From a virus, in the IMG/VR virus record IMGVR_UViG_3300030508_000013, positions 62,001-126,000 of that record: DNA of 64,000 nt; one strand, 5' to 3'. Both the position numbers and the translations under genes were made by a program. The notes below the pieces were generated by a model that worked only from the letters and a program-made list of their open reading frames with translations, was not told the DNA's origin and searched no databases. This document shows positions 1 to 64,000 of the stretch, piece by piece (position 1 is the stretch's first letter; every line of letters begins with the position of its first letter).

Positions 1-405
1 TCTCAGTTTTAAACCTTTATCAGCTAACGCTCTCTTTATTTGCTCAACGTCAACGTTGGATATGCGAGGCAGCTCTTTCAATAGCGATTCAGTTAGTAAT
101 GCTACATCGCCCACTGTATTAATACCAGATTTAATTAAATTATCTTCTAGTAAACGCGGTAGCCATAACATCACAACTGATTGGGTTAGTAGTGGTGTAT
201 TGATATTTTGTTCTGCTGTTACTTTTGCATTCCTATTAAAAAGAGATTCGGCTTCTTCAAGATGCTTCCATGATTCTCTCATATGCCTTAAAACAATTTC
301 TTCCCTTTCAATAGCAGTTGTTGATATTGATTCACCAGGGGTTAATTGCGCCATTACTTGGTAATACGCTGCCTTAGCTAATAGTACAGCTATTTTATCA
401 TTCAT
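1..405 (-). CDS. RNA polymerase alpha-CTD-like protein, first copy (3' end outside window)
   Basis: Open on the minus strand from an ATG at 405-403 to the window edge (135 codons seen, no stop). Residues ~90-135 read SGINTVGDVALLTES, then ELPRISNVDVEQIKRALADK and GLKL, which follows the helix-hairpin-helix of the bacterial RNA polymerase alpha C-terminal domain (INTVGDLV..TE..LLK.PN.G..S..EIK..L...GL.L). Residues 1-85 are helical and unrelated to the alpha N-terminal domain, so this is a stand-alone alpha-CTD-like protein. The start overlaps the stop of the upstream gene (ATGAATGA), so the two are translationally coupled. Inference: it could bind DNA or sigma/activator surfaces and redirect transcription. 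A second copy lies at 1089-1526. Confidence 0.6.
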   Translation of the reverse strand, partial: MNDKIAVLLAKAAYYQVMAQLTPGESISTTAIEREEIVLRHMRESWKHLEEAESLFNRNAKVTAEQNINTPLLTQSVVMLWLPRLLEDNLIKSGINTVGDVALLTESLLKELPRISNVDVEQIKRALADKGLKLR

Positions 406-610
406 GATTATCCTCTTTCTCTTTTTGTGTCTTATTTAATTTATCAAGTAACGCACTAGCATTACGTGTTAAAAGTTCTTCTGGTGTAGGTGGTTTATCA
501 GTTAGAAATGTATCGTCGTAATATAGTTCTTTTCTACGAAATGGTAAATATAAAAATAGAAGTAATAAAATAACAAAAACAACAATCAAAAAGATCGTAA
601 ACGTATCCAA
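398..610 (-). CDS. small single-pass membrane protein
   Basis: 70 residues. Residues 5-23 are one long hydrophobic segment (TIFLIVVFVILLLLFLYL), followed by the basic FRRK, which suggests an N-out/C-in anchor with a charged cytoplasmic tail rich in Lys and Glu. Not recognised as a family. It lies between 613-945 and the alpha-CTD-like gene, overlapping the latter's start by eight bases, so it is probably in the same transcript. Confidence 0.6.
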   Translation of the reverse strand: MDTFTIFLIVVFVILLLLFLYLPFRRKELYYDDTFLTDKPPTPEELLTRNASALLDKLNKTQKEKEDNHE

Positions 611-612
611 TT

Positions 613-945
613 TTAAATACCCCTTTTTGCAATAACAATATAAGCCACCACGTCGTTTGCCTTCGGTTCCTTACCGTCCCATCTCCATCGGAAGTAATGA
701 GCACTCAGACACTTCTCATCACCGTCTCTACGCTTAATCAATACACGCGTATTCTTACTCACTGGTGAATCGCCCATTCCTAACCAGCATAACCATTCCC
801 TATCTCCTTTTTTAACTTTCTTATGTTGAACAGGTATTAATAATTCTTTCAACGATGTCATCTCTTCCACCGTTATACCACAGCTCTCTAATTTTTTAAT
901 TAACGCAGTGGCTGCTGTTCTAATAAGCTCTGCTCTTGTTACCAC
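613..945 (-). CDS. hypothetical protein
   Basis: 110 residues, no hydrophobic segment. The C-terminal half (EWLCWLGMGDSPVSKNTRVLIKRRDGD, then HYFRWRWDG and VVAYIVI) looks like a small beta-rich fold seen in several phage hypothetical proteins (DUF551-like pattern), but the assignment is weak. A Shine-Dalgarno AAAGGAGAG precedes the ATG, and a promoter-like motif lies ~30 bases upstream. Confidence 0.6.
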   Translation of the reverse strand: MVTRAELIRTAATALIKKLESCGITVEEMTSLKELLIPVQHKKVKKGDREWLCWLGMGDSPVSKNTRVLIKRRDGDEKCLSAHYFRWRWDGKEPKANDVVAYIVIAKRGI

Positions 946-972
946 AATACTCTCCTTTTAAATAAAGTATAA

Positions 973-998
973 AAAATACATATCTGAAAAATGTATCT
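973..998 (-). promoter_or_regulatory. weak copy of the recurrent promoter-like motif
   Basis: On the minus strand this reads TTTTTCAGATATGTAT, a degenerate match to TTTCAGACATATAT found at four other sites. It is ~30 bases upstream of the gene starting at 945 and just after a terminator-like hairpin. Confidence 0.35.
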
Positions 999-1036
999 AT
1001 GTATTTTTCTACTCTATCAATAATTACTATGTAACA

Positions 1037-1080
1037 CTACGCTACTACTGGAACCTTCCCTAATCCCAGTAGTAGCGTAG
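1037..1080 (-). terminator. long hairpin, probable terminator
   Basis: A 15-bp perfect stem (CTACGCTACTACTGG / CCAGTAGTAGCGTAG) with a 14-base loop directly after the stop of the gene ending at 1089. There is no clear U tract, so it may be a processing or stability element instead. Confidence 0.55.
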
Positions 1081-1088
1081 ATTCTCAT

Positions 1089-1526
1089 CTATGCCGGAAA
1101 TGAATCAGGTCTTTTCCAATTAGGTAACTTCATCCCTAGCTTCAAATTGTGTTCTGCTAGTGCTTTAGTAATTGTTAAAACATAAAGTGAATCCTCGCTT
1201 GTTGTATTTAATAACTTAGCCAGTGAATGTTTAGTCATCTGAACTAATTCACCAATGTAACTTACGTTATTAATAAACAATTTATTTTCTGTTTCTTTTG
1301 GCAATCCCAACACATTAACAGATAGACTGTAGTAACATGGTTCAGCTTTAGGAACACCCATCCAATCCAAGTATTTATCAGCAGCATTGAATAATTGTTC
1401 TGCTAAATCAAACTGCGCGTATGCTAAAACAGTCTCTTTACGTTCGTAAAGAATTCTACCTTTTTCAAAATGATATTTCGCTCTATCTACTAGCAATTGA
1501 AAACGTGCATTCATTTCCATTCTCAT
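1089..1526 (-). CDS. RNA polymerase alpha-CTD-like protein, second copy
   Basis: 145 residues. Residues ~65-135 contain SLSVNVLGLP, NNVSYIGELVQMTKHSLAKLL and ITKALAEHNLKLGMKLPNW. This follows bacterial alpha-CTD element by element: the LxLSVR-like opening strand, the INYIGDLVQ helix, a second helix-hairpin-helix, and the closing GLSLGM+L-NW. The N-terminal ~60 residues are helical and replace the alpha N-terminal domain. Its partner gene at the window's left edge has the same plan. Role inferred: modulating host or phage RNA polymerase promoter recognition. A promoter-like motif sits 40 bases upstream. The start is uncertain between three Met codons in the first six residues. Confidence 0.65.
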   Translation of the reverse strand: MRMEMNARFQLLVDRAKYHFEKGRILYERKETVLAYAQFDLAEQLFNAADKYLDWMGVPKAEPCYYSLSVNVLGLPKETENKLFINNVSYIGELVQMTKHSLAKLLNTTSEDSLYVLTITKALAEHNLKLGMKLPNWKRPDSFPA

Positions 1527-1565
1527 TTATTTAAAAAACAATTACACTATAACTATATCAAAGTA

Positions 1566-1590
1566 ATTATATATGTCTGAATTATTTTGT
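1566..1590 (-). promoter_or_regulatory. recurrent promoter-like motif
   Basis: Minus strand AATTCAGACATATATAATT, 40 bases upstream of the alpha-CTD-like gene. It shares TTCAGACATATAT with sites at 32989, 35478 and 49674, all upstream of minus-strand genes. Confidence 0.6.
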
Positions 1591-1595
1591 ATTAA

Positions 1596-1627
1596 CGGCA
1601 TAATAGCTAGGTAGTTATACCTAGCTA
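1596..1627 (-). terminator. hairpin with trailing TATGCCG
   Basis: Stem TAGCTAGGTA / TACCTAGCTA with a GTTA loop at 1604-1627, followed in minus-strand direction by TTATGCCG. The same hairpin-plus-TATGCCG arrangement recurs at six other gene ends. Confidence 0.55.
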
Positions 1628-1891
1628 AATATAAAGTAAAATACAAAGTCAAAAGACAAGAAGTGAGATATTGCTTTAAAGCAATATCTAGGTAATAGAC
1701 ACAACTGGACACCTAGGGCGCAGCCTCCGTCTGACGCAGACCGGATGGTCACGATACATCCCTGCTCGTGACAAATGATACTCCTTGCCTGTAAAAAAAA
1801 AATATATTTTATTTCATTACACAACAAAACGGAATATAGCCTCTCTATACCATCCAAGTAAGTGGACAGTACAAAGAGACTAGATATTATT
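1628..1891. other. gene-free stretch with GC-rich structured island
   Basis: No convincing gene. It holds a 24-base perfect palindrome at 1667-1690 (core ATATTGCTTTAAAGCAATAT), then a GC-rich stretch at ~1705-1775 that contrasts with its AT-rich surroundings and contains a 7-bp hairpin GTCACGA/TCGTGAC. An open frame across 1621-1926 was judged spurious. It may be an untranslated or regulatory RNA; no tRNA T-loop was found. Confidence 0.4.
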
Positions 1892-2206
1892 TTAAACGTC
1901 TTGTGGGGTCGGTAAACGTGGTACACGGCGACGTTCTTTATACTTCACAGTCACCTTCTCTATCTCTACACTAGGTCCAGCGATACGCATCAATCTCCAG
2001 TCATCACTGGTAGATATATCCACCAGACCATGTGTTTCAAACGCACTCGTTCGTATTCGCTCTCGATATTGGCAAAACCATACTACTCTACCATCTTCTG
2101 TGGGTATTTGTTTAATAACCTCACAAATCTTATCCTGATTTTCCTTATAGACAGGATGAACCAACATAGCGATATCCCCTACTCCCACATTCACGTTATT
2201 CTCCAA
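1892..2206 (-). CDS. hypothetical protein
   Basis: 104 residues starting MENNVNVGVGDIAMLVHP. The N-terminal GDIAMLVHPVYKENQDK followed by strand-forming VVWFCQY suggests a small SH3-like barrel, but no family was recognised. It abuts the DUF6527-like gene (stop at 2207), indicating an operon. Confidence 0.6.
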   Translation of the reverse strand: MENNVNVGVGDIAMLVHPVYKENQDKICEVIKQIPTEDGRVVWFCQYRERIRTSAFETHGLVDISTSDDWRLMRIAGPSVEIEKVTVKYKERRRVPRLPTPQDV

Positions 2207-2551
2207 TTAAAGTTTATACGATGGATCAAAATCAGGTAACTCAATTAGCTTACCTGCTAATTCATGTTCACAATCTGAAAGGTATTGTATTTTACCATCT
2301 GTAACAATACAGTGACACTGAGAGCGTTCTACTTTAGGGCCATCTGGATTATCCCAATCCACAGGTTCAGAATACGTTTCATGAAAAGAAGGAGTAAATG
2401 TAGGAAGAAAAGGATTATAGTTGAACGTCCAGTGAGGGCCTTTTGTAAAAACTGTTTTTAACAGCATTACGTGAGCGCACTGACATCCAGGGCACCAATA
2501 CGCAATACAACCACCTTCCAATAATCTTAATTTACTACCGATCATGTTCAT
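2207..2551 (-). CDS. DUF6527-like zinc-binding phage protein
   Basis: 114 residues. An N-terminal CPGCQCAH pair, a W-F strand, PTFTPSF, the CHCIV segment and GKIQYLSDCEHELAGKLIELP match the small DUF6527-type protein common in tailed phages. Cys/His pairs suggest one zinc site. Function unknown. A more divergent relative occurs at 51191-51535. It overlaps the start of the next upstream gene by one base. Confidence 0.65.
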   Translation of the reverse strand: MNMIGSKLRLLEGGCIAYWCPGCQCAHVMLLKTVFTKGPHWTFNYNPFLPTFTPSFHETYSEPVDWDNPDGPKVERSQCHCIVTDGKIQYLSDCEHELAGKLIELPDFDPSYKL

Positions 2552-3210
2552 TATTTTTTACCTAGATAGGTATTCTTTATTCGGAATATATTCTCGTACA
2601 GTTCTGTAACTTTCTTTTCTTCAGCTTCAGTACGTTCGCCGAATGGAGAAACGATTAAATCCGTTATTTCAATAGGAAAGTTAGGGATAGTAGCTTCTCT
2701 GCTAGAAACTTCCAAATCTATTTTTATCCATGGAGAATAATGGTTCTTTCCATCTTCATCAGTCTTAATAATAAAGACATCGAACTCCCAAGTTAAATCC
2801 GTACCAGGAGCAGGGAAGAAATAACGATCTTTTTTCATACCGCTATCTGATAGTATTTTAAACTGAACAAAGTTTTGTTCTGTTGTAGGAATGCTAATCT
2901 CAAACCTATCCCCATCTGCGTTAGCGGTTGTTTTCGTAGTCAATACATATTCAGGTAGCGAATCACCTTTTATAGTCTTACGAATACGGATAGTTCCTTT
3001 TCCAGCATTCTTTTCAGATTTAGGAATCTTAAGTTCCCACTGTTCTTGTTGCTCGAAATTCTCAGCTTTCTTTAGATCGTCAAAGTTAACTAAACGACCA
3101 TAGTACACATGTTCTATTTCTTTATTAACTTTACCATCAGCAACTTCTTCTAACGACGGTGCGTTAGTCTTTATGCTTTCTAGTGCTTGTTTTAAAAAAC
3201 TAGTTCTCAT
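2551..3210 (-). CDS. hypothetical protein (possible virion or nucleic-acid-associated)
   Basis: 219 residues, soluble, with an acidic N-terminus and alternating strand-like segments (GTIRIRKTI, YVLTTKT, FEISIPT, WEFDVFII). The pattern LTTKTTANADGDRFEISIPTT, followed by a C-terminal helical tail, is shared by phage hypothetical proteins, but no specific family is recognised. It sits in the minus-strand block that leads to the spanin genes. Confidence 0.65.
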   Translation of the reverse strand: MRTSFLKQALESIKTNAPSLEEVADGKVNKEIEHVYYGRLVNFDDLKKAENFEQQEQWELKIPKSEKNAGKGTIRIRKTIKGDSLPEYVLTTKTTANADGDRFEISIPTTEQNFVQFKILSDSGMKKDRYFFPAPGTDLTWEFDVFIIKTDEDGKNHYSPWIKIDLEVSSREATIPNFPIEITDLIVSPFGERTEAEEKKVTELYENIFRIKNTYLGKK

Positions 3211-3218
3211 GATTGTTC

Positions 3219-3506
3219 CTATTCTGGTTTTATGAAAAAGTAAAGAAAAGGAAACAGAAATAATAGAAGATTAAATTCTTTTCTCTTTTTAATTGGTTTC
3301 GGAATAACACCATAAACACGTCTTTCAATTCCGTCTATCGGAATAGCTTTAAACGCTTGCACAGCCTCGCACATTGCCCAGTAGACTTTCCCTGAAGCTA
3401 CCCAGCCTTTCCCTGAATGCATCTCTTCAATAGTGATTCCGAATGGATGTATAGTCCTGCATCTATCTTTACATTCTTTTGAACAGACTTCATTTTCGCA
3501 AAGCAT
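3219..3506 (-). CDS. small Cys-rich membrane-anchored protein
   Basis: 95 residues from an ATG at 3506 preceded by AAGGAAATAACA; an upstream Met would need an extra ten residues overlapping the neighbouring gene. N-terminal Cys cluster (CENEVCSKECKDRC) and C-terminal hydrophobic helix LLLFLFPFLYFF near residues 79-91. It lies beside the lysis-type genes. Function unknown. Confidence 0.55.
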   Translation of the reverse strand: MLCENEVCSKECKDRCRTIHPFGITIEEMHSGKGWVASGKVYWAMCEAVQAFKAIPIDGIERRVYGVIPKPIKKRKEFNLLLFLFPFLYFFIKPE

Positions 3507-3516
3507 TGTTATTTCC

Positions 3517-3957
3517 TTACTTATCTGGAGGATCAAGAATTACTTTTACTATTTCACTTACTGTTTCAACTACATCTTTAGTGACAGCAATGAGATCGCT
3601 CTTATCTGTAGCTTTAATAAAGGCGTAAGCGAACAATACCACAATCGCTGCGGTTGTTACTAGTGCCACGGTCACAAACGTTTTAATAAGATAATTACGT
3701 AAACGTCTATCTTCTAATTCTAAAATAGAAAATTGATCTTCTTTACGATTACCTTTAAACTTATTGTAAAATGTTTCCTGATCAGCTGGGGATAGTTTCT
3801 CAAATGCTTTATGAATATCTTCAATCTTAGCATTTTTGTTAATTACTACGAGATCGTTATCAGGACTACTAGCAATATCATTGTAATGAGTAACAACATC
3901 TTCAATATTAGCGTGTGGCCGTGTGGTGCGTCTTCTTTCGTCTTTATTAAAAAACAT
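3517..3957 (-). CDS. membrane protein in lysis-type cluster
   Basis: 146 residues: a charged, helical cytoplasmic-type N-terminus, one strong transmembrane segment at ~95-115 (VALVTTAAIVVLFAYAFI), and a short amphipathic tail ending ILDPPDK. It is next to the Rz1-like and Rz-like genes. A holin or virion membrane role is possible but the topology is not typical, so no role is assigned. Confidence 0.55.
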   Translation of the reverse strand: MFFNKDERRRTTRPHANIEDVVTHYNDIASSPDNDLVVINKNAKIEDIHKAFEKLSPADQETFYNKFKGNRKEDQFSILELEDRRLRNYLIKTFVTVALVTTAAIVVLFAYAFIKATDKSDLIAVTKDVVETVSEIVKVILDPPDK

Positions 3958-3968
3958 TAAAAGCTCCC

Positions 3969-4289
3969 CTATGGAGTACTTGGCTGACTATAAATAGCTT
4001 GTTGCTGTTTTACCCAAGCACGTAGTTGTGATAAACGGTGATTGCATTCAAGTGTGTTTTTTGTCTGAGTATTAAATTTCGTTGACAGTATAGCTACTCG
4101 TTCACGTTCTGATGCTGCCATGAATGCAGTCATATTTGGCGGCGGTTCTACTAGACAATTCAAGATCAAGTTATCTGGTGGCGGAACTAATGTAGGACGG
4201 TCTACAATGACTTGTTTTGGAGATGTAGTTGCGCATGCTGTTAAAAATAAAACAGACGTTAATAAAACTACTTTAAGAATGGCTTTCAT
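3969..4289 (-). CDS. o-spanin-like (Rz1-like) lipoprotein
   Basis: 106 residues. A lipoprotein signal peptide ends in the lipobox LTAC (Cys19), so it should be anchored in the outer membrane. Proline-rich segments follow (RPTLVPPP, VEPPP), as in Rz1 proteins, then a helical tail. With the adjacent i-spanin-like gene it would bridge inner and outer membranes in the last step of lysis of a Gram-negative host. The gene is separate rather than nested within its partner. Confidence 0.65.
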   Translation of the reverse strand: MKAILKVVLLTSVLFLTACATTSPKQVIVDRPTLVPPPDNLILNCLVEPPPNMTAFMAASERERVAILSTKFNTQTKNTLECNHRLSQLRAWVKQQQAIYSQPSTP

Positions 4290-4310
4290 AATAATTCCTT
4301 TTTAATTTGA

Positions 4311-4889
4311 TTAAAATAATTTCTCAACAGCATCTTTTTCGATAGCGGTGGTATCTGGTAGATTAATATCCGGAATAGTTATGGTTGGTATTAGCGTCTT
4401 AAAACTATTAAATGATGGTTCACTAGTTGACGGCGCTGGGTCATTGGCAACCGGAGTGGTTTGAACAGGACAACTTAAATTTACCGTCGACGCATCTCCG
4501 CAGTAAACCTGCCACATCCCATCTAACTGAACAGCTGCCGTTGCGTCATCTAAAGCTTTCTCGCTAGCGATAGTAACTGGTCTGCCTTGAGCTTTATCCT
4601 CAATCGCTTGTACCTTCTGGTCTATGCCAGATTGAATAGAAGAAATCTTTGAATCAGTTTCAGTATTTTGTTGTGCTACAATTGTGTTTGCGGCAGTTGT
4701 TACAGCGTCAGATTTTGCTGTGATTGCTGCTGTTTCTTTCTGATCGGCAATCACAGCTTGTGAGACAGCATTTTGTTGAGCCAGAGCAATGTTCTTAACT
4801 TTTGTTTCGTGGTAATCCCAAGCACAATAACCGGCAATGCTAATTACTACAGCAAAGATAGCTAATCGAATATCAAGCATTATGTCCAT
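4311..4889 (-). CDS. i-spanin-like (Rz-like) protein
   Basis: 192 residues. One N-terminal transmembrane segment (DIRLAIFAVVISIAGYCAW, ~6-25), then a long Ala/Gln-rich coiled-coil (~28-105), then a Cys-containing, Pro-rich tail. This is the layout of Rz inner-membrane spanins, and the Rz1-like lipoprotein gene lies immediately downstream. It is longer than lambda Rz (153 residues). Confidence 0.55.
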   Translation of the reverse strand: MDIMLDIRLAIFAVVISIAGYCAWDYHETKVKNIALAQQNAVSQAVIADQKETAAITAKSDAVTTAANTIVAQQNTETDSKISSIQSGIDQKVQAIEDKAQGRPVTIASEKALDDATAAVQLDGMWQVYCGDASTVNLSCPVQTTPVANDPAPSTSEPSFNSFKTLIPTITIPDINLPDTTAIEKDAVEKLF

Positions 4890-4903
4890 TATTTACTCCA
4901 AGT

Positions 4904-5467
4904 TTAAATATAAAATCTGTAACGACAATAAACGACAGCGAGCGCGTCTATAGAGTGTTCATCTAATTCTTCAATAGGGATGTGACCGTCGTATGCTATT
5001 TCATCTTTCATTTCAATAAGCTTATTACGCATAGCGTCTTTAGCACCTGCACCATGAACACCTACTGCGTTCTTAACCGAACTAGGCGGAGTCATCTCGA
5101 GTACGTGCCAAAAAGAATATCGATTTACAGCTGATCTAATAGCAGACACAACTTCTGTTAACGCAATTCCTGCTTGTGGGAATTTTTGGTTCACAAAAGG
5201 AGCTTCGGAATTAATAGATAAAGGACGAAGTCTATTAAACAAATTAAGAAGATACTCTTCAATAGCGGATATTCTAGCTGTACGAAAATCATAGAGTTGT
5301 TCTGCCCATGATTCTTTCCCAGCTAACTTAGCGGCATTAATAGACCATGCTTCTGTAGAGACAATTTGCATTGTCTCTACATTGATTCGCATGACACCTA
5401 TGCCGAGCATTGTTGATCCAGGGTCAATGCCTACTAATATCGCTATAGAAGATGAATTACTAGGCAT
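4904..5467 (-). CDS. RuvC-like Holliday junction resolvase
   Basis: About 187 residues. The RNase H/RuvC fold is shown by ILVGIDPGSTMLGIGV (first catalytic Asp), LSINSEAPF (catalytic Glu), TPPSSVKNAVGV with downstream GAGAKDAMRN, and the C-terminal EHSIDALAVVY carrying the final Asp. These are the four acidic positions of RuvC. Phages use such enzymes to resolve recombination junctions before packaging. The start may be the Met four residues in (5467). Confidence 0.8.
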   Translation of the reverse strand: MPSNSSSIAILVGIDPGSTMLGIGVMRINVETMQIVSTEAWSINAAKLAGKESWAEQLYDFRTARISAIEEYLLNLFNRLRPLSINSEAPFVNQKFPQAGIALTEVVSAIRSAVNRYSFWHVLEMTPPSSVKNAVGVHGAGAKDAMRNKLIEMKDEIAYDGHIPIEELDEHSIDALAVVYCRYRFYI

Positions 5468-5499
5468 TGTAAGCATAGTGTAATTTATAAAAAATAATG

Positions 5500-6348
5500 T
5501 TACGATAACGTTAATAACGGTTCAGTAGCGCCAACATCTAGAAGGAGGGTGATGGCGTTGTTGGAATACTGAACTGGGTAGAATGTATTAATGAATGAAA
5601 CAATCTGGACAGCAATTGCTTCATTAAAACTAATTTGTGTGTTGTTAACAGCCGGAGAAGACACAACAGCATCTATCCCAGAACACAACCCAACCTCACT
5701 AATAATAGCTGCATTTGGATCGTTATATTTGACATTAGCTACATTAATTAATTCTGTAATGTCTGCCGCTCCTAATAACAAACTTAATTGCGCAGAAGCA
5801 GCAGCGTAATTACCAGTCGTTAAATTAACACCACTGCTTGATAAGACAGGCGGTGTTGGATTAAGGTTAGAGTTATTAGCAACAAATGGAGTAACCGTAG
5901 TAACGCCACTAGCCACATTGATCAGTTCCATTGCAGCAATCACGTCCGTCAGTACCATACGACGCAAGTAGTAAGCAACGTACGCAGCGCCGTTATACTG
6001 TTCTATACGACGTAATCCATATAGTGCTTGTTCGGCTGTGGTTATGTCGTTTGCAATAGGCCGTAGTACAAAAGGTAAATGATTGTACAATGCTGCATCT
6101 GTTGCGATGTGTTGAATAGGAGTAGGTATCGCAATCCCATTTGCATCTACTGAAAAAGTATGTCCACCATTACCAATTGTCCAATAACCAAGTGATGGCA
6201 GGACACCAGCTGCTGGGTACACACCACTTTGAATATTAAACTTTTCATTTAACGTGGTAAGCGGCATGCATGCCCAATTAGATAATTTCATCAGTAATGC
6301 TGTTTGCAAATACGAACCGTAAAGAGTACGGCAAATTGGTTGTGTCAT
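5500..6348 (-). CDS. probable virion structural protein
   Basis: 282 residues, rich in Ala, Asn, Thr and Val with low Lys content, like the next upstream gene and unlike the small accessory proteins. No catalytic motif. A TTAGGAATATAAA leader precedes the ATG. It probably forms a structural pair with 6426-8705. The specific role (tail, baseplate or head) cannot be decided from the sequence. Confidence 0.6.
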   Translation of the reverse strand: MTQPICRTLYGSYLQTALLMKLSNWACMPLTTLNEKFNIQSGVYPAAGVLPSLGYWTIGNGGHTFSVDANGIAIPTPIQHIATDAALYNHLPFVLRPIANDITTAEQALYGLRRIEQYNGAAYVAYYLRRMVLTDVIAAMELINVASGVTTVTPFVANNSNLNPTPPVLSSSGVNLTTGNYAAASAQLSLLLGAADITELINVANVKYNDPNAAIISEVGLCSGIDAVVSSPAVNNTQISFNEAIAVQIVSFINTFYPVQYSNNAITLLLDVGATEPLLTLS

Positions 6349-6425
6349 TTTATATTCCTAAATTGTTAAATTAAATTAATTACTAAACACAGTCACAGTA
6401 TTGCGTATGTTGAGGAAAATAGTTA

Positions 6426-8705
6426 CTAAGTTTGGTATACTCCAAATATATTTAAAAAGTCATTTTGTTGGAATGGCGTAAGCGCTAAGAATGTATCAAT
6501 CCCAGGAACAGAAATAACACCATTAGGCACAGTTGGCAAGTTCAAAACATAAGCCCCGACAGGTGCTGTGTTTAGATATATCTGTTGAACATTATTAATA
6601 ATAGTTTCTATAGCAGGAGCACCTAAATCGTATTGTGTGGTATTAGAAAAACCACTAGTTATTAGATTAGATAAGCTTGCTAAATTAACATCATAACTTA
6701 ATGTTTCAGAAACAGAACATTTTGAACTAATTACACCAGTTACCATATCGGGCAATTGTTGTTCACCAATTACTTCGCCATATCCGTTACCTACACGTAC
6801 AGTCGTCCAGTCAGTTTCCTCAACAGCTGTATTATTGGTCTGAGTGATGAACTGAATACCGTAACTACTAAGTTGCGCTAGCATTGCTACCATCGCTTCT
6901 TGTATCTGTTGTAATGTAGTTGTTGTAATGTTTGCTAAACCTGTGGATTGATTCAACAACGATGTATAAAGCGTGCCTAAATTACTAATACTAAGACCAG
7001 TAATATTAATGTTTTTAGAAGCGAACCACTCAGCGTAAGTTTGCCCATTAGGAACCATTGTACAAACATTATCGCTATAGATACGATTACACAAACCAGC
7101 CACCATTGCGCGGGCATCTTTATGTTCTTGATACGCTGTTAAATTACGTTGCAGCTGAGACGAGTTATAAATCTTTTGACACGTAGAATAGAACGCGCTA
7201 GTTGATATGATCGTGCCAATTGTTGGTTGTAGTGAAACTGCCAATTGAGCAGTAGCTTCAGTTACTAGACTTGGGTCTACCACAGACATTAAATCAGACA
7301 CTGGGTCAACACCAGGATTAAATCTCTGTACTCTATTAGCAAACATTTGCGGGATAGTGGTCAATGGAATACCAATAGAGCCACAGAAACAGTACCATGC
7401 AAATATATAGGCATCTTTTACTGTTAGAGCGTAAGTTTCTCCTGTAACTGGATTGTTTACATTAACAACTGCCACATAGTTACCATTGCAAGCTAGCCAT
7501 AACCAATGGTTTACTAATATACTACTGAGTGTGATTGGCGAACTATTTGTATAGTCAATTACCGTTGACTCCAATACCTTTGTAAGTAAAGTATTGTATT
7601 TTGAATTCTGCATTGCTGCCTGAATGTTAGTTTCTTGCGTAGTTTGATACGTAAGATTACCAGGAGCTAGCGGTTGCTCTAAATTCATAACTTGATCTAA
7701 TGTAAACGATGTTTGATCGTCAGCGCTAACTAGACCGTTTACAGAAGTTTTAATAAATACTAAATCTGGATACAACTGATTTGGTTGATTTATTAAATCA
7801 TGTTTCATTGTAAACTTAGACAAAGGTAAACCACGCTCTGTCATGATATGTTCAACAATCCAATCAAAGGTAGCTTGTTTACCTGAATTGCGTTCTATGT
7901 ATGCGATGTTTCTATAGAAAAATAATGTTTGACTAAGTGTCATTAAATCTATATATTGATCTAAGAACCCATGACTGGCAAGATACATCTTTACATGAAA
8001 GCTATGTGCTTCATTTGTTTTGCAGGCACGTAATCGTGCGTTAATAACTGCTGGAACTAAATTCAAATACATAATTCCAAGAGAAACAGCAGGGTACAAT
8101 GTATCGCTAATTCCGAACTGTGTGTTATACCAACGAGCTTTGTAACCATTAATCCATTTTTGTAATTTTGGTATTAAGGTATACTCATTGTCTTCGACTA
8201 GACTTGGCGGGTATCCTAGTATTGTTCCATCAGCTGCTGTAATTGCTGTGTTAATATCAACAGGATACAATATACCCATAATTAGCAATACTTGATCGGG
8301 ATAGCGAGAAACAAGTTGCTGGTAGTTATATGTACCATATGCATAGCCTGCGGCAGTTGCTGTGTTTACTGCAAGATTAGCTACTGTGAAATTAATGACA
8401 TTCAATGTATCTAGCGACACCACTGTCATCATCGTGTCGACAGGGTGGTACTGACCAGCTAGATTCATGTAATATTTCCACGTAGTGGGGTCAGCTGTGT
8501 TAACTGTTCCGTTTTGTGGTGGATCAGTAACAAATGTATTTAACGACATAGCTGAGTCATTACTTTTAATAATGATCGACGCAGCTAAAGCTGTGACACT
8601 ATTAATATAAACATCATATTCGTTCACAGCAGAAGCCAAACCAGGTAATGCTGATGTGGTAGCATTACTATTTGAACCAGGTGGTACTAAAGATACAATG
8701 CTCAT
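6426..8705 (-). CDS. large virion structural protein
   Basis: 759 residues, starting MSIVSLVPPGSN. Composition is typical of a virion protein: Asn/Thr/Val-rich, many aromatic residues, no signal peptide. Segments such as YPVDINTAITAADGTILGYP and WINGYKARWYNTQFGISD resemble large structural proteins of phiKZ-like jumbo phages, possibly tail or baseplate. It is divergently transcribed from the portal-like gene at 8776 with a 70-base shared promoter region. Confidence 0.6.
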   Translation of the reverse strand: MSIVSLVPPGSNSNATTSALPGLASAVNEYDVYINSVTALAASIIIKSNDSAMSLNTFVTDPPQNGTVNTADPTTWKYYMNLAGQYHPVDTMMTVVSLDTLNVINFTVANLAVNTATAAGYAYGTYNYQQLVSRYPDQVLLIMGILYPVDINTAITAADGTILGYPPSLVEDNEYTLIPKLQKWINGYKARWYNTQFGISDTLYPAVSLGIMYLNLVPAVINARLRACKTNEAHSFHVKMYLASHGFLDQYIDLMTLSQTLFFYRNIAYIERNSGKQATFDWIVEHIMTERGLPLSKFTMKHDLINQPNQLYPDLVFIKTSVNGLVSADDQTSFTLDQVMNLEQPLAPGNLTYQTTQETNIQAAMQNSKYNTLLTKVLESTVIDYTNSSPITLSSILVNHWLWLACNGNYVAVVNVNNPVTGETYALTVKDAYIFAWYCFCGSIGIPLTTIPQMFANRVQRFNPGVDPVSDLMSVVDPSLVTEATAQLAVSLQPTIGTIISTSAFYSTCQKIYNSSQLQRNLTAYQEHKDARAMVAGLCNRIYSDNVCTMVPNGQTYAEWFASKNINITGLSISNLGTLYTSLLNQSTGLANITTTTLQQIQEAMVAMLAQLSSYGIQFITQTNNTAVEETDWTTVRVGNGYGEVIGEQQLPDMVTGVISSKCSVSETLSYDVNLASLSNLITSGFSNTTQYDLGAPAIETIINNVQQIYLNTAPVGAYVLNLPTVPNGVISVPGIDTFLALTPFQQNDFLNIFGVYQT

Positions 8706-8775
8706 TTGGTTACCTATTAAGACATTTTTTACGACATCGTAACATCGTATAGTTTAAAACTACAAAGGCAGTGAC

Positions 8776-11772
8776 ATGGCAAAAGATAATGATTCTTTCA
8801 TGAAGATGGTGCGGGCTGCTGGTTCCGGCAAAAGAGTTCCTGTAATATCACTAGTACGTCAGGACCCAAATTTGGCCGCAGTAATTTCCAAGCTCGTTTC
8901 CGGTGTTCAAAAACCTATTTACGATAACTATGGCAATCGTGAACCTATGTCACCGAATGTTGGTGCGTTAAAGAACATCGCGCAACATACAGCACAAAGT
9001 ATAACCGACTCTAAAACAACAATGCAGATATTCCCAGATATGGAATTATCTGCACAGATTTTAATCAGTTCTATTTTATCGCCAAAAGACATGATGGCAA
9101 CAGATTTGTCTTTCTGGGTAACAGAAGGTCTTATTTCGCCAGATGTTACCGCATCGATGGTTACACGTACTACTTCATATTTTGAACAAGACTATAAAAT
9201 AAAGCCGCTATTGCAGAAAATGCTTAGGGCAATGCTGTTTGAAGAAGGGTCTTACCCTGTTGCTGTCATACCAGAAAATACTCTCGACCACATCATTAAC
9301 GGTCAGAATAATATCACTTTGGAAAGTCTTAGTGAGACTATTACAAGAGATGGTTCTATCGTCCCAATTGGTCTATTAGGCCCGTCAATTAAGACCGCGC
9401 CAACACCAGTGCGTAATGGTACAGTGATGTCGTTAGAATCATTTAACGATTATCAACCAGATCGTAATGTAGACGGACGTATTACGTTTGAAGGTATTTT
9501 AAGTAAATCCGTATCCGATCATTTTGTTTCTGTTACTGATAATTATAATTTGTTGAAGATACCACAAATTAATCAGAAGATTCGAGAACAACGTATTGTT
9601 AACGCCATTGGCAGTAAAGCAATGGAATCAATAGGCGGAAGAAATCAGTTTGGGCAAAACTTTAATCCGCCTAAAGTAAAGAAATTAAATGATCGTGATG
9701 TAACTGGTTTAGTTTATAAAGAACGTAATTTTCAATACAAACCAATTTCAGCATTAAAAACTCAAGAGCAACTGAATCGACGTACTGTTGGCAATCCATT
9801 GATTTTGCATTTACCTGCTGAGTCAATTATTCCAGTATATGTTCCTGGTTGCGTTGAGCAACAAGTTGGTTTCTTTGTGTTAATTGATGGCGATGGTAAT
9901 CCATTATCTACTGTTGACAATGCTGACTACTATCAACAGTTATCTGCGCAATTAAATTCGAATGGTAGTTTTACATCGGCTATGTTGACACGTGTGAAAA
10001 GCATGATGTCTGGTTTTGATGTTACGAATCGCGAGCATCTTGATTATAGTGCGCGTGCTTATGGTGAATTGGTCGAGCAAGACTTGCTGGCACGACTGCG
10101 TAATGGTGTATATGGTAACGGCGTAGCATTGGCGAAGAAAGAAGAAATCTATCGCATTATGCTAGCACGTACGTTGCAGAAACAACACACTCAATTATTG
10201 TTTATTCCAATTGAGTTAATGACTTATTTTGCGTTTAGATATAACTCAGCAGGTATTGGTGTCTCGCTGTTAGAGGGTATGAAGGTACTGAACAGTCTTC
10301 GCGCTATGTTGTTGTTTGCAAACGTAATGGCTTCATTAAAGAATTCCATTGGCCGGACAGAAGTGAAATTAAAACTGGATGAATCTGATCCATCACCTCA
10401 GAAGACAATTGAAATTGCGATGCATGAAATTATTCGCTCACGTCAACATTTCTTTCCACTAGGGATTAATAGCCCAACTGATTTAGTCGATTGGTTGCAG
10501 AAATCCGGTTTTGAATTCACTTTCGAAGGTCATCCTGGTATACCAGATGTGAGTATTGATTTTGGTGAAAAGAGTACTAACTTTGTTAAACCAGATACAG
10601 AGTTGGAAGAGAACTTACGAAAACGCTCTATTATGTCAGTTGGCCTTAGTCCAGCTACTGTAGATGCTACGTTCGAAGCAGAGTTCGCCAGTAGTGTTGT
10701 TACAAATAACATTTTGTTAGCGAAACGTGTATTACAAATTCAAGAAGAGTTTACACCACAACTGAGTGCTCATATGCGTAAATGCATGCTGAATTCAGAA
10801 GAACTCATTAATGATTTACGTGATATATTAATGGCTAACTATAAAAAGTTAAATGTAGAAGTATTAGATAACATGGAGCATCACCATCATTCTTTTAATG
10901 CTAAGAAAGCGAATGACGATGACGTAAGTGACGAGACAAAGCAGTATGTTGTTAATAAGTTTTTACATGAATACATCATGAATTTTAATGTGAGTTTGCC
11001 AAAACCAAACTCAGTCACATTAGAGAACCAATTAACAGCACTCGAAACTTACACTAAGGTTCTTGATATTACACTTGAGGCATGGATAAGTGAGAAGTTC
11101 TTTACTGCGGACGTAGGCGGTGAAGTAGCTAATCAAGTAATCACTGTTAAGGAAATATTAAAAGCTTATTTCATTCGCCAGTGGATGAATGAAAATGGTG
11201 TGATGCCTGAACTGAGTAAGTTAACTAATACAGGGGATGATAGTAAACCTGAATTGGATGTATTCAAAATTCAAGCAGCACATATGGAAGGGTTAACGAA
11301 ATCATTAACTAAACTAATGGTGCAAGTTGAAACAAGTAAAGCTGCTAGTAACGCAATCATGGATAAGTTAACTGTTAGCGGTAGTAGTAGTAACGCTGCT
11401 GGTGGTGGCGGGTCATCCGATGATTTTGGTGGTGGTAGTAGCGATTTAGGAAGTGGTGATTTATCTAGTGGCAATATAGATCAGATGGGCAGCGAGCCAC
11501 CTGATCTAGGCGGAATGCCTGAAGGCGAAGAAACAGGTGATGAAACTGGCGCAGGTGGTGAATCAGAAACTGAAACTCCTACTGAAATGCCAAATGAGCC
11601 TAGCCCAGAAACTGGTAATGAAACTAAAGAACCAGAGCAACAAGAAAGTCAAGAAGAAGAAACACCTGAAGATAAGAAGCAACGCGAAGAGGAAGAGGCA
11701 TTAGCTAAAAAGAAAGCTGATGAAGAAACGCAAGCTAAGAAAGAAACTGAAAACAAACCTCCTAGTGTTTAA
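8776..11772 (+). CDS. portal-like virion protein
   Basis: 998 residues. The first ~850 residues look like a large myovirus/jumbo-phage portal: an N-terminal region with NIAQHTAQSITDSKTTMQIFP and MELSAQILISSILSPKD, central strands (PLILHLPAESIIPVYVPG, QVGFFVLIDGDG) and a helical region (LLFIPIELMTYFAFRYN, GVSLLEGMKVLNSLRAMLLF) followed by RQHFFPLG. The last ~150 residues are Ser/Gly then Glu/Lys low-complexity, unusual for a portal and possibly a scaffold-interacting or packaged tail. It includes an HHHHS run near residue 698. A strong hairpin terminator follows. Confidence 0.65.
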   Translation: MAKDNDSFMKMVRAAGSGKRVPVISLVRQDPNLAAVISKLVSGVQKPIYDNYGNREPMSPNVGALKNIAQHTAQSITDSKTTMQIFPDMELSAQILISSILSPKDMMATDLSFWVTEGLISPDVTASMVTRTTSYFEQDYKIKPLLQKMLRAMLFEEGSYPVAVIPENTLDHIINGQNNITLESLSETITRDGSIVPIGLLGPSIKTAPTPVRNGTVMSLESFNDYQPDRNVDGRITFEGILSKSVSDHFVSVTDNYNLLKIPQINQKIREQRIVNAIGSKAMESIGGRNQFGQNFNPPKVKKLNDRDVTGLVYKERNFQYKPISALKTQEQLNRRTVGNPLILHLPAESIIPVYVPGCVEQQVGFFVLIDGDGNPLSTVDNADYYQQLSAQLNSNGSFTSAMLTRVKSMMSGFDVTNREHLDYSARAYGELVEQDLLARLRNGVYGNGVALAKKEEIYRIMLARTLQKQHTQLLFIPIELMTYFAFRYNSAGIGVSLLEGMKVLNSLRAMLLFANVMASLKNSIGRTEVKLKLDESDPSPQKTIEIAMHEIIRSRQHFFPLGINSPTDLVDWLQKSGFEFTFEGHPGIPDVSIDFGEKSTNFVKPDTELEENLRKRSIMSVGLSPATVDATFEAEFASSVVTNNILLAKRVLQIQEEFTPQLSAHMRKCMLNSEELINDLRDILMANYKKLNVEVLDNMEHHHHSFNAKKANDDDVSDETKQYVVNKFLHEYIMNFNVSLPKPNSVTLENQLTALETYTKVLDITLEAWISEKFFTADVGGEVANQVITVKEILKAYFIRQWMNENGVMPELSKLTNTGDDSKPELDVFKIQAAHMEGLTKSLTKLMVQVETSKAASNAIMDKLTVSGSSSNAAGGGGSSDDFGGGSSDLGSGDLSSGNIDQMGSEPPDLGGMPEGEETGDETGAGGESETETPTEMPNEPSPETGNETKEPEQQESQEEETPEDKKQREEEEALAKKKADEETQAKKETENKPPSV

Positions 11773-11795
11773 TGTTTTAAACAAAAAAAATAGTA

Positions 11796-11839
11796 GGCAT
11801 ACGGCCAGATAGGTTTTTATCCTATCTGGCCGTATGCCG
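11796..11839 (+). terminator. strong hairpin terminator after the portal gene, with TATGCCG
   Basis: 18-bp perfect stem (GGCATACGGCCAGATAGG and its complement) with a T-rich seven-base loop, preceded by an A8 run. It could end transcripts from both sides. The descending arm ends in TATGCCG, as at six other terminators here. Confidence 0.8.
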
Positions 11840-11849
11840 TATAACTTAC

Positions 11850-12017
11850 TTAATGTGGCTTTGTAGTTCCTAGTTTCTCTACTACAACACCGCCAACTCG
11901 CATAGTGTTACTTTCTTGCTTTACTTCTGTACCTGTTTCAACGGGAGCGTTGGTTTGGGTATTTGTGTTTTGTTGAGTATTCATTTTAGTATCAGTTTTT
12001 ACGTGCTTGTTCGTCAA
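11850..12017 (-). CDS. small hypothetical protein
   Basis: 55 residues if begun at a TTG (12017) placed five bases after a perfect AGGAGG; an in-frame ATG at 11984 has no good ribosome site. The sequence is Thr/Gln/Asn-rich and ends MRVGGVVVEKLGTTKPH. No family recognised. Confidence 0.5.
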   Translation of the reverse strand: MTNKHVKTDTKMNTQQNTNTQTNAPVETGTEVKQESNTMRVGGVVVEKLGTTKPH

Positions 12018-12043
12018 AATTTCCTCCTACGTCTACTGTGTTT

Positions 12044-12847
12044 TTAGCACACAGGTTTATTTAATACAAGATCTTTAACATCAATAAAAATACTGCCAAC
12101 GAGGTCGTCACGCCCGATGATAATACGTTGTGTTTTAGGATCACACACAACACCAAAAGCAACACCACTAAAAACAATGTTAACACCTTGCATTATTCTA
12201 GTGTTGACACCTTTATCTACTTCTTTGTTACTGCTCGGCTTCGTAATAATATCTTTTACTTCAATATTAGAAACAATATCGTAAAAGAAATAGTTGTTAA
12301 CCACTTTCTTTTGAAGTCTATTATCTGCTACTAAAGATTCTAAAATTTCTTTTACATCAGCAATGGAAATACCAGGAATAAAATTTTTCACTATTGGAAC
12401 TTCCACCACACCTTTATATATATCCTCAAATGTAATACTGGTTATTGTGTCAGAATAAAGAGTAAATATAGCGGTTATTATTATTGCAGCTGTAATTTCG
12501 GGTGACATTGTCAGTTTACCTTCTGTTTTTGTTTTAGATACACCGCGAACAGAATTTGTTTTTTTCTCTTTTGGTTCAGACAGGATGTAACAAAGAAGAT
12601 CGTCTATAGTAAGTTTATCTACTTGTTCTTTAATAACAGCTTCGTTTAACACATACCGAAAACTGTTAATAGGAAGGGCTTTGTCCATATCGTCGGATTT
12701 CTTAACTTGTTTATTGTTAAGAATGATCTGTATAGCTTGATCTCGGATAACAGATACAGGCAAAGGTGTTCTTGTATTTCCTCTCAATACGCGGCCTACG
12801 GCATCGCGAATAATTGTTGTAATTGTTTCTTTAGGCATAATGTCCAT
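12044..12847 (-). CDS. hypothetical protein
   Basis: 267 residues, soluble. Two helical segments (EAVIKEQVDKLTIDDLLCYIL; SIADVKEILESLVADNRLQKK) resemble winged-helix pieces, and the C-terminus is strand-rich (FGVVCDPKTQRIIIGRDDLVGSIFIDVKDLVL). Not recognised. It lies between the portal and the P-loop gene; either Met1 or Met4 could start. Confidence 0.65.
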   Translation of the reverse strand: MDIMPKETITTIIRDAVGRVLRGNTRTPLPVSVIRDQAIQIILNNKQVKKSDDMDKALPINSFRYVLNEAVIKEQVDKLTIDDLLCYILSEPKEKKTNSVRGVSKTKTEGKLTMSPEITAAIIITAIFTLYSDTITSITFEDIYKGVVEVPIVKNFIPGISIADVKEILESLVADNRLQKKVVNNYFFYDIVSNIEVKDIITKPSSNKEVDKGVNTRIMQGVNIVFSGVAFGVVCDPKTQRIIIGRDDLVGSIFIDVKDLVLNKPVC

Positions 12848-12874
12848 TGTTTAATTAGTAATGTTTCGTTATAT

Positions 12875-12909
12875 CGGCATAAATGAGTGGGTTTTTATAC
12901 CCACTCATT
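12875..12909 (-). terminator. hairpin terminator with TATGCCG
   Basis: 11-bp stem AATGAGTGGGT / ACCCACTCATT with a TTTTAT loop (12882-12909), directly after the gene ending at 12917. In transcript direction it is followed by TTATGCCG. Confidence 0.7.
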
Positions 12910-12916
12910 ATTTACG

Positions 12917-13333
12917 TTAAATTTTATCTATTTGCGCAGCAGGACCAAAATGTTCTTTAGCTATTTGATAGATATCGTCTAAGGTTATTCTTACACCTCG
13001 TTTATCCCAGCCTATAGCAAGTGCTCCCCCGCTGACATATCTGAGTTTCTCATGTCCGATTTCAAACAGTATTGCTACTTGTCCTGTTTCCAATAAGTCA
13101 GGTATTTCAGCAACCCAATCACGGTTTTTATTATCTTCAGTTTCGTCCTCTGGTTCTACAATGAAGTTTGGGAGACCTCCAGTGTCTGTCCCATTGACAA
13201 TAAAACCAAACATACCGCGTTCTTTATATTCAGAAAGATCTAGCCCAGGCACGCTGTTGACCCATGCCTTAAATGCTTCTGGATCTTTTACCTTAAAGTA
13301 ATTACTACACGCATATGCTTCCCAGTTCGCCAT
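12917..13333 (-). CDS. hypothetical protein
   Basis: 138 residues, starting MANWEAYACSNYF after GGAGGATTAGT. Conserved-looking features are YFKVKDPEAFKAWV, a central acidic loop, and GHEKLRYVSGGALAIG. It may be a small regulatory domain, but no family is assigned. The start lies only one base beyond the stop of the P-loop gene, so the two are co-translated. Confidence 0.65.
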   Translation of the reverse strand: MANWEAYACSNYFKVKDPEAFKAWVNSVPGLDLSEYKERGMFGFIVNGTDTGGLPNFIVEPEDETEDNKNRDWVAEIPDLLETGQVAILFEIGHEKLRYVSGGALAIGWDKRGVRITLDDIYQIAKEHFGPAAQIDKI

Positions 13334-13334
13334 A

Positions 13335-13709
13335 CTAATCCTCCATTGTTTCCATTGCATCAATCTGATTCAAAGTTTCAGCAAGTGAAATAGGATCAGA
13401 TATACCAAGGTTGTTTTCTTCTTCATCGTCTTCTAGGTTGTCACCAATAGAGTCAATATCTGGAGATGTTTCCACTTCATTAATTGTGATAGGTTGTTCG
13501 AATAAATCCGGGCGATTAATACGGACCATGTCAATGATAGTTTTTGGCTCACACGGGGCTATTGGCTCACCATGTGAACCTACGATAACAACATTGACAA
13601 AGCCTGACTTTACCAAAGATCTATTGATGATGTTACTAACCAAAGTTTTACCAGTGTTAGCTTCACCAGCCACGGTGATCTGAATTCCAGGCATAGATTC
13701 ATCAGTCAT
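13335..13709 (-). CDS. P-loop protein, short form
   Basis: 124 residues from MTDESMPG at 13709 (TTTAAAAGGAAAACA upstream). It has a Walker A motif, VAGEANTGKT, then a helix and VNVVIVGSHGEPI. The same opening block (strand, G.ANTGKT, helix ending GF, DP-E-P) begins the 299-residue protein at 59313-60212, so this is a paralogue lacking the C-terminal domain. The tail is very acidic. The Gly-Lys-Thr suggests nucleotide binding; substrate unknown. Confidence 0.6.
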   Translation of the reverse strand: MTDESMPGIQITVAGEANTGKTLVSNIINRSLVKSGFVNVVIVGSHGEPIAPCEPKTIIDMVRINRPDLFEQPITINEVETSPDIDSIGDNLEDDEEENNLGISDPISLAETLNQIDAMETMED

Positions 13710-13859
13710 TTGTTTTCCTTTTAAAATTAATTTTTTGTTATCCGGAGTTTCAACGCGAGATATTGTTCTTCTACCCATCTCCAATATCCTTAATCAGTAC
13801 TACACGTTAGAAATTCTTCTATCCAAACTTCTTTCAAGTGTATCGGGTGTTCAGCCTTA

Positions 13860-13997
13860 TCATGTTTTTGCATATTTTGTTTGCAATTCATGTGCTGATA
13901 ATTTATCATCACCAAAATCTTCCTGTATTTCGATAATGACATCACCTTGAGCAATATAACCTGGCGGTGTGTTTTTATTGCATAAGTTAATAACCAT
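13860..13997 (-). CDS. small hypothetical protein
   Basis: 45 residues: MVINLCNKNTPPGYIAQGDV, then VIIEIQEDFGDDKLS. It has its own weak ribosome site (GAAAGGTAGAT). It lies between the 625-residue protein gene and the P-loop gene on the same strand. Not recognised. Confidence 0.45.
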   Translation of the reverse strand: MVINLCNKNTPPGYIAQGDVIIEIQEDFGDDKLSAHELQTKYAKT

Positions 13998-14014
13998 ATC
14001 TACCTTTCGGGAAT

Positions 14015-14043
14015 ATTAGCTGCTAGATAATCTAGCAGCTAAT
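14015..14043 (-). terminator. hairpin terminator
   Basis: 13-bp stem ATTAGCTGCTAGA / TCTAGCAGCTAAT with a three-base loop, immediately after the stop of the gene ending at 14048. Confidence 0.65.
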
Positions 14044-14047
14044 ATAT

Positions 14048-15925
14048 TTACATGATCAACTTCAACATATAAGCATCGTCTCCAATACTACCTTTCGTTG
14101 CTTCCAGAATGCGACCGTCTTTTGTTTTTAACAAGTGGCGACGATACGCAACACCATCTTTCGTTGTTTGTGCTTCTGTATCAGCAAACATACTTACCAG
14201 CAAGCTATGCAGAATAGGATTTCCATCTGGCCCTTCTTTCTTTACAAGACTAGCAATGTCGTCTTGAAGTTTTATTTCTAACTCGTCATACAAACATTGA
14301 ACAAAAGTCAAACTATATTTACCGCCAATATAAACAACATCAGCAACACACCGACCTTCTTTGGTTTCGCCATCCATATGACTTAGCGTAACAGTGTAAG
14401 CTTCATCAAGATCTAACATTTTTAAAGTAGACGTTATTTGAGACTGTTGATCTTTCAGGAAAGCTTCTGCAATCCTATCGCCAAATTTAGTCTTAATAAT
14501 AACAATAACGCCTTCTATATCTTCGATGAAATCGTCTATCGTCAATCTAGGAATGCAGACTTTCTGTTTCAATAAACGATTGATAAGTTCCGTTATCTCT
14601 CGCTTACACAAGTTAAGTAGTTCAGGATGAACCTCATCTTTGAAAGCAATGATCTTATCCCGCACGCTGATAAATGTTTTTGAATTACTAATATTGCGGA
14701 TAAATTCTCGATCACTTTGTGAGCAAATAACAGGTTTATAGATAAACGCATAACAACGATAAATCGCCGGAATAACTATCTTGTCGCCAAACAAAGATGC
14801 ATCGTATCGGCACAGACCAGCAGTTAACCATGCTGCTTCTTCTGAAATTTCAAGAAGTATCTTTTGATTAATTTTAGTTGTTACTACAGGCATTTCTTTT
14901 TCTTCTTCAGCAATTGCAATTACTTCATTATTTACTTCTTGGACACCGACATGAATACGTTGCATTGCGCTTGCAGCAGCACTTATTCCTAAACCAGTTG
15001 GTACTATTCCAGAACTGTTATCAGTGGAATGACTTGCGTAATCCATGTTGACATCCTTTTTATTATTAATGAAAGGTGTAATAACACCATTGACATTGGC
15101 GATTTGCAGTTCGTATAAATTTGGGTTATACGCTGGGAGATACCAATGTTGCTTATTAGGAACCCACAGAACTTTCGAAGCAGTCTTACTTTGTTCTTGT
15201 GTTGCTACTGTGTTATTAATAGGTTCGTATACTCTAGCGATGTCGGTATTTTCAGCTGTTCTTGCCCCACCATAAACACGATTTTCAGTTGAGCCAAAAA
15301 TCTGTGCCATCTGTATAGGAGGTCGCTGATTGCCACCGCCACCATTTACAGACACATGACCTCCTTGTCGATTTGAACTGGGAAATACCGGCGCGCCATT
15401 GCCATAGTTATTAACTTGTTGGTTATTGTAACCGCCAATATTGAAACCAGGCTTTGGTCGTATTTCTGCTAGCAATGCGTCAAGGTTATTAATAACGCGT
15501 TGTATAGCTTCGGCACTATTTGGGTTAACCATACCTTGCAACGGTTGGAATGTACGAATATTGTCCGCGCAGGCCATCTCGACCATCTTTGGAATAATAT
15601 CAGCAATAGCTTGCTCCAAACTGGGATATCCGTTATTTCGCATATGGAAGTCGATCACTTCCATTGTGAGTAAAACAAGTGTTTCATAATCTTTATTATA
15701 GAAACCATTCTGAGCATACTGATTAAACATGAACATTCGAAGCTTGTTCATACCAGCTGCGTTCTGAATTTCTATCGCAATAGCTGATGCAACCAATGGC
15801 AACATTTGCATTAGTTCTTGAGGATATTGTGGGCACTGTGGTACATAAGGTGGGTTACCAAAAACCAATGGCATAGGCTGCACTGTCATTTGATCTGGAT
15901 TAAAAGGCAACGGCGTGTTGTACAT
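14048..15925 (-). CDS. large hypothetical protein of the structural block
   Basis: 625 residues. N-terminal third is Pro/Gln/Asn-rich (FGNPPYVPQCPQYPQELM; YNNQQVNNYGNGAPVF; GGGGNQRPP); the C-terminal half is an ordinary alpha/beta protein (EISEEAAWLTAGLCRYDASLFG; DFIEDIEGVIVIIKTKFGDRIAEAFL). Its position between the portal and capsid genes suggests a virion or head-assembly role, but no motif proves it. Confidence 0.65.
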   Translation of the reverse strand: MYNTPLPFNPDQMTVQPMPLVFGNPPYVPQCPQYPQELMQMLPLVASAIAIEIQNAAGMNKLRMFMFNQYAQNGFYNKDYETLVLLTMEVIDFHMRNNGYPSLEQAIADIIPKMVEMACADNIRTFQPLQGMVNPNSAEAIQRVINNLDALLAEIRPKPGFNIGGYNNQQVNNYGNGAPVFPSSNRQGGHVSVNGGGGNQRPPIQMAQIFGSTENRVYGGARTAENTDIARVYEPINNTVATQEQSKTASKVLWVPNKQHWYLPAYNPNLYELQIANVNGVITPFINNKKDVNMDYASHSTDNSSGIVPTGLGISAAASAMQRIHVGVQEVNNEVIAIAEEEKEMPVVTTKINQKILLEISEEAAWLTAGLCRYDASLFGDKIVIPAIYRCYAFIYKPVICSQSDREFIRNISNSKTFISVRDKIIAFKDEVHPELLNLCKREITELINRLLKQKVCIPRLTIDDFIEDIEGVIVIIKTKFGDRIAEAFLKDQQSQITSTLKMLDLDEAYTVTLSHMDGETKEGRCVADVVYIGGKYSLTFVQCLYDELEIKLQDDIASLVKKEGPDGNPILHSLLVSMFADTEAQTTKDGVAYRRHLLKTKDGRILEATKGSIGDDAYMLKLIM

Positions 15926-16057
15926 GAAGATCTTCCTTTGTAATTGATAGACTAGGCGTCCCTAGTTTATTTTTATTTTTCACACCCTTAACTACTTACC
16001 AGGGTAGTGATATATATTTATATTACTTTTGACTCTTATGTTAATCAAGAGTTATTT
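15926..16057. other. intergenic stretch with small hairpin
   Basis: Contains ACTAGG CGTC CCTAGT followed on the plus strand by a T-rich run. No gene seen. Confidence 0.4.
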
Positions 16058-17719
16058 CTATCGCCGCAACATTTCCTGAATACCGTCGAGCAGCTTAATA
16101 TATTTTGGATTACGCTCCACTACGTTCTTAGAGTCATATTGAAGATAAAAGTTTATACGACTGCGTCCCGATGGTTCACTTTTAGGCATATTTGAATATC
16201 CACCAATTTCAGCCACACTAACATGCATTCGTTTTGACGGATCGTTTAAGACAGCTCGATCTTTACGATTACTTGTGCGTGTAGAATCTCGCTGAGGTAC
16301 GAGTATAGATGTTATCTTCAAAGCTTTATTATCGCCCGGATTAGAGATATTTGTTACTTCTCCATGATTCTTTGTCATTGAATAAATCAAACCTAAACGT
16401 AATGTTTGATTCATTGTGGCGATGACTTCTTTTGCTGAGATTTCTTTCTTAGCCGCTGCTTTCAATTTAAAATGCAATTTAAAGATAGCGCTCGTGATCT
16501 CATACAGCACGTGATATAGAACATTCAACTCTTTGTCGTACATTGAATTCACTTTATCAGTTGCGTTCAACAGCCAGTCGTTAAAGTGTTCTATGATGAC
16601 AGCAAATAATTGATAGATATCCTCAACTGGAACACCAATCTCTTCCATCTTCTTTACCACAATTCCATCGATATATTCATCCAGTGAATCAATATGGTCT
16701 TTAATATCATCGTTCAACTTACCATGATGAATATTAGCAGACCAAAGAATGACTCCCATTGCAATATTCCACATCCTCTTTTCACCAGAACCACCAATGA
16801 ATTGCGGCTGAATACTTGTAGGGAAATGATCAATGATGTAAAACAAACCACCTAACATATTTCTTACCATTGGAGTCATCTCTTCTTTACGAATAGCCAC
16901 ATTAACTGTGGATGGTTCGTAATAAGCTCTCCCAAATCCTTTTGGTTTCACCTGCACACTGCTGCAAATAGTCCATTCGTTTTCTGGGTAAACGTTCTTA
17001 TTTACTTCAGGTCCGCCAATGACTAATTTACATTTTCCAAACTTTAAAAAAGTATCATGTAAACCATACTTACATAACAAATAATGCATCATCGTTGTAT
17101 TTGCTTTGATTGTCTGACGCATCCTTTTCATCTTTTGGTTTTTATGATAAATTAACGACCAAACAACCTGAACAGTCTCGCGTTTACCATCCACCATGTA
17201 GTGCTGACTAACACGTTTAAATGTTAATTTATCACGTAGCAGTCTAACAAAGATATCCGTCATGCCAACTGAAATTACACGATCAATAAGCAATGGTGAA
17301 ACATTAAATCTGCTACCGCCTAAAGTAATAGTGCCAGCTTCATTTACGAAAGGCAAGTACAAGAAACGATCTGGTAACAATTCTTCTTTAAATTTGAATA
17401 TATACTTCATCATGTACAAATCACTTCTTGCTACATCAAACGTTCGCTTACTTGTTTTTCTTTTTGTTGCTTCAGCAAATTCTTCTTGCGGCGTACAGCG
17501 TTTATAGCCGAGATACACTAAATCAGTAGGGAATCCATTTGCTGCTGATTTAATAACCTCGTCAATATACTGTTCGCAATATTGCATGTGCTTACATGCT
17601 AACCCATTAGCGATGTTTTCATTAAATCGCGGGGTGTCAGAATCCACTAGGAGTGTTAACGCGGTATCTATGATGTTCTCCCTTTTGCAGTGTTTACGAT
17701 GGGCGCACAACACGCCCAT
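16058..17719 (-). CDS. large hypothetical protein of the structural block
   Basis: Up to 553 residues. Recognisable stretches include YLPFVNEAGTITLGGSRFNV near 120 and a C-terminal basic, Ser-rich region (PQRDSTRTSNRKDRAV; MPKSEPSGRSRINFYLQYD). I do not recognise the family. The start is unclear: the annotated ATG lies inside a terminator-like hairpin (17697-17721), while AAGGGAGAAC lies upstream of ATCATAGAT near residue 16, so translation may begin there on a non-ATG codon. Confidence 0.65.
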   Translation of the reverse strand: MGVLCAHRKHCKRENIIDTALTLLVDSDTPRFNENIANGLACKHMQYCEQYIDEVIKSAANGFPTDLVYLGYKRCTPQEEFAEATKRKTSKRTFDVARSDLYMMKYIFKFKEELLPDRFLYLPFVNEAGTITLGGSRFNVSPLLIDRVISVGMTDIFVRLLRDKLTFKRVSQHYMVDGKRETVQVVWSLIYHKNQKMKRMRQTIKANTTMMHYLLCKYGLHDTFLKFGKCKLVIGGPEVNKNVYPENEWTICSSVQVKPKGFGRAYYEPSTVNVAIRKEEMTPMVRNMLGGLFYIIDHFPTSIQPQFIGGSGEKRMWNIAMGVILWSANIHHGKLNDDIKDHIDSLDEYIDGIVVKKMEEIGVPVEDIYQLFAVIIEHFNDWLLNATDKVNSMYDKELNVLYHVLYEITSAIFKLHFKLKAAAKKEISAKEVIATMNQTLRLGLIYSMTKNHGEVTNISNPGDNKALKITSILVPQRDSTRTSNRKDRAVLNDPSKRMHVSVAEIGGYSNMPKSEPSGRSRINFYLQYDSKNVVERNPKYIKLLDGIQEMLRR

Positions 17720-17721
17720 CG
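17697..17721 (-). terminator. hairpin after the 382-residue gene
   Basis: 9-bp perfect stem CGATGGGCG / CGCCCATCG with a seven-base loop, five bases past the stop of the gene ending at 17726 and overlapping the first codons assigned to the next gene. Confidence 0.55.
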
Positions 17722-17725
17722 TTTA

Positions 17726-18874
17726 TTACTTTGCAGCTTTCTTTATAAAAGTAGAAGCAATAGCAGTACATATTGCTCCTGCACCAATAATCATCGCTGG
17801 AATCCATTTGATTATTTCGGTTTGCTCTTTTCGAGAATGAGATGTATCCTCGAAATGATCTTTTATTCTCTGTCGTTCTAAAGCAGACACTATGTCTACT
17901 CGTTCTTTCATTTCAAGCATTACTTGAGCGTGCCGAGATGCTTCCATCTCGAGGCGTTTTAATTCTTTGTTCTTCTCGATTATTTCTAACTCATGCGATT
18001 GTTTTGCTATTTGTGTTTCATGTTTCATCGCTAGCAGTGTTTGTTCGAGAGCAGCCATTTCCATTTTCTTAGCCAGAGACACATCACCAAGATTCAATGC
18101 TTCTTCATGCGTCTTAAATAACCCAACCTTTTCTTGTGCTTCCTCAAACGTAAAGTAGTTTACTTTAACATCAGTAACATCGAACTTTCCAGTAACGGGA
18201 TTATTCGATACGACATAAATGCCGTCTTTTCTACTACCATCAGTTTTTGTTGTCACGCGATAAACTTTATTACCAATATTCAAATATCGGTCACCATATC
18301 TTTTAGCGCTATCTATTAACTCCACTGAATATCCAAAACATTTATTGTCTTGATGTACTAAGTTAGACTGAATAGAATTTGCTTCTTTAGCGGAATTACT
18401 AAATGGATGTTGAGGAGCGTATTCAATTGGTAAAATTGAAATGACACAATCTAGTTCGTGGTGATATATTGTACCACCGTTCGCTCTTAACTGATCATAA
18501 CTAACTGGGTAATCTAATACTAACTTTGCACCGGAGTAATAGGTTTTCTTTTCGTGTTCATTAAAAGCATTGCGTAATGCTATTAATTCACTACTACTTG
18601 AATCATCTGTCACACCAGACAATATATGTTGCGTGTCTAATTTTATCGCAGCATTCATAATCATCGTTGTTCTGATAATTAATTTCTTGTTAAACATGCT
18701 GCGTTCAGGCTTTAGTACAAATTTATATCCAGATCTCCGTACGATAGTGACTGGCACAGGTAAATCGTTAATATACTTTGTGTCAAAATCAAACTGACTA
18801 CTACCTATCTCACGAATATCTGTTGGTGCTGGATACACCTCACCAAAGTACGATGGAATTTCATTTTCTTTCAT
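17726..18874 (-). CDS. coiled-coil membrane-anchored protein
   Basis: 382 residues. Residues 1-265 form a beta-rich region (VPVTIVRRSGYKFVLKPE; YRVTTKTDGSRKDGIYVVSN). A long Glu/Lys/Leu coiled coil at ~265-345 follows (MAALEQTLLAMKHETQIAKQ), then one transmembrane helix near the C-terminus (IIKWIPAMIIGAGAICTAIA). No family recognised. It might be a virion protein that contacts membrane. Confidence 0.65.
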   Translation of the reverse strand: MKENEIPSYFGEVYPAPTDIREIGSSQFDFDTKYINDLPVPVTIVRRSGYKFVLKPERSMFNKKLIIRTTMIMNAAIKLDTQHILSGVTDDSSSSELIALRNAFNEHEKKTYYSGAKLVLDYPVSYDQLRANGGTIYHHELDCVISILPIEYAPQHPFSNSAKEANSIQSNLVHQDNKCFGYSVELIDSAKRYGDRYLNIGNKVYRVTTKTDGSRKDGIYVVSNNPVTGKFDVTDVKVNYFTFEEAQEKVGLFKTHEEALNLGDVSLAKKMEMAALEQTLLAMKHETQIAKQSHELEIIEKNKELKRLEMEASRHAQVMLEMKERVDIVSALERQRIKDHFEDTSHSRKEQTEIIKWIPAMIIGAGAICTAIASTFIKKAAK

Positions 18875-19020
18875 TGCTTTAGCTTTCCAAACGATATCAC
18901 GTTATGGCATTGAGTGGTGACTTGAGTCGTACTCGTATTAGGTGAACGCAATACACGAACAGAATAACTAATCATTAGGAGATGTTGCTTAGAAATAAAA
19001 ACAGCATAATTATTACCACT

Positions 19021-19500
19021 TCATAACAGTGACGGTATCTCTCAATATCAGAGTTCTTGTTGCTGATCCTTTACATCAGGATTCACTTCACAAGCTATCC
19101 GGACTTACCAGCCCTTGTATTTCTATTCTAGCAATTCACGCAAGAAGTGCCGGTACTGTAAATATTCATACTAGCTACATCATCAGCGTTCTTTGTAAAA
19201 CCACAATTCATACATTTAGCACAACAGCGGAACAGTCATTTAGCCAAATAAATTCTGGGTTTTGTTTTAGTAATACTAATTCATTAATTAAACCAAATAC
19301 GGTAGGTTTATGCCCTAACTCATAAAGCTCTTTCCATCGTGCTAAGCCCCAGTTATAAATAAATCTGCTACATCCTGCAAATTGTTTAAATTGAGTTTCT
19401 TGTTGTTTAGTAGGAAATAAACGATACTTAAAAGCCTTATGAAATGTTATTTATCCATTTAAGGAGATTTTGTTATTTGACATTCTTAATCTCCTTATTT
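19021..19500 (-). pseudogene. deleted TnpB (IS200/IS605-type) remnant with right-end RNA region
   Basis: Minus-strand reading from 19438 gives KAFKYRLFPTKQQETQFKQF, then GCSRFIYNWGLARWKELYEL and ...PEFIWLNDCSAVVLN: the N-terminal helix-turn-helix domain of TnpB/OrfB. At 19210 it jumps to a different frame, KCMNCGFTKNADDVASMNIY, the second half of the TnpB zinc ribbon and the RuvC-III ADxxASxNI motif. The middle ~250 residues including RuvC-I/II are missing, as is a start codon. Downstream (19021-19130) are short hairpins (ATCC/GGAT, CTCT/AGAG) where TnpB elements encode their guide RNA. An 8-bp inverted repeat (AAGGAGAT/ATCTCCTT, 19461-19496) precedes the coding remnant. Confidence 0.75.
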
Positions 19501-19561
19501 AGAAGAACATATAGTAATTCTCATAACAGTGATATATTACTCAAATATTTTCGAATAGTAA

Positions 19562-19603
19562 CGGCATAAAACCTCTACCAGAACGATTAGGTTCTGATAG
19601 AGG
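19562..19603 (-). terminator. terminator of the capsid gene, with TATGCCG
   Basis: Stem CCTCTAcCAGAAC / GTTCTGaTAGAGG (one mismatch) with a GATTAG loop at 19572-19603, followed in transcript direction by TTTTATGCCG. It lies ~40 bases after the capsid stop. Confidence 0.75.
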
Positions 19604-19641
19604 AATTACAGCCCCAAATGGCTAATCCAACTTAAGTAGGT

Positions 19642-21882
19642 TTATACCAAATCGCTAGTTACAGTTAAGAAATGAACTGGAACTTTTGCCGATACCACAT
19701 CACTAATCCCCGTGATATCCAGAGCAGCCATGATCGGCAAGTTAACAACGTGCAAGAACGACGGTTGGACCGTAAGTTCTTTGCTGTTAGCGCCGTTACG
19801 ATGCAATGGCAACACCAGGGTCAGTTCTGGCTTCCAAGCCATGTTACCGAAATGCATCGGATTAGGCACGCCGTCCATCGAATCACCAAAGGCACCGAAC
19901 GTCATGATGATCTTACCAGCCATGGTCATGTTCAGAGTCGACACAACCTTAACATTGAAGTCATTGCCCAATGTACGGAAGTCGCCAGTTACCGTCAGGT
20001 AACGAGAGATAACCGGATCAGTACCGATGATAACAGTCGGAACTTGGGAAATGCCGCCAGCCAGTGCATCAGCAGCTGCTTTGTAACCAGAGTCACGATA
20101 CATGCGATAAGCCATGTCGCGCAGTTTATTAACGAGCAATGCTTGAATATCAGCAATACGATCAGACGACTTGATCGAATCAACCAACGAAGCAACGTCC
20201 AGCGTAGCATGTTCGTAGAATGGTTGCACCAAGAAGCGAGCTACACCCAGAATGCCCGAGTTATCAGTCAACGAACCAAGAGTTCCAGGAACCAAGCCAT
20301 CAGCCGTATTCACAAATTCAGCCAACAGATCTTGTGCTTTCAACAGTTCAGACACAGCAGCATTACTGGTGCGGATATGCGTTGCAGTAATCAGAGCAGC
20401 CAGGTCGCTCGAATCGTTTGCATCACCAATCGTCAATGGACGCGGTACAGTGATAGGCGAACGCAACGGCACTGCGTAAATCTGATTGTAGAACGTAGTA
20501 TCCAACAGCTGACCACGCATACGACGGTTCAGGTTAGTACGACGCGCATCAAGATCGTAACCAACAGCCGAAGCATTTGCAAACAGATTTGCAATTGTCA
20601 AACCAGCACCAGTGGTCAAGTCCAAGCTAACGCCATTGCCATCGATAACAGAAACAACACCCACGTTACCTGGGAACAGATTCGTATCACCCAATTCAAG
20701 ATTGACACCGCCCGATACTTGCACAGACAAACGAACCGAATAACCACCAGCGAGGATAGGTGCAAACGCAGCAGGAAGAACACCGTTTACGTTAGTAGTA
20801 GTGCCTGTTACTTGCAGAATATTCGTATCGAATATGCAAGTCATCACACGATAGTTCTGTTGCACTGAGTATTGGAATGTGGCCAATGGCAACTTGCCAG
20901 TATTGAACTGGATCAAATCAGTTTCAGCATCATTTACAATCTTCAGATACACCGATTCCAAACGAATGGCAGTATCGATCGAGTCAGTCGAATCATTCAG
21001 ACCGGTTTCAAGCATTGCGTCAGTTTGCGAAATAGCCAACAGTCCGAACTTATTGCCCATTTTCAGAGGAGCAGTAGTAATCGACTCACCATCCAACAGA
21101 ATGGTCTTCGGTGCATACAGAGCTGGGTCAATGAAGTTCGATGCCGCTTGGGTACGATACACTGGGACAATACGTGTTTGATCATTCTTCAGGATCGTAG
21201 GATCGATTACAGCTTGAACGATGTTGCGTTTGTTGAAGTTGTCAACAGCACCAGTGATTTGGCGACGAACTTCATTGTACACGGAGATCAGACGGATCGA
21301 AACGGTATAGCCAACTTGGTCAGGTGTAACTACAACGGTTGGGAAGAAAGTTTCGCCGAATTCATCTTGGCGAGCAGCTTGCATGTTATATGCAACAGAA
21401 TACACAACGGCATTCTTGTTTTCTTTCTCATCATAAGCTTCCATTGCAGCCGAAATACGACCTTGCAATGAATCGCCAATGCCTTCAGTCCCGAAGAAGG
21501 TCATGTTTTCAGCAGCAACCATACTGCGTGCAACAGGAGCATTCAAGAAACCAGGAATGTCGCCTGCCATAATACCAGCAGCTACGGCAGCTTGTTTTTG
21601 CGCAGTGGTCAGAGGAGCACCGTCTGAACGCTTAATCACATGCGTGTCAACAATCTGTTCCAGTGCCAAATTAAGGCTATTTACACAGCGGTCAAGTTCA
21701 TTAGCGGTAGTTGCATCAATCGATTCCATCGACATAGCAGCATGTGCGTATTCTTTGGATGCAAAAGTAGAACCATTTGAATTCAGTTGTTGACGAATGC
21801 CAGCAACCAGGTTGTCAAGTGGAGTCGCCGGAGTGTAAGAACCGACGCGTTGTTGTTTATTGCGAAACAGTGATGTGCTCAT
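19642..21882 (-). CDS. major capsid protein, phiKZ-like size
   Basis: 746 residues from MSTSLFRNKQQRVGSYTPAT at 21882, chosen because CAAGGATTTTAAAAA precedes it; an upstream ATG would add 19 residues without a ribosome site. Length is close to the phiKZ major capsid protein (747, known). Codon use is strikingly richer in G/C than in its neighbours, as expected for the most expressed phage gene, and this creates a long antisense open frame. A candidate processing site MSME/SIDATT near residue 54 fits the small-x-Glu rule of phiKZ-like prohead proteases; the preceding ~53 residues could be the removed propeptide. Confidence 0.75.
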   Translation of the reverse strand: MSTSLFRNKQQRVGSYTPATPLDNLVAGIRQQLNSNGSTFASKEYAHAAMSMESIDATTANELDRCVNSLNLALEQIVDTHVIKRSDGAPLTTAQKQAAVAAGIMAGDIPGFLNAPVARSMVAAENMTFFGTEGIGDSLQGRISAAMEAYDEKENKNAVVYSVAYNMQAARQDEFGETFFPTVVVTPDQVGYTVSIRLISVYNEVRRQITGAVDNFNKRNIVQAVIDPTILKNDQTRIVPVYRTQAASNFIDPALYAPKTILLDGESITTAPLKMGNKFGLLAISQTDAMLETGLNDSTDSIDTAIRLESVYLKIVNDAETDLIQFNTGKLPLATFQYSVQQNYRVMTCIFDTNILQVTGTTTNVNGVLPAAFAPILAGGYSVRLSVQVSGGVNLELGDTNLFPGNVGVVSVIDGNGVSLDLTTGAGLTIANLFANASAVGYDLDARRTNLNRRMRGQLLDTTFYNQIYAVPLRSPITVPRPLTIGDANDSSDLAALITATHIRTSNAAVSELLKAQDLLAEFVNTADGLVPGTLGSLTDNSGILGVARFLVQPFYEHATLDVASLVDSIKSSDRIADIQALLVNKLRDMAYRMYRDSGYKAAADALAGGISQVPTVIIGTDPVISRYLTVTGDFRTLGNDFNVKVVSTLNMTMAGKIIMTFGAFGDSMDGVPNPMHFGNMAWKPELTLVLPLHRNGANSKELTVQPSFLHVVNLPIMAALDITGISDVVSAKVPVHFLTVTSDLV

Positions 21883-21946
21883 TTTTTTAAAATCCTTGCA
21901 GTTGGAAAGAAAAGATGCTTTTGGGGCATTGTACCTCAAAGTATTA

Positions 21947-22510
21947 TTAATAATTAGTTGCTAATAAATCGAGATACCTTTTAAACAAAGAGGTTTTTGC
22001 TACCTCGTGATACGCGTCGTACACATACAATACTTTTAAAATAGACTCAATTAGTGATATTTGTAGTCTTGGATCTACTGGTTCAGTAAAGAATCCGGGA
22101 TTAATGACAATTCCTAACAATTCTGGTGTTAGGTCATGAACGGTAAATGGAACCTGTTTTTCATCATAAGAATTATGCTTAGAAGTAGGATCAAAGATTC
22201 TATCCCACACTTCTTTATGATTTACTGCATCCAAAGCAAACTTTGGCAAATCAAGATAACATTCGTTTCTTAACTTTGGTTTATCTTCAGGAACACTGTT
22301 TTTCCAAATAGCAGCAAGATCGATGTATATATCCGATCCTAACACATGATTTGTGTAAGTCTGAAAAACAAGAAATGAAATCAAATCATTAAGTGACATC
22401 AGTGGCTTTATTTTTTCAAATGATAAACACTGATTTAACGGTAGCTGATTTCTCTTCATAGTCTCAGCCACCCAAAACGGGATTAAAATAATATCCTTAT
22501 TCCTCGGCAC
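21947..22510 (-). CDS. hypothetical protein upstream of the capsid gene
   Basis: 187 residues, soluble, starting MPRNKDIILIPFWVAETMKR. Helical with several acidic loops. No family recognised. It is the first minus-strand gene after the divergent region at 22511-22629 and probably shares the capsid transcript. Confidence 0.65.
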   Translation of the reverse strand: MPRNKDIILIPFWVAETMKRNQLPLNQCLSFEKIKPLMSLNDLISFLVFQTYTNHVLGSDIYIDLAAIWKNSVPEDKPKLRNECYLDLPKFALDAVNHKEVWDRIFDPTSKHNSYDEKQVPFTVHDLTPELLGIVINPGFFTEPVDPRLQISLIESILKVLYVYDAYHEVAKTSLFKRYLDLLATNY

Positions 22511-22629
22511 GATGATGACTCCTTATACAACACAACATAAGTAATTAATGACTGGCGCGACCTCATCTATGAGGACTACTTTAAAAAAATTAATAATCGT
22601 CTAACTAAAAATAACACATTCATAACGAT
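22511..22629. promoter_or_regulatory. divergent intergenic region
   Basis: AT-rich 119-base gap between the minus structural block and the plus-strand replication/head block, so promoters for both directions should lie here. No copy of the TTTCAGACATATAT motif was found. The plus-strand gene starting at 22630 has no clear Shine-Dalgarno sequence. Confidence 0.4.
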
Positions 22630-24147
22630 ATGGACAATTTACAACTATTAGTAACCAGTATTATACTTTTATATCGTGAAAGTCAGCTACCTGGCGCCAA
22701 TGAAAATTCCGCAACAATCGTAAGAAGCGTTCTTGCAAATATTAAGGATGCTGATTTAAACATCGGTATAGGTTCTGAACGTGACATGATCGATGGGTTA
22801 AAAGCAACAGCAATGTCAATGTGTGACTCACCTCCTGGATATAAATTTGACCAAGGTAGTCTATTACAGCGTTTAAAAGTAAACACTATTGACAATGAAA
22901 AAGTATTTAATCTGCTATATGATGGAATAGCTTCTGATTTGCCTGATAATCTAAACAAAAGTAAATGTTTGGAAGAAAGGCGTAATTTAAACGAATTCTT
23001 TAAACAAAGGAAGTTTGAAGAGATTATTAAAAAAGCGTCACACACTATGAAATTTCATAGTGATAAGATGCCTCCCTTTAATAATTTTGTCGCAGACATC
23101 GCCACACAGCTTGAACAGTTTACAATTAGAACTGATACTAAAGATCCAGCAATTATATCCGAGGTAGATTTTGACCACATTGATCAGATCACAAACGTCT
23201 TCACAGCGGTCTCAGAAGAGGCTGCTGGGACTGCTTTATTGAAATCTGGCTACCAAGGTATTAACCTAATGCTGGACGGTGGTTTTAGACGTGGTGAGTC
23301 AGTTGTTATTGGTGCGTTACAACATCAGTTTAAAACAGGATTTAGTTTATCGGTGTTTAAACAATTAGCTCTCTATAATATTCCTCAGATGACTGATCCT
23401 ACAAAGAAACCTTTGATGATCCGTATTTCATTTGAAGATCCGTTATCTCTGAACTTCCAGTTTCTTTATCAGTCACTGAAATCAAACGAAGTTGGTGAAA
23501 GCTATACACCTATTGACAGCAGTGAAGGAGAGATGGCTGGGTATGTTAGAGAGCGTTTACAGTCGAATGGGTACTACGTAAAGTTCTTACATGTAAATCC
23601 TTCCGGATGGACATATAAAGATATTTGTAACTATATTATTCAGTGTGAGGCCGATGGTTATGAAGTTCATGTCTGTATGTTGGATTATTTATTAAAGTTA
23701 CCAACGACTGGATGTGATCAAGGACCTATGGGTCACGATATTCGTAATCTCTACGAGAGATTAACAAACTTCATGAAAGCTAGAAGAATTTTGTTTATTA
23801 CGCCTCACCAGCTTTCACCAGAAGCAAAAAAATTAGTTCGTTTAGGCTCAAGTGATTTAGTAAGAGAGTTACCTGGAAAAGGTTTTTACAGCGGCAGCTC
23901 ACAAATCGATCAAGTCGTTGATCTTGAGATATATATACATATTGAACAATTGAATGGTAAGTCGTATCTCACTATACAACGCGGTAAACATCGTAAGATT
24001 AAGCAAACGCCTTTTGAGCATCAATATTGTGTATTGGAGTTTAACGATTACGGTATACCTGATGATATTAACGGAGCTGATACCACCAGAACACGTGTCG
24101 GTGGTGGTCCAAAAGGAACTAAGGATGAAATTCCGTTTTGGGAGTAA
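22630..24147 (+). CDS. DnaB-like replicative helicase / RecA-fold ATPase
   Basis: 505 residues. The C-terminal half follows DnaB: GINLMLDGGFRRGESVVIGA (the L...GG...G.L.+I.A region), a P-loop position GALQHQFKTG, MIRISFEDP (Walker B strand region), VHVCMLDYLLKLP (the strand before H3/H4), and FITPHQLSPEA with a KGFYSGSSQIDQVVDLEI tail equivalent to DnaB's arginine and ssDNA-binding region. The P-loop lacks the second Gly of GxxxxGK(T/S), reading QFKT. The N-terminal half is helical. It probably unwinds the replication fork, or is a DnaB-derived ATPase. Confidence 0.7.
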   Translation: MDNLQLLVTSIILLYRESQLPGANENSATIVRSVLANIKDADLNIGIGSERDMIDGLKATAMSMCDSPPGYKFDQGSLLQRLKVNTIDNEKVFNLLYDGIASDLPDNLNKSKCLEERRNLNEFFKQRKFEEIIKKASHTMKFHSDKMPPFNNFVADIATQLEQFTIRTDTKDPAIISEVDFDHIDQITNVFTAVSEEAAGTALLKSGYQGINLMLDGGFRRGESVVIGALQHQFKTGFSLSVFKQLALYNIPQMTDPTKKPLMIRISFEDPLSLNFQFLYQSLKSNEVGESYTPIDSSEGEMAGYVRERLQSNGYYVKFLHVNPSGWTYKDICNYIIQCEADGYEVHVCMLDYLLKLPTTGCDQGPMGHDIRNLYERLTNFMKARRILFITPHQLSPEAKKLVRLGSSDLVRELPGKGFYSGSSQIDQVVDLEIYIHIEQLNGKSYLTIQRGKHRKIKQTPFEHQYCVLEFNDYGIPDDINGADTTRTRVGGGPKGTKDEIPFWE

Positions 24148-24172
24148 TTAACGACATATAACAGGATTAAAC

Positions 24173-25183
24173 ATGCATACTACTCTTTCTGAAGAACTAA
24201 TGAAGAAGCACGAAGAGTGTGAGAATCAAGATACAATGGCTATGGAAAATATTCTTTCTAGTATATCAGAAGGAATAGGCAATATTGTCAATGGCGTTAA
24301 GACTAGTATCGTTTTATCTAACGTAAGTGAAAATCAAAATTTAAGACATGTAAAAAAACTAACGTCTAAAATTAAATATAAAAAAGCAGTAAAGAAAGAT
24401 GTTCCTTTAATTGAGATACACCATTACTCAAAATGGCTAAAGTTACATGGCCAAGTAATTAACGACGGACAAAAGATTATTCAAGAACTAGAGAGGGTGT
24501 CTGCTTTAGGACGCCTTCTGCATTCTGCTTATATTCCCGCATTAAATAATCTGTTTGATTACATCGGTAATAAGTTTCTTAAAATAGCAAATGAAGATCA
24601 AAAAAAAGCAGTAAGTGATTTTGCCCCAACTGTAGCCATGTTCTATCCAAAACACTTTGATAGTATTTTGAATAAGAAACGAAAAGGAGTAACAGTATTA
24701 GTTGGGGAAACAGATCGAGATGTTAAGTCAAGTGATGTCTATCTTGGCAATTGGATTGTCGTAAGTAACACGATGGATTATACAGGACATACACATGTGT
24801 TGCCCGCTATTACGGGACTAACGACGAATCCAATAAACGATATCGAACCTAGGATGTATGTAAATGCTTACACATATCCTCAGGTTTGTAAGATACTATC
24901 GTTACTGACCGAAATATTGTTAATGTTAGATACGCTAACTGACTGGCATCACTTTTCACAATCGGCTAGTAAAGTAAGTGATCTATCACGCGTATATGAA
25001 CTATCTCATCGCGATTATGCTAACTATAGCGATGAAAAGAAAGCTGTTACTGTAGAAGCCGTAACGATTGCACAATCAGTATTTAGAGAACATAAAACAT
25101 TAGAGATCTTTTCAAATGTAGTAAACAGATTAAGTTTTGTTATACTCCAGGTTTGCGAAGGTTCTATTCACAGAATGGATTAA
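24173..25183 (+). CDS. internal head/core protein-like paralogue A
   Basis: 336 residues, helical. Shared with the next gene: an HYSKWLKLHGQVINDGQKI motif, the block SAYIPALNNLFDYIGNKFLK, KRKGVTV followed by DVKSSD-YLG-W, and the ending SIHRM. It also resembles the protein at 30254 in overall helical plan. MAME/NIL near residue 25 is a possible prohead protease cleavage site. phiKZ-like phages package several such paralogues inside the capsid; assignment by analogy. Confidence 0.6.
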   Translation: MHTTLSEELMKKHEECENQDTMAMENILSSISEGIGNIVNGVKTSIVLSNVSENQNLRHVKKLTSKIKYKKAVKKDVPLIEIHHYSKWLKLHGQVINDGQKIIQELERVSALGRLLHSAYIPALNNLFDYIGNKFLKIANEDQKKAVSDFAPTVAMFYPKHFDSILNKKRKGVTVLVGETDRDVKSSDVYLGNWIVVSNTMDYTGHTHVLPAITGLTTNPINDIEPRMYVNAYTYPQVCKILSLLTEILLMLDTLTDWHHFSQSASKVSDLSRVYELSHRDYANYSDEKKAVTVEAVTIAQSVFREHKTLEIFSNVVNRLSFVILQVCEGSIHRMD

Positions 25184-25196
25184 ATAAGGAACCGCT

Positions 25197-26222
25197 ATGG
25201 ATCTCAGGAAAGCTATTCAAAAACCAAAATACATTACTCTGTCGGAGCTTATCTTTTCACCACGTCCGACTGGTTTAGTAGCAGAGGTTTCAACCGAAGG
25301 TATTGTGGATAATGTTACACAGCGATTCCGTAATCTGTTTGAAAAAAGAGAAAAAGAAGTACATGAAGAAATAATTAACGGTGAACAAGTTCTTACGAAA
25401 GTAGATAACATTCGTGCAATGTTAGAAAATAAGAACGATTTACGAAATGACCCTTCTCAAGTAAGATTAGGAATATATGCTAAGTGGGTTTCTATTCACG
25501 GTGTAATTCTTGATGACGCAGATGCGGTATTAAAAGAACTGCTTAGATTAAAAGACTTAGTTGATCTTTACAATACCGCTTATATTCCCGCATTAAATAA
25601 CTTATTCAATTACATCGCCGATAATGTTTTAAAACAAGCTCTAAACAATCCAGTAGAAGCAATTGACACTTATGAACAATCCCCTGATTTCTTTCCTAAA
25701 CAATTTAATCGCGTATTAAAAAGACGGCGTAAAGGCGTTGTGGGCGGAAACGTTACGGATGTAAAAGGAAGTGATAACTACATTGGAGATTGGTATATTG
25801 GGTCTATTTCAGATAGTTCGAATTTAGCAAAATGTACGTTAGATATTTCACTTCACTATGATCTTACAGTTAAAAAGATTAAGGAAGCACATCTTCAACC
25901 ATATTCAAAAGAAGAGATTGAAAGTATTCTTGCTGTGGTTAGTGAGATAGCAAAATCAACAATCAGTGTTTCGCAATATAGTAAATCAGACGATAGCTTC
26001 AAAAAGGTTTATCATGACATTGCCGAGTTAGAAAAGAAATATACTCGATGGGATAGTCAAGGTAAAAGGACAATAGAAGAGAAAGCAGTGCACGATTGCG
26101 TGATGATTGCGCATACAGCATTTTGGGAAGTAGAAGAATTTATAGCGGATACAGCTGTGTTTAACCACATCTGTCGTGTGGTATTGAAGATTTGTGAACA
26201 CTCCATTCACCGCATGGTTTAA
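25197..26222 (+). CDS. internal head/core protein-like paralogue B
   Basis: 341 residues, clearly duplicated from the gene before it: AKWVSIHGVILDDADAVLKE, TAYIPALNNLFNYIADNVLK, KRRRKGVVGGNVTDVKGSDN and the C-terminal CEHSIHRMV. A possible processing site VSTE/GIVD at residue ~39 would leave a mature ~300-residue core protein. The genes are 13 bases apart. Confidence 0.6.
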   Translation: MDLRKAIQKPKYITLSELIFSPRPTGLVAEVSTEGIVDNVTQRFRNLFEKREKEVHEEIINGEQVLTKVDNIRAMLENKNDLRNDPSQVRLGIYAKWVSIHGVILDDADAVLKELLRLKDLVDLYNTAYIPALNNLFNYIADNVLKQALNNPVEAIDTYEQSPDFFPKQFNRVLKRRRKGVVGGNVTDVKGSDNYIGDWYIGSISDSSNLAKCTLDISLHYDLTVKKIKEAHLQPYSKEEIESILAVVSEIAKSTISVSQYSKSDDSFKKVYHDIAELEKKYTRWDSQGKRTIEEKAVHDCVMIAHTAFWEVEEFIADTAVFNHICRVVLKICEHSIHRMV

Positions 26223-26240
26223 ATAAATTAGGAGCACGTT

Positions 26241-28262
26241 ATGTTTGGCATAGGCGCAAAGTTGCGAAGAATGGTAGGTAGCATTAAGATACGGGCATCT
26301 GGCGATATTATAAAAATAGATGGTCTCCCAGCCGATGTTATTAATAATAGTATTAAAGAATATTGGGAATCAAAACAGATCGGCACGTGGATGTTTAACA
26401 CAATCACTAGCGATAGTTTAAGTTTCCATAGTTTCTTTCTACCTGATTTCGCGTACGTCATTAACACGCTTATTTTAGAAAATAAAGGGCAGCGAAATAT
26501 CCGTGCTTTAAGAAAACTGTATGCTGATCTATTTACGAATACTTGGTTAGGGGAAACCGTAAAAGACTATCCAAATATTTTAAATTTACATAATCTAAAT
26601 AGATTGAATATAACTCTGCTTGATAAGCAGATGGAGTTTTTAAAAACTTATAATGAGTTAGTGCCGAAGTGGAGACTGCAAGGTTTTGCTTTAGGTGCAA
26701 AACCTGGTGTGGGTAAGACCCTCTGTTGTGTTGCGTTGGGCGAATGTTTAGATGCTGATGTTAAAATTTTCATTGTGCCTAAGAACGCAGTAAGAAGTGT
26801 GTGGGTAGATACTCTAAAAACACGTCTAGTGAAACCTCCTGAAGTATGGGATTCCTTAATGGGAACACTCCCTCCAAAAGGTTTAAGCTATTATATTTTT
26901 CACTATGACGCTTTAGATAAAGCCATTGAATTTGCAAAGACTGCCCGTTGTAGTAAACCTTTTATTGCGTTAGATGAATCCCATAATTTTAATGAATGGA
27001 CTTCTAATCGAACCCAAGCATTTATTAAGCTTTGCCAGATAACGAAATGTCAACATGTTGTTTGGTCATCCGGTACTTTAGTTAAAGCAATTGGTAAAGA
27101 AGTGATGCCTTTATTAACCACGATCGATGTAATGTTTACATCTGATGTAGCAGAACGCTTTAAGAAAATTTATGGCATGAATGCTTCTCGCGCAGCAGAT
27201 ATTTTAAGACATCGTTTAGGACTTGTTACGTTTAAAGCTGAACGTGCTGACGACGTAGAAAAAGCAATTGAACGCGAAATAAAGATTAAGATTCCAAATG
27301 GAAACGATTATACATTAGAATCTATTCGCGTATTGATGTCAGATTACATTAAGAAACAGTTAGCGTATTATCAGGCTAATATGGCTCAATTTACTAGGCA
27401 TTATAATTATTGCTTGGATGTGTTTGAGAAAACACTAAAGACACCAGAACAACATCAAGAATTAAAGACTTATAAACGATATGTTAAACAGATTCAAAGA
27501 GAATATGATCCTGTCCTCATGAAAGAACAAGTGTTGTTTTGTAATAAATACGAACTAACACAAATTGTTCCGGCTTTACAAAACGATTTAAAAAATGAGT
27601 TTAAGAATCTACGTTCTATTGTTAAATATTATTTCTTAAAAGTACAAGGTGAAGCTTTAGGAAGAGTATTTGGTAAGATGCGGATGCAGTGTAATCTAGA
27701 CATGGTAAAATATACCAAGATGGAAGACGTTATTGAAGCTGCTGTGAAGAAGACTTTAGTATTCACAAGTTATGTAGAAGTGGTGGATGAAACTTATAAA
27801 TACCTTACTGATTTAGGTTTTAAACCACTACGTGTTTACGGTGCTACAAATAACGATCTTACTAGCATTCTGAATGATTTCAAAAACGATCCAGATGCAA
27901 ATCCTGTTATTGCAACGTTTCAATCATTATCTACCGCTGTGCCGATGATTGAGGCTAATACAGAGATTTTTTTGAACAGTCCGTTTAGACCGCACGAACG
28001 CGAGCAAACCATAGCTCGCGTGGACCGGCGTGGGCAAGATACTCAATGTAGAATTTTTGATTATTTTTTAGACACTGGAGATCAGCCAAATATTTCTACT
28101 CGTTCTAAAGATATCATGAAGATGGCTGAAGAAATGGTAGATGCAATATTAGGTGGTCCAAATCCGCATCTATCTGATCATGTGGCTGCTGAAAGTTTAA
28201 CGGACTATCTCGAAGGAGCAAATTCTGTTTCACTTGTTCCTCAATATGTAAACTGGACATAA
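26241..28262 (+). CDS. superfamily 2 (SNF2-like) helicase
   Basis: 673 residues with helicase motifs in order: LGAKPGVGKTLCCVALGE (Walker A, ~residues 152-169), IFIVPKNAVRSVW (Ia), FIALDESHNF (DEAH-type box as DESH), VVWSSGTLV (motif III), then KTLVFTSYVEVVDE (IV), VIATFQSLSTAVPMIEAN (V) and ARVDRRGQDTQCRIFDY (VI, the R-RRGQ form typical of SNF2/Swi2). It may remodel nucleoprotein or act in replication, recombination or transcription. Co-transcribed with the head paralogues. Confidence 0.8.
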   Translation: MFGIGAKLRRMVGSIKIRASGDIIKIDGLPADVINNSIKEYWESKQIGTWMFNTITSDSLSFHSFFLPDFAYVINTLILENKGQRNIRALRKLYADLFTNTWLGETVKDYPNILNLHNLNRLNITLLDKQMEFLKTYNELVPKWRLQGFALGAKPGVGKTLCCVALGECLDADVKIFIVPKNAVRSVWVDTLKTRLVKPPEVWDSLMGTLPPKGLSYYIFHYDALDKAIEFAKTARCSKPFIALDESHNFNEWTSNRTQAFIKLCQITKCQHVVWSSGTLVKAIGKEVMPLLTTIDVMFTSDVAERFKKIYGMNASRAADILRHRLGLVTFKAERADDVEKAIEREIKIKIPNGNDYTLESIRVLMSDYIKKQLAYYQANMAQFTRHYNYCLDVFEKTLKTPEQHQELKTYKRYVKQIQREYDPVLMKEQVLFCNKYELTQIVPALQNDLKNEFKNLRSIVKYYFLKVQGEALGRVFGKMRMQCNLDMVKYTKMEDVIEAAVKKTLVFTSYVEVVDETYKYLTDLGFKPLRVYGATNNDLTSILNDFKNDPDANPVIATFQSLSTAVPMIEANTEIFLNSPFRPHEREQTIARVDRRGQDTQCRIFDYFLDTGDQPNISTRSKDIMKMAEEMVDAILGGPNPHLSDHVAAESLTDYLEGANSVSLVPQYVNWT

Positions 28263-28265
28263 ATC

Positions 28266-28571
28266 ATGCATAAGTTATTAGTTGATAATGCCGTAGAAGT
28301 ATGTCGTAAACGAAAACAAGAAGGAGACTGTATAATTACTCCTTCTTTATCAATTGGTCTCTACGAAGAAGCAATAGTTACTATGGCGGCTGAACTAGAG
28401 GAACTACGTGATTCAAGCACTTTGCCAAAAGGATGGCGCTGGTTAGAACTAGGCGAAGAAACTAACTATGGAGATTTTTGTTGTGACCCACGTGCAGCGC
28501 CTGTTAGAATTACTGAAGGCACTTTGATTATGAATGAACGCAATCACCCAGTTCGTAGAAGGAGTACATAA
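28266..28571 (+). CDS. hypothetical protein
   Basis: 101 residues. Helical N-terminus (EVCRKRKQEGD; YEEAIVTMAAELEELRDS) and a C-terminal strand region. No family recognised. Its stop shares a base with the next ATG (TAATG), so translation is coupled. Confidence 0.55.
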   Translation: MHKLLVDNAVEVCRKRKQEGDCIITPSLSIGLYEEAIVTMAAELEELRDSSTLPKGWRWLELGEETNYGDFCCDPRAAPVRITEGTLIMNERNHPVRRRST

Positions 28572-28900
28572 TGAAAAAAGCAACAATAGCTCCAGCTTAT
28601 GTTGCTTTATTTGCTGGATTGTCAGATGTGGCTCAGAAACACGGCTATGCTTTAGCTGCTCATGGAAGTTTAGTAACTGATTTTGATATTGTTGCTGTTC
28701 CATGGACACCAGGTGCTGTAAGTGCAGAAGAGTTAGTAACTGCTATAGCAAAACATCTTACTGTCTGTTCTGAAAAAGTTCTACCAGGACTTTAAGAACC
28801 TGAAGTAAAGCCACATGGTCGTCTAGCATGGTTAATTCCTCTGAAGTGGGGCGCGATAGATATTAGTGTAATACCTAGAGTAATTGCGGAGTTGACATAA
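28571..28900 (+). pseudogene. nucleotidyltransferase-like protein interrupted by an in-frame TAA
   Basis: Codons 1-74 include KHGYALAAHGSLVTDFDIVAVPW, the GS...D-D signature of small phage nucleotidyltransferase-fold proteins. A TAA at 28793-28795 stops it, but the same frame continues for 34 codons (PEVKPHGRLAWLIPLKWGAI, then DISVIPR) to a TAA at 28898 in the spot where the family normally ends. The full reading would be 109 residues. Either a nonsense mutation, a read-through site or a sequence error. Confidence 0.6.
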
Positions 28901-29254
28901 TGACTGACATTAAGTACTTTATACTTGTTAATATATTTCACAATAACATAATAGACGCTATAAATAGTAGCATCGAATTAGGTAGTATTCTATTTATGTG
29001 TTTAAGTGTAAGAAGAATTCTTATTGATAAGCAAGTAAAAGGTGTTAGTATTTTTCAGCTACATGGGGATGGGTTATGGTGCGTGGTTTGCTTACTTTTG
29101 CGGTGCAGTAAACCAGCCAATATCTTACAGACTAAGTAGTTTTTACGTACTAGTAAATCTAGTGTGGCTTGTGTTATTTTTCTGTTATAAGCCACAATCA
29201 AAATTTACTAAATACATATTGTCTTTGATAAAAATTAATCCTGCTAAGGAGTAA
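28900..29254 (+). pseudogene. PQ-loop/SWEET-like small membrane protein, frameshifted
   Basis: The first frame gives a transmembrane helix then RRILIDKQVKGVSIFQ; the second gives SYMGMGYGAWFAYFCGAV and a further helix VLVNLVWLVLFFCYK. Joined at the T5 run near 29050 (one T fewer restores the frame), they make one ~117-residue, three-helix protein with the K-KGVS-F turn typical of SemiSWEET/PQ-loop repeats. As written it needs a +1 shift. Confidence 0.55.
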
Positions 29255-29260
29255 TAAAAA

Positions 29261-30202
29261 ATGAGTTTATTTAGGAAAGTTGTTAATGACGTGTGTACTG
29301 GCATAGATGGTGTTTCTGTAGACCCTGCCAGATTGATTGGTTATGGTTTTGTTCTTGTAGCTGCCAATGTTTGGTTAGGCGCTACTGTTTACGAGATTTG
29401 GAAAACTGGTCATTTTGATGGTACTAACTTTGCAATCAGCTTAGCGGGCGTTGCTACTGCGTTAATGGCCGCTGCTGGTGGAGTAGCCTTTAAGAGTTCT
29501 ACGGAGCCTACAGCCGTTTCTACGCCATCTGTAACACCTCCAACTACAGCTGCTACCACTCCTGCTAAACCTGATGCTGATTCGGACGATAATGTAGCGG
29601 CTGGTATTCCTGCGCCTAGTCCAGCCGCTACTACAACACCCTCAGGCGTACAAACAGGAATACTCAGTAATCCTTCAGGTATTGATAATACATTAATATC
29701 TAGTCCGACCGCTACTTCTCTTACAGCACAAACAGTTGACACTAGTCTTACTCTTCAAAATAGTGACGGTCAACAAAAAGCAGTATTAATCCCGCAATTT
29801 TCTTTTGCAAAAGATACAAATAAATCTGCTATTATTAATCCTTATCCGCAAGACCTAAGAGAAGGAATAAGAGACACTAGCGAATCGTCAGATTCTGAAC
29901 GTTTAATATACGCTAATCAAGTTCCGTTATTCTCTATTGTTTGGACAACAGCCGGTAAACTAATAACAGCGGAAGATGTTGTTGAAACATCTACTCCTGT
30001 TCCATTGCCGGTTATCGGTGTAATTGATTTGGTGGATGATTCTGTTGCGTCGGTAATCACTAGTACTAGTTACCCTAAACCACGTCCCGTATTTCCACAA
30101 AGTAGATTAGTGACAGATAATAACGAAGTTACAGAAAAGCCACATAAACGTCCTGTTATAAAAGGTGGTACTATTATACCAGATAAAGTTTTAAAGAAAT
30201 AA
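29261..30202 (+). CDS. membrane protein with long Pro/Thr/Ala-rich tail
   Basis: 313 residues. Two transmembrane segments at ~23-45 (LIGYGFVLVAANVWLGATVYE) and ~57-80 (AISLAGVATALMAAAGGVAF), arranged like a small holin or phage inner-membrane protein, followed by ~230 residues of disordered Pro/Thr/Ser/Ala-rich sequence ending in a basic stretch. AAGGAG precedes the ATG. Function not assigned. Confidence 0.6.
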   Translation: MSLFRKVVNDVCTGIDGVSVDPARLIGYGFVLVAANVWLGATVYEIWKTGHFDGTNFAISLAGVATALMAAAGGVAFKSSTEPTAVSTPSVTPPTTAATTPAKPDADSDDNVAAGIPAPSPAATTTPSGVQTGILSNPSGIDNTLISSPTATSLTAQTVDTSLTLQNSDGQQKAVLIPQFSFAKDTNKSAIINPYPQDLREGIRDTSESSDSERLIYANQVPLFSIVWTTAGKLITAEDVVETSTPVPLPVIGVIDLVDDSVASVITSTSYPKPRPVFPQSRLVTDNNEVTEKPHKRPVIKGGTIIPDKVLKK

Positions 30203-30253
30203 CCCTAAATAATTTGATACGTTTATCAAACACTACAGTTATTGGAATATAAA

Positions 30254-31648
30254 ATGAGCGCACCTGACACCGCATTAGAAACTGAAAAAATCCCAATGGT
30301 AATTAAGATCGATAATTCGTTTAGCCCAGAACCACTGACAGAATTTGAAGGTGATGTTGCTTCTACTGGAGCAGAACAAGAAGAATTAACATACGACAAA
30401 CAAGAAATATCTGTTGTTGCTGAATCGCTTTCAGTATACGCGGATGAACTGGCACATTTGATTCAGTCGAAAACAGGTACTGCTGACACACTGAGTTTGA
30501 TTCGTTTCGGTGCTCAGCAACAACTTAATCGTGTGGATTTCAGATTACCATCTATTGGTTTGGAGAGCGCTGATCTTGATATATTTCAGCAACATCAAAT
30601 AGTGTTAGAAGGTATTAAAGAGTTTCTTTCAAAACTAAGAGACTACTCCAATAAAATCAGGAAACATTGGAAAGATATTCTGCAAGATACTTTCACAACA
30701 ACGCAGGGTATGATTGGCAAGTACGAAAGTGTGTTGGCTACATCTAAACAGACTTTTGATTCCGCTAAAGATTCGTTTAAAGGACATGAACATACTGCTA
30801 GCTTAACAGAACTTTGGTATCACTTCTCTACTGGAAAAGGAGAAGTAAAAAATATCATTGAAGCAATCAAAAAAGATTTAGAATTATCTAAATATGTTCT
30901 TACTATCTATCCTGCGAAGATTATGCAAGTGCAAGATCGATTTAGTAATGCGTTTGCTGGTGCACAGGGTGTCGAGCCAACTACTGTAGCTGCAATTGCG
31001 AAAAAATTAGAAGCTGTTCCTGTGCCAGCTGATCTTTTTGATAATCGTTTCTTAGAAGAAGGAAAGCCATATCTGAGTGTTACTGGTTTAGAAACAAAAA
31101 CTGGGTCTGTACGTAATCCATTAAGTATCGGGGAAACTGGTAAAGCATTTGATAGGCTTGCTAGATTAGCATCAACAAAATATGTAATAGAAGCTGGTAG
31201 TCTGAAACATAGTGGAAAGAAAGTGTTACGGCAATTAGGCGGTGAATTTGCTGGTGTTTCGATGGGTGCTGATGTTAAGTTAAGTACAAATGAAATTGGC
31301 ATGGTGCTTAAGTTCGGTCAGCAATACATTAACAATGTCAAACAGTATCTGGGATTGATTTCAAACTTCAAGCCGTATGAAGGACATTTTTATACATGGT
31401 TAGATTCAATCATGTCTTCTGGTAATTATGAAAAATTATCTAATGAAGTTCAGGATCTGATCGATCAGTTTGAAATGGTAGATTTCAATATCTGGAGATG
31501 TTTCACTAGCCCAGCAAGATCTGAAATTGCTCGTTCGTTGAAAGGCGCTAAGTACTGTGCTTATCTTGCTCAACGAATGACTAAGCATGCGGGATCTACA
31601 CCAACTCCAACGCCAGCTGTTGAACCAACTGAAACACCTACTGAATAA
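30254..31648 (+). CDS. internal head/core protein-like paralogue C
   Basis: 464 residues from the ATG at 30254 (GGAATATAAA upstream; a TTG four codons earlier is less likely). Helical and coiled-coil, with an acidic N-terminus. FRLPSIGLE/SADLDIF near residue 102 is a possible prohead-protease site. The tail is PTPTPAVEPTETPTE. Its overall plan resembles internal head proteins of phiKZ-like phages and the paralogues at 24-26 kb; the match is of style rather than clear homology. Confidence 0.55.
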   Translation: MSAPDTALETEKIPMVIKIDNSFSPEPLTEFEGDVASTGAEQEELTYDKQEISVVAESLSVYADELAHLIQSKTGTADTLSLIRFGAQQQLNRVDFRLPSIGLESADLDIFQQHQIVLEGIKEFLSKLRDYSNKIRKHWKDILQDTFTTTQGMIGKYESVLATSKQTFDSAKDSFKGHEHTASLTELWYHFSTGKGEVKNIIEAIKKDLELSKYVLTIYPAKIMQVQDRFSNAFAGAQGVEPTTVAAIAKKLEAVPVPADLFDNRFLEEGKPYLSVTGLETKTGSVRNPLSIGETGKAFDRLARLASTKYVIEAGSLKHSGKKVLRQLGGEFAGVSMGADVKLSTNEIGMVLKFGQQYINNVKQYLGLISNFKPYEGHFYTWLDSIMSSGNYEKLSNEVQDLIDQFEMVDFNIWRCFTSPARSEIARSLKGAKYCAYLAQRMTKHAGSTPTPTPAVEPTETPTE

Positions 31649-31666
31649 ACAAAAAAAATAGGTAAG

Positions 31667-31702
31667 TAGACGTGAGGGTTTTACCCTCACGTCTATATGC
31701 CG
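31667..31702 (+). terminator. hairpin terminator with TATGCCG
   Basis: 12-bp perfect stem TAGACGTGAGGG / CCCTCACGTCTA with a TTTTA loop, preceded by an A8 run and followed by TATGCCG. It separates convergent transcription units and has the same layout as the terminator at 11796. Confidence 0.8.
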
Positions 31703-31709
31703 CTTACGA

Positions 31710-31880
31710 TTAAGATTTGTTAGACGGCGTCTTAACCAAACCGGCGCGTTCAAGATTAACAATCTCTTGATATTCAGCATCCGCATTTATTTTGCGAGCA
31801 ATAGATTGCAAAACTTCAAATGCAGCTACCGACAGGAACGTGGCCAAACATATTCCCGATACTTTTACCATTGCGTTCAT
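31710..31880 (-). CDS. small membrane or secreted protein
   Basis: 56 residues: MNAMVKVSGICLATFLSVAA gives a hydrophobic N-terminus, then a short charged tail ending LVKTPSNKS. Ribosome site AGGAATAAAAC. Not recognised. Confidence 0.5.
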   Translation of the reverse strand: MNAMVKVSGICLATFLSVAAFEVLQSIARKINADAEYQEIVNLERAGLVKTPSNKS

Positions 31881-31908
31881 GTTTTATTCCTATTTATGTT
31901 ATTGGTTA

Positions 31909-32619
31909 TTAACGATATGCAACCGTGTGATATTGCGCTGGTGCGTACAACACGTGCGGCTGCGTATAAACAGTGCGTGCTGGTTGTGCTGCTCGATACC
32001 GATACATGACTCTCAGCGGCGTATAGCCAGGCCTATTGACATAATAGACAGTAGGCTTTAGACCAAGTGGATCGCCGTCGCTGTATGTAGGAGCAGCAGG
32101 CTTTGCTTCCTGTTGTTCTTTCTGCTCCTGTGACGCTTCGTCAGGTGTTAGTTCTTCTTCACCCTTTGATAGAGATTCAGGGACAGTGACCGGCAACACT
32201 GTGTGATTATCAGACGCTGCTGGTTTTTCTTGTTGCGCTGGAACAGTTAGTTGTGGAGCTACGTTGTAAGGTTGGCCCCTGTAAGTATTCGGCGACACAT
32301 ACGCTTGCGGGGCAGGTAGGTATCGATAAACCGGCTGTTGTTGAGGTTGTTGAGCAACAGCCAATTGAGCTTTCAGGTGAGCAATCTTTTCCGCCTGAAA
32401 GGTTTCAATCGTGTGTGCCATTAGTTGCTGTTGTGCGGCTTGTTGGTGCGAAAGCATCTGTTGTTGCATTAGTGCTTTGTAGGCCGTCGCTTCATCGATT
32501 TCGTCAGCGCTAGCCCGCTGACAGAACGCAGCAATACCAACCACTACGATCGCCACGGTAATGAATAGCTTCGCACAGGCTACATTCAGCGCGTGCAAGT
32601 CTTTAGAAATTACACTCAT
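31909..32619 (-). CDS. exported Gln/Pro-rich protein
   Basis: 236 residues. N-terminal membrane or signal segment LFITVAIVVVGIAAFCQRASA (cleavable-looking after ASA), then a Gln-rich helix (MQQQMLSHQQAAQQQLMAH), and a low-complexity Pro/Gln/Tyr tail. Its codon use is richer in G/C than most surrounding genes. Likely periplasmic or virion-associated; no family. Confidence 0.55.
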   Translation of the reverse strand: MSVISKDLHALNVACAKLFITVAIVVVGIAAFCQRASADEIDEATAYKALMQQQMLSHQQAAQQQLMAHTIETFQAEKIAHLKAQLAVAQQPQQQPVYRYLPAPQAYVSPNTYRGQPYNVAPQLTVPAQQEKPAASDNHTVLPVTVPESLSKGEEELTPDEASQEQKEQQEAKPAAPTYSDGDPLGLKPTVYYVNRPGYTPLRVMYRYRAAQPARTVYTQPHVLYAPAQYHTVAYR

Positions 32620-32650
32620 GATATTTCTCCTGAATAATTAAAAAATTGTA

Positions 32651-32935
32651 TTACGAATTTACCACTACACGATGAGCAGCCATCCATTCTTCTTTGCTGA
32701 TGATTACTGTGCATTCGCAGCAACCAAAAGATAGCTTGGCAGCGATTTCATCAGACCCAGCTACTGGCGAGACACCGATTAATTCAACGTAACCATCACG
32801 TTGCGTGTTCGTTGCCAACTGGAGTGCAATCTTTGTTAGCTTGTGTTCGACTTCTTGAAAATCCATCCACGTCAGGGTTTCATCAGCCAATGATTGCGTC
32901 CAACGCTGTGCCGCTACTTGATTCATCCTAAGCAT
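32651..32935 (-). CDS. hypothetical protein
   Basis: 94 residues, soluble. Contains a CCEC cluster in a strand (SFGCCECTVIISKEEW). A promoter-like motif lies ~54 bases upstream. Not recognised. Confidence 0.55.
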   Translation of the reverse strand: MLRMNQVAAQRWTQSLADETLTWMDFQEVEHKLTKIALQLATNTQRDGYVELIGVSPVAGSDEIAAKLSFGCCECTVIISKEEWMAAHRVVVNS

Positions 32936-32988
32936 TTAAATCTCCTTGAGTTGTCAATGTTCGAGATATATACTCAAACTCACCGAAG

Positions 32989-33015
32989 TTATATATGTCT
33001 GAAAAAATCTGGAAT
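32989..33015 (-). promoter_or_regulatory. recurrent promoter-like motif
   Basis: Minus strand CCAGATTTTTTCAGACATATATAAC (core TTTCAGACATATATA). It lies between the stop of the repeat-protein gene and the start of the gene at 32935. Confidence 0.65.
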
Positions 33016-33028
33016 ACAACTTTTATGT

Positions 33029-33847
33029 TTATAGACTATATTTGTAGCTTTTCGTTTGCGCCAAGGTAAATCCCATTTCCTTGGCTACTTCTAAACACAT
33101 AGCTTGATTGCGAATATAACGTAGCGCGAAACTGTTTTCTGAAACAGCAGCTAAACAAATTTCTTTTGTTTGAATTTTCGCATGTCTAAAAGTATGTACG
33201 TTAGCTTCAACAGCAATAGAACACATGTTTAATGTTTGCCTATCAATGTATTCCAGTACGCTCGGTGCGTTTTCAATTGCTGTAAGACAAATCTCTTCAG
33301 TTTTATCCCTAACGTAACGGAATGAAGAGTAGTCCTTCGATAGAGCAAACATGATTAATTCTTTAGTCTGATCTTCGACATACTTCAAAGCATCTGGATT
33401 TTGATTTAAGGCTTCGTAACAAATCTTCTCAGTCTTATCCTTGACATGTTTTAGAAACAAACCATTTTGTCTAACTGCTTCCAGACATATTTCTTCTGTT
33501 TGGAATTCAGCATATAGGAAGGCGTGATAATCTGTCTGAACTGCTATAAGACAAATCTTCTCCGTTTGTGTCTCTACAAATTCAATAGCGAGATAATTTT
33601 GTCTTATTGCTTTGATGCATTGTCTTTCAGTTTGGTCGACTACAAACTCTAAAGCCAACCCATTTTGATGTAATGCCGTACTGATTATTTTTTTAGTTTT
33701 ATGTTCAACAAATTCTAAAGCTAACCCGCATTCCTTAACAGCAAGCAAACATATATCTTCTGTTTGATTTTTAATACGCTGCAATATCATTCCGTTGTTA
33801 ACAACAAGAAACATAGATTGTAAGTCGCTTACCATTTTTAAGAACAT
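33029..33847 (-). CDS. DUF4116-like tandem-repeat protein
   Basis: 272 residues made almost wholly of ~10 copies of a 23-residue helical repeat with the pattern QTE-ICL-AV-QNG-AL-+V (for example KTEKICYEALNQNPDALKYV). This resembles DUF4116 repeats found in proteins of large DNA viruses and some bacteria. Such repeats build protein-binding solenoids; the partner is unknown. Confidence 0.7.
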   Translation of the reverse strand: MFLKMVSDLQSMFLVVNNGMILQRIKNQTEDICLLAVKECGLALEFVEHKTKKIISTALHQNGLALEFVVDQTERQCIKAIRQNYLAIEFVETQTEKICLIAVQTDYHAFLYAEFQTEEICLEAVRQNGLFLKHVKDKTEKICYEALNQNPDALKYVEDQTKELIMFALSKDYSSFRYVRDKTEEICLTAIENAPSVLEYIDRQTLNMCSIAVEANVHTFRHAKIQTKEICLAAVSENSFALRYIRNQAMCLEVAKEMGFTLAQTKSYKYSL

Positions 33848-33976
33848 TTAATTTCTCCTTTATGAAATTATAATTCAATATAAACAACATAAAACAATAT
33901 TTATTTCACATACAAAACTAACATAGTCTGCATGTGAAATAAATATCAGTACAGTGCAGATATCATAAATCGATAT

Positions 33977-34561
33977 CTACTCTTTTGGCGTGTCGATTAC
34001 AATAGATTTACCTTTTACACCATAACGATACACATAAATGGTAATTTTTTGTAATGTCACGACATAGTCAAATGTATAACCAGCAATGAGCTTTGAAAGT
34101 GCAACGTAAGCAGTGAGTTCGCTATTTAGTTTTTTATTACCACGTGCTAGTAAATTTGCATCAAAGTAACGCATGCTTTTTTGAAGCTGCTCAATGTTTA
34201 AACCTTCTCCACTAATTTGTGCGTTGTTAACAGAAGTAATTATGTTCGTAAGACTTAGTTCTAGATAACTATTAACATCCGTATAATCGAATATATCGAG
34301 GACTACTGTGCCAATGCAATTATTGTCAGTTAATGCATCCGATGTTTTAAATAATTGAATATCGACATGTTTTTCTCGCAATTGAAGCACGTAGGTAATA
34401 GACACACCTGATAAATAAGGGCGCGATGCTAGAACATCATCGATGAATTCCATAATTACACTTAACCGGTCAAGCGTTGTGTACTCAGTTAACACAGTAC
34501 GTAGTAGCCACGTGCCTATTACACAAACATATGTAAGTGGTTTTAGTAAAGACATTTTCAT
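33977..34561 (-). CDS. hypothetical protein
   Basis: About 194 residues from MKMSLLKPLTYVCVIGTWLL at 34561 (AAGGAAACCAG upstream). N-terminal hydrophobic segment, possibly a signal anchor, then an alpha/beta soluble region. No family recognised. Confidence 0.55.
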   Translation of the reverse strand: MKMSLLKPLTYVCVIGTWLLRTVLTEYTTLDRLSVIMEFIDDVLASRPYLSGVSITYVLQLREKHVDIQLFKTSDALTDNNCIGTVVLDIFDYTDVNSYLELSLTNIITSVNNAQISGEGLNIEQLQKSMRYFDANLLARGNKKLNSELTAYVALSKLIAGYTFDYVVTLQKITIYVYRYGVKGKSIVIDTPKE

Positions 34562-34574
34562 CTGGTTTCCTTTT

Positions 34575-34979
34575 TTAATTAACAAGTTCAAAACGTTTAA
34601 ATCTAATTAAAGAAATATCGTTATTGATATATTTTTTAAATGCATACCAACAGATACCATCTTTATCGTAAGCTTCGATATGTTTTAGTTTCGCTATAAA
34701 TGCGTCGCCTAACGTGTGTATCGCATCCCCTAGTTTTTTTACTTCTTCTGATTGTTCAGTGTATGCGTATAATATTATTATTTCTGAAGCATACTCTTCG
34801 AGGCATGTATTAGCATCAGCCAAATCGGTGATGTAATCGAATATAGCTGGGACAAAGTCATGCCCAGCAAAATCATTACTAAACGATAGAGAGTTTAAAA
34901 CATTGTCGAAATCCTTTATTAACTTCAATGTATCAAGAATGATTAAATCAGGATATTCGTTTATCTGGTCCATTTTCAA
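34575..34979 (-). CDS. paralogue 1 of a 'PDxxxLD' accessory family
   Basis: 134 residues. N-terminal EYPDLIILDTLKLIKDFD and C-terminal LGDAFIAKLKHIEAYDKDGI are shared in order with the proteins at 49926-50456 and 52038-52466. All are helical and acidic. Function unknown. Confidence 0.6.
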   Translation of the reverse strand: MKMDQINEYPDLIILDTLKLIKDFDNVLNSLSFSNDFAGHDFVPAIFDYITDLADANTCLEEYASEIIILYAYTEQSEEVKKLGDAIHTLGDAFIAKLKHIEAYDKDGICWYAFKKYINNDISLIRFKRFELVN

Positions 34980-34992
34980 ATCTCTTATAAAA

Positions 34993-35427
34993 TTACACTT
35001 CGAATAATATTCTCCAAGCTTTTTTGTGACAAGCTAAACCTGCTGGCGTGAAACCGGGTTTATCTTGCTGCCAACAAGGAAAACATAAATACTGACGATA
35101 GTAGTTAGCCACTAAATCAACACCCAGCCCTCTTTGTCGATACGCTGGGTCAACTACTAAATCGCCGTAGAGGTATGCGCCTATAATCTTATTTTCTTTA
35201 AGCCGCATAATCGCGCCGGCGTTAACTGGTTCGGTGACAATATCGTATAATCCAAAAGCTTGTTTTTGTATAACGACATTAGAAATAACTGCAAGAGCTT
35301 CAGAGTCATCAGTAACTGCTTCAGCTAAAATTTGTTCTAATGTTTTTTCGAAACAAAGATCAATAGTAGGTACTCTTAAAACACTATCTGCGCCTGTCAA
35401 GAAATGAAGCAATGATATTTCTACCAT
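34993..35427 (-). CDS. GNAT-like acetyltransferase
   Basis: 144 residues. Contains GDLVVDPAYRQRGLGVDLV, the strand plus (Q/R)xxGxG acetyl-CoA loop of GNAT motif A, preceded by KENKIIGAYL and followed by a C-terminal HKKAWRILFEV. Length matches small GNAT enzymes. Substrate unknown. A strong promoter-like motif is 51 bases upstream. Confidence 0.65.
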   Translation of the reverse strand: MVEISLLHFLTGADSVLRVPTIDLCFEKTLEQILAEAVTDDSEALAVISNVVIQKQAFGLYDIVTEPVNAGAIMRLKENKIIGAYLYGDLVVDPAYRQRGLGVDLVANYYRQYLCFPCWQQDKPGFTPAGLACHKKAWRILFEV

Positions 35428-35477
35428 GATAGCTCTCCTTAATAAAGAAATGTAAATTACTATTATTTCAAAATTGT

Positions 35478-35500
35478 AATATATGTCTGAAATATTCTGT
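35478..35500 (-). promoter_or_regulatory. recurrent promoter-like motif
   Basis: Minus strand CAGAATATTTCAGACATATAT. It follows the terminator of the IscB remnant and precedes the GNAT gene. Confidence 0.7.
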
Positions 35501-35504
35501 GATA

Positions 35505-35532
35505 AAAAAAATAGTAACTATTAGGCTACTAA
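35505..35532 (-). terminator. rho-independent terminator after the IscB remnant
   Basis: Hairpin TAGTA...TACTA followed in minus direction by U8. A second, longer inverted repeat (ATTTCAATTTAAC / GTTAAATTGAAAT, about 35539-35592) overlaps the end of the IscB remnant. Confidence 0.65.
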
Positions 35533-35580
35533 TTTTTTTTATTTCAATTTAACGAGTATTCTCCGTGTTATGCTACTCAG

Positions 35581-36036
35581 TTAAATTGAAATAGGCAATT
35601 TACCGCTCAATATCCATGACACGATATCAACAGATAAGCAGTCTATAATCTGTCGTGTAGCGCTCACAAAACGCTCGTTGTTAGCCGCTGATTTTGCTCG
35701 TAGATATTTCAGGTAATCTGGCGTGCTATAATGTCTGGTATGTGTTACTTGTTTACCACGATGTATTAACTCTATTAAAGATAATACATTAACTATCCCG
35801 TTAATAGTACGCGATATACAAAACCCCGTCGTAATACTACCTGGATCTATTTTTACTTCTATTTCTTGTAATTGACAATCCTTTTGATCTAGATCAATTA
35901 ATTGGATTACAAAAGGTTTTACCTTTATCACACGTGCTCTACCTCTTTCGAGTAATAAACGTGCTCTTTTACCAGTACACGGCATGAGTGGTAGTTTATT
36001 CTTATCGATTACAAATACAAATGGTTTACCTGACAT
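35581..36036 (-). pseudogene. iscB: truncated IscB: PLMP domain and RuvC-I only
   Basis: 151 residues from MSGKPF at 36036 (AGAAAGATTATT upstream). FVFVIDKNKLPLMPCTGKRA and RLLLERGRARVIKVKPFVIQ form the PLMP domain, and EVKIDPGSITTGFCIS is RuvC-I with its Asp. LIELIHRGKQVTHTR begins the Arg-rich bridge helix, which then loses its RR repeats; DIVSWILSGKLPISI ends it. The HNH, RuvC-II and RuvC-III parts of a ~400-500 residue IscB are absent. The product could not cut DNA by known mechanisms but keeps part of the RNA-contacting region. An omega-RNA-like sequence precedes it. Confidence 0.8.
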
Positions 36037-36272
36037 AATAATCTTTCTGTGATTTACATCACTGGTTACATTCCCCTCGACAATGTTAAAATAGCTTTTT
36101 ACGTTATACACATTATCCCTTACTCTTAGGATTGTTTAATGTATAACGACAGAGCTACAGACTGAGGAAGCATCTGTAGGTATCATGACTAAAATAACGT
36201 AGTACAATTAAGTACTGAGTCTGGTCAACTTAATACCTTACGGTATCATCCTTTTAGGGATGGAGTAATTGA
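36037..36272 (-). ncRNA. omega-RNA (HEARO-like) upstream of the IscB remnant
   Basis: In minus direction from 36272: TCAATTACTCC, hairpin CATCC-CTAAAA-GGATG, hairpin ATACC-GTAA-GGTAT, TAAGTTGACCAGACTC, hairpin AGTAC-TTAATT-GTACT, hairpin CTACAGA...TCTGTAG, and near the IscB start GTCGAGGGGAATGTAACCAG. Position (just 5' of iscB, same strand), multiple hairpins and the closing GGGGAA...AACC block fit IscB omega-RNA. The guide would be the ~16 bases 5' of the scaffold, here the end of the preceding gene. The 78-base 5' part recurs at 42001-42078. Confidence 0.7.
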
Positions 36273-36440
36273 CAGTTCTTGAGAATCTTCAGGTGCGTAT
36301 GAAAATGCGCGTTTTTCAATAACGACTAATTTATAAATAAAATTTGTTACGTCGTCTTTATGTTTAAGTAAAAGTGCTTTTTCTTTTATTTGTTTAATAA
36401 CATCTAGTATATTGCGCCCTATTATTTTTTCATCGCTCAC
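36246..36440 (-). CDS. small protein whose 3' end runs into the omega-RNA
   Basis: 64 residues, helical (EKIIGRNILDVIKQIKEKAL). The last residues ITPSLKG and the stop are encoded by the start of the omega-RNA scaffold, suggesting the element inserted at, and replaced, the original 3' end. Not recognised. Confidence 0.5.
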   Translation of the reverse strand: MSDEKIIGRNILDVIKQIKEKALLLKHKDDVTNFIYKLVVIEKRAFSYAPEDSQELSITPSLKG

Positions 36441-36451
36441 AATTTTCTCCT

Positions 36452-37276
36452 TTATTTTAAGTCAAGTGGCACGCCTATTATTGGATCTTCTCCATGAAAT
36501 ATTACACCTACTCGGTTTACTACTTTATCGAAAATAGGCATCTCTAGTTCCAATATTCTTGATCTAGCCACTTGTAAATTTGAGTCTGTTCTTGCTTTAT
36601 GTTTCTGTGGAAGTGAATCTAATTCTTCAGTAGAAAATAAACCAGCTATAACACGGCGCTGAATAAACGTGCCGCGTTTGAATGAAGATGGAAAATCATT
36701 CCAATTGACACCTTTTGCCATCAGCATATCTTGCATCTCTGCACCTGATTTTTTGTGCAATTGAGCTTGACTATAAAAAGCACTAGCTGCCATGCTAATA
36801 CTATTTTTAGAAGCATCGCGTTCACGCCATAGGAAGTTATTTGTTGCTTCTTCTAACGTAGGGAAGTTACATGCTCTGGCGTCAAATGTAGGTAAGCGAT
36901 CAGCAAAACCTGGCATTTGTTTTAACACTTCTCTGTAAAAGAAAAGTGTGGCTTGCGCAGCAAGATGAGAAGTCATTTTAGCTACTCTTCTATCAAACCA
37001 AATTTGATTCTTTAAACTATCAGAATACCACGTCAGAGTAATTTCATCACTCTGCGTATACCCCATGATAGCATTGGTGTGGTCTACTAAATATTTAGTA
37101 GTATTAACCATAGCTCTAGTCATCCGTAAATCAAATGGGCGATCCATTCCTTTTGTAAAACGACTGAAACCACGACCATCTAATCTTGCTACGATTGGTA
37201 GTAACGGGAAGAACCTACGATCAGATTCGTAGTCTTCATACATTTTCATACGATCGCCAAGTGCGTCTAAAGACAT
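36452..37276 (-). CDS. Thg1-like 3'-5' RNA polymerase (tRNAHis guanylyltransferase family)
   Basis: 274 residues. VARLDGRGFSRFTKGMDRPFD is the first metal-binding Asp/Gly segment of Thg1, and IMGYTQSDEITLTW carries the S-D-E catalytic block. Further conserved are FDRRVAKMTSHLAA and FDARACNFP, followed by WRERDASKNSISMAASAFYS. Thg1-like proteins add nucleotides in the 3'-5' direction to tRNA 5' ends or repair truncated tRNAs. Phage copies may repair tRNAs cleaved by host anticodon or acceptor nucleases (inference). Confidence 0.85.
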   Translation of the reverse strand: MSLDALGDRMKMYEDYESDRRFFPLLPIVARLDGRGFSRFTKGMDRPFDLRMTRAMVNTTKYLVDHTNAIMGYTQSDEITLTWYSDSLKNQIWFDRRVAKMTSHLAAQATLFFYREVLKQMPGFADRLPTFDARACNFPTLEEATNNFLWRERDASKNSISMAASAFYSQAQLHKKSGAEMQDMLMAKGVNWNDFPSSFKRGTFIQRRVIAGLFSTEELDSLPQKHKARTDSNLQVARSRILELEMPIFDKVVNRVGVIFHGEDPIIGVPLDLK

Positions 37277-37331
37277 TATTATTCTCCTTTTTTTACATTA
37301 TAGCTAATTATACATCGAAATCGTTGCTGGT

Positions 37332-37622
37332 TTAGCTAAACAGATATCGATGTTTTTTTTCATTACGCACAGGTAAACAATATCGAATACCTTCTGTGTT
37401 ATTTTTATTAAAGAAATGCAACGTATAACATGGCAGAACTTCGTCGCCCTGATATTTAGTTTCTGCTGTACCTGTTTGCATATCAAATTCATTTAGTTCT
37501 GTTACAACTGTATGTATAAAGCTATGAAATTTATTTTGAAGCTCTTTATTAATACAGCGTGTCGTAATGAATTCAAATACAGGAACTGGGTCACTTCCTA
37601 ATGATGGTAAATGTTCTAACAT
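37332..37622 (-). CDS. hypothetical protein, paralogue of its neighbour
   Basis: 96 residues. Shares LHFFNKNNTEGIRYCLPVRNEK with YTVRFYNEFNKNGIRYCLLV in the next gene, plus an N-terminal V-(R/E)F----ry---(E/L)---KF--F pattern. A tandem duplication of unknown function. Confidence 0.6.
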   Translation of the reverse strand: MLEHLPSLGSDPVPVFEFITTRCINKELQNKFHSFIHTVVTELNEFDMQTGTAETKYQGDEVLPCYTLHFFNKNNTEGIRYCLPVRNEKKHRYLFS

Positions 37623-37636
37623 GTTACTCTCCTTTA

Positions 37637-37978
37637 TTAATGAAGCACAAGTCCTTTATTAACTTTACCATTTACTTCTGTATACATTAGTCCCACATCA
37701 GTGATTTTTTCATTTTCTACTAGAAGACAATAACGAATACCATTTTTATTAAATTCATTATAAAAACGCACCGTATAACACGATACTTTTACACCTGATG
37801 TATCAGTGCTTCGTGATATTCCCGTAACAATAATAGGTGCGTCTATTTTTACTAATGCGTCTTTTAAAAAATCATAAAACTTTTTTTCAACTTCTTGACT
37901 AGCATAACGCTCTTTGAAAAAACGTAGTACCTGTGTAAAATCATGCGTTATAGGTAGCGGTTCTATTTCTTCACTCAT
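37637..37978 (-). CDS. hypothetical protein, tandem paralogue
   Basis: 113 residues, with the same strand-turn block NGIRYCLLVENEK as the downstream gene. The start overlaps the stop of the GTG-started small gene by one base. Confidence 0.6.
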   Translation of the reverse strand: MSEEIEPLPITHDFTQVLRFFKERYASQEVEKKFYDFLKDALVKIDAPIIVTGISRSTDTSGVKVSCYTVRFYNEFNKNGIRYCLLVENEKITDVGLMYTEVNGKVNKGLVLH

Positions 37979-38097
37979 TATACATCCTCCTCTGTTTCTA
38001 CTGAGAACGGCGCAAGTTCTGGTATAAATGGTAAGTCTACATCAGTATCTTCCAGTGTATCGCGCCAGTAGCCGATAACCTTTTTATCTTTAATCAC
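37978..38097 (-). CDS. small hypothetical protein
   Basis: 39 residues from a GTG at 38097 after AAAGGAGAGTATT: MIKDKKVIGYWRDTLEDTDV and an acidic tail. It overlaps the next ATG (TAATGA). Real by ribosome site and packing; unknown role. Confidence 0.5.
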   Translation of the reverse strand: MIKDKKVIGYWRDTLEDTDVDLPFIPELAPFSVETEEDV

Positions 38098-38113
38098 AAT
38101 ACTCTCCTTTATT

Positions 38114-38524
38114 TCACCATACTGGTGAACTATCTTTCCATGTTCTTATTGTATCAAAGACCTTTTTATTATTTTCTATTTCAAAGATAGTCTGATGTAG
38201 ATATGGTCTGCGTGTAGACTTAATTATAGACATGAAAATAACAATAGCAACATCAGCTCTCCATACGACTTTAACAAAAGCGTCTTTAGCAAACGCGCTA
38301 ATTGGCGCCTTATCTTTATCGTAGATAATCACTGACTCGTTCTCTACATGAAGATCTTTTATCTTTAGTATAAATAACTCTAGCTTCGATTTAGGAATAC
38401 CGACATGACAAGATTCCCAATTATCAAAATGCCTTGTAGTGATATATACTAACGCAGCAGCGTTTTTAACTGTAAGACCAGGAACACTAAGACGAAGAAG
38501 TCTCACTATATTGCTATCATTCAT
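38114..38524 (-). CDS. HTH-type DNA-binding protein (tentative)
   Basis: About 136 residues from MNDSNIV. Residues 4-50 (LSVPGLTVKNAAALVYITTR then HFDNWESCHVGIPKSKLELF) resemble a lambda-Cro/C1-type helix-turn-helix with the NWE-G---P recognition-helix end. The C-terminal part is helical and unassigned. The start overlaps the stop of the following 227-residue gene. Confidence 0.5.
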   Translation of the reverse strand: MNDSNIVRLLRLSVPGLTVKNAAALVYITTRHFDNWESCHVGIPKSKLELFILKIKDLHVENESVIIYDKDKAPISAFAKDAFVKVVWRADVAIVIFMSIIKSTRRPYLHQTIFEIENNKKVFDTIRTWKDSSPVW

Positions 38525-39200
38525 GTTCTCGTTCCTCAAATTCAGTAAATTTAAACGTATAGTTAACGTCTAATGTTACTGTATTCATTGCAGTAGCCGT
38601 TTCCTCAGAACTGATTGGACAGCAACCTGTAAATACTGTTCTAGGTCGTTTCTTCATTGCGATCTTTGCACGACGTTTAGACATCTGATTGATCTTAGAG
38701 TTACTTTTGACAACGACTATTGTGCTTTTATGTAAATCTTGTTCTTTATGTTCATAGCTTTTTATCCAATTTTTAAAGAATGAAAATACATCTTGGTCTT
38801 TAGAAAGTGGAGTTTCGCTTTTATCGACGCTTAATTCTTCTTTCCAGAAAAAATCTATCAATGGATCAATAACTTTCAATTTGCATGTTGTTAGCGGGAT
38901 ACCGCTAACAATAGATAGCCAAGCTGCTCGTTCAATGCCAATTTTTTCTGAATCAACACCATAAAGAAAGTAGTATCCATTATGCTCGGTAATAAGATAA
39001 ATAGCCCAACGATATGTATCTTTATCTGGGCCATCGCATTGCGCTTCTATAAGCCCAGTGCGATCATCATGTTTTATAGGGAAGACAGCTATATGTGTTA
39101 TTGGATGTTTGAAATTTTTAATACGTTCTAATAACTGTTCGTTACTTTGCATGTGTTTCGATGATAAAATAGCTGATGAAGATTTTACTGGTAAGTCCAT
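38517..39200 (-). CDS. hypothetical protein
   Basis: 227 residues, soluble. Middle region YRWAIYLITEHNGYYFLYG is strand-rich; a basic stretch SKINQMSKRRAKIAMKKRPR near 185 could bind nucleic acid. Not recognised. Confidence 0.6.
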   Translation of the reverse strand: MDLPVKSSSAILSSKHMQSNEQLLERIKNFKHPITHIAVFPIKHDDRTGLIEAQCDGPDKDTYRWAIYLITEHNGYYFLYGVDSEKIGIERAAWLSIVSGIPLTTCKLKVIDPLIDFFWKEELSVDKSETPLSKDQDVFSFFKNWIKSYEHKEQDLHKSTIVVVKSNSKINQMSKRRAKIAMKKRPRTVFTGCCPISSEETATAMNTVTLDVNYTFKFTEFEEREHE

Positions 39201-39268
39201 TTAGTAACTCCTTATTAAACAATAGCAGTCAGTCCATGTTATATTACATGCTTCTTTATCTCTAAAGT

Positions 39269-40171
39269 TCAAATGGAGATATCATCTCTTGAACGTCTAC
39301 AAATATATCGCGCAAATCGTGGAGCGTCTTTTAACCCTGTGTCAACACTACGATATTTAATAGGTTCATTAATTAATTCTGTCGGATTATCAAAATAATA
39401 GAGACGTTCAGCATGGGACATTTTACCTGGTCCAACGTTAATAATTTGTCCAGATAAAATATCACGACAAATTAATAAACCTACCATGCCTTTTCCAATT
39501 TTATTTTCTCTATGGCTACTGCGTTCTGTATAACCGAGCATATTTTTCTTAGCTATATTCAAATTCTTTTGGGCTTCTATTATTTTTAATACAATTGCAT
39601 CTTTGTCCGAGGATGGTTTTAAACGTAAAAACCATCCTTCATTCACAGTACATCTGCCGTTTTTATGATGTCCTAATGGATCGCGTAATATAATTCCTTC
39701 ATATCCTTTTTTGAGACATTCGTTATAGAACGATAATACTTCTATTTCATTCTTTAATAAAACATGAGGGATAATTCTAACATCATTTGGTTTATATTTT
39801 CTAATATAACTCTCTAATGCTTTTATTCGATTAGCATAAATAAGACTAATTGTATCTTCTCTTAAGAAATCAAATGCATTCCAAATAACATGTGGCTCGC
39901 CTTCTATTGTTGTTAAAACTGAATTTGTGTCTCTGCAAAGTGATTTTGATGTAATGTCTCCATAAGTTGCTTCGCCATCAATGCCTGTATAAATAGAATG
40001 GGAGAAACGAGTAGTGGTATATAAATTTGCATGGGGATTTAAACTACGACCAGTGGCAGTCCCAATAAGGTGCATTAAACGCACACCGTCTATTTTTGGG
40101 AACCCCATCACCGGATAATTTATATTGTCTAAAACCGCATCGCAAGCTAAAGACGGTTTATGCTTATACAT
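39269..40171 (-). CDS. ATP-dependent DNA ligase
   Basis: 300 residues. Nucleotidyltransferase motifs in order: I GFPKIDGVRL (adenylated Lys), III YTGIDGEA, IIIa VIWNAFDFL, IV GYEGIILRDP, V WFLRLKPS. This is followed by an OB-fold region (KIGKGMVGLLICRD, IINVGPG). Length and layout match short T7-like phage ligases. It joins nicks in replication or repair. Confidence 0.85.
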   Translation of the reverse strand: MYKHKPSLACDAVLDNINYPVMGFPKIDGVRLMHLIGTATGRSLNPHANLYTTTRFSHSIYTGIDGEATYGDITSKSLCRDTNSVLTTIEGEPHVIWNAFDFLREDTISLIYANRIKALESYIRKYKPNDVRIIPHVLLKNEIEVLSFYNECLKKGYEGIILRDPLGHHKNGRCTVNEGWFLRLKPSSDKDAIVLKIIEAQKNLNIAKKNMLGYTERSSHRENKIGKGMVGLLICRDILSGQIINVGPGKMSHAERLYYFDNPTELINEPIKYRSVDTGLKDAPRFARYICRRSRDDISI

Positions 40172-40243
40172 AATTTTATTTATATTTTTGGTTTATTATC
40201 ACACCGCTATTTAAAGCCATTTTAAAATACGATAAGATGCAAA

Positions 40244-40438
40244 TTATACAACCGATGGTTTTAATTCGGTGCTATTAGGCTCTGCTTTAACACCATCGAC
40301 GAAATCAATGAGTTCCCGCTCAATAGAAGAACAGTCGTCATGTCCGCGACTAATACTATTTCTGTCAATAAAGCCTTCATATTCAGAACGACTAACAAAC
40401 TTAATAGTAAGTAATTTATCCTTATAAGTCGTTTGCAA
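40244..40438 (-). CDS. small hypothetical protein
   Basis: 64 residues, acidic (SRGHDDCSSIERELIDFVDG). The stretch between it and the dCTP deaminase (40439-40613) has only a 12-codon open frame starting MSNFDDSETSVD. Confidence 0.45.
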   Translation of the reverse strand: MQTTYKDKLLTIKFVSRSEYEGFIDRNSISRGHDDCSSIERELIDFVDGVKAEPNSTELKPSVV

Positions 40439-40613
40439 TGTGTGTCTATCTTTAACTACCCATGTTAAAGATAGACGTGGTAATGTTATTTTTAAAAAAC
40501 CACTTCAATCGACACTAGTTTCACTATCGTCAAAGTTACTCATGATTATTCCTTTATTAAATTAATGCTGTTTGAATACCATTGCGATCACTGTACTATA
40601 GTCCATGCATTTT

Positions 40614-41525
40614 TTATACCCTTGGAGTAACCGGTTCGGCGATTTGAGATTGATATTTGCCGCCGCGATCTTTATACGAAACTTCGCACGGTCTTGTGCC
40701 ACGAAAAAACTGAATTTGTGCACAACCTTCGTTAGCGTAAAGCATTGCTGGTAATGGCGTTGCATTAGCAAATTCTAACGTCAGATAACCTTCCCATTCA
40801 GGTTCCAACGGTGTTACCATCACTGAAATACCGCATCTGGCATAGGTCGATTTACCTACACAGTTAGACACTATATCGCGAGGTATGATAAAACGCTCCA
40901 GGGTATGGGTAAGTACGAAGGAATTAGGAGGAATGATGCAAATAGGTCCTTTGAAATTAACGAAATTCTTATCGTCGAAGTTCTTTGGATCTACGACCGT
41001 TGAATTTATATTGGTAAATATTTTAAATTCATCAGAACAACGAATATCGTAACCAAAGCTTGATAAACCATAACTTACGATTTTCTCAGCAATTTCTAGA
41101 CCCAAACTGAGATCTGTACTACGCCATTTTTCTTTGATATCAAAATCAACACTACCGTCGAATGATGCTTGCCATTTACGTCGTTGTTCTTCATTTGGAC
41201 GTATCCATCGCTCACGTACTTGTCCATCCACAAATGGACTGATCATCGGATTGAAATTAGCTTTTTCTCTAACAGTCAATTCACGATAAGCCATCGTACC
41301 TAAGGCATGCGTGTTTCTTAATTTATTGAATTCGTAGAAACCTATTTCTTTAAGCAGATCTTCTTCCGACTGATACGTAAAAGAATCTATTGGTTGAGGT
41401 ACAAGAAAAACATCAAACTGTACTCCGCTATCATCAGGCGGCGGCGTCACTGATGTCATCCTTGTTACTACGTATTTTGGTGGACTGCACAACTCACGTA
41501 TCTGGCGATCACAAAGTATGCTCAT
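40614..41525 (-). CDS. dcd: dCTP deaminase with an N-terminal insertion
   Basis: 303 residues. From ~residue 160 it follows proteobacterial Dcd: [41 protein letters not shown], the active-site [39 protein letters not shown] and [10 protein letters not shown]. The first 13 residues ([13 protein letters not shown]) match the normal start, but ~110 extra residues separate them from the core; usual length is ~190. It makes dUTP for dTMP synthesis. Confidence 0.85.
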
Positions 41526-41601
41526 TGTTTAATTTCCTTTCGTATTTAAGTCTTGTGTTATTCTCAGAACATCGCTTTCACTATCTATCAAAGCTACCAT
41601 A

Positions 41602-41898
41602 TCAGTCACCTTTATTGAAAAACGTATCTACACCAACAGTTATTGACGTAGCACCTGCTGCTAAGAGTTCGTCATGTTGTTCAATGGTTATTTTGCAGTT
41701 AGTTAATATCACGTAATACTCGGGACTCACTACGATATCCCAATCGTATTCAGTTTTTAGTAAAACGGATATGAATTTTTCAATAGCTTTCTTTAGTGAC
41801 AGATTGTCAGATAAAAGACTACTTGAATATTCTTTATCGTCGTTACGCTGAGATACGTTTGCTTCTTTTCTATACGCGTAAGTTACCCAGCCGCTCAT
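41602..41898 (-). CDS. hypothetical protein
   Basis: 98 residues. Helical middle (LSLKKAIEKFISVLLKTEYD) and C-terminal TNCKITIEQHDELLAAGATS. Not recognised. Confidence 0.55.
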   Translation of the reverse strand: MSGWVTYAYRKEANVSQRNDDKEYSSSLLSDNLSLKKAIEKFISVLLKTEYDWDIVVSPEYYVILTNCKITIEQHDELLAAGATSITVGVDTFFNKGD

Positions 41899-42000
41899 AG
41901 TGTTTTCCTTTACGAATTATTAAATGTTATTGTTCGCAATGATGGTATTTGTATACCCTTTCATCTCTTCTAAAATAAGATATTCTTTAATACACATACA

Positions 42001-42078
42001 TAACGTAGTATCTTTCGATACTGAGTCTGGTCAACTTAATACCTTACGGTATCATCCTTTTAGGGATGGAGTAGTTGA
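42001..42078 (-). ncRNA. orphan second copy of the omega-RNA 5' scaffold
   Basis: Nearly identical to 36195-36272: same TACTCCATCCCTAAAAGGAT, GATACCGTAAGGTATTAAGT and TGACCAGACTCAGTA. The only real difference is an eight-base block, where AGTAC/GTACT becomes AGTATC/GATACT: different bases, still a hairpin. No IscB gene follows. The 3' half of the omega-RNA is missing or different. It again begins at the 3' end of a gene. Confidence 0.7.
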
Positions 42079-42296
42079 TTAAATAAATAAGTTTGAAGAC
42101 TATCCAATTCTTCGAGCATAATGTCTTCATCAAAACAAATGGATGACAGGCTTGTAATGATGTCACCACGGCGTTTGTTTTCAGTCACCCATTCACTACC
42201 TACCTTAGCTTTGTACCATCCTTTAAACAAAGCTAAAAGAGTCGTGATGTCGCGTTGTTCGTGACTGACATATGGAGTTATAAACGGTACGCTCAT
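42060..42296 (-). CDS. hypothetical protein ending in the orphan omega-RNA
   Basis: 78 residues, helical (QRDITTLLALFKGWYKAKVG). The last codons LLHP and stop come from the scaffold's TACTCCATCCCTAA, as for the gene at 36246. Not recognised. Confidence 0.55.
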   Translation of the reverse strand: MSVPFITPYVSHEQRDITTLLALFKGWYKAKVGSEWVTENKRRGDIITSLSSICFDEDIMLEELDSLQTYLFNQLLHP

Positions 42297-42306
42297 TTTA
42301 TTTCCT

Positions 42307-42747
42307 TTATTTAGACTGCTGTTTAATAAGCTTATCTACTTTGATATAAACTTGCATTTGTTCTTTTCTTGTTGTTAGATCTTGCATTCCATCTGTTACT
42401 TCTAAACCTTGTCTGATGTACTGAATCTCCTCATCAGATATTCCCCACTTATTATCCGTTCGAGACCATCTATCTTTTACGTCACAGATAGCATTAACGG
42501 CTAACATCAATACTTCTTTTTCTTCTTCTTTAAAGAATATATCAGCAAACTCTAAACCTACACTTAATCTAAAGCTAATATCTCTCCATCCTTGCAATGA
42601 TCCATTTCTTTCAATAAATTCTTCTAATCGTAAATATGGTTTTATGTTAAGAAGACCAGCTTCGCTTTCTGTGGTTAGAGGCGTGCTCAATAATAATGTA
42701 CGACGAACATTAGCTGATTTTCTAGAAGATTTTTTATTACCTGCCAT
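42307..42747 (-). CDS. hypothetical protein
   Basis: 146 residues. Basic Ser/Lys/Arg N-terminus (GNKKSSRKSANVRRTLL), then helical. Not recognised. Confidence 0.55.
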   Translation of the reverse strand: MAGNKKSSRKSANVRRTLLLSTPLTTESEAGLLNIKPYLRLEEFIERNGSLQGWRDISFRLSVGLEFADIFFKEEEKEVLMLAVNAICDVKDRWSRTDNKWGISDEEIQYIRQGLEVTDGMQDLTTRKEQMQVYIKVDKLIKQQSK

Positions 42748-42762
42748 TTGTTCTCCGTTTTA

Positions 42763-43293
42763 TTACGCGACATTCACAGCTTTTACAATACGTCTATTAT
42801 GTTCTGCTTCTTCAACAAACGGTAATCCTATTTGTTCAGCAGCTTCTATTCGTCCAAATCCCTGATCACGTAAATCTTTATACATCGCGTAATCAGAAAT
42901 AATACTAGGATACCAGCAATCAGGGCAATAATCATTTTTGTTACTTTTATTTAATATGTTCCCGCATGTTTTTCTTAAATGTGTTTTAGAAATAGCCTGG
43001 CAGCGTTTCTTAGGGGAGATTATTTGATCGATAATTTCTTTTTCTTGTTCTGGCGAGATCGCAATACGTTTAACGTATTTTCTAACTATGCGGTCATTAT
43101 CAGTATCGTCAGGCACGATGAAACTAGACGGATCTTTATTTCTGTCCGCATTTATTTCATTGATAATATTTCCTGCTTCTTCTTTTCGAAATAGACGTTT
43201 TTTTCCAACATGTTTTTGAATCTCAGCAAACGTTAAAGTAAATGTAAAATTACGAAGAAGTTGATCAAGTGTTACTCTGCGTTCAAAAGTCAT
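42763..43293 (-). CDS. zinc-finger-like protein
   Basis: 176 residues. KRCQAISKTHLRKTCGN followed by DYCPDCW gives a C-x(11)-C...C-x2-C set suggesting one zinc site. N-terminal LTFAEIQKHVGKKRLFR looks like a helix-turn-helix. Possibly a DNA-binding regulator; no family assigned. Confidence 0.55.
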   Translation of the reverse strand: MTFERRVTLDQLLRNFTFTLTFAEIQKHVGKKRLFRKEEAGNIINEINADRNKDPSSFIVPDDTDNDRIVRKYVKRIAISPEQEKEIIDQIISPKKRCQAISKTHLRKTCGNILNKSNKNDYCPDCWYPSIISDYAMYKDLRDQGFGRIEAAEQIGLPFVEEAEHNRRIVKAVNVA

Positions 43294-43319
43294 TTACACA
43301 CCCCTATGCGAATAGAAAA

Positions 43320-43349
43320 TAGCAGGAGAGCTATATAGCTCTCCTGCTA
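43320..43349 (-). terminator. palindromic hairpin
   Basis: 30-base perfect palindrome centred on AGCTATATAGCT, right after the gene ending at 43357, followed in minus direction by TTTTCTAT. Confidence 0.6.
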
Positions 43350-43356
43350 AAGTAAG

Positions 43357-44274
43357 TTACTTCATAATGCCAAATGCTGTAATGTGATTATAAGAAACTA
43401 AATCGACTCCATGTGTTCTAGGTGTTTCTATTGGTTTAGCAGATTTTATTTTATCAGACAAACCAGTTAGAGCTTTTAATTTATTGTCTTTAGGTTTCCC
43501 ATAAAAGGCAATATCACATAGTTCGAATGCTGGTTGAAGTGATTCTTTATGCATCTTACGCTGACGTTCTAAGAACACTGTTGCTTCCTCACCAGGCAGA
43601 CGAATACCTCGCACATCTGTTAGTTTACGTTTAGTTCCATACTGACCATCGTGCCTTAACGTCGAACTAAAACTACTGCTTCGGCAATAGTAATTATCGT
43701 CCTTTTCGCCTGGTAACTTAGGAAATTCGATGGAATCTACTCCATAAACACTGAACACATAAGGACCACAGAAAATTCCTTTATCTATGTCAAAGCGATA
43801 ACAATATGGAAATTTATTAGCACTTTCATTTATAGATTGTGTTTCAGCATCGACCGAAATCACAGCTTCGTCAGCTGTTAAATTACCGAACATGCTGTCA
43901 GTGGGGAAAGAATGCAACTCTATCATAGAACGCAAGGCGACGAGCATGTGATTTTGATTAGACACGTCTTTAACCCCAACTGCAGCTTCTTTACCACTAG
44001 CTACCAGGGCAAATGGATTAAGATCCGACGCATTACCATTAACTGCCAAGCTGTTAACATTGTAAGCTTCGGCTTTACCACGAAAATAATCGCCAATAGC
44101 TTTTGTATCGTCAGTAGTAAAAGTAGCAAAGAAACTGACCTTTGCAACTTCGTTTTCAAGAATGCTATAAAAAGCTTTTAACTTATAGTTAGGCGATACG
44201 CCAGATTCGAAGAAATAAGTTTTAAAGTTTTCTTTATACCAGATGTTAAATTCATTTATAATTTCAGGATACAT
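43357..44274 (-). CDS. hypothetical protein
   Basis: About 305 residues from MYPEIINEF at 44274 (AAAGAATATAAAATT upstream); a TTG six codons earlier is possible. Soluble alpha/beta, with YCRSSSFSSTLRHDGQYGTK and GIRLPGEEATVFLERQRKMH. I looked for Nop-like or nuclease features and saw none. Not recognised. Confidence 0.65.
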   Translation of the reverse strand: MYPEIINEFNIWYKENFKTYFFESGVSPNYKLKAFYSILENEVAKVSFFATFTTDDTKAIGDYFRGKAEAYNVNSLAVNGNASDLNPFALVASGKEAAVGVKDVSNQNHMLVALRSMIELHSFPTDSMFGNLTADEAVISVDAETQSINESANKFPYCYRFDIDKGIFCGPYVFSVYGVDSIEFPKLPGEKDDNYYCRSSSFSSTLRHDGQYGTKRKLTDVRGIRLPGEEATVFLERQRKMHKESLQPAFELCDIAFYGKPKDNKLKALTGLSDKIKSAKPIETPRTHGVDLVSYNHITAFGIMK

Positions 44275-44340
44275 AATTTTATATTCTTTCAATGTTATAT
44301 ATTTTAGTTTCTAAAATATGTTATTGGGAAAGTTTCTATT

Positions 44341-44766
44341 TTAAGCCCTTTCACTAACAGCATCAATCGAAATTATTTGGCATTGATCTACGATCTTTGT
44401 TCCAGATTTGAATTTAACAAAACCTCGCATTGCAAACTGAACTTTATTTTCAGTTATTAACCTATCCAAAATTACCCCTTTTTCATTAGCGAGGGTCTCA
44501 ATGTCTCCTGTTAACACATTGTCTTCGAATTTGAAATTAGAAACCTTATGAGATACATTATCTGCACTAACGATTAAACATCTCATTTGCCTTTCTGCGT
44601 CACTGAGACTCTTATCTTCTAATGCAGCTGGTCCACCTAGTTCTCCGAACAACGCCTGTTCTTTAGGTATGTGTTCAAAAGTTAATCTTAATACTTCAGC
44701 TGGGTATATACGGCCTTTCTTATTTTCTTTATCAGCTTCTTGAATAATCTGGTTTACAAGTAACAT
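44341..44766 (-). CDS. prohead-protease-like protein, probably inactive
   Basis: 141 residues. KENKKGRIYPAEVL, LFGELGGPA, DNVSHKVSNFKFED, LTGDIETLANEKG and VQFAMRGFVK follow the T4 gp21-type/S80 prohead protease fold in order. Where active members have GELDHP and an S-x-RG serine, this one has GELGGP and AMRG, so the catalytic His and Ser appear replaced. Possible role: assembly factor or regulator. Assignment rests on motif order. Confidence 0.5.
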   Translation of the reverse strand: MLLVNQIIQEADKENKKGRIYPAEVLRLTFEHIPKEQALFGELGGPAALEDKSLSDAERQMRCLIVSADNVSHKVSNFKFEDNVLTGDIETLANEKGVILDRLITENKVQFAMRGFVKFKSGTKIVDQCQIISIDAVSERA

Positions 44767-44768
44767 TG

Positions 44769-45245
44769 TTACACCTCTGTTGTTTTAAATAAACCATCAG
44801 CATATCCTAGCTGATAACCTTCCCACAAGAAATGTGTTCCAACGTTTTTATACTTACCGATTTTATCTCCGTTGGATTCACCAAAAGCATCTTTCTCACC
44901 ATAACGCTCGATGAATCTAGTAATGAATAAAATATTAGAATCTTTCTTATAAACAATCTTTTGAATATGCTCTTCAAACTTCAGACGTAGTGGATCATCT
45001 TTTGGCAATTCTTGATTTGGCATTTCGATTCCTTTATTACAACTGTTACGATTATTAAAATGTTCACCGATGTTAATAGATTCTAAACCAAGAAATGACA
45101 AAGCAAATGCAATGAATGGCGCGTATATTAATAATTTTTTAAATCTAGGATTTTCAGAAGTAAATACTCCAAATGAAATAAGTATAAGAATCACCACTAA
45201 CGTCAGTAAAGCAATTCCTACCCAGCGGTATACATCTCCTAACAT
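44769..45245 (-). CDS. two-helix membrane protein
   Basis: 158 residues. Transmembrane segments at ~9-28 (VGIALLTLVVILILISFGVF) and ~37-55 (LLIYAPFIAFALSFLGL), then a soluble tail ending GYQLGYADGLFKTTEV. Overlap with its neighbour is tight. Function unknown. Confidence 0.6.
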   Translation of the reverse strand: MLGDVYRWVGIALLTLVVILILISFGVFTSENPRFKKLLIYAPFIAFALSFLGLESINIGEHFNNRNSCNKGIEMPNQELPKDDPLRLKFEEHIQKIVYKKDSNILFITRFIERYGEKDAFGESNGDKIGKYKNVGTHFLWEGYQLGYADGLFKTTEV

Positions 45246-45339
45246 AGTTCTCTCCTATTAAAATACCTTGTTCAAACTAGTGATATATTGTTTAAATTAT
45301 CTAGAATGCACGCGTCATAATGTTTACCATTTGTGTTAA

Positions 45340-45388
45340 AATAAACAAAAAAATAAGGAAGAATCCCCCCCCCCCCTTATTTTTTACT
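45340..45388 (-). terminator. terminator-like hairpin with a poly-G loop
   Basis: Minus strand AAAAAATAAGG ... CCTTATTTTTT forms an 11-bp stem whose loop contains the rest of a run of twelve G (45365-45376), followed by a T-rich stretch. Located just after the gene ending at 45395. Confidence 0.5.
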
Positions 45389-45394
45389 TTAACA

Positions 45395-45577
45395 TTACGG
45401 CACAAGCGGCCAGTTGTTTTCCATCGGGGTAGTAGTTAAAACACGCGCTGCGATAATCACCCGGAACCAGAAGCCGGGATACCCACCACATGCATCCTTT
45501 ACTTTGTCGCAGTTTTCATCCCATTCTTTACTGCTTTTTGATGACTTCATCAGTATTACAACTTCTTCTTCGTTCAT
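45395..45577 (-). CDS. small hypothetical protein
   Basis: 60 residues: acidic N-terminus, KVKDACGGYPGFWFRVIIAA. Ribosome site AAGGAAAAATATC. Not recognised. Confidence 0.5.
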   Translation of the reverse strand: MNEEEVVILMKSSKSSKEWDENCDKVKDACGGYPGFWFRVIIAARVLTTTPMENNWPLVP

Positions 45578-45601
45578 GATATTTTTCCTTTTATATTAAG
45601 A

Positions 45602-45634
45602 CGGCATAGTAAGGAGAAGTTTTACCTCCTCCCT
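45602..45634 (-). terminator. imperfect hairpin with TATGCCG
   Basis: GGAGGTAAAACTTCTCC-type hairpin followed in minus direction by CTATGCCG; one of seven hairpins with this trailing sequence. It follows the gene ending at 45655. Confidence 0.4.
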
Positions 45635-45654
45635 AGTTATTACTCGGTAGTGCC

Positions 45655-46245
45655 TCAAACATGTCGCTGCCCGAAAGCTTGCGGCACGTCAACTAGTCCA
45701 AAACCAGACAAAGCACTGGCTGTATTTTTATCAACTACATGAACTGTTTCCGGCTTAGCGTTTATGCGATCACGGCGATAGACATACTTTTCTGGTTTAG
45801 TTTGTTTTTCGGAATAAGCAGATGTGTCGAACGAGCCTGAGTATTCAGTATCAAAAACAACTTTTAGATTATTCGTACCTAAAAGTGAAAATACTGAAAG
45901 GTTATCGAAATCGTTGCTGACAGGCTTACGTGTTTTGATTGTCCGAACTTCTGTTAAAGCTTCGCCGGTGCTGTGTTTTCCAAATATGAAATTTGGATTT
46001 GTAGGGAACGTCTTATTAAATAATAGTGAGTGGTGCTCATGTCTTATATCGTTGCATGAAGAACAACACGATTGACAAAATACGCCGAAATTAAAAGCAC
46101 CTTTAACACTACCGCATTTGCATTGATACAACGTTTCATCTCCGACTAAATTTCGTATGGACTGCCATGTCTCGTTTAAGAGATTGCGACGGCGCGCAAC
46201 TGCTTTTTCTAAGTAAGCTGCACGCGTCTCAATATTATCATTCAT
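45655..46245 (-). CDS. zinc-binding protein resembling the RNA polymerase beta' N-terminal zinc finger
   Basis: 196 residues. Near residue 38: YQCKCGSVKGAFNFGVFCQSC, a C-x-C-x(12)-C-x2-C array with Gly after the second Cys and G-V before the third, the exact spacing of the beta' zinc-binding domain (CxCGKYK......GV.C..CG). The rest is not recognisable as RNA polymerase. It may be a polymerase mimic or an unrelated zinc ribbon. Confidence 0.55.
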   Translation of the reverse strand: MNDNIETRAAYLEKAVARRRNLLNETWQSIRNLVGDETLYQCKCGSVKGAFNFGVFCQSCCSSCNDIRHEHHSLLFNKTFPTNPNFIFGKHSTGEALTEVRTIKTRKPVSNDFDNLSVFSLLGTNNLKVVFDTEYSGSFDTSAYSEKQTKPEKYVYRRDRINAKPETVHVVDKNTASALSGFGLVDVPQAFGQRHV

Positions 46246-46255
46246 TTTTATTCCT

Positions 46256-46633
46256 TTAAAGAATTATAATCTTACGCATTTGTTGGTTTAAAGGCACATG
46301 TCCTTGCCAACACATTAACCAGTAACTTTCAGTTTGCGTATCAACTTGCGTTCTCCATACTTTTCCAACAGAGAGATCTTCTGGCACTGACTGACTATGT
46401 TCCAATAAAAGAAATGTTTCTCTATCCATAACAACATCAATGCCGTCCATTGCTACTTTATCTTTCAGTGGGTGGTGATGAAATACTCCACTATTATCTA
46501 CAGTGTCCGGCAACGTATTAGTTTCATCTAGTAAGTGACTGACGATTAAATTATTGATACGCGAAGTCGTTTTTGAAATGGTTTCTTGTAGAGCTTTTTT
46601 ACCTTCTACGCTAGAAAAATAGTCTTCATTCAT
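46256..46633 (-). CDS. paralogue of 61408-61794
   Basis: 125 residues. The C-terminal 60 residues (DVVMDRETFLLLEHSQSVPE; SVGKVWRTQV; SYWLMCWQG; RKIIIL) align with the protein at 61408-61794. The N-terminal halves differ. Function unknown. Confidence 0.6.
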   Translation of the reverse strand: MNEDYFSSVEGKKALQETISKTTSRINNLIVSHLLDETNTLPDTVDNSGVFHHHPLKDKVAMDGIDVVMDRETFLLLEHSQSVPEDLSVGKVWRTQVDTQTESYWLMCWQGHVPLNQQMRKIIIL

Positions 46634-46634
46634 A

Positions 46635-46808
46635 CTACTCTCCTTTATTTATTTGTTTATTCTCCACCGCAGGCTTACAAACAAACTTCTTTCCGAACTG
46701 TTTAGATTCTGAAGAAATATTACTCTCACAACGCATGAGAGTAATATGTTTGTTTAGTTCGTAACCGGTGTAGATACCAAGGACGATCAAAATCACTACG
46801 CGCCACAT
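46635..46808 (-). CDS. small membrane or exported protein
   Basis: 57 residues: MWRVVILIVLGIYTGYELNK gives one N-terminal hydrophobic helix, followed by a Cys-containing basic tail. AAGGAACGAGT precedes the ATG. Confidence 0.5.
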   Translation of the reverse strand: MWRVVILIVLGIYTGYELNKHITLMRCESNISSESKQFGKKFVCKPAVENKQINKGE

Positions 46809-46817
46809 ACTCGTTCC

Positions 46818-47045
46818 TTATAACGGATTGCCGTGACGATCAACGTGTGCTTCAGCTGCGGCTCTTACGAGTCGTTTCTCTGCATTAGCAAAATGTTTAT
46901 CGCAATGTTCTTTTCCGAAGTAATGAATGTTTGATGGTGTATTTGAATACGCTTGAGCATTGCACCACATCTTTATTTCACCAGGAAAAGCAGCACGATT
47001 ACGATCGATTGCTTCTTGCTGCTTTTGTTGTTTTGACTTTGGCAT
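46818..47045 (-). CDS. small hypothetical protein
   Basis: 75 residues with a Lys/Gln-rich start (MPKSKQQKQQEAIDRNR) and possible metal ligands WCNAQ...HYFGKEHCDKHF. Not recognised. Confidence 0.5.
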   Translation of the reverse strand: MPKSKQQKQQEAIDRNRAAFPGEIKMWCNAQAYSNTPSNIHYFGKEHCDKHFANAEKRLVRAAAEAHVDRHGNPL

Positions 47046-47048
47046 AAA

Positions 47049-47258
47049 TTACTCCAGTTGGTGAATTTCCTTAAACCATTCTGCTGAGTTGAACTCAACA
47101 AACTTCTTCTTGAAGTCACGGATATGGTCATCTGCTCTGCTTTCCAGATAACCTTCCATGTGGTCAATATTACTCTTATCTTCAGGCTCAGCAATGACTG
47201 CTGATACTACTTTTTGGTTACCTGGAAGATGACGTAGTACAACGATGCATTGTTTCAT
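47049..47258 (-). CDS. small hypothetical protein
   Basis: 69 residues: IVVLRHLPGNQKVVSAVIAE then helical. Ribosome site AAGGAGTTTATC. Not recognised. Confidence 0.55.
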   Translation of the reverse strand: MKQCIVVLRHLPGNQKVVSAVIAEPEDKSNIDHMEGYLESRADDHIRDFKKKFVEFNSAEWFKEIHQLE

Positions 47259-47275
47259 GATAAACTCCTTTTCCT

Positions 47276-47483
47276 TTATGCGTAATACATACTGTCATCA
47301 ACGATCTGTTGTTGCAATTCACTCAGTTCAACGAGTGTGATTTTTGTATCGAGCGGGCGTTGTTTAACCGCGTCCATGCATAGACTTTTGATGTGCTTCT
47401 CTCTTAGCACGTTTTCAGCTTGTTTCACAGCTTGACCGACTGTGTACTTCTTCTCGGTCTTTTTCAGAATGTGTATAACGCAT
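47276..47483 (-). pseudogene. small gene frameshifted at an A5 run
   Basis: A good site AAGGAAAGGAAGCATC precedes ATG at 47483 (MRYTHSEK), but that frame stops after 23 codons. One base out of frame from the A5 run, the reading continues KTEKKYTVGQAVKQAENVLR and IKSLCMDAVKQRPLDTKITL to a TAA at 47276. Removing one A joins them into one ~68-residue protein. Either recent decay or a sequence error. Confidence 0.45.
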
Positions 47484-47497
47484 GATGCTTCCTTTCC

Positions 47498-48148
47498 TTA
47501 ATTAAAAGCGATAGCGATATCGAAGTATCCTTTCGATTTAAGCCGTGTATTTGGTGTACATGTCACAACGCAGTTGAGTTCCTTTTGAATTTTCTTCACA
47601 AGGTATTCATAGTGTTGCTGTAACATGCTGGCGCGTTCCTTGTCTTCTTTCATTACTTCGTGAACACCTTTCAGTAATTCTTGCAGATAGCGTCTTGCCC
47701 CAAAATAGGTATAGATCACTTTACTGCTGAACTGGTATTCACTATCCAACAACTGCCTGTTAATAATGTTGTCAGAAGCGTCACTCAGTTGGCCATAAGA
47801 GGCCCGTGGAATTTGATTGGTGTAGATCTTACCGTCATCTGTTGTGAAGATAAAACCGTCGTATTGAATCACGTCGTCATAGTCACCGGGGACTTTGTGA
47901 TGCCCTGTACACGTCAGCTTAATAACGTCGAGCATCAGCAGCTTATCCGACCACGGGATAAACTTCGAATAAGCGCCGCCTTCGGATTTATTGCCGTTAG
48001 GGTACTGTATACTGTACCCAATTGCTGCGACTACATCGCCGACGTTGAAACGCATTCTTGCTGGTGCTGGTGTGCTGTTCAGCCCGACTGGACCTGGATC
48101 TTTACTAATTTCTTTTTCCAAATCAGCTACTTGTTGTTGTGCGTTCAT
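47498..48148 (-). CDS. hypothetical protein
   Basis: 216 residues. N-terminal MRFNVGDVVAAIGYSIQYPN suggests a small beta barrel; C-terminal coiled coil (ELLKGVHEVMKEDKERASML). G/C content is higher than flanking genes. Not recognised. Confidence 0.6.
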   Translation of the reverse strand: MNAQQQVADLEKEISKDPGPVGLNSTPAPARMRFNVGDVVAAIGYSIQYPNGNKSEGGAYSKFIPWSDKLLMLDVIKLTCTGHHKVPGDYDDVIQYDGFIFTTDDGKIYTNQIPRASYGQLSDASDNIINRQLLDSEYQFSSKVIYTYFGARRYLQELLKGVHEVMKEDKERASMLQQHYEYLVKKIQKELNCVVTCTPNTRLKSKGYFDIAIAFN

Positions 48149-48367
48149 GATTTTTCCTTTGTGTTTGATGTGTTGTTATTACAAATACGACAGTGAAAAT
48201 TCTTTTATTTTGTACTTCAACTTCGATAATTCTCCTATTTAATCTATATTAACTATAGAAATAAAATACATTCCATAACTAACTACTCTGTGAATTTGAG
48301 TAATTAGTTACAGGATATAAATTACTCAGCAGATTTTTCAGTTGGTCAGTTCACCAAACTCGGTCTA
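48149..48367. other. intergenic stretch
   Basis: AT-rich, no gene seen. Contains an imperfect hairpin GAGTAAT / ATTACTC at ~48297-48326 that may terminate the gene ending at 48368. Confidence 0.4.
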
Positions 48368-49081
48368 TTAAGAAGCGAAATGATCGCCGCCGTATACTTT
48401 ACGTACATAGTTACCGTCGCGCGGATCGTCCTGTCCTTCTGGTACGATAAGTGCGTTTGATGCCGATTGTGGAAGTCCCCGACGAATTTTTTCGCCTAGG
48501 ACGTAAGCATCTTTATCAACAAAACCATTATCCTTCAGCCAGTTTGCACAGTCGGGATAGTTAGAAATCTTATCCCAGTCATTACTGCAAATGGCTTTAG
48601 CGCCCTCGACATTATTGCGCTCAAGTTCACTGCATACTTGGCGAAGACAAGGTACGCCGCGATCATCGTTGTGCTTTGCTTGCATCATAAACAGATCACG
48701 CAAGTCGCCTTTGTAGTTATAACTGACCGGTTTAAAGATCTCAGCCGTATAGGACCGAGACGCAATACATTCACCAAGAGATACTTTCTTGACAAAGAAC
48801 ATCGCTGATCCCTTAGGTTTACTACGATTAAGCGCTAAGGCACTTTGTAGTAACGGTTGCGGGTAAACGGTGCCGTCGCTAAGCTTTGATGGTTCTTCAG
48901 CTAACTCTTTATTCATCGTAGCAATGGCTTCTTCTTGCGTAGAAAAATGTTTCGCTGAAATCCATCGTTTGCCCCAGTACGGATAGCCTGACGCACTATC
49001 GATGTCATAGAACTTCTCAACGGTTTCACCGTCGTTCAAAACACTGATGACATAAAAGTCTTTGTTAGTTCTAGTGTTCAT
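48368..49081 (-). CDS. hypothetical protein
   Basis: 237 residues, soluble. FYVISVLNDGETVEKFYDID and KRWISAKHFSTQEEAIATMN suggest a small alpha/beta domain; the remainder contains YPDCANWLKDNGFVDKDAYV. Not recognised. Confidence 0.6.
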   Translation of the reverse strand: MNTRTNKDFYVISVLNDGETVEKFYDIDSASGYPYWGKRWISAKHFSTQEEAIATMNKELAEEPSKLSDGTVYPQPLLQSALALNRSKPKGSAMFFVKKVSLGECIASRSYTAEIFKPVSYNYKGDLRDLFMMQAKHNDDRGVPCLRQVCSELERNNVEGAKAICSNDWDKISNYPDCANWLKDNGFVDKDAYVLGEKIRRGLPQSASNALIVPEGQDDPRDGNYVRKVYGGDHFAS

Positions 49082-49096
49082 TTCTTGCTCCTTTGT

Positions 49097-49411
49097 TTAT
49101 TTAACTACTCTTTTACCAATCCGAACCATATCTGAGAACAGGTTACCCATTTCGTTTACTACTTCACCAGCATGAGTAACTTGTTCTGTCTTATTCGGAC
49201 CCTCAATTTGTTTCTTTAGTTCCATTAGCTTCCGTTTCGATTTGACTACTACATAAATCAAACCAATAACCAATAAAAACTCAGGAGCTACAATGGCAAT
49301 AAATACCAACATCAGAATCTTTGCCATTCCAAAGAAGCTCGTAAGTTTACAACTGTGAATAAGATCAATAAAGAATCCTACACAGCAGAAAAACACAATT
49401 ACTTGTAGCAT
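49097..49411 (-). CDS. two-helix membrane protein
   Basis: 104 residues. Hydrophobic segments at ~3-16 (VIVFFCCVGFFIDLI) and ~31-53 (ILMLVFIAIVAPEFLLVIGLIYVVV), then a basic/amphipathic tail. Unknown. Confidence 0.55.
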   Translation of the reverse strand: MLQVIVFFCCVGFFIDLIHSCKLTSFFGMAKILMLVFIAIVAPEFLLVIGLIYVVVKSKRKLMELKKQIEGPNKTEQVTHAGEVVNEMGNLFSDMVRIGKRVVK

Positions 49412-49425
49412 GATATTTCTCCTTT

Positions 49426-49614
49426 TTATTTCTGGGACTGAAAAGTAGCGATAGCTGTTTCCATATCCTCAGGCGAAAACTGTTTATGACTCTTAAGTCT
49501 TTCTTCAGTTCTTTTGTAGAAAGACTCAACTTTAGGTTGATTATCTTCGATACGTATTTTAGTCCTAGAATTAAATGTTAACCCATGTTTACGAGGCAGT
49601 GCTATTAGTGCCAT
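49426..49614 (-). CDS. small basic protein
   Basis: 62 residues if begun at MALIALPRKHGLTFNSRTK (49614), which has CAGGGTATAATAAA upstream; earlier in-frame Met codons would lie between it and the promoter motif at 49674. Not recognised. Confidence 0.5.
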   Translation of the reverse strand: MALIALPRKHGLTFNSRTKIRIEDNQPKVESFYKRTEERLKSHKQFSPEDMETAIATFQSQK

Positions 49615-49673
49615 TTTATTATACCCTGATAAAGAATTGGTTAAATGTTTTTGCATTACCCATATCGTAGACA

Positions 49674-49700
49674 TCATATATGTCTGAAATATTCTGGAAT
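49674..49700 (-). promoter_or_regulatory. recurrent promoter-like motif
   Basis: Minus strand CCAGAATATTTCAGACATATAT, the fullest match together with 35478. It sits between a strong terminator (49705-49763) and the gene starting at 49614. Confidence 0.7.
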
Positions 49701-49704
49701 AAGT

Positions 49705-49763
49705 AATAAATACCCGCTCATATTACCTCGTGTTTTCGACGGTAATATGAGCGGGTATTTATT
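49705..49763 (-). terminator. 23-bp hairpin terminator
   Basis: Perfect 23-bp stem (arm begins AATAAATACCCGCTCATA) with a 13-base loop, just after the gene ending at 49768. Confidence 0.75.
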
Positions 49764-49767
49764 ATGT

Positions 49768-49926
49768 TTATTTAGCATGTTCTGTTATCTTAAAATTAAA
49801 CATGTTGTACAGATAGAATAGCACTACTGCAATAGTAGCAAGAAATACAGCTACAAACAATAGTATATAAATTATAGCCATGAAAAAAAATATTACAATA
49901 GCAGCTATTAAGTCAAATAGTTTCAT
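49768..49926 (-). CDS. small two-helix membrane protein
   Basis: 52 residues, mostly hydrophobic: MKLFDLIAAIVIFFFMAIIY then LLFVAVFLATIAVVLFYLY. The start overlaps the upstream stop (TAATG). Unknown. Confidence 0.55.
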   Translation of the reverse strand: MKLFDLIAAIVIFFFMAIIYILLFVAVFLATIAVVLFYLYNMFNFKITEHAK

Positions 49927-50456
49927 TATTGTCCCCCAATGTCTTCGGATCTTACTAAATACGGACTGTTACTATCTAACCAGCCTTTAAGCTCATACGG
50001 CAACAGTCCTTCTGGCGTGTATGCCCTTATTGTTTTGAATTTGTCATATAACGCAATACCAAGTTGCATAGTGTGTTTTGCGAGTATATCCCCATCATTA
50101 GAATTACCTTCTCTAGTGTGAATTCTTTTTATATCACCGCACAACGCCGGTATACCATACGGAACAGCATCGTTAATATCTGCAATATATAATAGTATTT
50201 CGTTTATAGTCTCGGTTGCATCTAATTCAAAATCTTTTGCTTGCTCTACACCATCCCAAAATTGTTTTAATTCTTTCTTTAAGTCCAAGACAACTACATC
50301 TGGGTATTTATCTAGATTAGCTATTCCTGCTGCCCTGTGACGATTAATAATTGTTGAAACATGATGATTTACCGGAAGATAGTAATCATCAATATTAGTC
50401 TCGCAAAACGCATTTGGATCGTTCTCCATCATTGCTAATGTTTGTTCTAAGCTCAT
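49926..50456 (-). CDS. paralogue 2 of the 'PDxxxLD' accessory family
   Basis: 176 residues. KYPDVVVLDLKKELKQFWDG and LGIALYDKFKTIRAYTPEGL match the shared blocks of 34575-34979 and 52038-52466; it has an extra N-terminal ~45 residues. Unknown. Confidence 0.6.
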   Translation of the reverse strand: MSLEQTLAMMENDPNAFCETNIDDYYLPVNHHVSTIINRHRAAGIANLDKYPDVVVLDLKKELKQFWDGVEQAKDFELDATETINEILLYIADINDAVPYGIPALCGDIKRIHTREGNSNDGDILAKHTMQLGIALYDKFKTIRAYTPEGLLPYELKGWLDSNSPYLVRSEDIGGQ

Positions 50457-50508
50457 TTTTCATTCCTCTTCAGAACATTACCCTACTCAATATTTTATTA
50501 AACTATTC

Positions 50509-50598
50509 TTATTGTGATATTAAGAAATAAATTAGAAAAGGTATAGTCGTGAAGAAAATGAATATTGCGATTAAAGTTATAAAAATAATTTTTCTCAT
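50509..50598 (-). CDS. very small hydrophobic peptide
   Basis: 29 codons: MRKIIFITLIAIFIFFTTIP and on to a TAA. A single transmembrane helix. Supported only by composition and fit in the gap. Confidence 0.35.
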   Translation of the reverse strand: MRKIIFITLIAIFIFFTTIPFLIYFLISQ

Positions 50599-50609
50599 TA
50601 TATTTTCAT

Positions 50610-50795
50610 TTAACGTGGTTCACTAACCTGATGGATAATATCTAAACTTTTGCGCCCATATAAATCTAAAGATACGATCTTTTTTGTTGATTGTATACTT
50701 TCTAATGCTCGTTGATCTTCTGATCTAAGCTTAGTTTTAGATTGTTTTAAAATAGCTTTACGTTTAGCAATAAATGCTGGTTGTAAGTGAGACAT
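50610..50795 (-). CDS. small basic protein
   Basis: 61 residues, Lys/Arg-rich (FIAKRKAILKQSKTKLRSED). AGGAGAATAAAG lies upstream. Not recognised. Confidence 0.5.
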   Translation of the reverse strand: MSHLQPAFIAKRKAILKQSKTKLRSEDQRALESIQSTKKIVSLDLYGRKSLDIIHQVSEPR

Positions 50796-50797
50796 CT

Positions 50798-51181
50798 TTA
50801 TTCTCCTACAAGCTCACCAGTGTTCGCATTTACCTGCACAGCCTTATCGTCATATAACTTGATCATGCCTTGGTCTTTTATATTGGTTATTTCGAACAAT
50901 TGCCCGAAATGTTTACCACACCAATCTTGAATGAACTCTTCAGTTAATTCTTTTTCATCGACATCATCAATTGCTACACGAGCAGTGAAGATCTTACAAA
51001 TATCTCCTTTTGCTAAATGCTCTTTTAAAATCTTTACCATTTTTGGAATAGGTTCGCCAATATGTTCGATACCTTTCCACACATCGTAGAAAGCTAGCGT
51101 TCCATCAAGGTCGAATCCTACCCATTGTTCTGGTATCTTTTTGTTATCCTCTAATGCCCAACTCACATATGCTGGTTTCAT
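50798..51181 (-). CDS. HAD-superfamily phosphatase-like protein
   Basis: 127 residues. WVGFDLDGTLAFYD is HAD motif I (DxDGT), KIFTAR is motif II (T), and MIKLYDDKAVQV holds the motif III Lys and motif IV Asp pair. Length matches small phage HAD hydrolases acting on nucleotides or polynucleotide ends; substrate unknown. Confidence 0.75.
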   Translation of the reverse strand: MKPAYVSWALEDNKKIPEQWVGFDLDGTLAFYDVWKGIEHIGEPIPKMVKILKEHLAKGDICKIFTARVAIDDVDEKELTEEFIQDWCGKHFGQLFEITNIKDQGMIKLYDDKAVQVNANTGELVGE

Positions 51182-51190
51182 ATTGTTTCC

Positions 51191-51535
51191 CTAGTTTGTT
51201 ATTTGCCCATTTCTGATAAACTGATGCCACATACATCCAGCTGTCAATGCGATAGAATCCGACCCACCATCGCCAGTTAGCGTCAGGTCGTGATAACCAG
51301 TGCCGTGTAGTAGCCACCTACCAGGTCCTGGTTTAGCGTGGTCTGGGACGCCTCTAGTCTTACTCCAACAAACAATCAGATGAGTTCCTACTTTACCTTT
51401 GTTTGCTTCAAAACACTTAGGGCAAAGAAATCGTATTCCATTGGCTTGTTCAATCGTATCTACACGGACACTATAAACACCATCTGGTCGTTCTTCGTAT
51501 CGTAAAAACTGTGGTTCTAATTCTAGTAATAGCAT
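51191..51535 (-). CDS. DUF6527-like zinc-binding protein, second type
   Basis: 114 residues. FLCPKCFEANKGKVGTHLIV, PGPGRWLLHGTGYHDLTLTG and SIALTAGCMWHQFIRNGQI give CxxC plus GC-WH-FI-NG, a pattern common to phage DUF6527-type proteins. Unknown role. Confidence 0.6.
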   Translation of the reverse strand: MLLLELEPQFLRYEERPDGVYSVRVDTIEQANGIRFLCPKCFEANKGKVGTHLIVCWSKTRGVPDHAKPGPGRWLLHGTGYHDLTLTGDGGSDSIALTAGCMWHQFIRNGQITN

Positions 51536-51576
51536 GGGTTACTCTTTCGTTGGTTCACACATACTATTTTTAATAT

Positions 51577-52041
51577 CTAGAATAAGTAATCAGATTTTTT
51601 AGTTAATTTATAACGTAAAGCTAAAGCATCCCAGAAAGCAACATGTTGTATAGCATCTTTTAAATCATTTGGATAACTATCTACCCGTCTTACTTCAAAC
51701 GTCATGCGTGGTATATTTATCATAGTGCCAGGACCTGTGATGAAGAACTCGCATAGATATTTAATGTCATCAGGCCAGTCAGCAATGAAGTTTGGAAGTA
51801 GGTCTCCTGATAGAAACTCTTCTACTAATTTTTGTGCATGTTCTAGTATTGATATATGGTACGTTGGGGCTTCTTTAATAAACGGAATAACATTTTTCTC
51901 TACCCAAGGGTCTAGATTTAAATCTCGGTATTTGCCTCTAATAATAATGTAAATAGATTTTCCATCCTCACGTACTAAAGCTAAACTAATCAATTCTCCA
52001 CCAAGACCGTTAAACTCGGTGTCAATATAATACGAACTCAT
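51577..52041 (-). CDS. 3'-5' exonuclease, DEDD type
   Basis: 154 residues. YYIDTEFNGLGGELISLALV is Exo I (D-x-E), FIADWPDDIKYL is Exo II (Asp), and HVAFWDALALRYKL is Exo III (H-x4-D). It matches the small phage/bacterial exoribonuclease family related to Rv2179c and RNase T. It may degrade host or phage RNA, or trim tRNA. Confidence 0.7.
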   Translation of the reverse strand: MSSYYIDTEFNGLGGELISLALVREDGKSIYIIIRGKYRDLNLDPWVEKNVIPFIKEAPTYHISILEHAQKLVEEFLSGDLLPNFIADWPDDIKYLCEFFITGPGTMINIPRMTFEVRRVDSYPNDLKDAIQHVAFWDALALRYKLTKKSDYLF

Positions 52042-52466
52042 GCTATTTCCTTTAAAGTGTCAATTTTTAAATAAGTATCTAAAACGGGTTTTCCATCATC
52101 GTAGTGTTCTTCATATACTGAATAATTCAAACATCCATCTCCGTCATAGATTTTTAATTCATCTATTTTTTTCTTAATCCTCATTCCTAATTCTAAAACA
52201 CATTCTGCTTCTTTTAAACATTTATCCATGTATTGTTCAACATCAGCGTCCGTCGTAAAAACATCATCAGAACCATCAACATCGAATTCAAGTTGAGCAG
52301 CGTATTCACGTAATTCATAATCAGCCATATGTTTATACTGAATACAATTTACAATAGCGTGCAATGTCTCTAATGTTAGGACGTCAATAGCACAATCAGC
52401 TGGCATTTGTCTTTTGAATTCTTTTACTATTTCTCGTGTATCCAGTACAATTATATCTGGCAACAT
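52038..52466 (-). CDS. paralogue 3 of the 'PDxxxLD' accessory family
   Basis: 142 residues. MLPDIIVLDTREIVKEFKRQ and LGMRIKKKIDELKIYDGDGC correspond to the conserved ends of the copies at 34.6 and 49.9 kb. It overlaps the start of the exonuclease gene by four bases (ATGA). Unknown. Confidence 0.6.
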   Translation of the reverse strand: MLPDIIVLDTREIVKEFKRQMPADCAIDVLTLETLHAIVNCIQYKHMADYELREYAAQLEFDVDGSDDVFTTDADVEQYMDKCLKEAECVLELGMRIKKKIDELKIYDGDGCLNYSVYEEHYDDGKPVLDTYLKIDTLKEIA

Positions 52467-52531
52467 GATCGTCCTTTAGTTGTAACGTACGTTCTAAAAT
52501 ATAGAGCGAATTGGTATTTTTTGTAGCTACG

Positions 52532-52566
52532 CGGCATAGAGTCATTGCTCTTTACTGAGCAATGAC
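52532..52566 (-). terminator. hairpin terminator with TATGCCG
   Basis: Perfect 10-bp stem GTCATTGCTC / GAGCAATGAC with a TTTACT loop, followed in minus direction by TCTATGCCG, right after the lipoprotein gene ending at 52574. Confidence 0.7.
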
Positions 52567-52573
52567 CCATTGT

Positions 52574-53185
52574 TTAAAGTGATGTTATTAAAGATAAAGA
52601 TTTCTCAACAAACTCTATATCTTCCAATTGTTTCTGTTTATCTGTAAGTGTGCAACCAGTTGTATCTATTTCTTTCAAACGAACCATGTCTTTCGATAAC
52701 TCTTGAAACTCACTCTTTGTGATATCGTTATCTCCATAGCTCTTTAAAAACATATCGTATCGAGTTTTAATCGAAGCGCTACACATGCTGTGCTGATCTG
52801 TTTCGCCTAATGTTCGTTCTATAATTCTTGCACTAGCCTGTATATTGCTGAGTTTATGAATACAGTAAATGGGAGTATACTTTCCTCTAATTAAAACATC
52901 ATTAACCATTGCTTGCAAATTAAACGCCATTTGCTTTAACGCTAATGAATCACTCCTATTGCTTTCGTATTCTACAAACAACATCGTATCTAAATTAGCT
53001 TGTTGTACATAAGTACTGTAATTTATTTGTTTATCTACATCATTGCATAAATGAATAGCACGAGTAGTAGAAACTGTTACTTTGTTAATAAGTTCGTATT
53101 CGACATTATCAAACTGCTTAGGACCGTTTAGATACGAACATCCACAGATAAGAATACAAAATAAAAAACTTGTAAATATTCGCAT
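52574..53185 (-). CDS. lipoprotein
   Basis: 203 residues. Signal peptide with lipobox LICGC (Cys16). The rest is helical with several Cys. It may act in superinfection exclusion or envelope interaction by analogy with phage lipoproteins; no direct evidence. Confidence 0.6.
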   Translation of the reverse strand: MRIFTSFLFCILICGCSYLNGPKQFDNVEYELINKVTVSTTRAIHLCNDVDKQINYSTYVQQANLDTMLFVEYESNRSDSLALKQMAFNLQAMVNDVLIRGKYTPIYCIHKLSNIQASARIIERTLGETDQHSMCSASIKTRYDMFLKSYGDNDITKSEFQELSKDMVRLKEIDTTGCTLTDKQKQLEDIEFVEKSLSLITSL

Positions 53186-53197
53186 TGTTTTATTCCC

Positions 53198-54181
53198 TTA
53201 TGATAATTCAACTTCATCGGTCATTATCAATTGATCGATGCCTTTAATGAAGTTATCAGCAGTTAATGAATTGTAGACGCATTCCATTGTAGTCTTATGA
53301 CATTCATTGAAATTTATATCGTAACGATGCCAGTCGGATGCGCAGAAACGACAGTTATTTCTTGGCGGTGCAAATGCTTTGAAATTCCAACCTGTTCTAT
53401 TGTGACGAACGGGGATACGTAGTTCCGGTGCAACAGTGGTGTACCCACAAACTATCTTAACATCAGTACATGCTGCTAGATGAATGAGTCCTGTGTCAGC
53501 ACCTACCACGACCTCTGCGCCAGCCATAATACAAGCGGCTTCCATCAGTGAAGTTTTCCCTACTAAATCAATAGTTCCACTACGTCCTTCTGGCGACACA
53601 CCTTTACGATTCATGTTATTGTAAGTGTCGTGAATCTCCGTATTCTTACCCAAGAACACTGGGTTAATCCCGCGACGCAATAGCATGTCTGCTATCTTAT
53701 ACGATTCATCAAATGGAATACTTCTATTTGGATTTAGATTAGTTACTAAAATACAAGCATAAGGTTCTGGTAATTCAAATTTATCAATGTTAATGTGATT
53801 CAAAACTGGAGTTGGATAATTCTTATCTTTCTCTTGTAATACCATCCCAAGGAACTTAATAGAATTATAATCTACTAACGACATTCTCATTGGAGAAATA
53901 ATTGCAGATGGATGTAATGTGTTGGGTATCTTATCATACTGACGAATGATAACTGTATCTGGTGTCACTATTTGATTTTCTACACCTATGTAGAAAAAAC
54001 AATCTTCGGGAAGAAAATAAAAAAGATCTCGCAATTCTCGCGGTATCATAACTTTCATCATATTACCAAAAATGTTTTCATACGCGTACTTCATTGCAGG
54101 GATAGCACTAATCGTATCACCTATTGCGCCTGCTCCAAGGACAAAAAGGTGTGGAGCATGCATTTTAGTATTATCGTTCAT
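53198..54181 (-). CDS. glycosyltransferase family 9 (heptosyltransferase-like)
   Basis: 327 residues. LFVLGAGAIGDTISAIPAMK is the GT9 N-terminal motif, GTIDLVGKTSLMEAACIMAG and VVVGADTGLIHLAACTDVKI are the conserved C-terminal block with D-TG--HLA, followed by a Cys-containing segment near the C-terminus. GT9 enzymes add sugars such as heptose to LPS. A phage copy could modify host LPS to block superinfection, or glycosylate phage products. A structured leader region precedes it. Confidence 0.75.
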   Translation of the reverse strand: MNDNTKMHAPHLFVLGAGAIGDTISAIPAMKYAYENIFGNMMKVMIPRELRDLFYFLPEDCFFYIGVENQIVTPDTVIIRQYDKIPNTLHPSAIISPMRMSLVDYNSIKFLGMVLQEKDKNYPTPVLNHINIDKFELPEPYACILVTNLNPNRSIPFDESYKIADMLLRRGINPVFLGKNTEIHDTYNNMNRKGVSPEGRSGTIDLVGKTSLMEAACIMAGAEVVVGADTGLIHLAACTDVKIVCGYTTVAPELRIPVRHNRTGWNFKAFAPPRNNCRFCASDWHRYDINFNECHKTTMECVYNSLTADNFIKGIDQLIMTDEVELS

Positions 54182-54201
54182 TATAAAAACCTTTGTTATT
54201 T

Positions 54202-54346
54202 GATTAGTTTAGACACCATCTATTCACTTAGCTTTTGGGTGGCTGTGCTCTATACCTATAGAGTGAATATGTGCCCAACACATGTTAAAATATTCTGCAT
54301 GGTACAATATAGTAACAAGGCTAAGGTAATGATGTCTAAACTAATC
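54202..54346. ncRNA. structured RNA candidate upstream of the GT9 gene
   Basis: A 14-bp perfect inverted repeat (GATTAGTTTAGACA / TGTCTAAACTAATC) closes a 145-base region containing TATTCACT / AGTGAATA, CTCTATA / TATAGAG and ATGTG / CACAT hairpins. No coding frame fills it. On the minus strand it would be the 5' leader of the GT9 gene, so a riboswitch-like, processed or stand-alone RNA role is possible. Confidence 0.5.
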
Positions 54347-54365
54347 TTTAATTAAAATATTTCAG

Positions 54366-54566
54366 TTATCTTTTTCCTAGTTCAGCTAATTCTTCAGGAG
54401 TAAGTGGTGACTGAGGAACGTCAGCACAGATTTTACAAACTACACGACGTTTATGCCCAATAAACAAACTCATGCAACGACAACAACGATTTTCGTAGTT
54501 ACCATTTTCATAGCTAAAATCTTCTACCCAGTCTCGTTCAGAGCATTCAGAGGAATACACGCTCAT
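54366..54566 (-). CDS. small zinc-ribbon protein
   Basis: 66 residues from MSVYSSEC. ENRCCRCMSLFIGHKRRVVC followed by KIC gives CxxC...CxxC, the small zinc-ribbon common in phages. Unknown function. Confidence 0.6.
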   Translation of the reverse strand: MSVYSSECSERDWVEDFSYENGNYENRCCRCMSLFIGHKRRVVCKICADVPQSPLTPEELAELGKR

Positions 54567-54576
54567 AATCACTCCT

Positions 54577-55395
54577 TTATTGTGTTTGCGCTGTAATATC
54601 GTAATGTGAGATTAATAATTCAACATTACCCGAACCGTATATCTCAGAGCCGACATACACACCAATAATCTGTAATGAGTCTGCAAGGGCAGGTGTCATG
54701 CCGGGAGATTCCAATAATCTTGCGCGTACATCAAACACTAACGGCGAGCTAATGCCAGTCGGTTTGAAATAAACGATATTGACTAAGCCATCCGATCGAT
54801 CACTATAACAGCGATCAAAGATCGAACTGGCACATAAATTAAACCCGCCTTGTAATTCTTGTTCAACGAAAAACGGACTACCAGTAACTGATTGCATACT
54901 AACACCTGTTACTACGCGAGCGCGTGCTCCAGCGAAAGTCAGGATTGTGTAAGACAAATTAACAACTGGATGTTGACGTATAAATACTTGTCCAACCACA
55001 CCACCATTAAGGAATGAACCGTTATATAGATTGTTAGCGGGCGGTGTAGTGATAATTAATAAACCATTTTGTGTATTGCTATCTGTCCACCATGGAACAG
55101 TATTCTGTAAACCATTCGCATCCTGATCCCATGAGTACGGGCCAAATTGTGGCGTTTCTATTGTCCCGTGAACAACCCATTTTCCTACATTAGTCTGCCC
55201 TGTAGGAAGTAACCAATTTGCATCTGCATATACAAATTGATCGCCAATATGCACAAGCGATACATCCGTAGTTGACGTGGTTGTGTTTATAGTCGTTGTT
55301 GTTATAGGGGCTATAGTTTGTGAGGTATTACCGCTACCGCATCCATAAAGAATAAAGCCTAAAAAAATAACTCTAATGCATCGTAAAATAAGCAT
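54577..55395 (-). CDS. lipoprotein with beta-rich domain
   Basis: 272 residues. Signal peptide ending LYGC (Cys19), then a Thr-rich linker (PITTTTINTTTSTTDVS) and a beta-rich domain (DQFVYADANWLLPTGQTNV; VFIRQHPVVNLSYTILTFAG). Likely displayed on the envelope; it may mask a receptor or decorate the virion. Confidence 0.55.
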   Translation of the reverse strand: MLILRCIRVIFLGFILYGCGSGNTSQTIAPITTTTINTTTSTTDVSLVHIGDQFVYADANWLLPTGQTNVGKWVVHGTIETPQFGPYSWDQDANGLQNTVPWWTDSNTQNGLLIITTPPANNLYNGSFLNGGVVGQVFIRQHPVVNLSYTILTFAGARARVVTGVSMQSVTGSPFFVEQELQGGFNLCASSIFDRCYSDRSDGLVNIVYFKPTGISSPLVFDVRARLLESPGMTPALADSLQIIGVYVGSEIYGSGNVELLISHYDITAQTQ

Positions 55396-55651
55396 GGTGC
55401 TTTTCCTTTAAACTACGCGGCTACTTTCCCCGCCGTTCTAGAATGTATTAGTCATTCTCCCACTGCACGCTTGCCAATTGATAACACAGCCGCTTGTGGT
55501 CCATCGTGTGCTCATCTACGCTATAAACTTTCTTCTTGTTTACGCTCGGTGTGGCTACCGTTTGCAGGCTATACTTGCTGCAACTCAAGTTAAAACTTAC
55601 GTCCAATACAACAATGGCATTTTAGCTTCAAGAATGACGACAAAATTCTCA
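55396..55651. other. gene-free stretch, possible decayed element
   Basis: 256 bases without a convincing gene. On the minus strand GTTGCAGCAAGTATA could be a worn VAASI-type TnpB end, and near the lipoprotein gene are hairpins GAATG/CATTC and CGGC/GCCG reminiscent of insertion-element ends. Weak. Confidence 0.25.
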
Positions 55652-56050
55652 TCACGCATGAAACAATGCAATTTCTTCAGGAGTTGGTGGTATCCCAAGG
55701 ATATTATTATTGATTGTATATGTTGGTGCGCTCTTAACATTATTAGGAAGTAATGGATTTGTTTCTTCTTCAAGCAATGCAACGTTAGCTTTGATTATTT
55801 CTACAGAAGCGTTTTCCATTATCTTCCTAATTTTCTGTGCTTCACTGTTATCCACACTCACAACAATCGAAGTGCCGCCTATGGGGTGTGTTGTGCACTG
55901 TTCTTGAAAAGTATGTTCTTTCAGAGCTGATGTATAAAACTCTAACCGACGTTTCTTTTCGGCAAGTATATCTTCTTCTTTTGAATTTCGTTCTTTAGCG
56001 AAGGCAACACGTTCTTCAAATGTCTTGCCTTTTTGTTTAGCTGCACCCAT
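55652..56050 (-). CDS. hypothetical protein
   Basis: 132 residues from MGAAKQKGKTFEERVAFAKE (AAAGGAGAAATAAAA upstream). Charged helical N-terminus; GIPPTPEEIALFHA C-terminus. Not recognised. Confidence 0.6.
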   Translation of the reverse strand: MGAAKQKGKTFEERVAFAKERNSKEEDILAEKKRRLEFYTSALKEHTFQEQCTTHPIGGTSIVVSVDNSEAQKIRKIMENASVEIIKANVALLEEETNPLLPNNVKSAPTYTINNNILGIPPTPEEIALFHA

Positions 56051-56064
56051 TTTTATTTCTCCTT

Positions 56065-56325
56065 TTAATGAACAGAAGAAGAAGAAGACATTCCAAATTG
56101 TTCTTGACATTGAATATCTTGAGCGCACGCCCCAATATAATTATGGAGTTGTAATTCGGTTTCACCTGTAACTGCGCTAATTGCTTTATAGAGTTCTTCA
56201 CGCTCTTGTGCTGTATCTGCGGTCCTAGTAACACGACCAACACAATTTTGATATACCAATCTAACTAAAACAGTCTTCGATGTTTTGATTAACTTTTCCA
56301 CTAAAACTTCATTCATATTTAGCAT
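56065..56325 (-). CDS. paralogue of the domain in 57629-58111
   Basis: 86 residues. LVRLVYQNCVGRVTRTADTA-QERE-L-KAI--VTGET matches ARLFVQDLSQKVISSDNAQE-ER--LIKLIAKVENKT in the protein at 57.6 kb. Ends in a poly-Ser stretch. Unknown. Confidence 0.55.
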   Translation of the reverse strand: MLNMNEVLVEKLIKTSKTVLVRLVYQNCVGRVTRTADTAQEREELYKAISAVTGETELQLHNYIGACAQDIQCQEQFGMSSSSSVH

Positions 56326-56330
56326 TGGTG

Positions 56331-56642
56331 CTACTTTATTTGTCCCCCATGTTGTTTCTCCTTAGATTGGTTGTTATGCAGTTGCATCCACTCATTAACG
56401 TAATAGACACGTAAAGGTTCAATTAACTTTTCAAAATCAGCGCCTTGAGTTGTGTTCTTAGCTGTTGCCGATTTATGATGTTTCATAATTGGAGCTAAGG
56501 CTTCTTTTACGTAGTTTGATAGTTTCAGAACGTCACTAGCGGTTAGTGGTTTCGGTTTATGTGTTACGTTAGAATATGTTGGCAACATCATGACTCCATT
56601 TATTACTATAATCAGTAAACAAGTTATTTTCGACTGGGACAT
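56331..56642 (-). CDS. exported small protein
   Basis: 103 residues. An N-terminal hydrophobic segment (ITCLLIIVINGVMMLPTYS) looks like a signal peptide or anchor; the rest is a basic helical domain. Unknown. Confidence 0.5.
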   Translation of the reverse strand: MSQSKITCLLIIVINGVMMLPTYSNVTHKPKPLTASDVLKLSNYVKEALAPIMKHHKSATAKNTTQGADFEKLIEPLRVYYVNEWMQLHNNQSKEKQHGGQIK

Positions 56643-56675
56643 TAATTACATCCCAGTCCTTTAAGAAATGTTCTT

Positions 56676-57089
56676 CTATGCGTGATTAATCCCCACGCGA
56701 CGTATTGTCGGGAGTATTAGCTTACGCCCAGATGTTTCAATGGAAATAGTTTTCGATTTATTACGTATTGTAATAAGTCTGTGGTCATGATGTTCTGATG
56801 AACCAGCGTATGGGTAACCGATGGATGATGGATTTTGCTGTATGTAATAACGACCAATGTCGTTTGTTTCAAGATCATAGACAGTGACTACATCGCCATC
56901 ATAATCTCCGCCTAGATTACGAAAAGCGTTTCTAGCACTAGTGGCGTGCGTACCATCATTGCTAACAGCAAGGACTAAACCTTGTTTCGGTACAAACAAC
57001 GGCATCAATGAGGATGCTCTAACGATAGCTGGCGCAGCCACAACCAACCCCGCGCCAAACATACCTTTAAGAAATGAACGACGTTCCAT
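56676..57089 (-). CDS. Tat-signal protein
   Basis: 137 residues beginning MERRSFLKGMFGAGLVVAAP then AIVRASS: a twin-arginine motif (RRSFLK), a mild hydrophobic core and a plausible cleavage near ASS. A folded beta domain follows (GDYDGDVVTVYDLETNDIGR; KLILPTIRR). The product would be exported folded by host Tat machinery. The mature function is unknown. Confidence 0.6.
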   Translation of the reverse strand: MERRSFLKGMFGAGLVVAAPAIVRASSLMPLFVPKQGLVLAVSNDGTHATSARNAFRNLGGDYDGDVVTVYDLETNDIGRYYIQQNPSSIGYPYAGSSEHHDHRLITIRNKSKTISIETSGRKLILPTIRRVGINHA

Positions 57090-57292
57090 TATGTTTCCTT
57101 TTTAATCACGCGATATATACGATTAGCATATTTGCCTGCAAACGCCACGAACATGTCTGTTGATTCAATGTGATCAGTAGGTAGCACTGGTTCGAAAAGA
57201 GTATCTCCAGTTATTCCTTCTGGTAACCCTTCGGGCAATGAAGTATTGTGCGCCAATAGCAGTTCATGATAGGTAATTACTTCGGTTGTCAT
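57089..57292 (-). CDS. small hypothetical protein
   Basis: 67 residues. MTTEVITYHELLLAHNTSLP and VAFAGKYANRIYRVIKKET. Its stop overlaps the start of the Tat-signal gene by one base. Unknown. Confidence 0.55.
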   Translation of the reverse strand: MTTEVITYHELLLAHNTSLPEGLPEGITGDTLFEPVLPTDHIESTDMFVAFAGKYANRIYRVIKKET

Positions 57293-57304
57293 TTTATCTC
57301 CACA

Positions 57305-57592
57305 TTATTCTTTAACAAGAAATTTAGCTATTCCTAGTCCATCGGGAAGATTATCTCCTGTATCACTCATTAAAAAATCTACATAGAGTTCTACAGTGCG
57401 AACATTAACAACTAGATCTCTGTAATTCATTTTACTTCTGCTACTAAAGTATGCACGATCGGATTCGCTGTGCATAGCTTCATATCGCTTTGTGGTCTCT
57501 TTATAGATCTTCTCAGCTTCGCTATTAGACTTTGCTAGCGCACTCTCTAAGGCAGATCCATGACCCACTAGCGTGTCTTTAAATCGGCGCAT
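57305..57592 (-). CDS. hypothetical protein
   Basis: 95 residues, helical and charged (ALAKSNSEAEKIYKETTKRY). Unknown. Confidence 0.55.
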   Translation of the reverse strand: MRRFKDTLVGHGSALESALAKSNSEAEKIYKETTKRYEAMHSESDRAYFSSRSKMNYRDLVVNVRTVELYVDFLMSDTGDNLPDGLGIAKFLVKE

Positions 57593-57628
57593 GAGTTACT
57601 CCTGTTTGTTATTTTTTCTGAAAGAAAA

Positions 57629-58111
57629 CTAAAAATAAATTTCAGTTCCATCTTTCACTGATTGTGGCCAAGTTTTCACTTCTTGTTGCGCAGCTTTTAC
57701 TTGATCGTACAAAGTTAAAGATTGTTTTGGTTTTTTATTTTCATCACGTAGTCTTATTAATGTAGCGATATCATTTATACAACTACAAGTTTCAATATAA
57801 GTTTTATTCTCTACTTTAGCAATTAACTTAATTAGATTGTTTCGTTCTTCTTGCGCGTTATCTGAACTAATTACTTTTTGCGAAAGATCTTGTACGAATA
57901 GTCGCGCTACTGCTATTTTAGCAGCTTGTACTAAATCATTCACTTTCTGTGTTTCTTCAACAGAAATCAAATTAGGTGCCATGTACAAATGCATTAATAT
58001 ATTCATAGCGTTTGATGTACTTGGACTAACACTCTCTCTATCGTGAAGCATGCGAGATGCTCCTAGTATTTCTTGTTTTTCTTCTTCTGTATCTACTAGT
58101 ATTTTAATCAT
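57629..58111 (-). CDS. hypothetical protein sharing a duplicated domain
   Basis: 160 residues from MIKILVDTEEEKQEIL at 58111 (AAGGAAAATAACATC upstream). The central block IAVARLFVQDLSQKVISSDN with AQEER-NLIKLIAK is also in 56065-56325. Unknown. Confidence 0.6.
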   Translation of the reverse strand: MIKILVDTEEEKQEILGASRMLHDRESVSPSTSNAMNILMHLYMAPNLISVEETQKVNDLVQAAKIAVARLFVQDLSQKVISSDNAQEERNNLIKLIAKVENKTYIETCSCINDIATLIRLRDENKKPKQSLTLYDQVKAAQQEVKTWPQSVKDGTEIYF

Positions 58112-58115
58112 GATG

Positions 58116-58292
58116 TTATTTTCCTTCATTGTTCTCTAACCATTTTTTAATATAATTATTTTTTATTTCAATTTTTTTCGATTCAGGTAATTCAGCACTA
58201 CTAGAAAATAAAATAAATAATGAATCAAGCGTAGAGACATAATGATCAAATGCTTTCATTTTGGCTATAAAACTTATTTCAGCTGATATCAT
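58116..58292 (-). CDS. small protein with a poly-G ribosome site
   Basis: 58 residues: MISAEISFIAKMKAFDHYVS then SKKIEIKNNYIKKW. The ATG is directly preceded by a run of nine G (58294-58302), which would serve as the Shine-Dalgarno sequence and whose length could vary by slippage. Unknown function. Confidence 0.5.
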   Translation of the reverse strand: MISAEISFIAKMKAFDHYVSTLDSLFILFSSSAELPESKKIEIKNNYIKKWLENNEGK

Positions 58293-58315
58293 GCCCCCCC
58301 CCTATTATTTTTAAT

Positions 58316-58534
58316 TTACGGACATAAAAGACCATGATGATATACTCCTTTAGCATCAGGTCTGTCGCCAGGTTGCGTAGAAGATTTTCCAATATTACGC
58401 TTAATGATTAGACCAGTTATCTCGTTCATAGCTGCTACTATTTCCAAACAATTCATAGTAGCAGCTAACTGATTACATAGATCGTAAATTCCATTCTTTA
58501 GTTGTGCTTCTGGGCTATCTCCAAATACACTCAT
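58316..58534 (-). CDS. small hypothetical protein
   Basis: 72 residues, helical: KNGIYDLCNQLAATMNCLEI, ending PDAKGVYHHGLLCP. The ending suggests a metal or Cys/His site. Unknown. Confidence 0.5.
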   Translation of the reverse strand: MSVFGDSPEAQLKNGIYDLCNQLAATMNCLEIVAAMNEITGLIIKRNIGKSSTQPGDRPDAKGVYHHGLLCP

Positions 58535-58547
58535 TTATTTTCCTTCG

Positions 58548-58670
58548 TTATTTCAAAGCTGCGAAATTCATAGAACAAATATAAGAAATATGCGCGCACG
58601 CTGCTTTAGTACCTGGCGTAATGAATTTATTATGGCGAGGTGTTAAACCTTCTAATCCTTTTACTGCCAT
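58548..58670 (-). CDS. small hypothetical protein
   Basis: 40 residues after AGGAGAGTAAC: MAVKGLEGLTPRHNKFITPG and HISYICSMNFAALK. Unknown. Confidence 0.45.
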   Translation of the reverse strand: MAVKGLEGLTPRHNKFITPGTKAACAHISYICSMNFAALK

Positions 58671-58671
58671 G

Positions 58672-58746
58672 TTACTCTCCTTTATTTTTTATGACTTCAA
58701 CAGAACAATTTTTTAAAGAAAAGCTTAATATCTCTATATCACTCAT
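58672..58746 (-). CDS. very small open frame
   Basis: 24 codons, MSDIEILSFSLKNCSVEVIK, with AAAGGATAGATC upstream and exact packing against the next gene. Real by context only. Confidence 0.35.
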   Translation of the reverse strand: MSDIEILSFSLKNCSVEVIKNKGE

Positions 58747-58756
58747 GATCTATCCT

Positions 58757-58960
58757 TTAAGCTGTATGAAAAATGACGCAAACACCGATAATGATAGTAA
58801 TAGTTGTTACTACCATCATCATCCAAAATGCAAAGAACTCTGGTTCAGAATTATTTTTCTGTTTACAAATTAAACCAAAATGTTCCACTACAACTCTAGC
58901 TGGAGGCGCCTCTGGAGGTGGAGTATGATAATGTAATTCTTTTTTAAATTGTTTCTTCAT
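58757..58960 (-). CDS. small tail-anchored membrane protein
   Basis: 67 residues. Basic/Pro-rich start, one C-terminal transmembrane helix (FWMMMVVTTITIIIGVCVIF). Unknown. Confidence 0.5.
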   Translation of the reverse strand: MKKQFKKELHYHTPPPEAPPARVVVEHFGLICKQKNNSEPEFFAFWMMMVVTTITIIIGVCVIFHTA

Positions 58961-59040
58961 TACTATCTCCTGATGTAGGCTTATGTAACATACCGTTATA
59001 AGTAAGTTATTCTGCCAATAGTCTCAAAATTTTTTAATCT

Positions 59041-59289
59041 TTAATCAATTGGATGTCTTGATATATTGTACTTCCGTCCATAATCTCGTTCTCTATCCAC
59101 ACATTTTTCGCATTTGTGACAAGTGAAATATAAAATACGTGGACATGCGCTATTATCACCTTTGAAAGAAACTCCTTCATCCCAATAGTGAAAACAAAAT
59201 AGTTGCTTAAAGAATTTTCTTATTGATCGACGATAGTCAGATACAAGTATAATTACAAAGCAAAATACACAAAACGTAACCGACTCCAC
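59041..59289 (-). CDS. small membrane protein with zinc-like Cys pairs
   Basis: 82 residues. N-terminal hydrophobic helix (VTFCVFCFVIILVSDY), then FTCHKCEKC giving CxxCxxC, plus His and further Cys. Unknown. Confidence 0.5.
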   Translation of the reverse strand: MESVTFCVFCFVIILVSDYRRSIRKFFKQLFCFHYWDEGVSFKGDNSACPRILYFTCHKCEKCVDRERDYGRKYNISRHPID

Positions 59290-59312
59290 AATGCAGAAAG
59301 TGCTTGGCGTGA

Positions 59313-60212
59313 TTATCCTATTTTAGAATTACTTCCAGATTTATATTTAATCGTTATTGCGAAGTTACCAGTATCATTCAATCTTACACCCCAATTACTG
59401 TACATGTGCGGGCAGTAGACATTACGCTTGTTAATAATTGTTTCAAAACCTCGTACGCCACGTATTTCCACTCTAGTAGTTACTGGATCATATTCAATTG
59501 TTCTATACAGCGTTGTTGGTGAAGTTCCTTCTGGACACGCATGACCGTGAGGTAAAATATGCTTTAACAAAAACATACCTGACGGTAGCGTAATTTTACT
59601 AGTAGCTAATGCAAGTTCAGAAATATCTAGTTTTGTTATATCTTCTTTAGATGGCTGTTTATGCATAGCCCAGGCCACTCCATCAAAATCGAAATCATTA
59701 CTTTCTTTATTATCTTTACTGACACAAAGTGCAGATTTCTTAAGAAGTTCCAGTGTCATCTCTGGATTTTCATTAGCAGTCATTGGATCGATGGCGTGTG
59801 CTACCTTACAACGAGGCTTGAAGTTTCCATCCCCATCTGCGTAAAACCCAACCATCCTACTAGATCCCCAACTAGCCAATTTATTCCAATGATCAAACAT
59901 GGCTTCTAATGCGATTCCTTGCGCTGGGGTTACGTCAAAGTACGCAGTCATTTGGTAACGTTCTTTACTCTTTCTGATCGGAGTATGTGTTTCACTCAGC
60001 GATATTTGCGTAGTAAAGAATTTACTATCAAATGTCTTTACAATCTCAGCATAATTAGCAATCGTTTCTGGACGTTCTTCTGGATCGACTAATCGAATAT
60101 CGTGAAAACCAGCTTCTTTCAGAGCTTTTTGAATAACTGCTAAAATAACAGTTTTACCAGTGTTAGCTTTACCCGATATGTTAATCGAGATTTGATCTTT
60201 TTCAGTGTTCAT
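59313..60212 (-). CDS. P-loop protein, long form
   Basis: 299 residues. INISGKANTGKTVILAVIQK is a Walker A segment at residues ~10-29, followed by FHDIRLVDPEERPETIANYA. The first ~60 residues match the short form at 13335-13709. The C-terminal ~220 residues have SRMVGFYADGDGNFKPRCKV and HGHACPEGTSPTTLYRTIEY and are not recognised. A nucleotide-binding protein of unknown role. Confidence 0.65.
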   Translation of the reverse strand: MNTEKDQISINISGKANTGKTVILAVIQKALKEAGFHDIRLVDPEERPETIANYAEIVKTFDSKFFTTQISLSETHTPIRKSKERYQMTAYFDVTPAQGIALEAMFDHWNKLASWGSSRMVGFYADGDGNFKPRCKVAHAIDPMTANENPEMTLELLKKSALCVSKDNKESNDFDFDGVAWAMHKQPSKEDITKLDISELALATSKITLPSGMFLLKHILPHGHACPEGTSPTTLYRTIEYDPVTTRVEIRGVRGFETIINKRNVYCPHMYSNWGVRLNDTGNFAITIKYKSGSNSKIG

Positions 60213-60239
60213 TATAATTTCCTTTGTTCTAAGAATTTA

Positions 60240-60911
60240 TTATGCTAAGCCGTGTTTAGTAACCCACTCTGCTACAAGTGGGATGTTCGTAAAGCTTATT
60301 TCTTTGGCTAATACTTTCGCTTCTTCAATCTTGTTATTTTGCAAAAGTATACCAAGGTCACGTACTTCTGAAACACCTTGTCCATTATTATAGGACGCTT
60401 GTAACAAATACAATTCTTGCCACAGTGTTGAGAAATTATAAGTACCGGTGTGTTTAATTGAAAACCTAATAGGATACGCTCGCATAGCAGCCGATCCAAT
60501 TGAGAGAGGCAGTATGTCGATATTCAAATCGAAATCTTCTCGCATCTTTTCAAAACTACCAAAAACAAAAAATTCTAACGACGCCATCAATGATGACAAT
60601 ACGAATCCATTACTTGGACGATAGCCGCGCGTTGTTAACTCCTGAATAACACGCCCAGCCGATGCGTATGAATAAAATTTCTCAGCCATACTAGCATTCT
60701 CTGTCCAACATCCATTTGGTTCATCTGGGTTTTGGCGAATATGTATATCTCGATAAAAATAACTCGGAACACGTAAATGTTTCGAATTAACTCGAATAAT
60801 AACACCAGCAAAGTCAGATGTAATTTGTTGATCTGGAATTATGTCAAGACGATCTCTTGATTTTGTTATGACTTCCCAACCTGATATTTCTTTACCTCTA
60901 TAATAGTACAT
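60240..60911 (-). CDS. hypothetical protein
   Basis: 223 residues. GVIIRVNSKHLRVPSYFYRD and a central helical part; no motif recognised. Packed in the minus operon. Confidence 0.6.
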   Translation of the reverse strand: MYYYRGKEISGWEVITKSRDRLDIIPDQQITSDFAGVIIRVNSKHLRVPSYFYRDIHIRQNPDEPNGCWTENASMAEKFYSYASAGRVIQELTTRGYRPSNGFVLSSLMASLEFFVFGSFEKMREDFDLNIDILPLSIGSAAMRAYPIRFSIKHTGTYNFSTLWQELYLLQASYNNGQGVSEVRDLGILLQNNKIEEAKVLAKEISFTNIPLVAEWVTKHGLA

Positions 60912-60960
60912 TTCTTATCCTTTATCTACACAAACAATTAACGTGTTCTATATTTTTTTA

Positions 60961-61271
60961 TTATTCTGGCATAGTGTCTATTTTATACCCCATGAATTCT
61001 GCGTATTCACGTATCGTTGATACAAATAACTTAATGTCGATTTTATCTCCATTTATTGGCCATCTAGTGGCAGCGAAGAAGTTAGCCACGATAAAACTTA
61101 CAGCTTCATCACTCCCCGTGTCATTTGCCCCCCCCCCCACATTCCTATCCAAAGATAGTCTTGTGGGTAGAGCTGAAGTATCTTAGAAAGCTGTTGTTCG
61201 GTAAGAATGATACCACTAATCTCTTTGATCTTATCTTTGACCCAGTTGAACGTATCGTACGTTTGATGCAT
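60961..61271 (-). pseudogene. gene split by a G11 tract (possible phase-variable gene)
   Basis: From ATG at 61271: MHQTYDTFNWVKDKIKEISG ... LQLYPQDYLWIGMW, then a run of eleven G (61138-61128). In this frame it ends 11 codons later; one frame over, NDTGSDEAVSFIVANFFAAT and RWPINGDKIDIKLFV continue to a TAA at 60961. A run of 12 (or 9) G would join them into one ~103-residue protein, so slippage could switch it on and off. Function unknown. Confidence 0.5.
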
Positions 61272-61280
61272 ACCAACAAT

Positions 61281-61391
61281 TTATAGTAATTTCATCATAC
61301 GTTCTTTATGCATCTTCATGACCGTATTACAGTTGTCACTTGCAAAACGCTTCGGATCACTTACAAGATATTTAGGTTCTATGATCAACAT
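61281..61391 (-). CDS. very small open frame
   Basis: 36 residues: MLIIEPKYLVSDPKRFASDN and HKERMMKLL, with AAGGAAAATAGC upstream. Unknown. Confidence 0.4.
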   Translation of the reverse strand: MLIIEPKYLVSDPKRFASDNCNTVMKMHKERMMKLL

Positions 61392-61407
61392 GCTATTTTC
61401 CTTTATT

Positions 61408-61794
61408 TTATTTAATCACAATGAAACGAAAATTATTGGAACACTTCTTAGGATCTTCGGTTTCACCAAACCAACGTAGTACCCAATAATTGTTACTTGA
61501 GTCTTCAAACGTTATTTCAGCTTTCCACATCTTGCCAGGATAAACACCACTTGGTAATGAAGTGGAATATGTTTTTAGTTGACGAAATGTTTCTTGATTC
61601 ATGATAGCGTTCTTATCATCTATCACAATGTCTTTCGAATCAGGCTGTTCCCAATATTGCCCCATTGGATCTGTGACTGGCGGAATAATATTTGGATCTT
61701 TCTTACCAAATATCTTATCCCAGCCATCTCGATATTTATTCGATGGTTCTCTTGAAACAATCGTATCACCTGTGATATCATTTTTACTTGCCAT
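61408..61794 (-). CDS. paralogue of 46256-46633
   Basis: 128 residues. MNQETFRQLKTYSTSLPSGV, PGKMWKAEI and NNYWVLRWFGE align with the other copy; the N-terminal ~70 residues are different. Unknown. Confidence 0.6.
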   Translation of the reverse strand: MASKNDITGDTIVSREPSNKYRDGWDKIFGKKDPNIIPPVTDPMGQYWEQPDSKDIVIDDKNAIMNQETFRQLKTYSTSLPSGVYPGKMWKAEITFEDSSNNYWVLRWFGETEDPKKCSNNFRFIVIK

Positions 61795-61862
61795 TATTAC
61801 TCCTTAGGAAATAAACTGGAACTTACGAACAACCCTGATAGATTTAAAGCGTTGATATTAAT

Positions 61863-62159
61863 TCATGCCTCGTATATAAAAATACAAATTTGTAGTTTTA
61901 CGTGAAAAATACACTGCCATAAATCACCGTCACTATTGCCGCTGTCAATAATGATTAAGTTATTGAAATTTTCTTTAATCTCTTTATAAGAAATTAAACT
62001 AGGATCATTACCGTTTTCTATTTTTTCAATTCTTTGCTGATTAATTGGAATTCTTTGGTAAGCGTAAACTCCACCAAGTGCATCTTCATCAAACGCTCTA
62101 GTAAGGTAATTATAAAACATTGATATTGCTGCGTCGCCGTATTCAATTGTTGTTGCCAT
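61863..62159 (-). CDS. hypothetical protein
   Basis: 98 residues: helical N-terminus (AAISMFYNYLTRAFDEDALG) and C-terminal strand (DLWQCIFHVKLQICIFIYEA). Unknown. Confidence 0.5.
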   Translation of the reverse strand: MATTIEYGDAAISMFYNYLTRAFDEDALGGVYAYQRIPINQQRIEKIENGNDPSLISYKEIKENFNNLIIIDSGNSDGDLWQCIFHVKLQICIFIYEA

Positions 62160-62161
62160 TT

Positions 62162-62356
62162 CTATTTTCCTTTTTTCTCTTTGTAAATACCAAATGTTCG
62201 TAGATCTTGTTTAGCAATTTTTCGATCTTCTAGTATTACGTGTGTTGATGTAGTTTCAATAAATTTACTGATAATAATTTCATCACTACTATAAAGCGTA
62301 ACGCGTACGCGTTTTCCACGTTTACAACTAGTGTGGGAAGTTTTATGTTTTAACAT
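62162..62356 (-). CDS. small basic protein next to the repeat array
   Basis: 64 residues. KTSHTSCKRGKRVRVTLYSS and DEIIISKFIETTSTHVILED suggest a small beta-barrel (Sm/SH3-like) RNA- or DNA-binding fold. It is the gene nearest the array but points away from it. Unknown. Confidence 0.45.
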   Translation of the reverse strand: MLKHKTSHTSCKRGKRVRVTLYSSDEIIISKFIETTSTHVILEDRKIAKQDLRTFGIYKEKKGK

Positions 62357-62497
62357 TATTCTCCTTTATGATTATTAGTAAATTTATGGATGAGGAATGC
62401 TCTACCCTCACTCCTCTCCAATTGATACACTATGTTAAACTGTTGAGAGTCCGGTATCCTTAGGTCTCAACTTTTACTACTTGTCACTTCATATCGT
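62357..62497. promoter_or_regulatory. leader region of the repeat array
   Basis: 141 bases between the last minus-strand gene and the first regular repeat. It contains an isolated repeat-like TGATACACT at 62423-62431, out of phase with the array, and a hairpin GTTGAGA / TCTCAAC at 62442-62471. If the array is transcribed on the plus strand, its promoter should be here. Confidence 0.45.
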
Positions 62498-64000
62498 TGG
62501 TTTACTATCTTTAACTGATTCACTTTTAACTCATGGTTTACTTTACCAGATTGATTCACTTCACTCCCTTGGTTTACTAAGACGAATTGATTCACTTATT
62601 GCTATTGGTTTTATTCGTGGTTCTGATACACTTAAACACATTGGTTTACTAAACCTATTTGATTCACTACCCCGCTACGATACACTTGTTGGGTTTGGTT
62701 TACTATCTTGATTTGATGCACTAATTGGATCTGGTTTGCTTACGTTCATTGACACGCTAATTAATTCTGGTTTACTAGTTCGTAATGACACACTTCGCCA
62801 GCTTGGTTTACTACACGTTAATGATACACTACGATGGCTTGGGTTTATTTGCATTTCTGATACACTAGAGCACAACGGATTACTTTTATTGATTGATTCA
62901 CTAACAACCATTGGTTTACTGTTAAGCTTTGATTCACTAATTAATATTGGTTTACTGCCTTTCATTGATTCACTGCGGTGGGTTGGTTTACTGTCGAACG
63001 TTGATACACTATGCTTCCATGGTTTACTATACATTACTGATAAACTTACAGGAGATGGTTTACTTATTTAGTTCGATACACTGGATACCAATGGTTTACT
63101 GTTGATTGGCGATACACTAATACCTGTTGGTTTACTTCTGTTTTATGATTCAATCGTCGGGCTTGGTTTACTATCGTGTAATGATACACTTTTGACTAAT
63201 GGTTTGCTAAATCAACTTGATACACTAACCCGCTATGGTTTACTGTTGATTGGTGACGCACTTCAGTATGTTGGTTTACTAACGGTCATTGATTCACTTT
63301 TAACTCATGGACTACTTGCGCATGCCGATACACTTCGTTACATTGAGTTACTAAAAATATGTGATACAATAAACTCCAATGGATTACTTCCCCATTTTGA
63401 TACACTTTGCTGACTTGGTTTACTATGTTTCAACGATTAACTAGGTCTATCTGGTTTACTGTTTTTCACTGATGCGTTACGTAGCTTGGTTTACTTTCCT
63501 ATTCTGACTCACTGTGCTCCTATGGATTACTTACACATGCTGATTCACTACAGGTTAGTGGTTTACTTTGGCTGATTGATACACTAACGTATTATGGTTT
63601 ACTTAACACCGCTGATACACTTAAACAGATTGGTTTACTTTGCCTTCTTGATTCAGTTGTTGAGTTTGGTTTACTAACGAATTTTGATTCACTTCAGTCG
63701 CATGGTTTACTGCCAGGCTTTGATACACTACGCTGCAATGGTTTACTTATGTCCCTTGACACACTGTTGCTTCTTGGATTACTTTATACCCGTTGATACA
63801 CTGGTCTTAACTGGTTTACTCTGGTTCATTGATACACTTACTGTCTTCGGTTTACTATAACCTTCTGATACACTGTTATAAAACGAGTTAATTATCATCA
63901 TTGATACTTTAGGTCATTTTGGTTTACTTTTGTTGTTTGATTCGCTACTGTCTTCTGGTTTACTTTCTAGTTATGGCACACTAACTACCCATGAGTTACT
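62498..64000. repeat. TIGR-like array: alternating 9-base repeats and 9-base spacers
   Basis: 84 nine-base repeats at an exact 18-base pitch from 62498 to the last base (TGAGTTACT at 63992-64000). Two kinds alternate: TGGTTTACT and TGATTCACT/TGATACACT, so one full unit is 36 bases with two 9-base spacers. Spacers are almost all different. No insertion or deletion disturbs the pitch over 1.5 kb. Known TIGR arrays (TIGR-Tas systems) have just this plan: two alternating short repeats (edge and loop), two short spacers, and ~36-base guide RNAs loaded on a Nop58-like Tas protein. Open frames through it (GLLxxxDSLxxx peptides) arise because 36 is divisible by three; they contain stops. The array continues beyond the window. 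Confidence 0.85.

Follow-up and report, generated by a model that had tools for sequence, protein, structure and literature searches.

Rather than a new gene switch, the omega-RNA and short IscB reading frame studied here are probably the remains of an IscB/HEARO (OMEGA) mobile element that has been broken up and dispersed in a phiKZ-type jumbo phage. The window, that is the whole stretch of 64,000 nucleotides that was analysed, spans 62001-126000 in a linear and possibly incomplete virus record of 165,072 bases; positions preceded by C1 refer to the records themselves and those without a prefix to the window. The locus represents a known kind in a decayed state, and its anatomy is informative: the N-terminal part of IscB follows its omega-RNA and a larger C-terminal part lies at a distance in the same genome.

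The reading frame at the locus runs on the minus strand for 151 residues, from an ATG at 36036 to a stop at 35581-35583. Its first 97 residues (35746-36036, minus strand) hold the PLMP domain followed by RuvC-I (KIDPGS); they end, and with them the recognisable IscB similarity, at HRGKQV, immediately ahead of the arginine-rich bridge helix. The N-terminal PLMP domain is identified by its sequence (PLMPCTGKRARLLLERGRARV), supported by profile and alignment. The Pfam profile RRXRR matches residues 7-100 (E 3.3e-23) through only positions 1-89 of its 174, and an IscB profile of 433 positions, built here from 104 IscB sequences, matches residues 7-99 through positions 1-93 (E 1.5e-32), with nothing matched in the frame past position 93. 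These matches agree with an earlier note on this DNA, which described the protein as PLMP plus RuvC-I only; from the layout of a one-frame IscB (RuvC-I, bridge helix, RuvC-II, HNH, RuvC-III, WED/TI) the frame has only RuvC-I. The N piece is 55% identical to a Pseudomonas IscB, its structure model is good only for the PLMP part (pLDDT 75-89), and a protein search of viral contigs with this piece alone returned nothing.

In place of the bridge helix and REC linker the same frame carries a 54-residue tail and the stop (35581-35745, minus strand), without significant similarity to the region it replaces and with no match to the IscB profile. The tail is coding-like in its codon usage and open for 54 codons, which shuffled tails achieve with p about 0.026; its predicted structure is not confident (pLDDT about 50). 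Reading it as a strongly eroded bridge helix was rejected, the only trace being a weak agreement (RF..TR) at corresponding positions of the nearest relatives, with a post hoc p of about 0.01. Beyond residue 97, as far as about 35300, none of the three frames takes up a further IscB motif, which excludes a simple frameshift or sequencing error and upholds the earlier observation that no complete IscB frame can be restored downstream. Three-frame and frameshift-tolerant profile alignment over the same sequence performed no better than on shuffled DNA.

When the whole record was searched with RRXRR, a second match appeared at C1:148990-149094, outside the window, and here the C-terminal piece of an IscB was found (C1:148180-149067), on the same strand as the N piece and about 50 kb away. 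The protein had been said to lose all the rest of IscB, which is true of the frame but not of the genome. In the C piece the open frame shows IERVKFD (RuvC-II), a complete HNH motif (CMYCK..) and HALDAACVG (RuvC-III) in turn and then meets an in-frame TGA, past which 83 more codons can be aligned with the WED/TI region at the end of IscB. The piece covers positions 147-427 of the 433-position profile and contains the only HNH in the record; no full-length IscB was found in the 165 kb. The two pieces are thus complementary (1-93 and 147-427), separated by a gap of 53 positions (94-146) that holds the bridge helix and REC linker, and this region is recognisable in neither piece and was not found elsewhere in the record. 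A match of the residues upstream of the C piece to an eroded GWLPPSL region was marginal (p about 0.03) and was set aside, and neither profile nor DNA comparison supports the end of the N piece and the start of the C piece as two copies of one RuvC-II stretch (TCATGG...). The catalytic residues of RuvC and HNH are all present in the genome, with the aspartate of KIDPGS in the N piece and the glutamate of IERVKFD, the HNH motif and HALDAACVG in the C piece.

No ATG in the frame of the C piece has a ribosome-binding site. The ATG that does have one, at L004:1624, lies in another frame and opens a 23-residue peptide that ends at TGATATG, and re-initiation there would yield a product without the RuvC-II glutamate. 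The in-frame TGA is the single stop in about 300 codons. Recoding of this codon was considered and rejected: no suppressor tRNA was found, and TGA terminates 14 of the 101 long reading frames of the record, as an ordinary stop does. Identity to the nearest relatives is about 60% before the TGA and 29-32% after it, the lower value being one that other pairs of IscBs also show. Both pieces show coding-like codon usage, A+T-rich as in the genes of this phage.

When the full-length IscBs of the compared loci were ranked separately for each piece, the best four were identical: L030, L031 and L032, from the Pseudomonas group (Pseudomonas sp. Ant30-3, P. rhodesiae and Stutzerimonas stutzeri), and L033 from Paracandidimonas soli. 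The N piece is 50-55% identical to them over PLMP and RuvC-I, and the C piece 59-60% identical up to the TGA (RuvC-II, HNH and RuvC-III). The shared ranking assigns both pieces to one IscB lineage, for which a single element broken in two is the simplest account. Like the studied locus, the four relatives have a HEARO RNA directly upstream; unlike it, they are single uninterrupted frames with bridge helix, REC linker, WED and TI, and they lie in G+C-richer DNA (0.57-0.64, against 0.37 here). A rearrangement within the bridge-helix and REC-linker region probably split one full element with the loss of about 53 codons, or two near-identical copies may have been truncated from opposite ends.

The same anatomy could in principle arise from an intact IscB mis-joined during assembly, given that this is a metagenomic contig of the IMG/VR type whose junctions are not confirmed by a second record. 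We consider this exceedingly improbable, since about 53 residues are absent from both sides, unlike a mis-join at a shared word, both pieces have the coding-like, A+T-rich codon usage of this phage, and the 151-residue frame ends in an ordered hairpin and terminator. It is also improbable that the N and C pieces still assemble on the omega-RNA as a functional split IscB, acting as a nuclease or as an RNA-targeting enzyme without the TAM-interacting domain. Their complementary coverage, full set of catalytic residues, common lineage and coding-like codon usage are what such an enzyme would show, and an IscB engineered to lack the TAM-interacting domain targets single-stranded RNA (PMC12991159). 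Both pieces, however, lack the bridge helix, whose arginines anchor the guide seed in IscB, and the REC linker, deletion of which abolished editing (PMC9640706). Furthermore, the C piece is interrupted by a stop and has no proper in-frame start with a ribosome-binding site. A natural split IscB of two separately encoded proteins (PLMP/RuvC-I plus RuvC-II/HNH/RuvC-III without TI) that might serve two or more omega-RNAs in trans in a jumbo phage is distinctly improbable; we know of no natural split IscB, and if both pieces did work together this would be the first known to us.

Upstream of the 151-residue frame lies omega-RNA 1 (36065-36273, minus strand), a full-length HEARO RNA of Rfam family RF02033. 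It scores 149.7 bits (gathering score 83; E 1.8e-31) across the whole model (1-211 of 211), above the curated cut-off and above the omega-RNA of each of the 12 IscB relatives that were matched together (84.8-147.6 bits). The RNA had been described as well folded with at least four hairpins, and the computed fold bears this out, with a minimum free energy of -51.6 kcal/mol, a z of -2.8 and more than four hairpins. The high score is not by itself proof of selection after the break. The intact RNA, which the earlier note put down to selection without a nuclease, is explained equally well by recency; of the two options offered in that note, a recent truncation is supported by the coding-like character of both pieces, the one stop in about 300 codons of the C piece and the uneroded RNA.

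In known omega-RNAs the guide is located directly 5' of the HEARO start (PMC9640706). By this rule, with its position taken from the start of the HEARO model, the presumed guide (5'-CCTGAAGATTCTCAAGAACT-3') occupies 36274-36293 on the minus strand and consists of the final bases of a 64-residue frame (36246-36440, minus strand) that extends into omega-RNA 1 at its 3' end. The 3' end of a gene is where the IscB element was inserted. Compared with the 165-kb record, the presumed guide gave its self-match and near-matches at chance level, and no target-like match above chance.

The other option of the earlier note was a retained RNA-binding function for the 151-residue protein, as a non-cutting regulator acting for example by guided repression. 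A precedent for phage-borne, non-cutting derivatives of RNA-guided nucleases is provided by TldR, which derives from TnpB and keeps nearly the whole protein with its catalytic residues mutated. Such RNA-guided repressors have been found in phages (PMC13418256), and the intact omega-RNA 1 together with the contacts between the PLMP domain of IscB and the terminal hairpins of its omega-RNA (PMC9640706) could be taken to favour a similar role here. Those contacts are, however, mainly sequence-independent, and the nexus and guide are held by the bridge helix, RuvC, WED and REC linker (PMC9640706), whereas bridge helix, REC linker and WED region are all missing from the studied protein. In contrast to TldR, most of the protein is missing and its remaining catalytic residue is intact; neither a near-complete effector with a dead catalytic site nor, within the record, a guide matching a promoter or operator was found. 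The tail has no confident structure. The 97-residue PLMP/RuvC-I piece could perhaps still touch the RNA, but has no evident means of presenting the guide, and guided repression is highly improbable.

The architecture is also rare. Of the 152 IscB relatives found by an alignment search, 80 viral loci were retained, comprising 73 full ones, 5 that run into a contig end and 2 short ones. A short frame beside an intact omega-RNA was thus seen in only two of the 75 assessable viral IscB frames, so that it does not represent a recurring architecture, which further weakens the case for a retained regulator. One of the two, the independently truncated IscB of L136 (in IMGVR_UViG_3300025288_000108), comprises PLMP, RuvC-I and bridge helix followed by a stop, with an intact omega-RNA of 101.6 bits; directly after it comes what reads like the start of a DnaB-type helicase. 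Reduced relatives of IscB are otherwise represented by IsrB, which has RuvC with the bridge helix and no HNH, and by IshB, which has PLMP and HNH and no RuvC. Unlike these, the piece studied here has only PLMP and RuvC-I.

A second, shortened omega-RNA (omega-RNA 2; 41927-42079, minus strand) lies 6 kb from the first and has no IscB frame. Its score of 32.7 bits (E 8e-4) is below the curated RF02033 cut-off of 83, while its first 79 nucleotides are 91% identical to omega-RNA 1 (E 3e-26) and its fold has a z of -3.1. Differences between the two RNAs within helices mostly preserve pairing (UG to CG, CG to UA), with one pair broken. Comparable HEARO RNAs over the Rfam cut-off and without an adjacent IscB occur in 4 of 37 other IscB-bearing virus records: G012 (the record of L077; C1:64521-64761 and C1:104754-104997), G027 (the record of L118; C1:131324-131548 and C1:151340-151549), G034 (C1:42757-42919) and G036 (C1:156-365). 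In every case an intact IscB is present elsewhere in the same contig, whereas in the studied record the two pieces alone were found. The sequence after the RNA is common to both solo copies of G012, which suggests that these are a short mobile, non-autonomous derivative. The best-scoring solo HEARO of all (162.6 bits) lies in L145 (G027:C1:150800-152800), with a TnpB-type-looking frame (MLKTYKFRIYPTEEQ...) about 190 bases downstream; this would be an unusual neighbourhood, with an IscB-type RNA beside a TnpB-type protein.

Omega-RNAs therefore do occur in phages without a nuclease of their own, and the locus studied here is consistent with an intermediate state. This raises the possibility that omega-RNA 1, and perhaps omega-RNA 2, are functional parts of a non-autonomous element used in trans by an intact IscB encoded elsewhere, the truncated frame being irrelevant. 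The four records with solo RNAs and intact IscB, the largely pairing-preserving changes between the two omega-RNAs, and the linear and possibly incomplete record are all consistent with such use. The absence of a full-length IscB from the 165-kb record and the low score of omega-RNA 2 argue against it, and we regard it as unlikely as the main explanation of the locus.

The frame had also been said to end at a proper terminator. Overlapping its stop codon is a strong, A+T-rich hairpin of 19 bp (35540-35593, minus strand) that is followed by A residues, and beyond it lies an A-stem-U hairpin (35504-35539, minus strand), which from its fold and sequence is a probable, bidirectional intrinsic terminator; together the two give a z of -6.2. 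The second hairpin could plausibly terminate transcription; a consensus terminator scan listed neither. A motif, ccagaatATTTCAGACATATAT, has seven occurrences with at most one mismatch, every one on the minus strand, at window positions 35479-35493, 49676-49690, 1569-1583 and 32991-33005 and record positions C1:135224, C1:135297 and C1:159920; it is a candidate for a promoter or regulatory site of the phage, and one copy stands just before a GNAT-like gene downstream of the IscB piece. Further along the same strand, at 33029-33847, is encoded a protein of 272 residues made up of about ten repeats of the type 'QTEEICLEAVRQNGLALEFVEDQT'.

The gene for Thg1, the tRNA-His guanylyltransferase, lies at 36452-37276 on the minus strand (Pfam E 7.6e-28) and is related to Thg1 of Pseudomonas phage 201phi2-1. 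The record also encodes a major head protein and a virion protein (PHROG 3231 and 3004), and from these and the Thg1 we take the virus to be a phiKZ-type jumbo phage. Four group I introns (RF00028, 52-93 bits) are found within 8 kb on the minus strand at C1:5726-13756 (L006). A search for full-length relatives in sister phages had been suggested as a check, and such phages were sought by DNA, by Thg1 and by the gene next to the C piece; no sister phage close enough to reveal an intact or empty site was found. Carriage of such elements by phages is ordinary, with over 16% of HEARO-bearing fragments in one survey classed as viral or prophage-derived (PMC9755519).

We favour decay of a single IscB element on the basis of the complementary pieces and their shared relatives, the missing bridge helix, the C piece without a proper start and its in-frame TGA. 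The solo omega-RNAs of other phages and the truncation in L136 point the same way, as does the lack of any match in the record to the Y1 transposase (TnpA, PF01797), by which the element also falls outside the IS200/IS605 type. Against decay it must be counted that long stretches of both pieces are still open and no catalytic residue has been lost, features that decay would eventually erase, that the tail of the N piece is open for 54 codons and coding-like, that the search for sister phages gave no intact or empty site by which to order and date the events, and that the drop in identity after the TGA is within the normal spread of IscB. Under decay the nuclease presumably no longer works, and the fold of the omega-RNA may have been kept by the recency of the break, by an intact IscB that serves frame-less omega-RNAs in trans, or by both. 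Such an IscB could be supplied by an unsequenced part of the phage, by a co-infecting phage or by the host, and would keep cutting empty alleles, so that the element would be retained.

The locus shows an RNA-guided nuclease element falling apart in a jumbo phage, with its guide RNA surviving longer than the protein and the break in the protein falling within the segment that grips the guide. The recurrence in phages of omega-RNAs without a nuclease, usually alongside an intact IscB, makes the use of omega-RNAs in trans a testable proposition.
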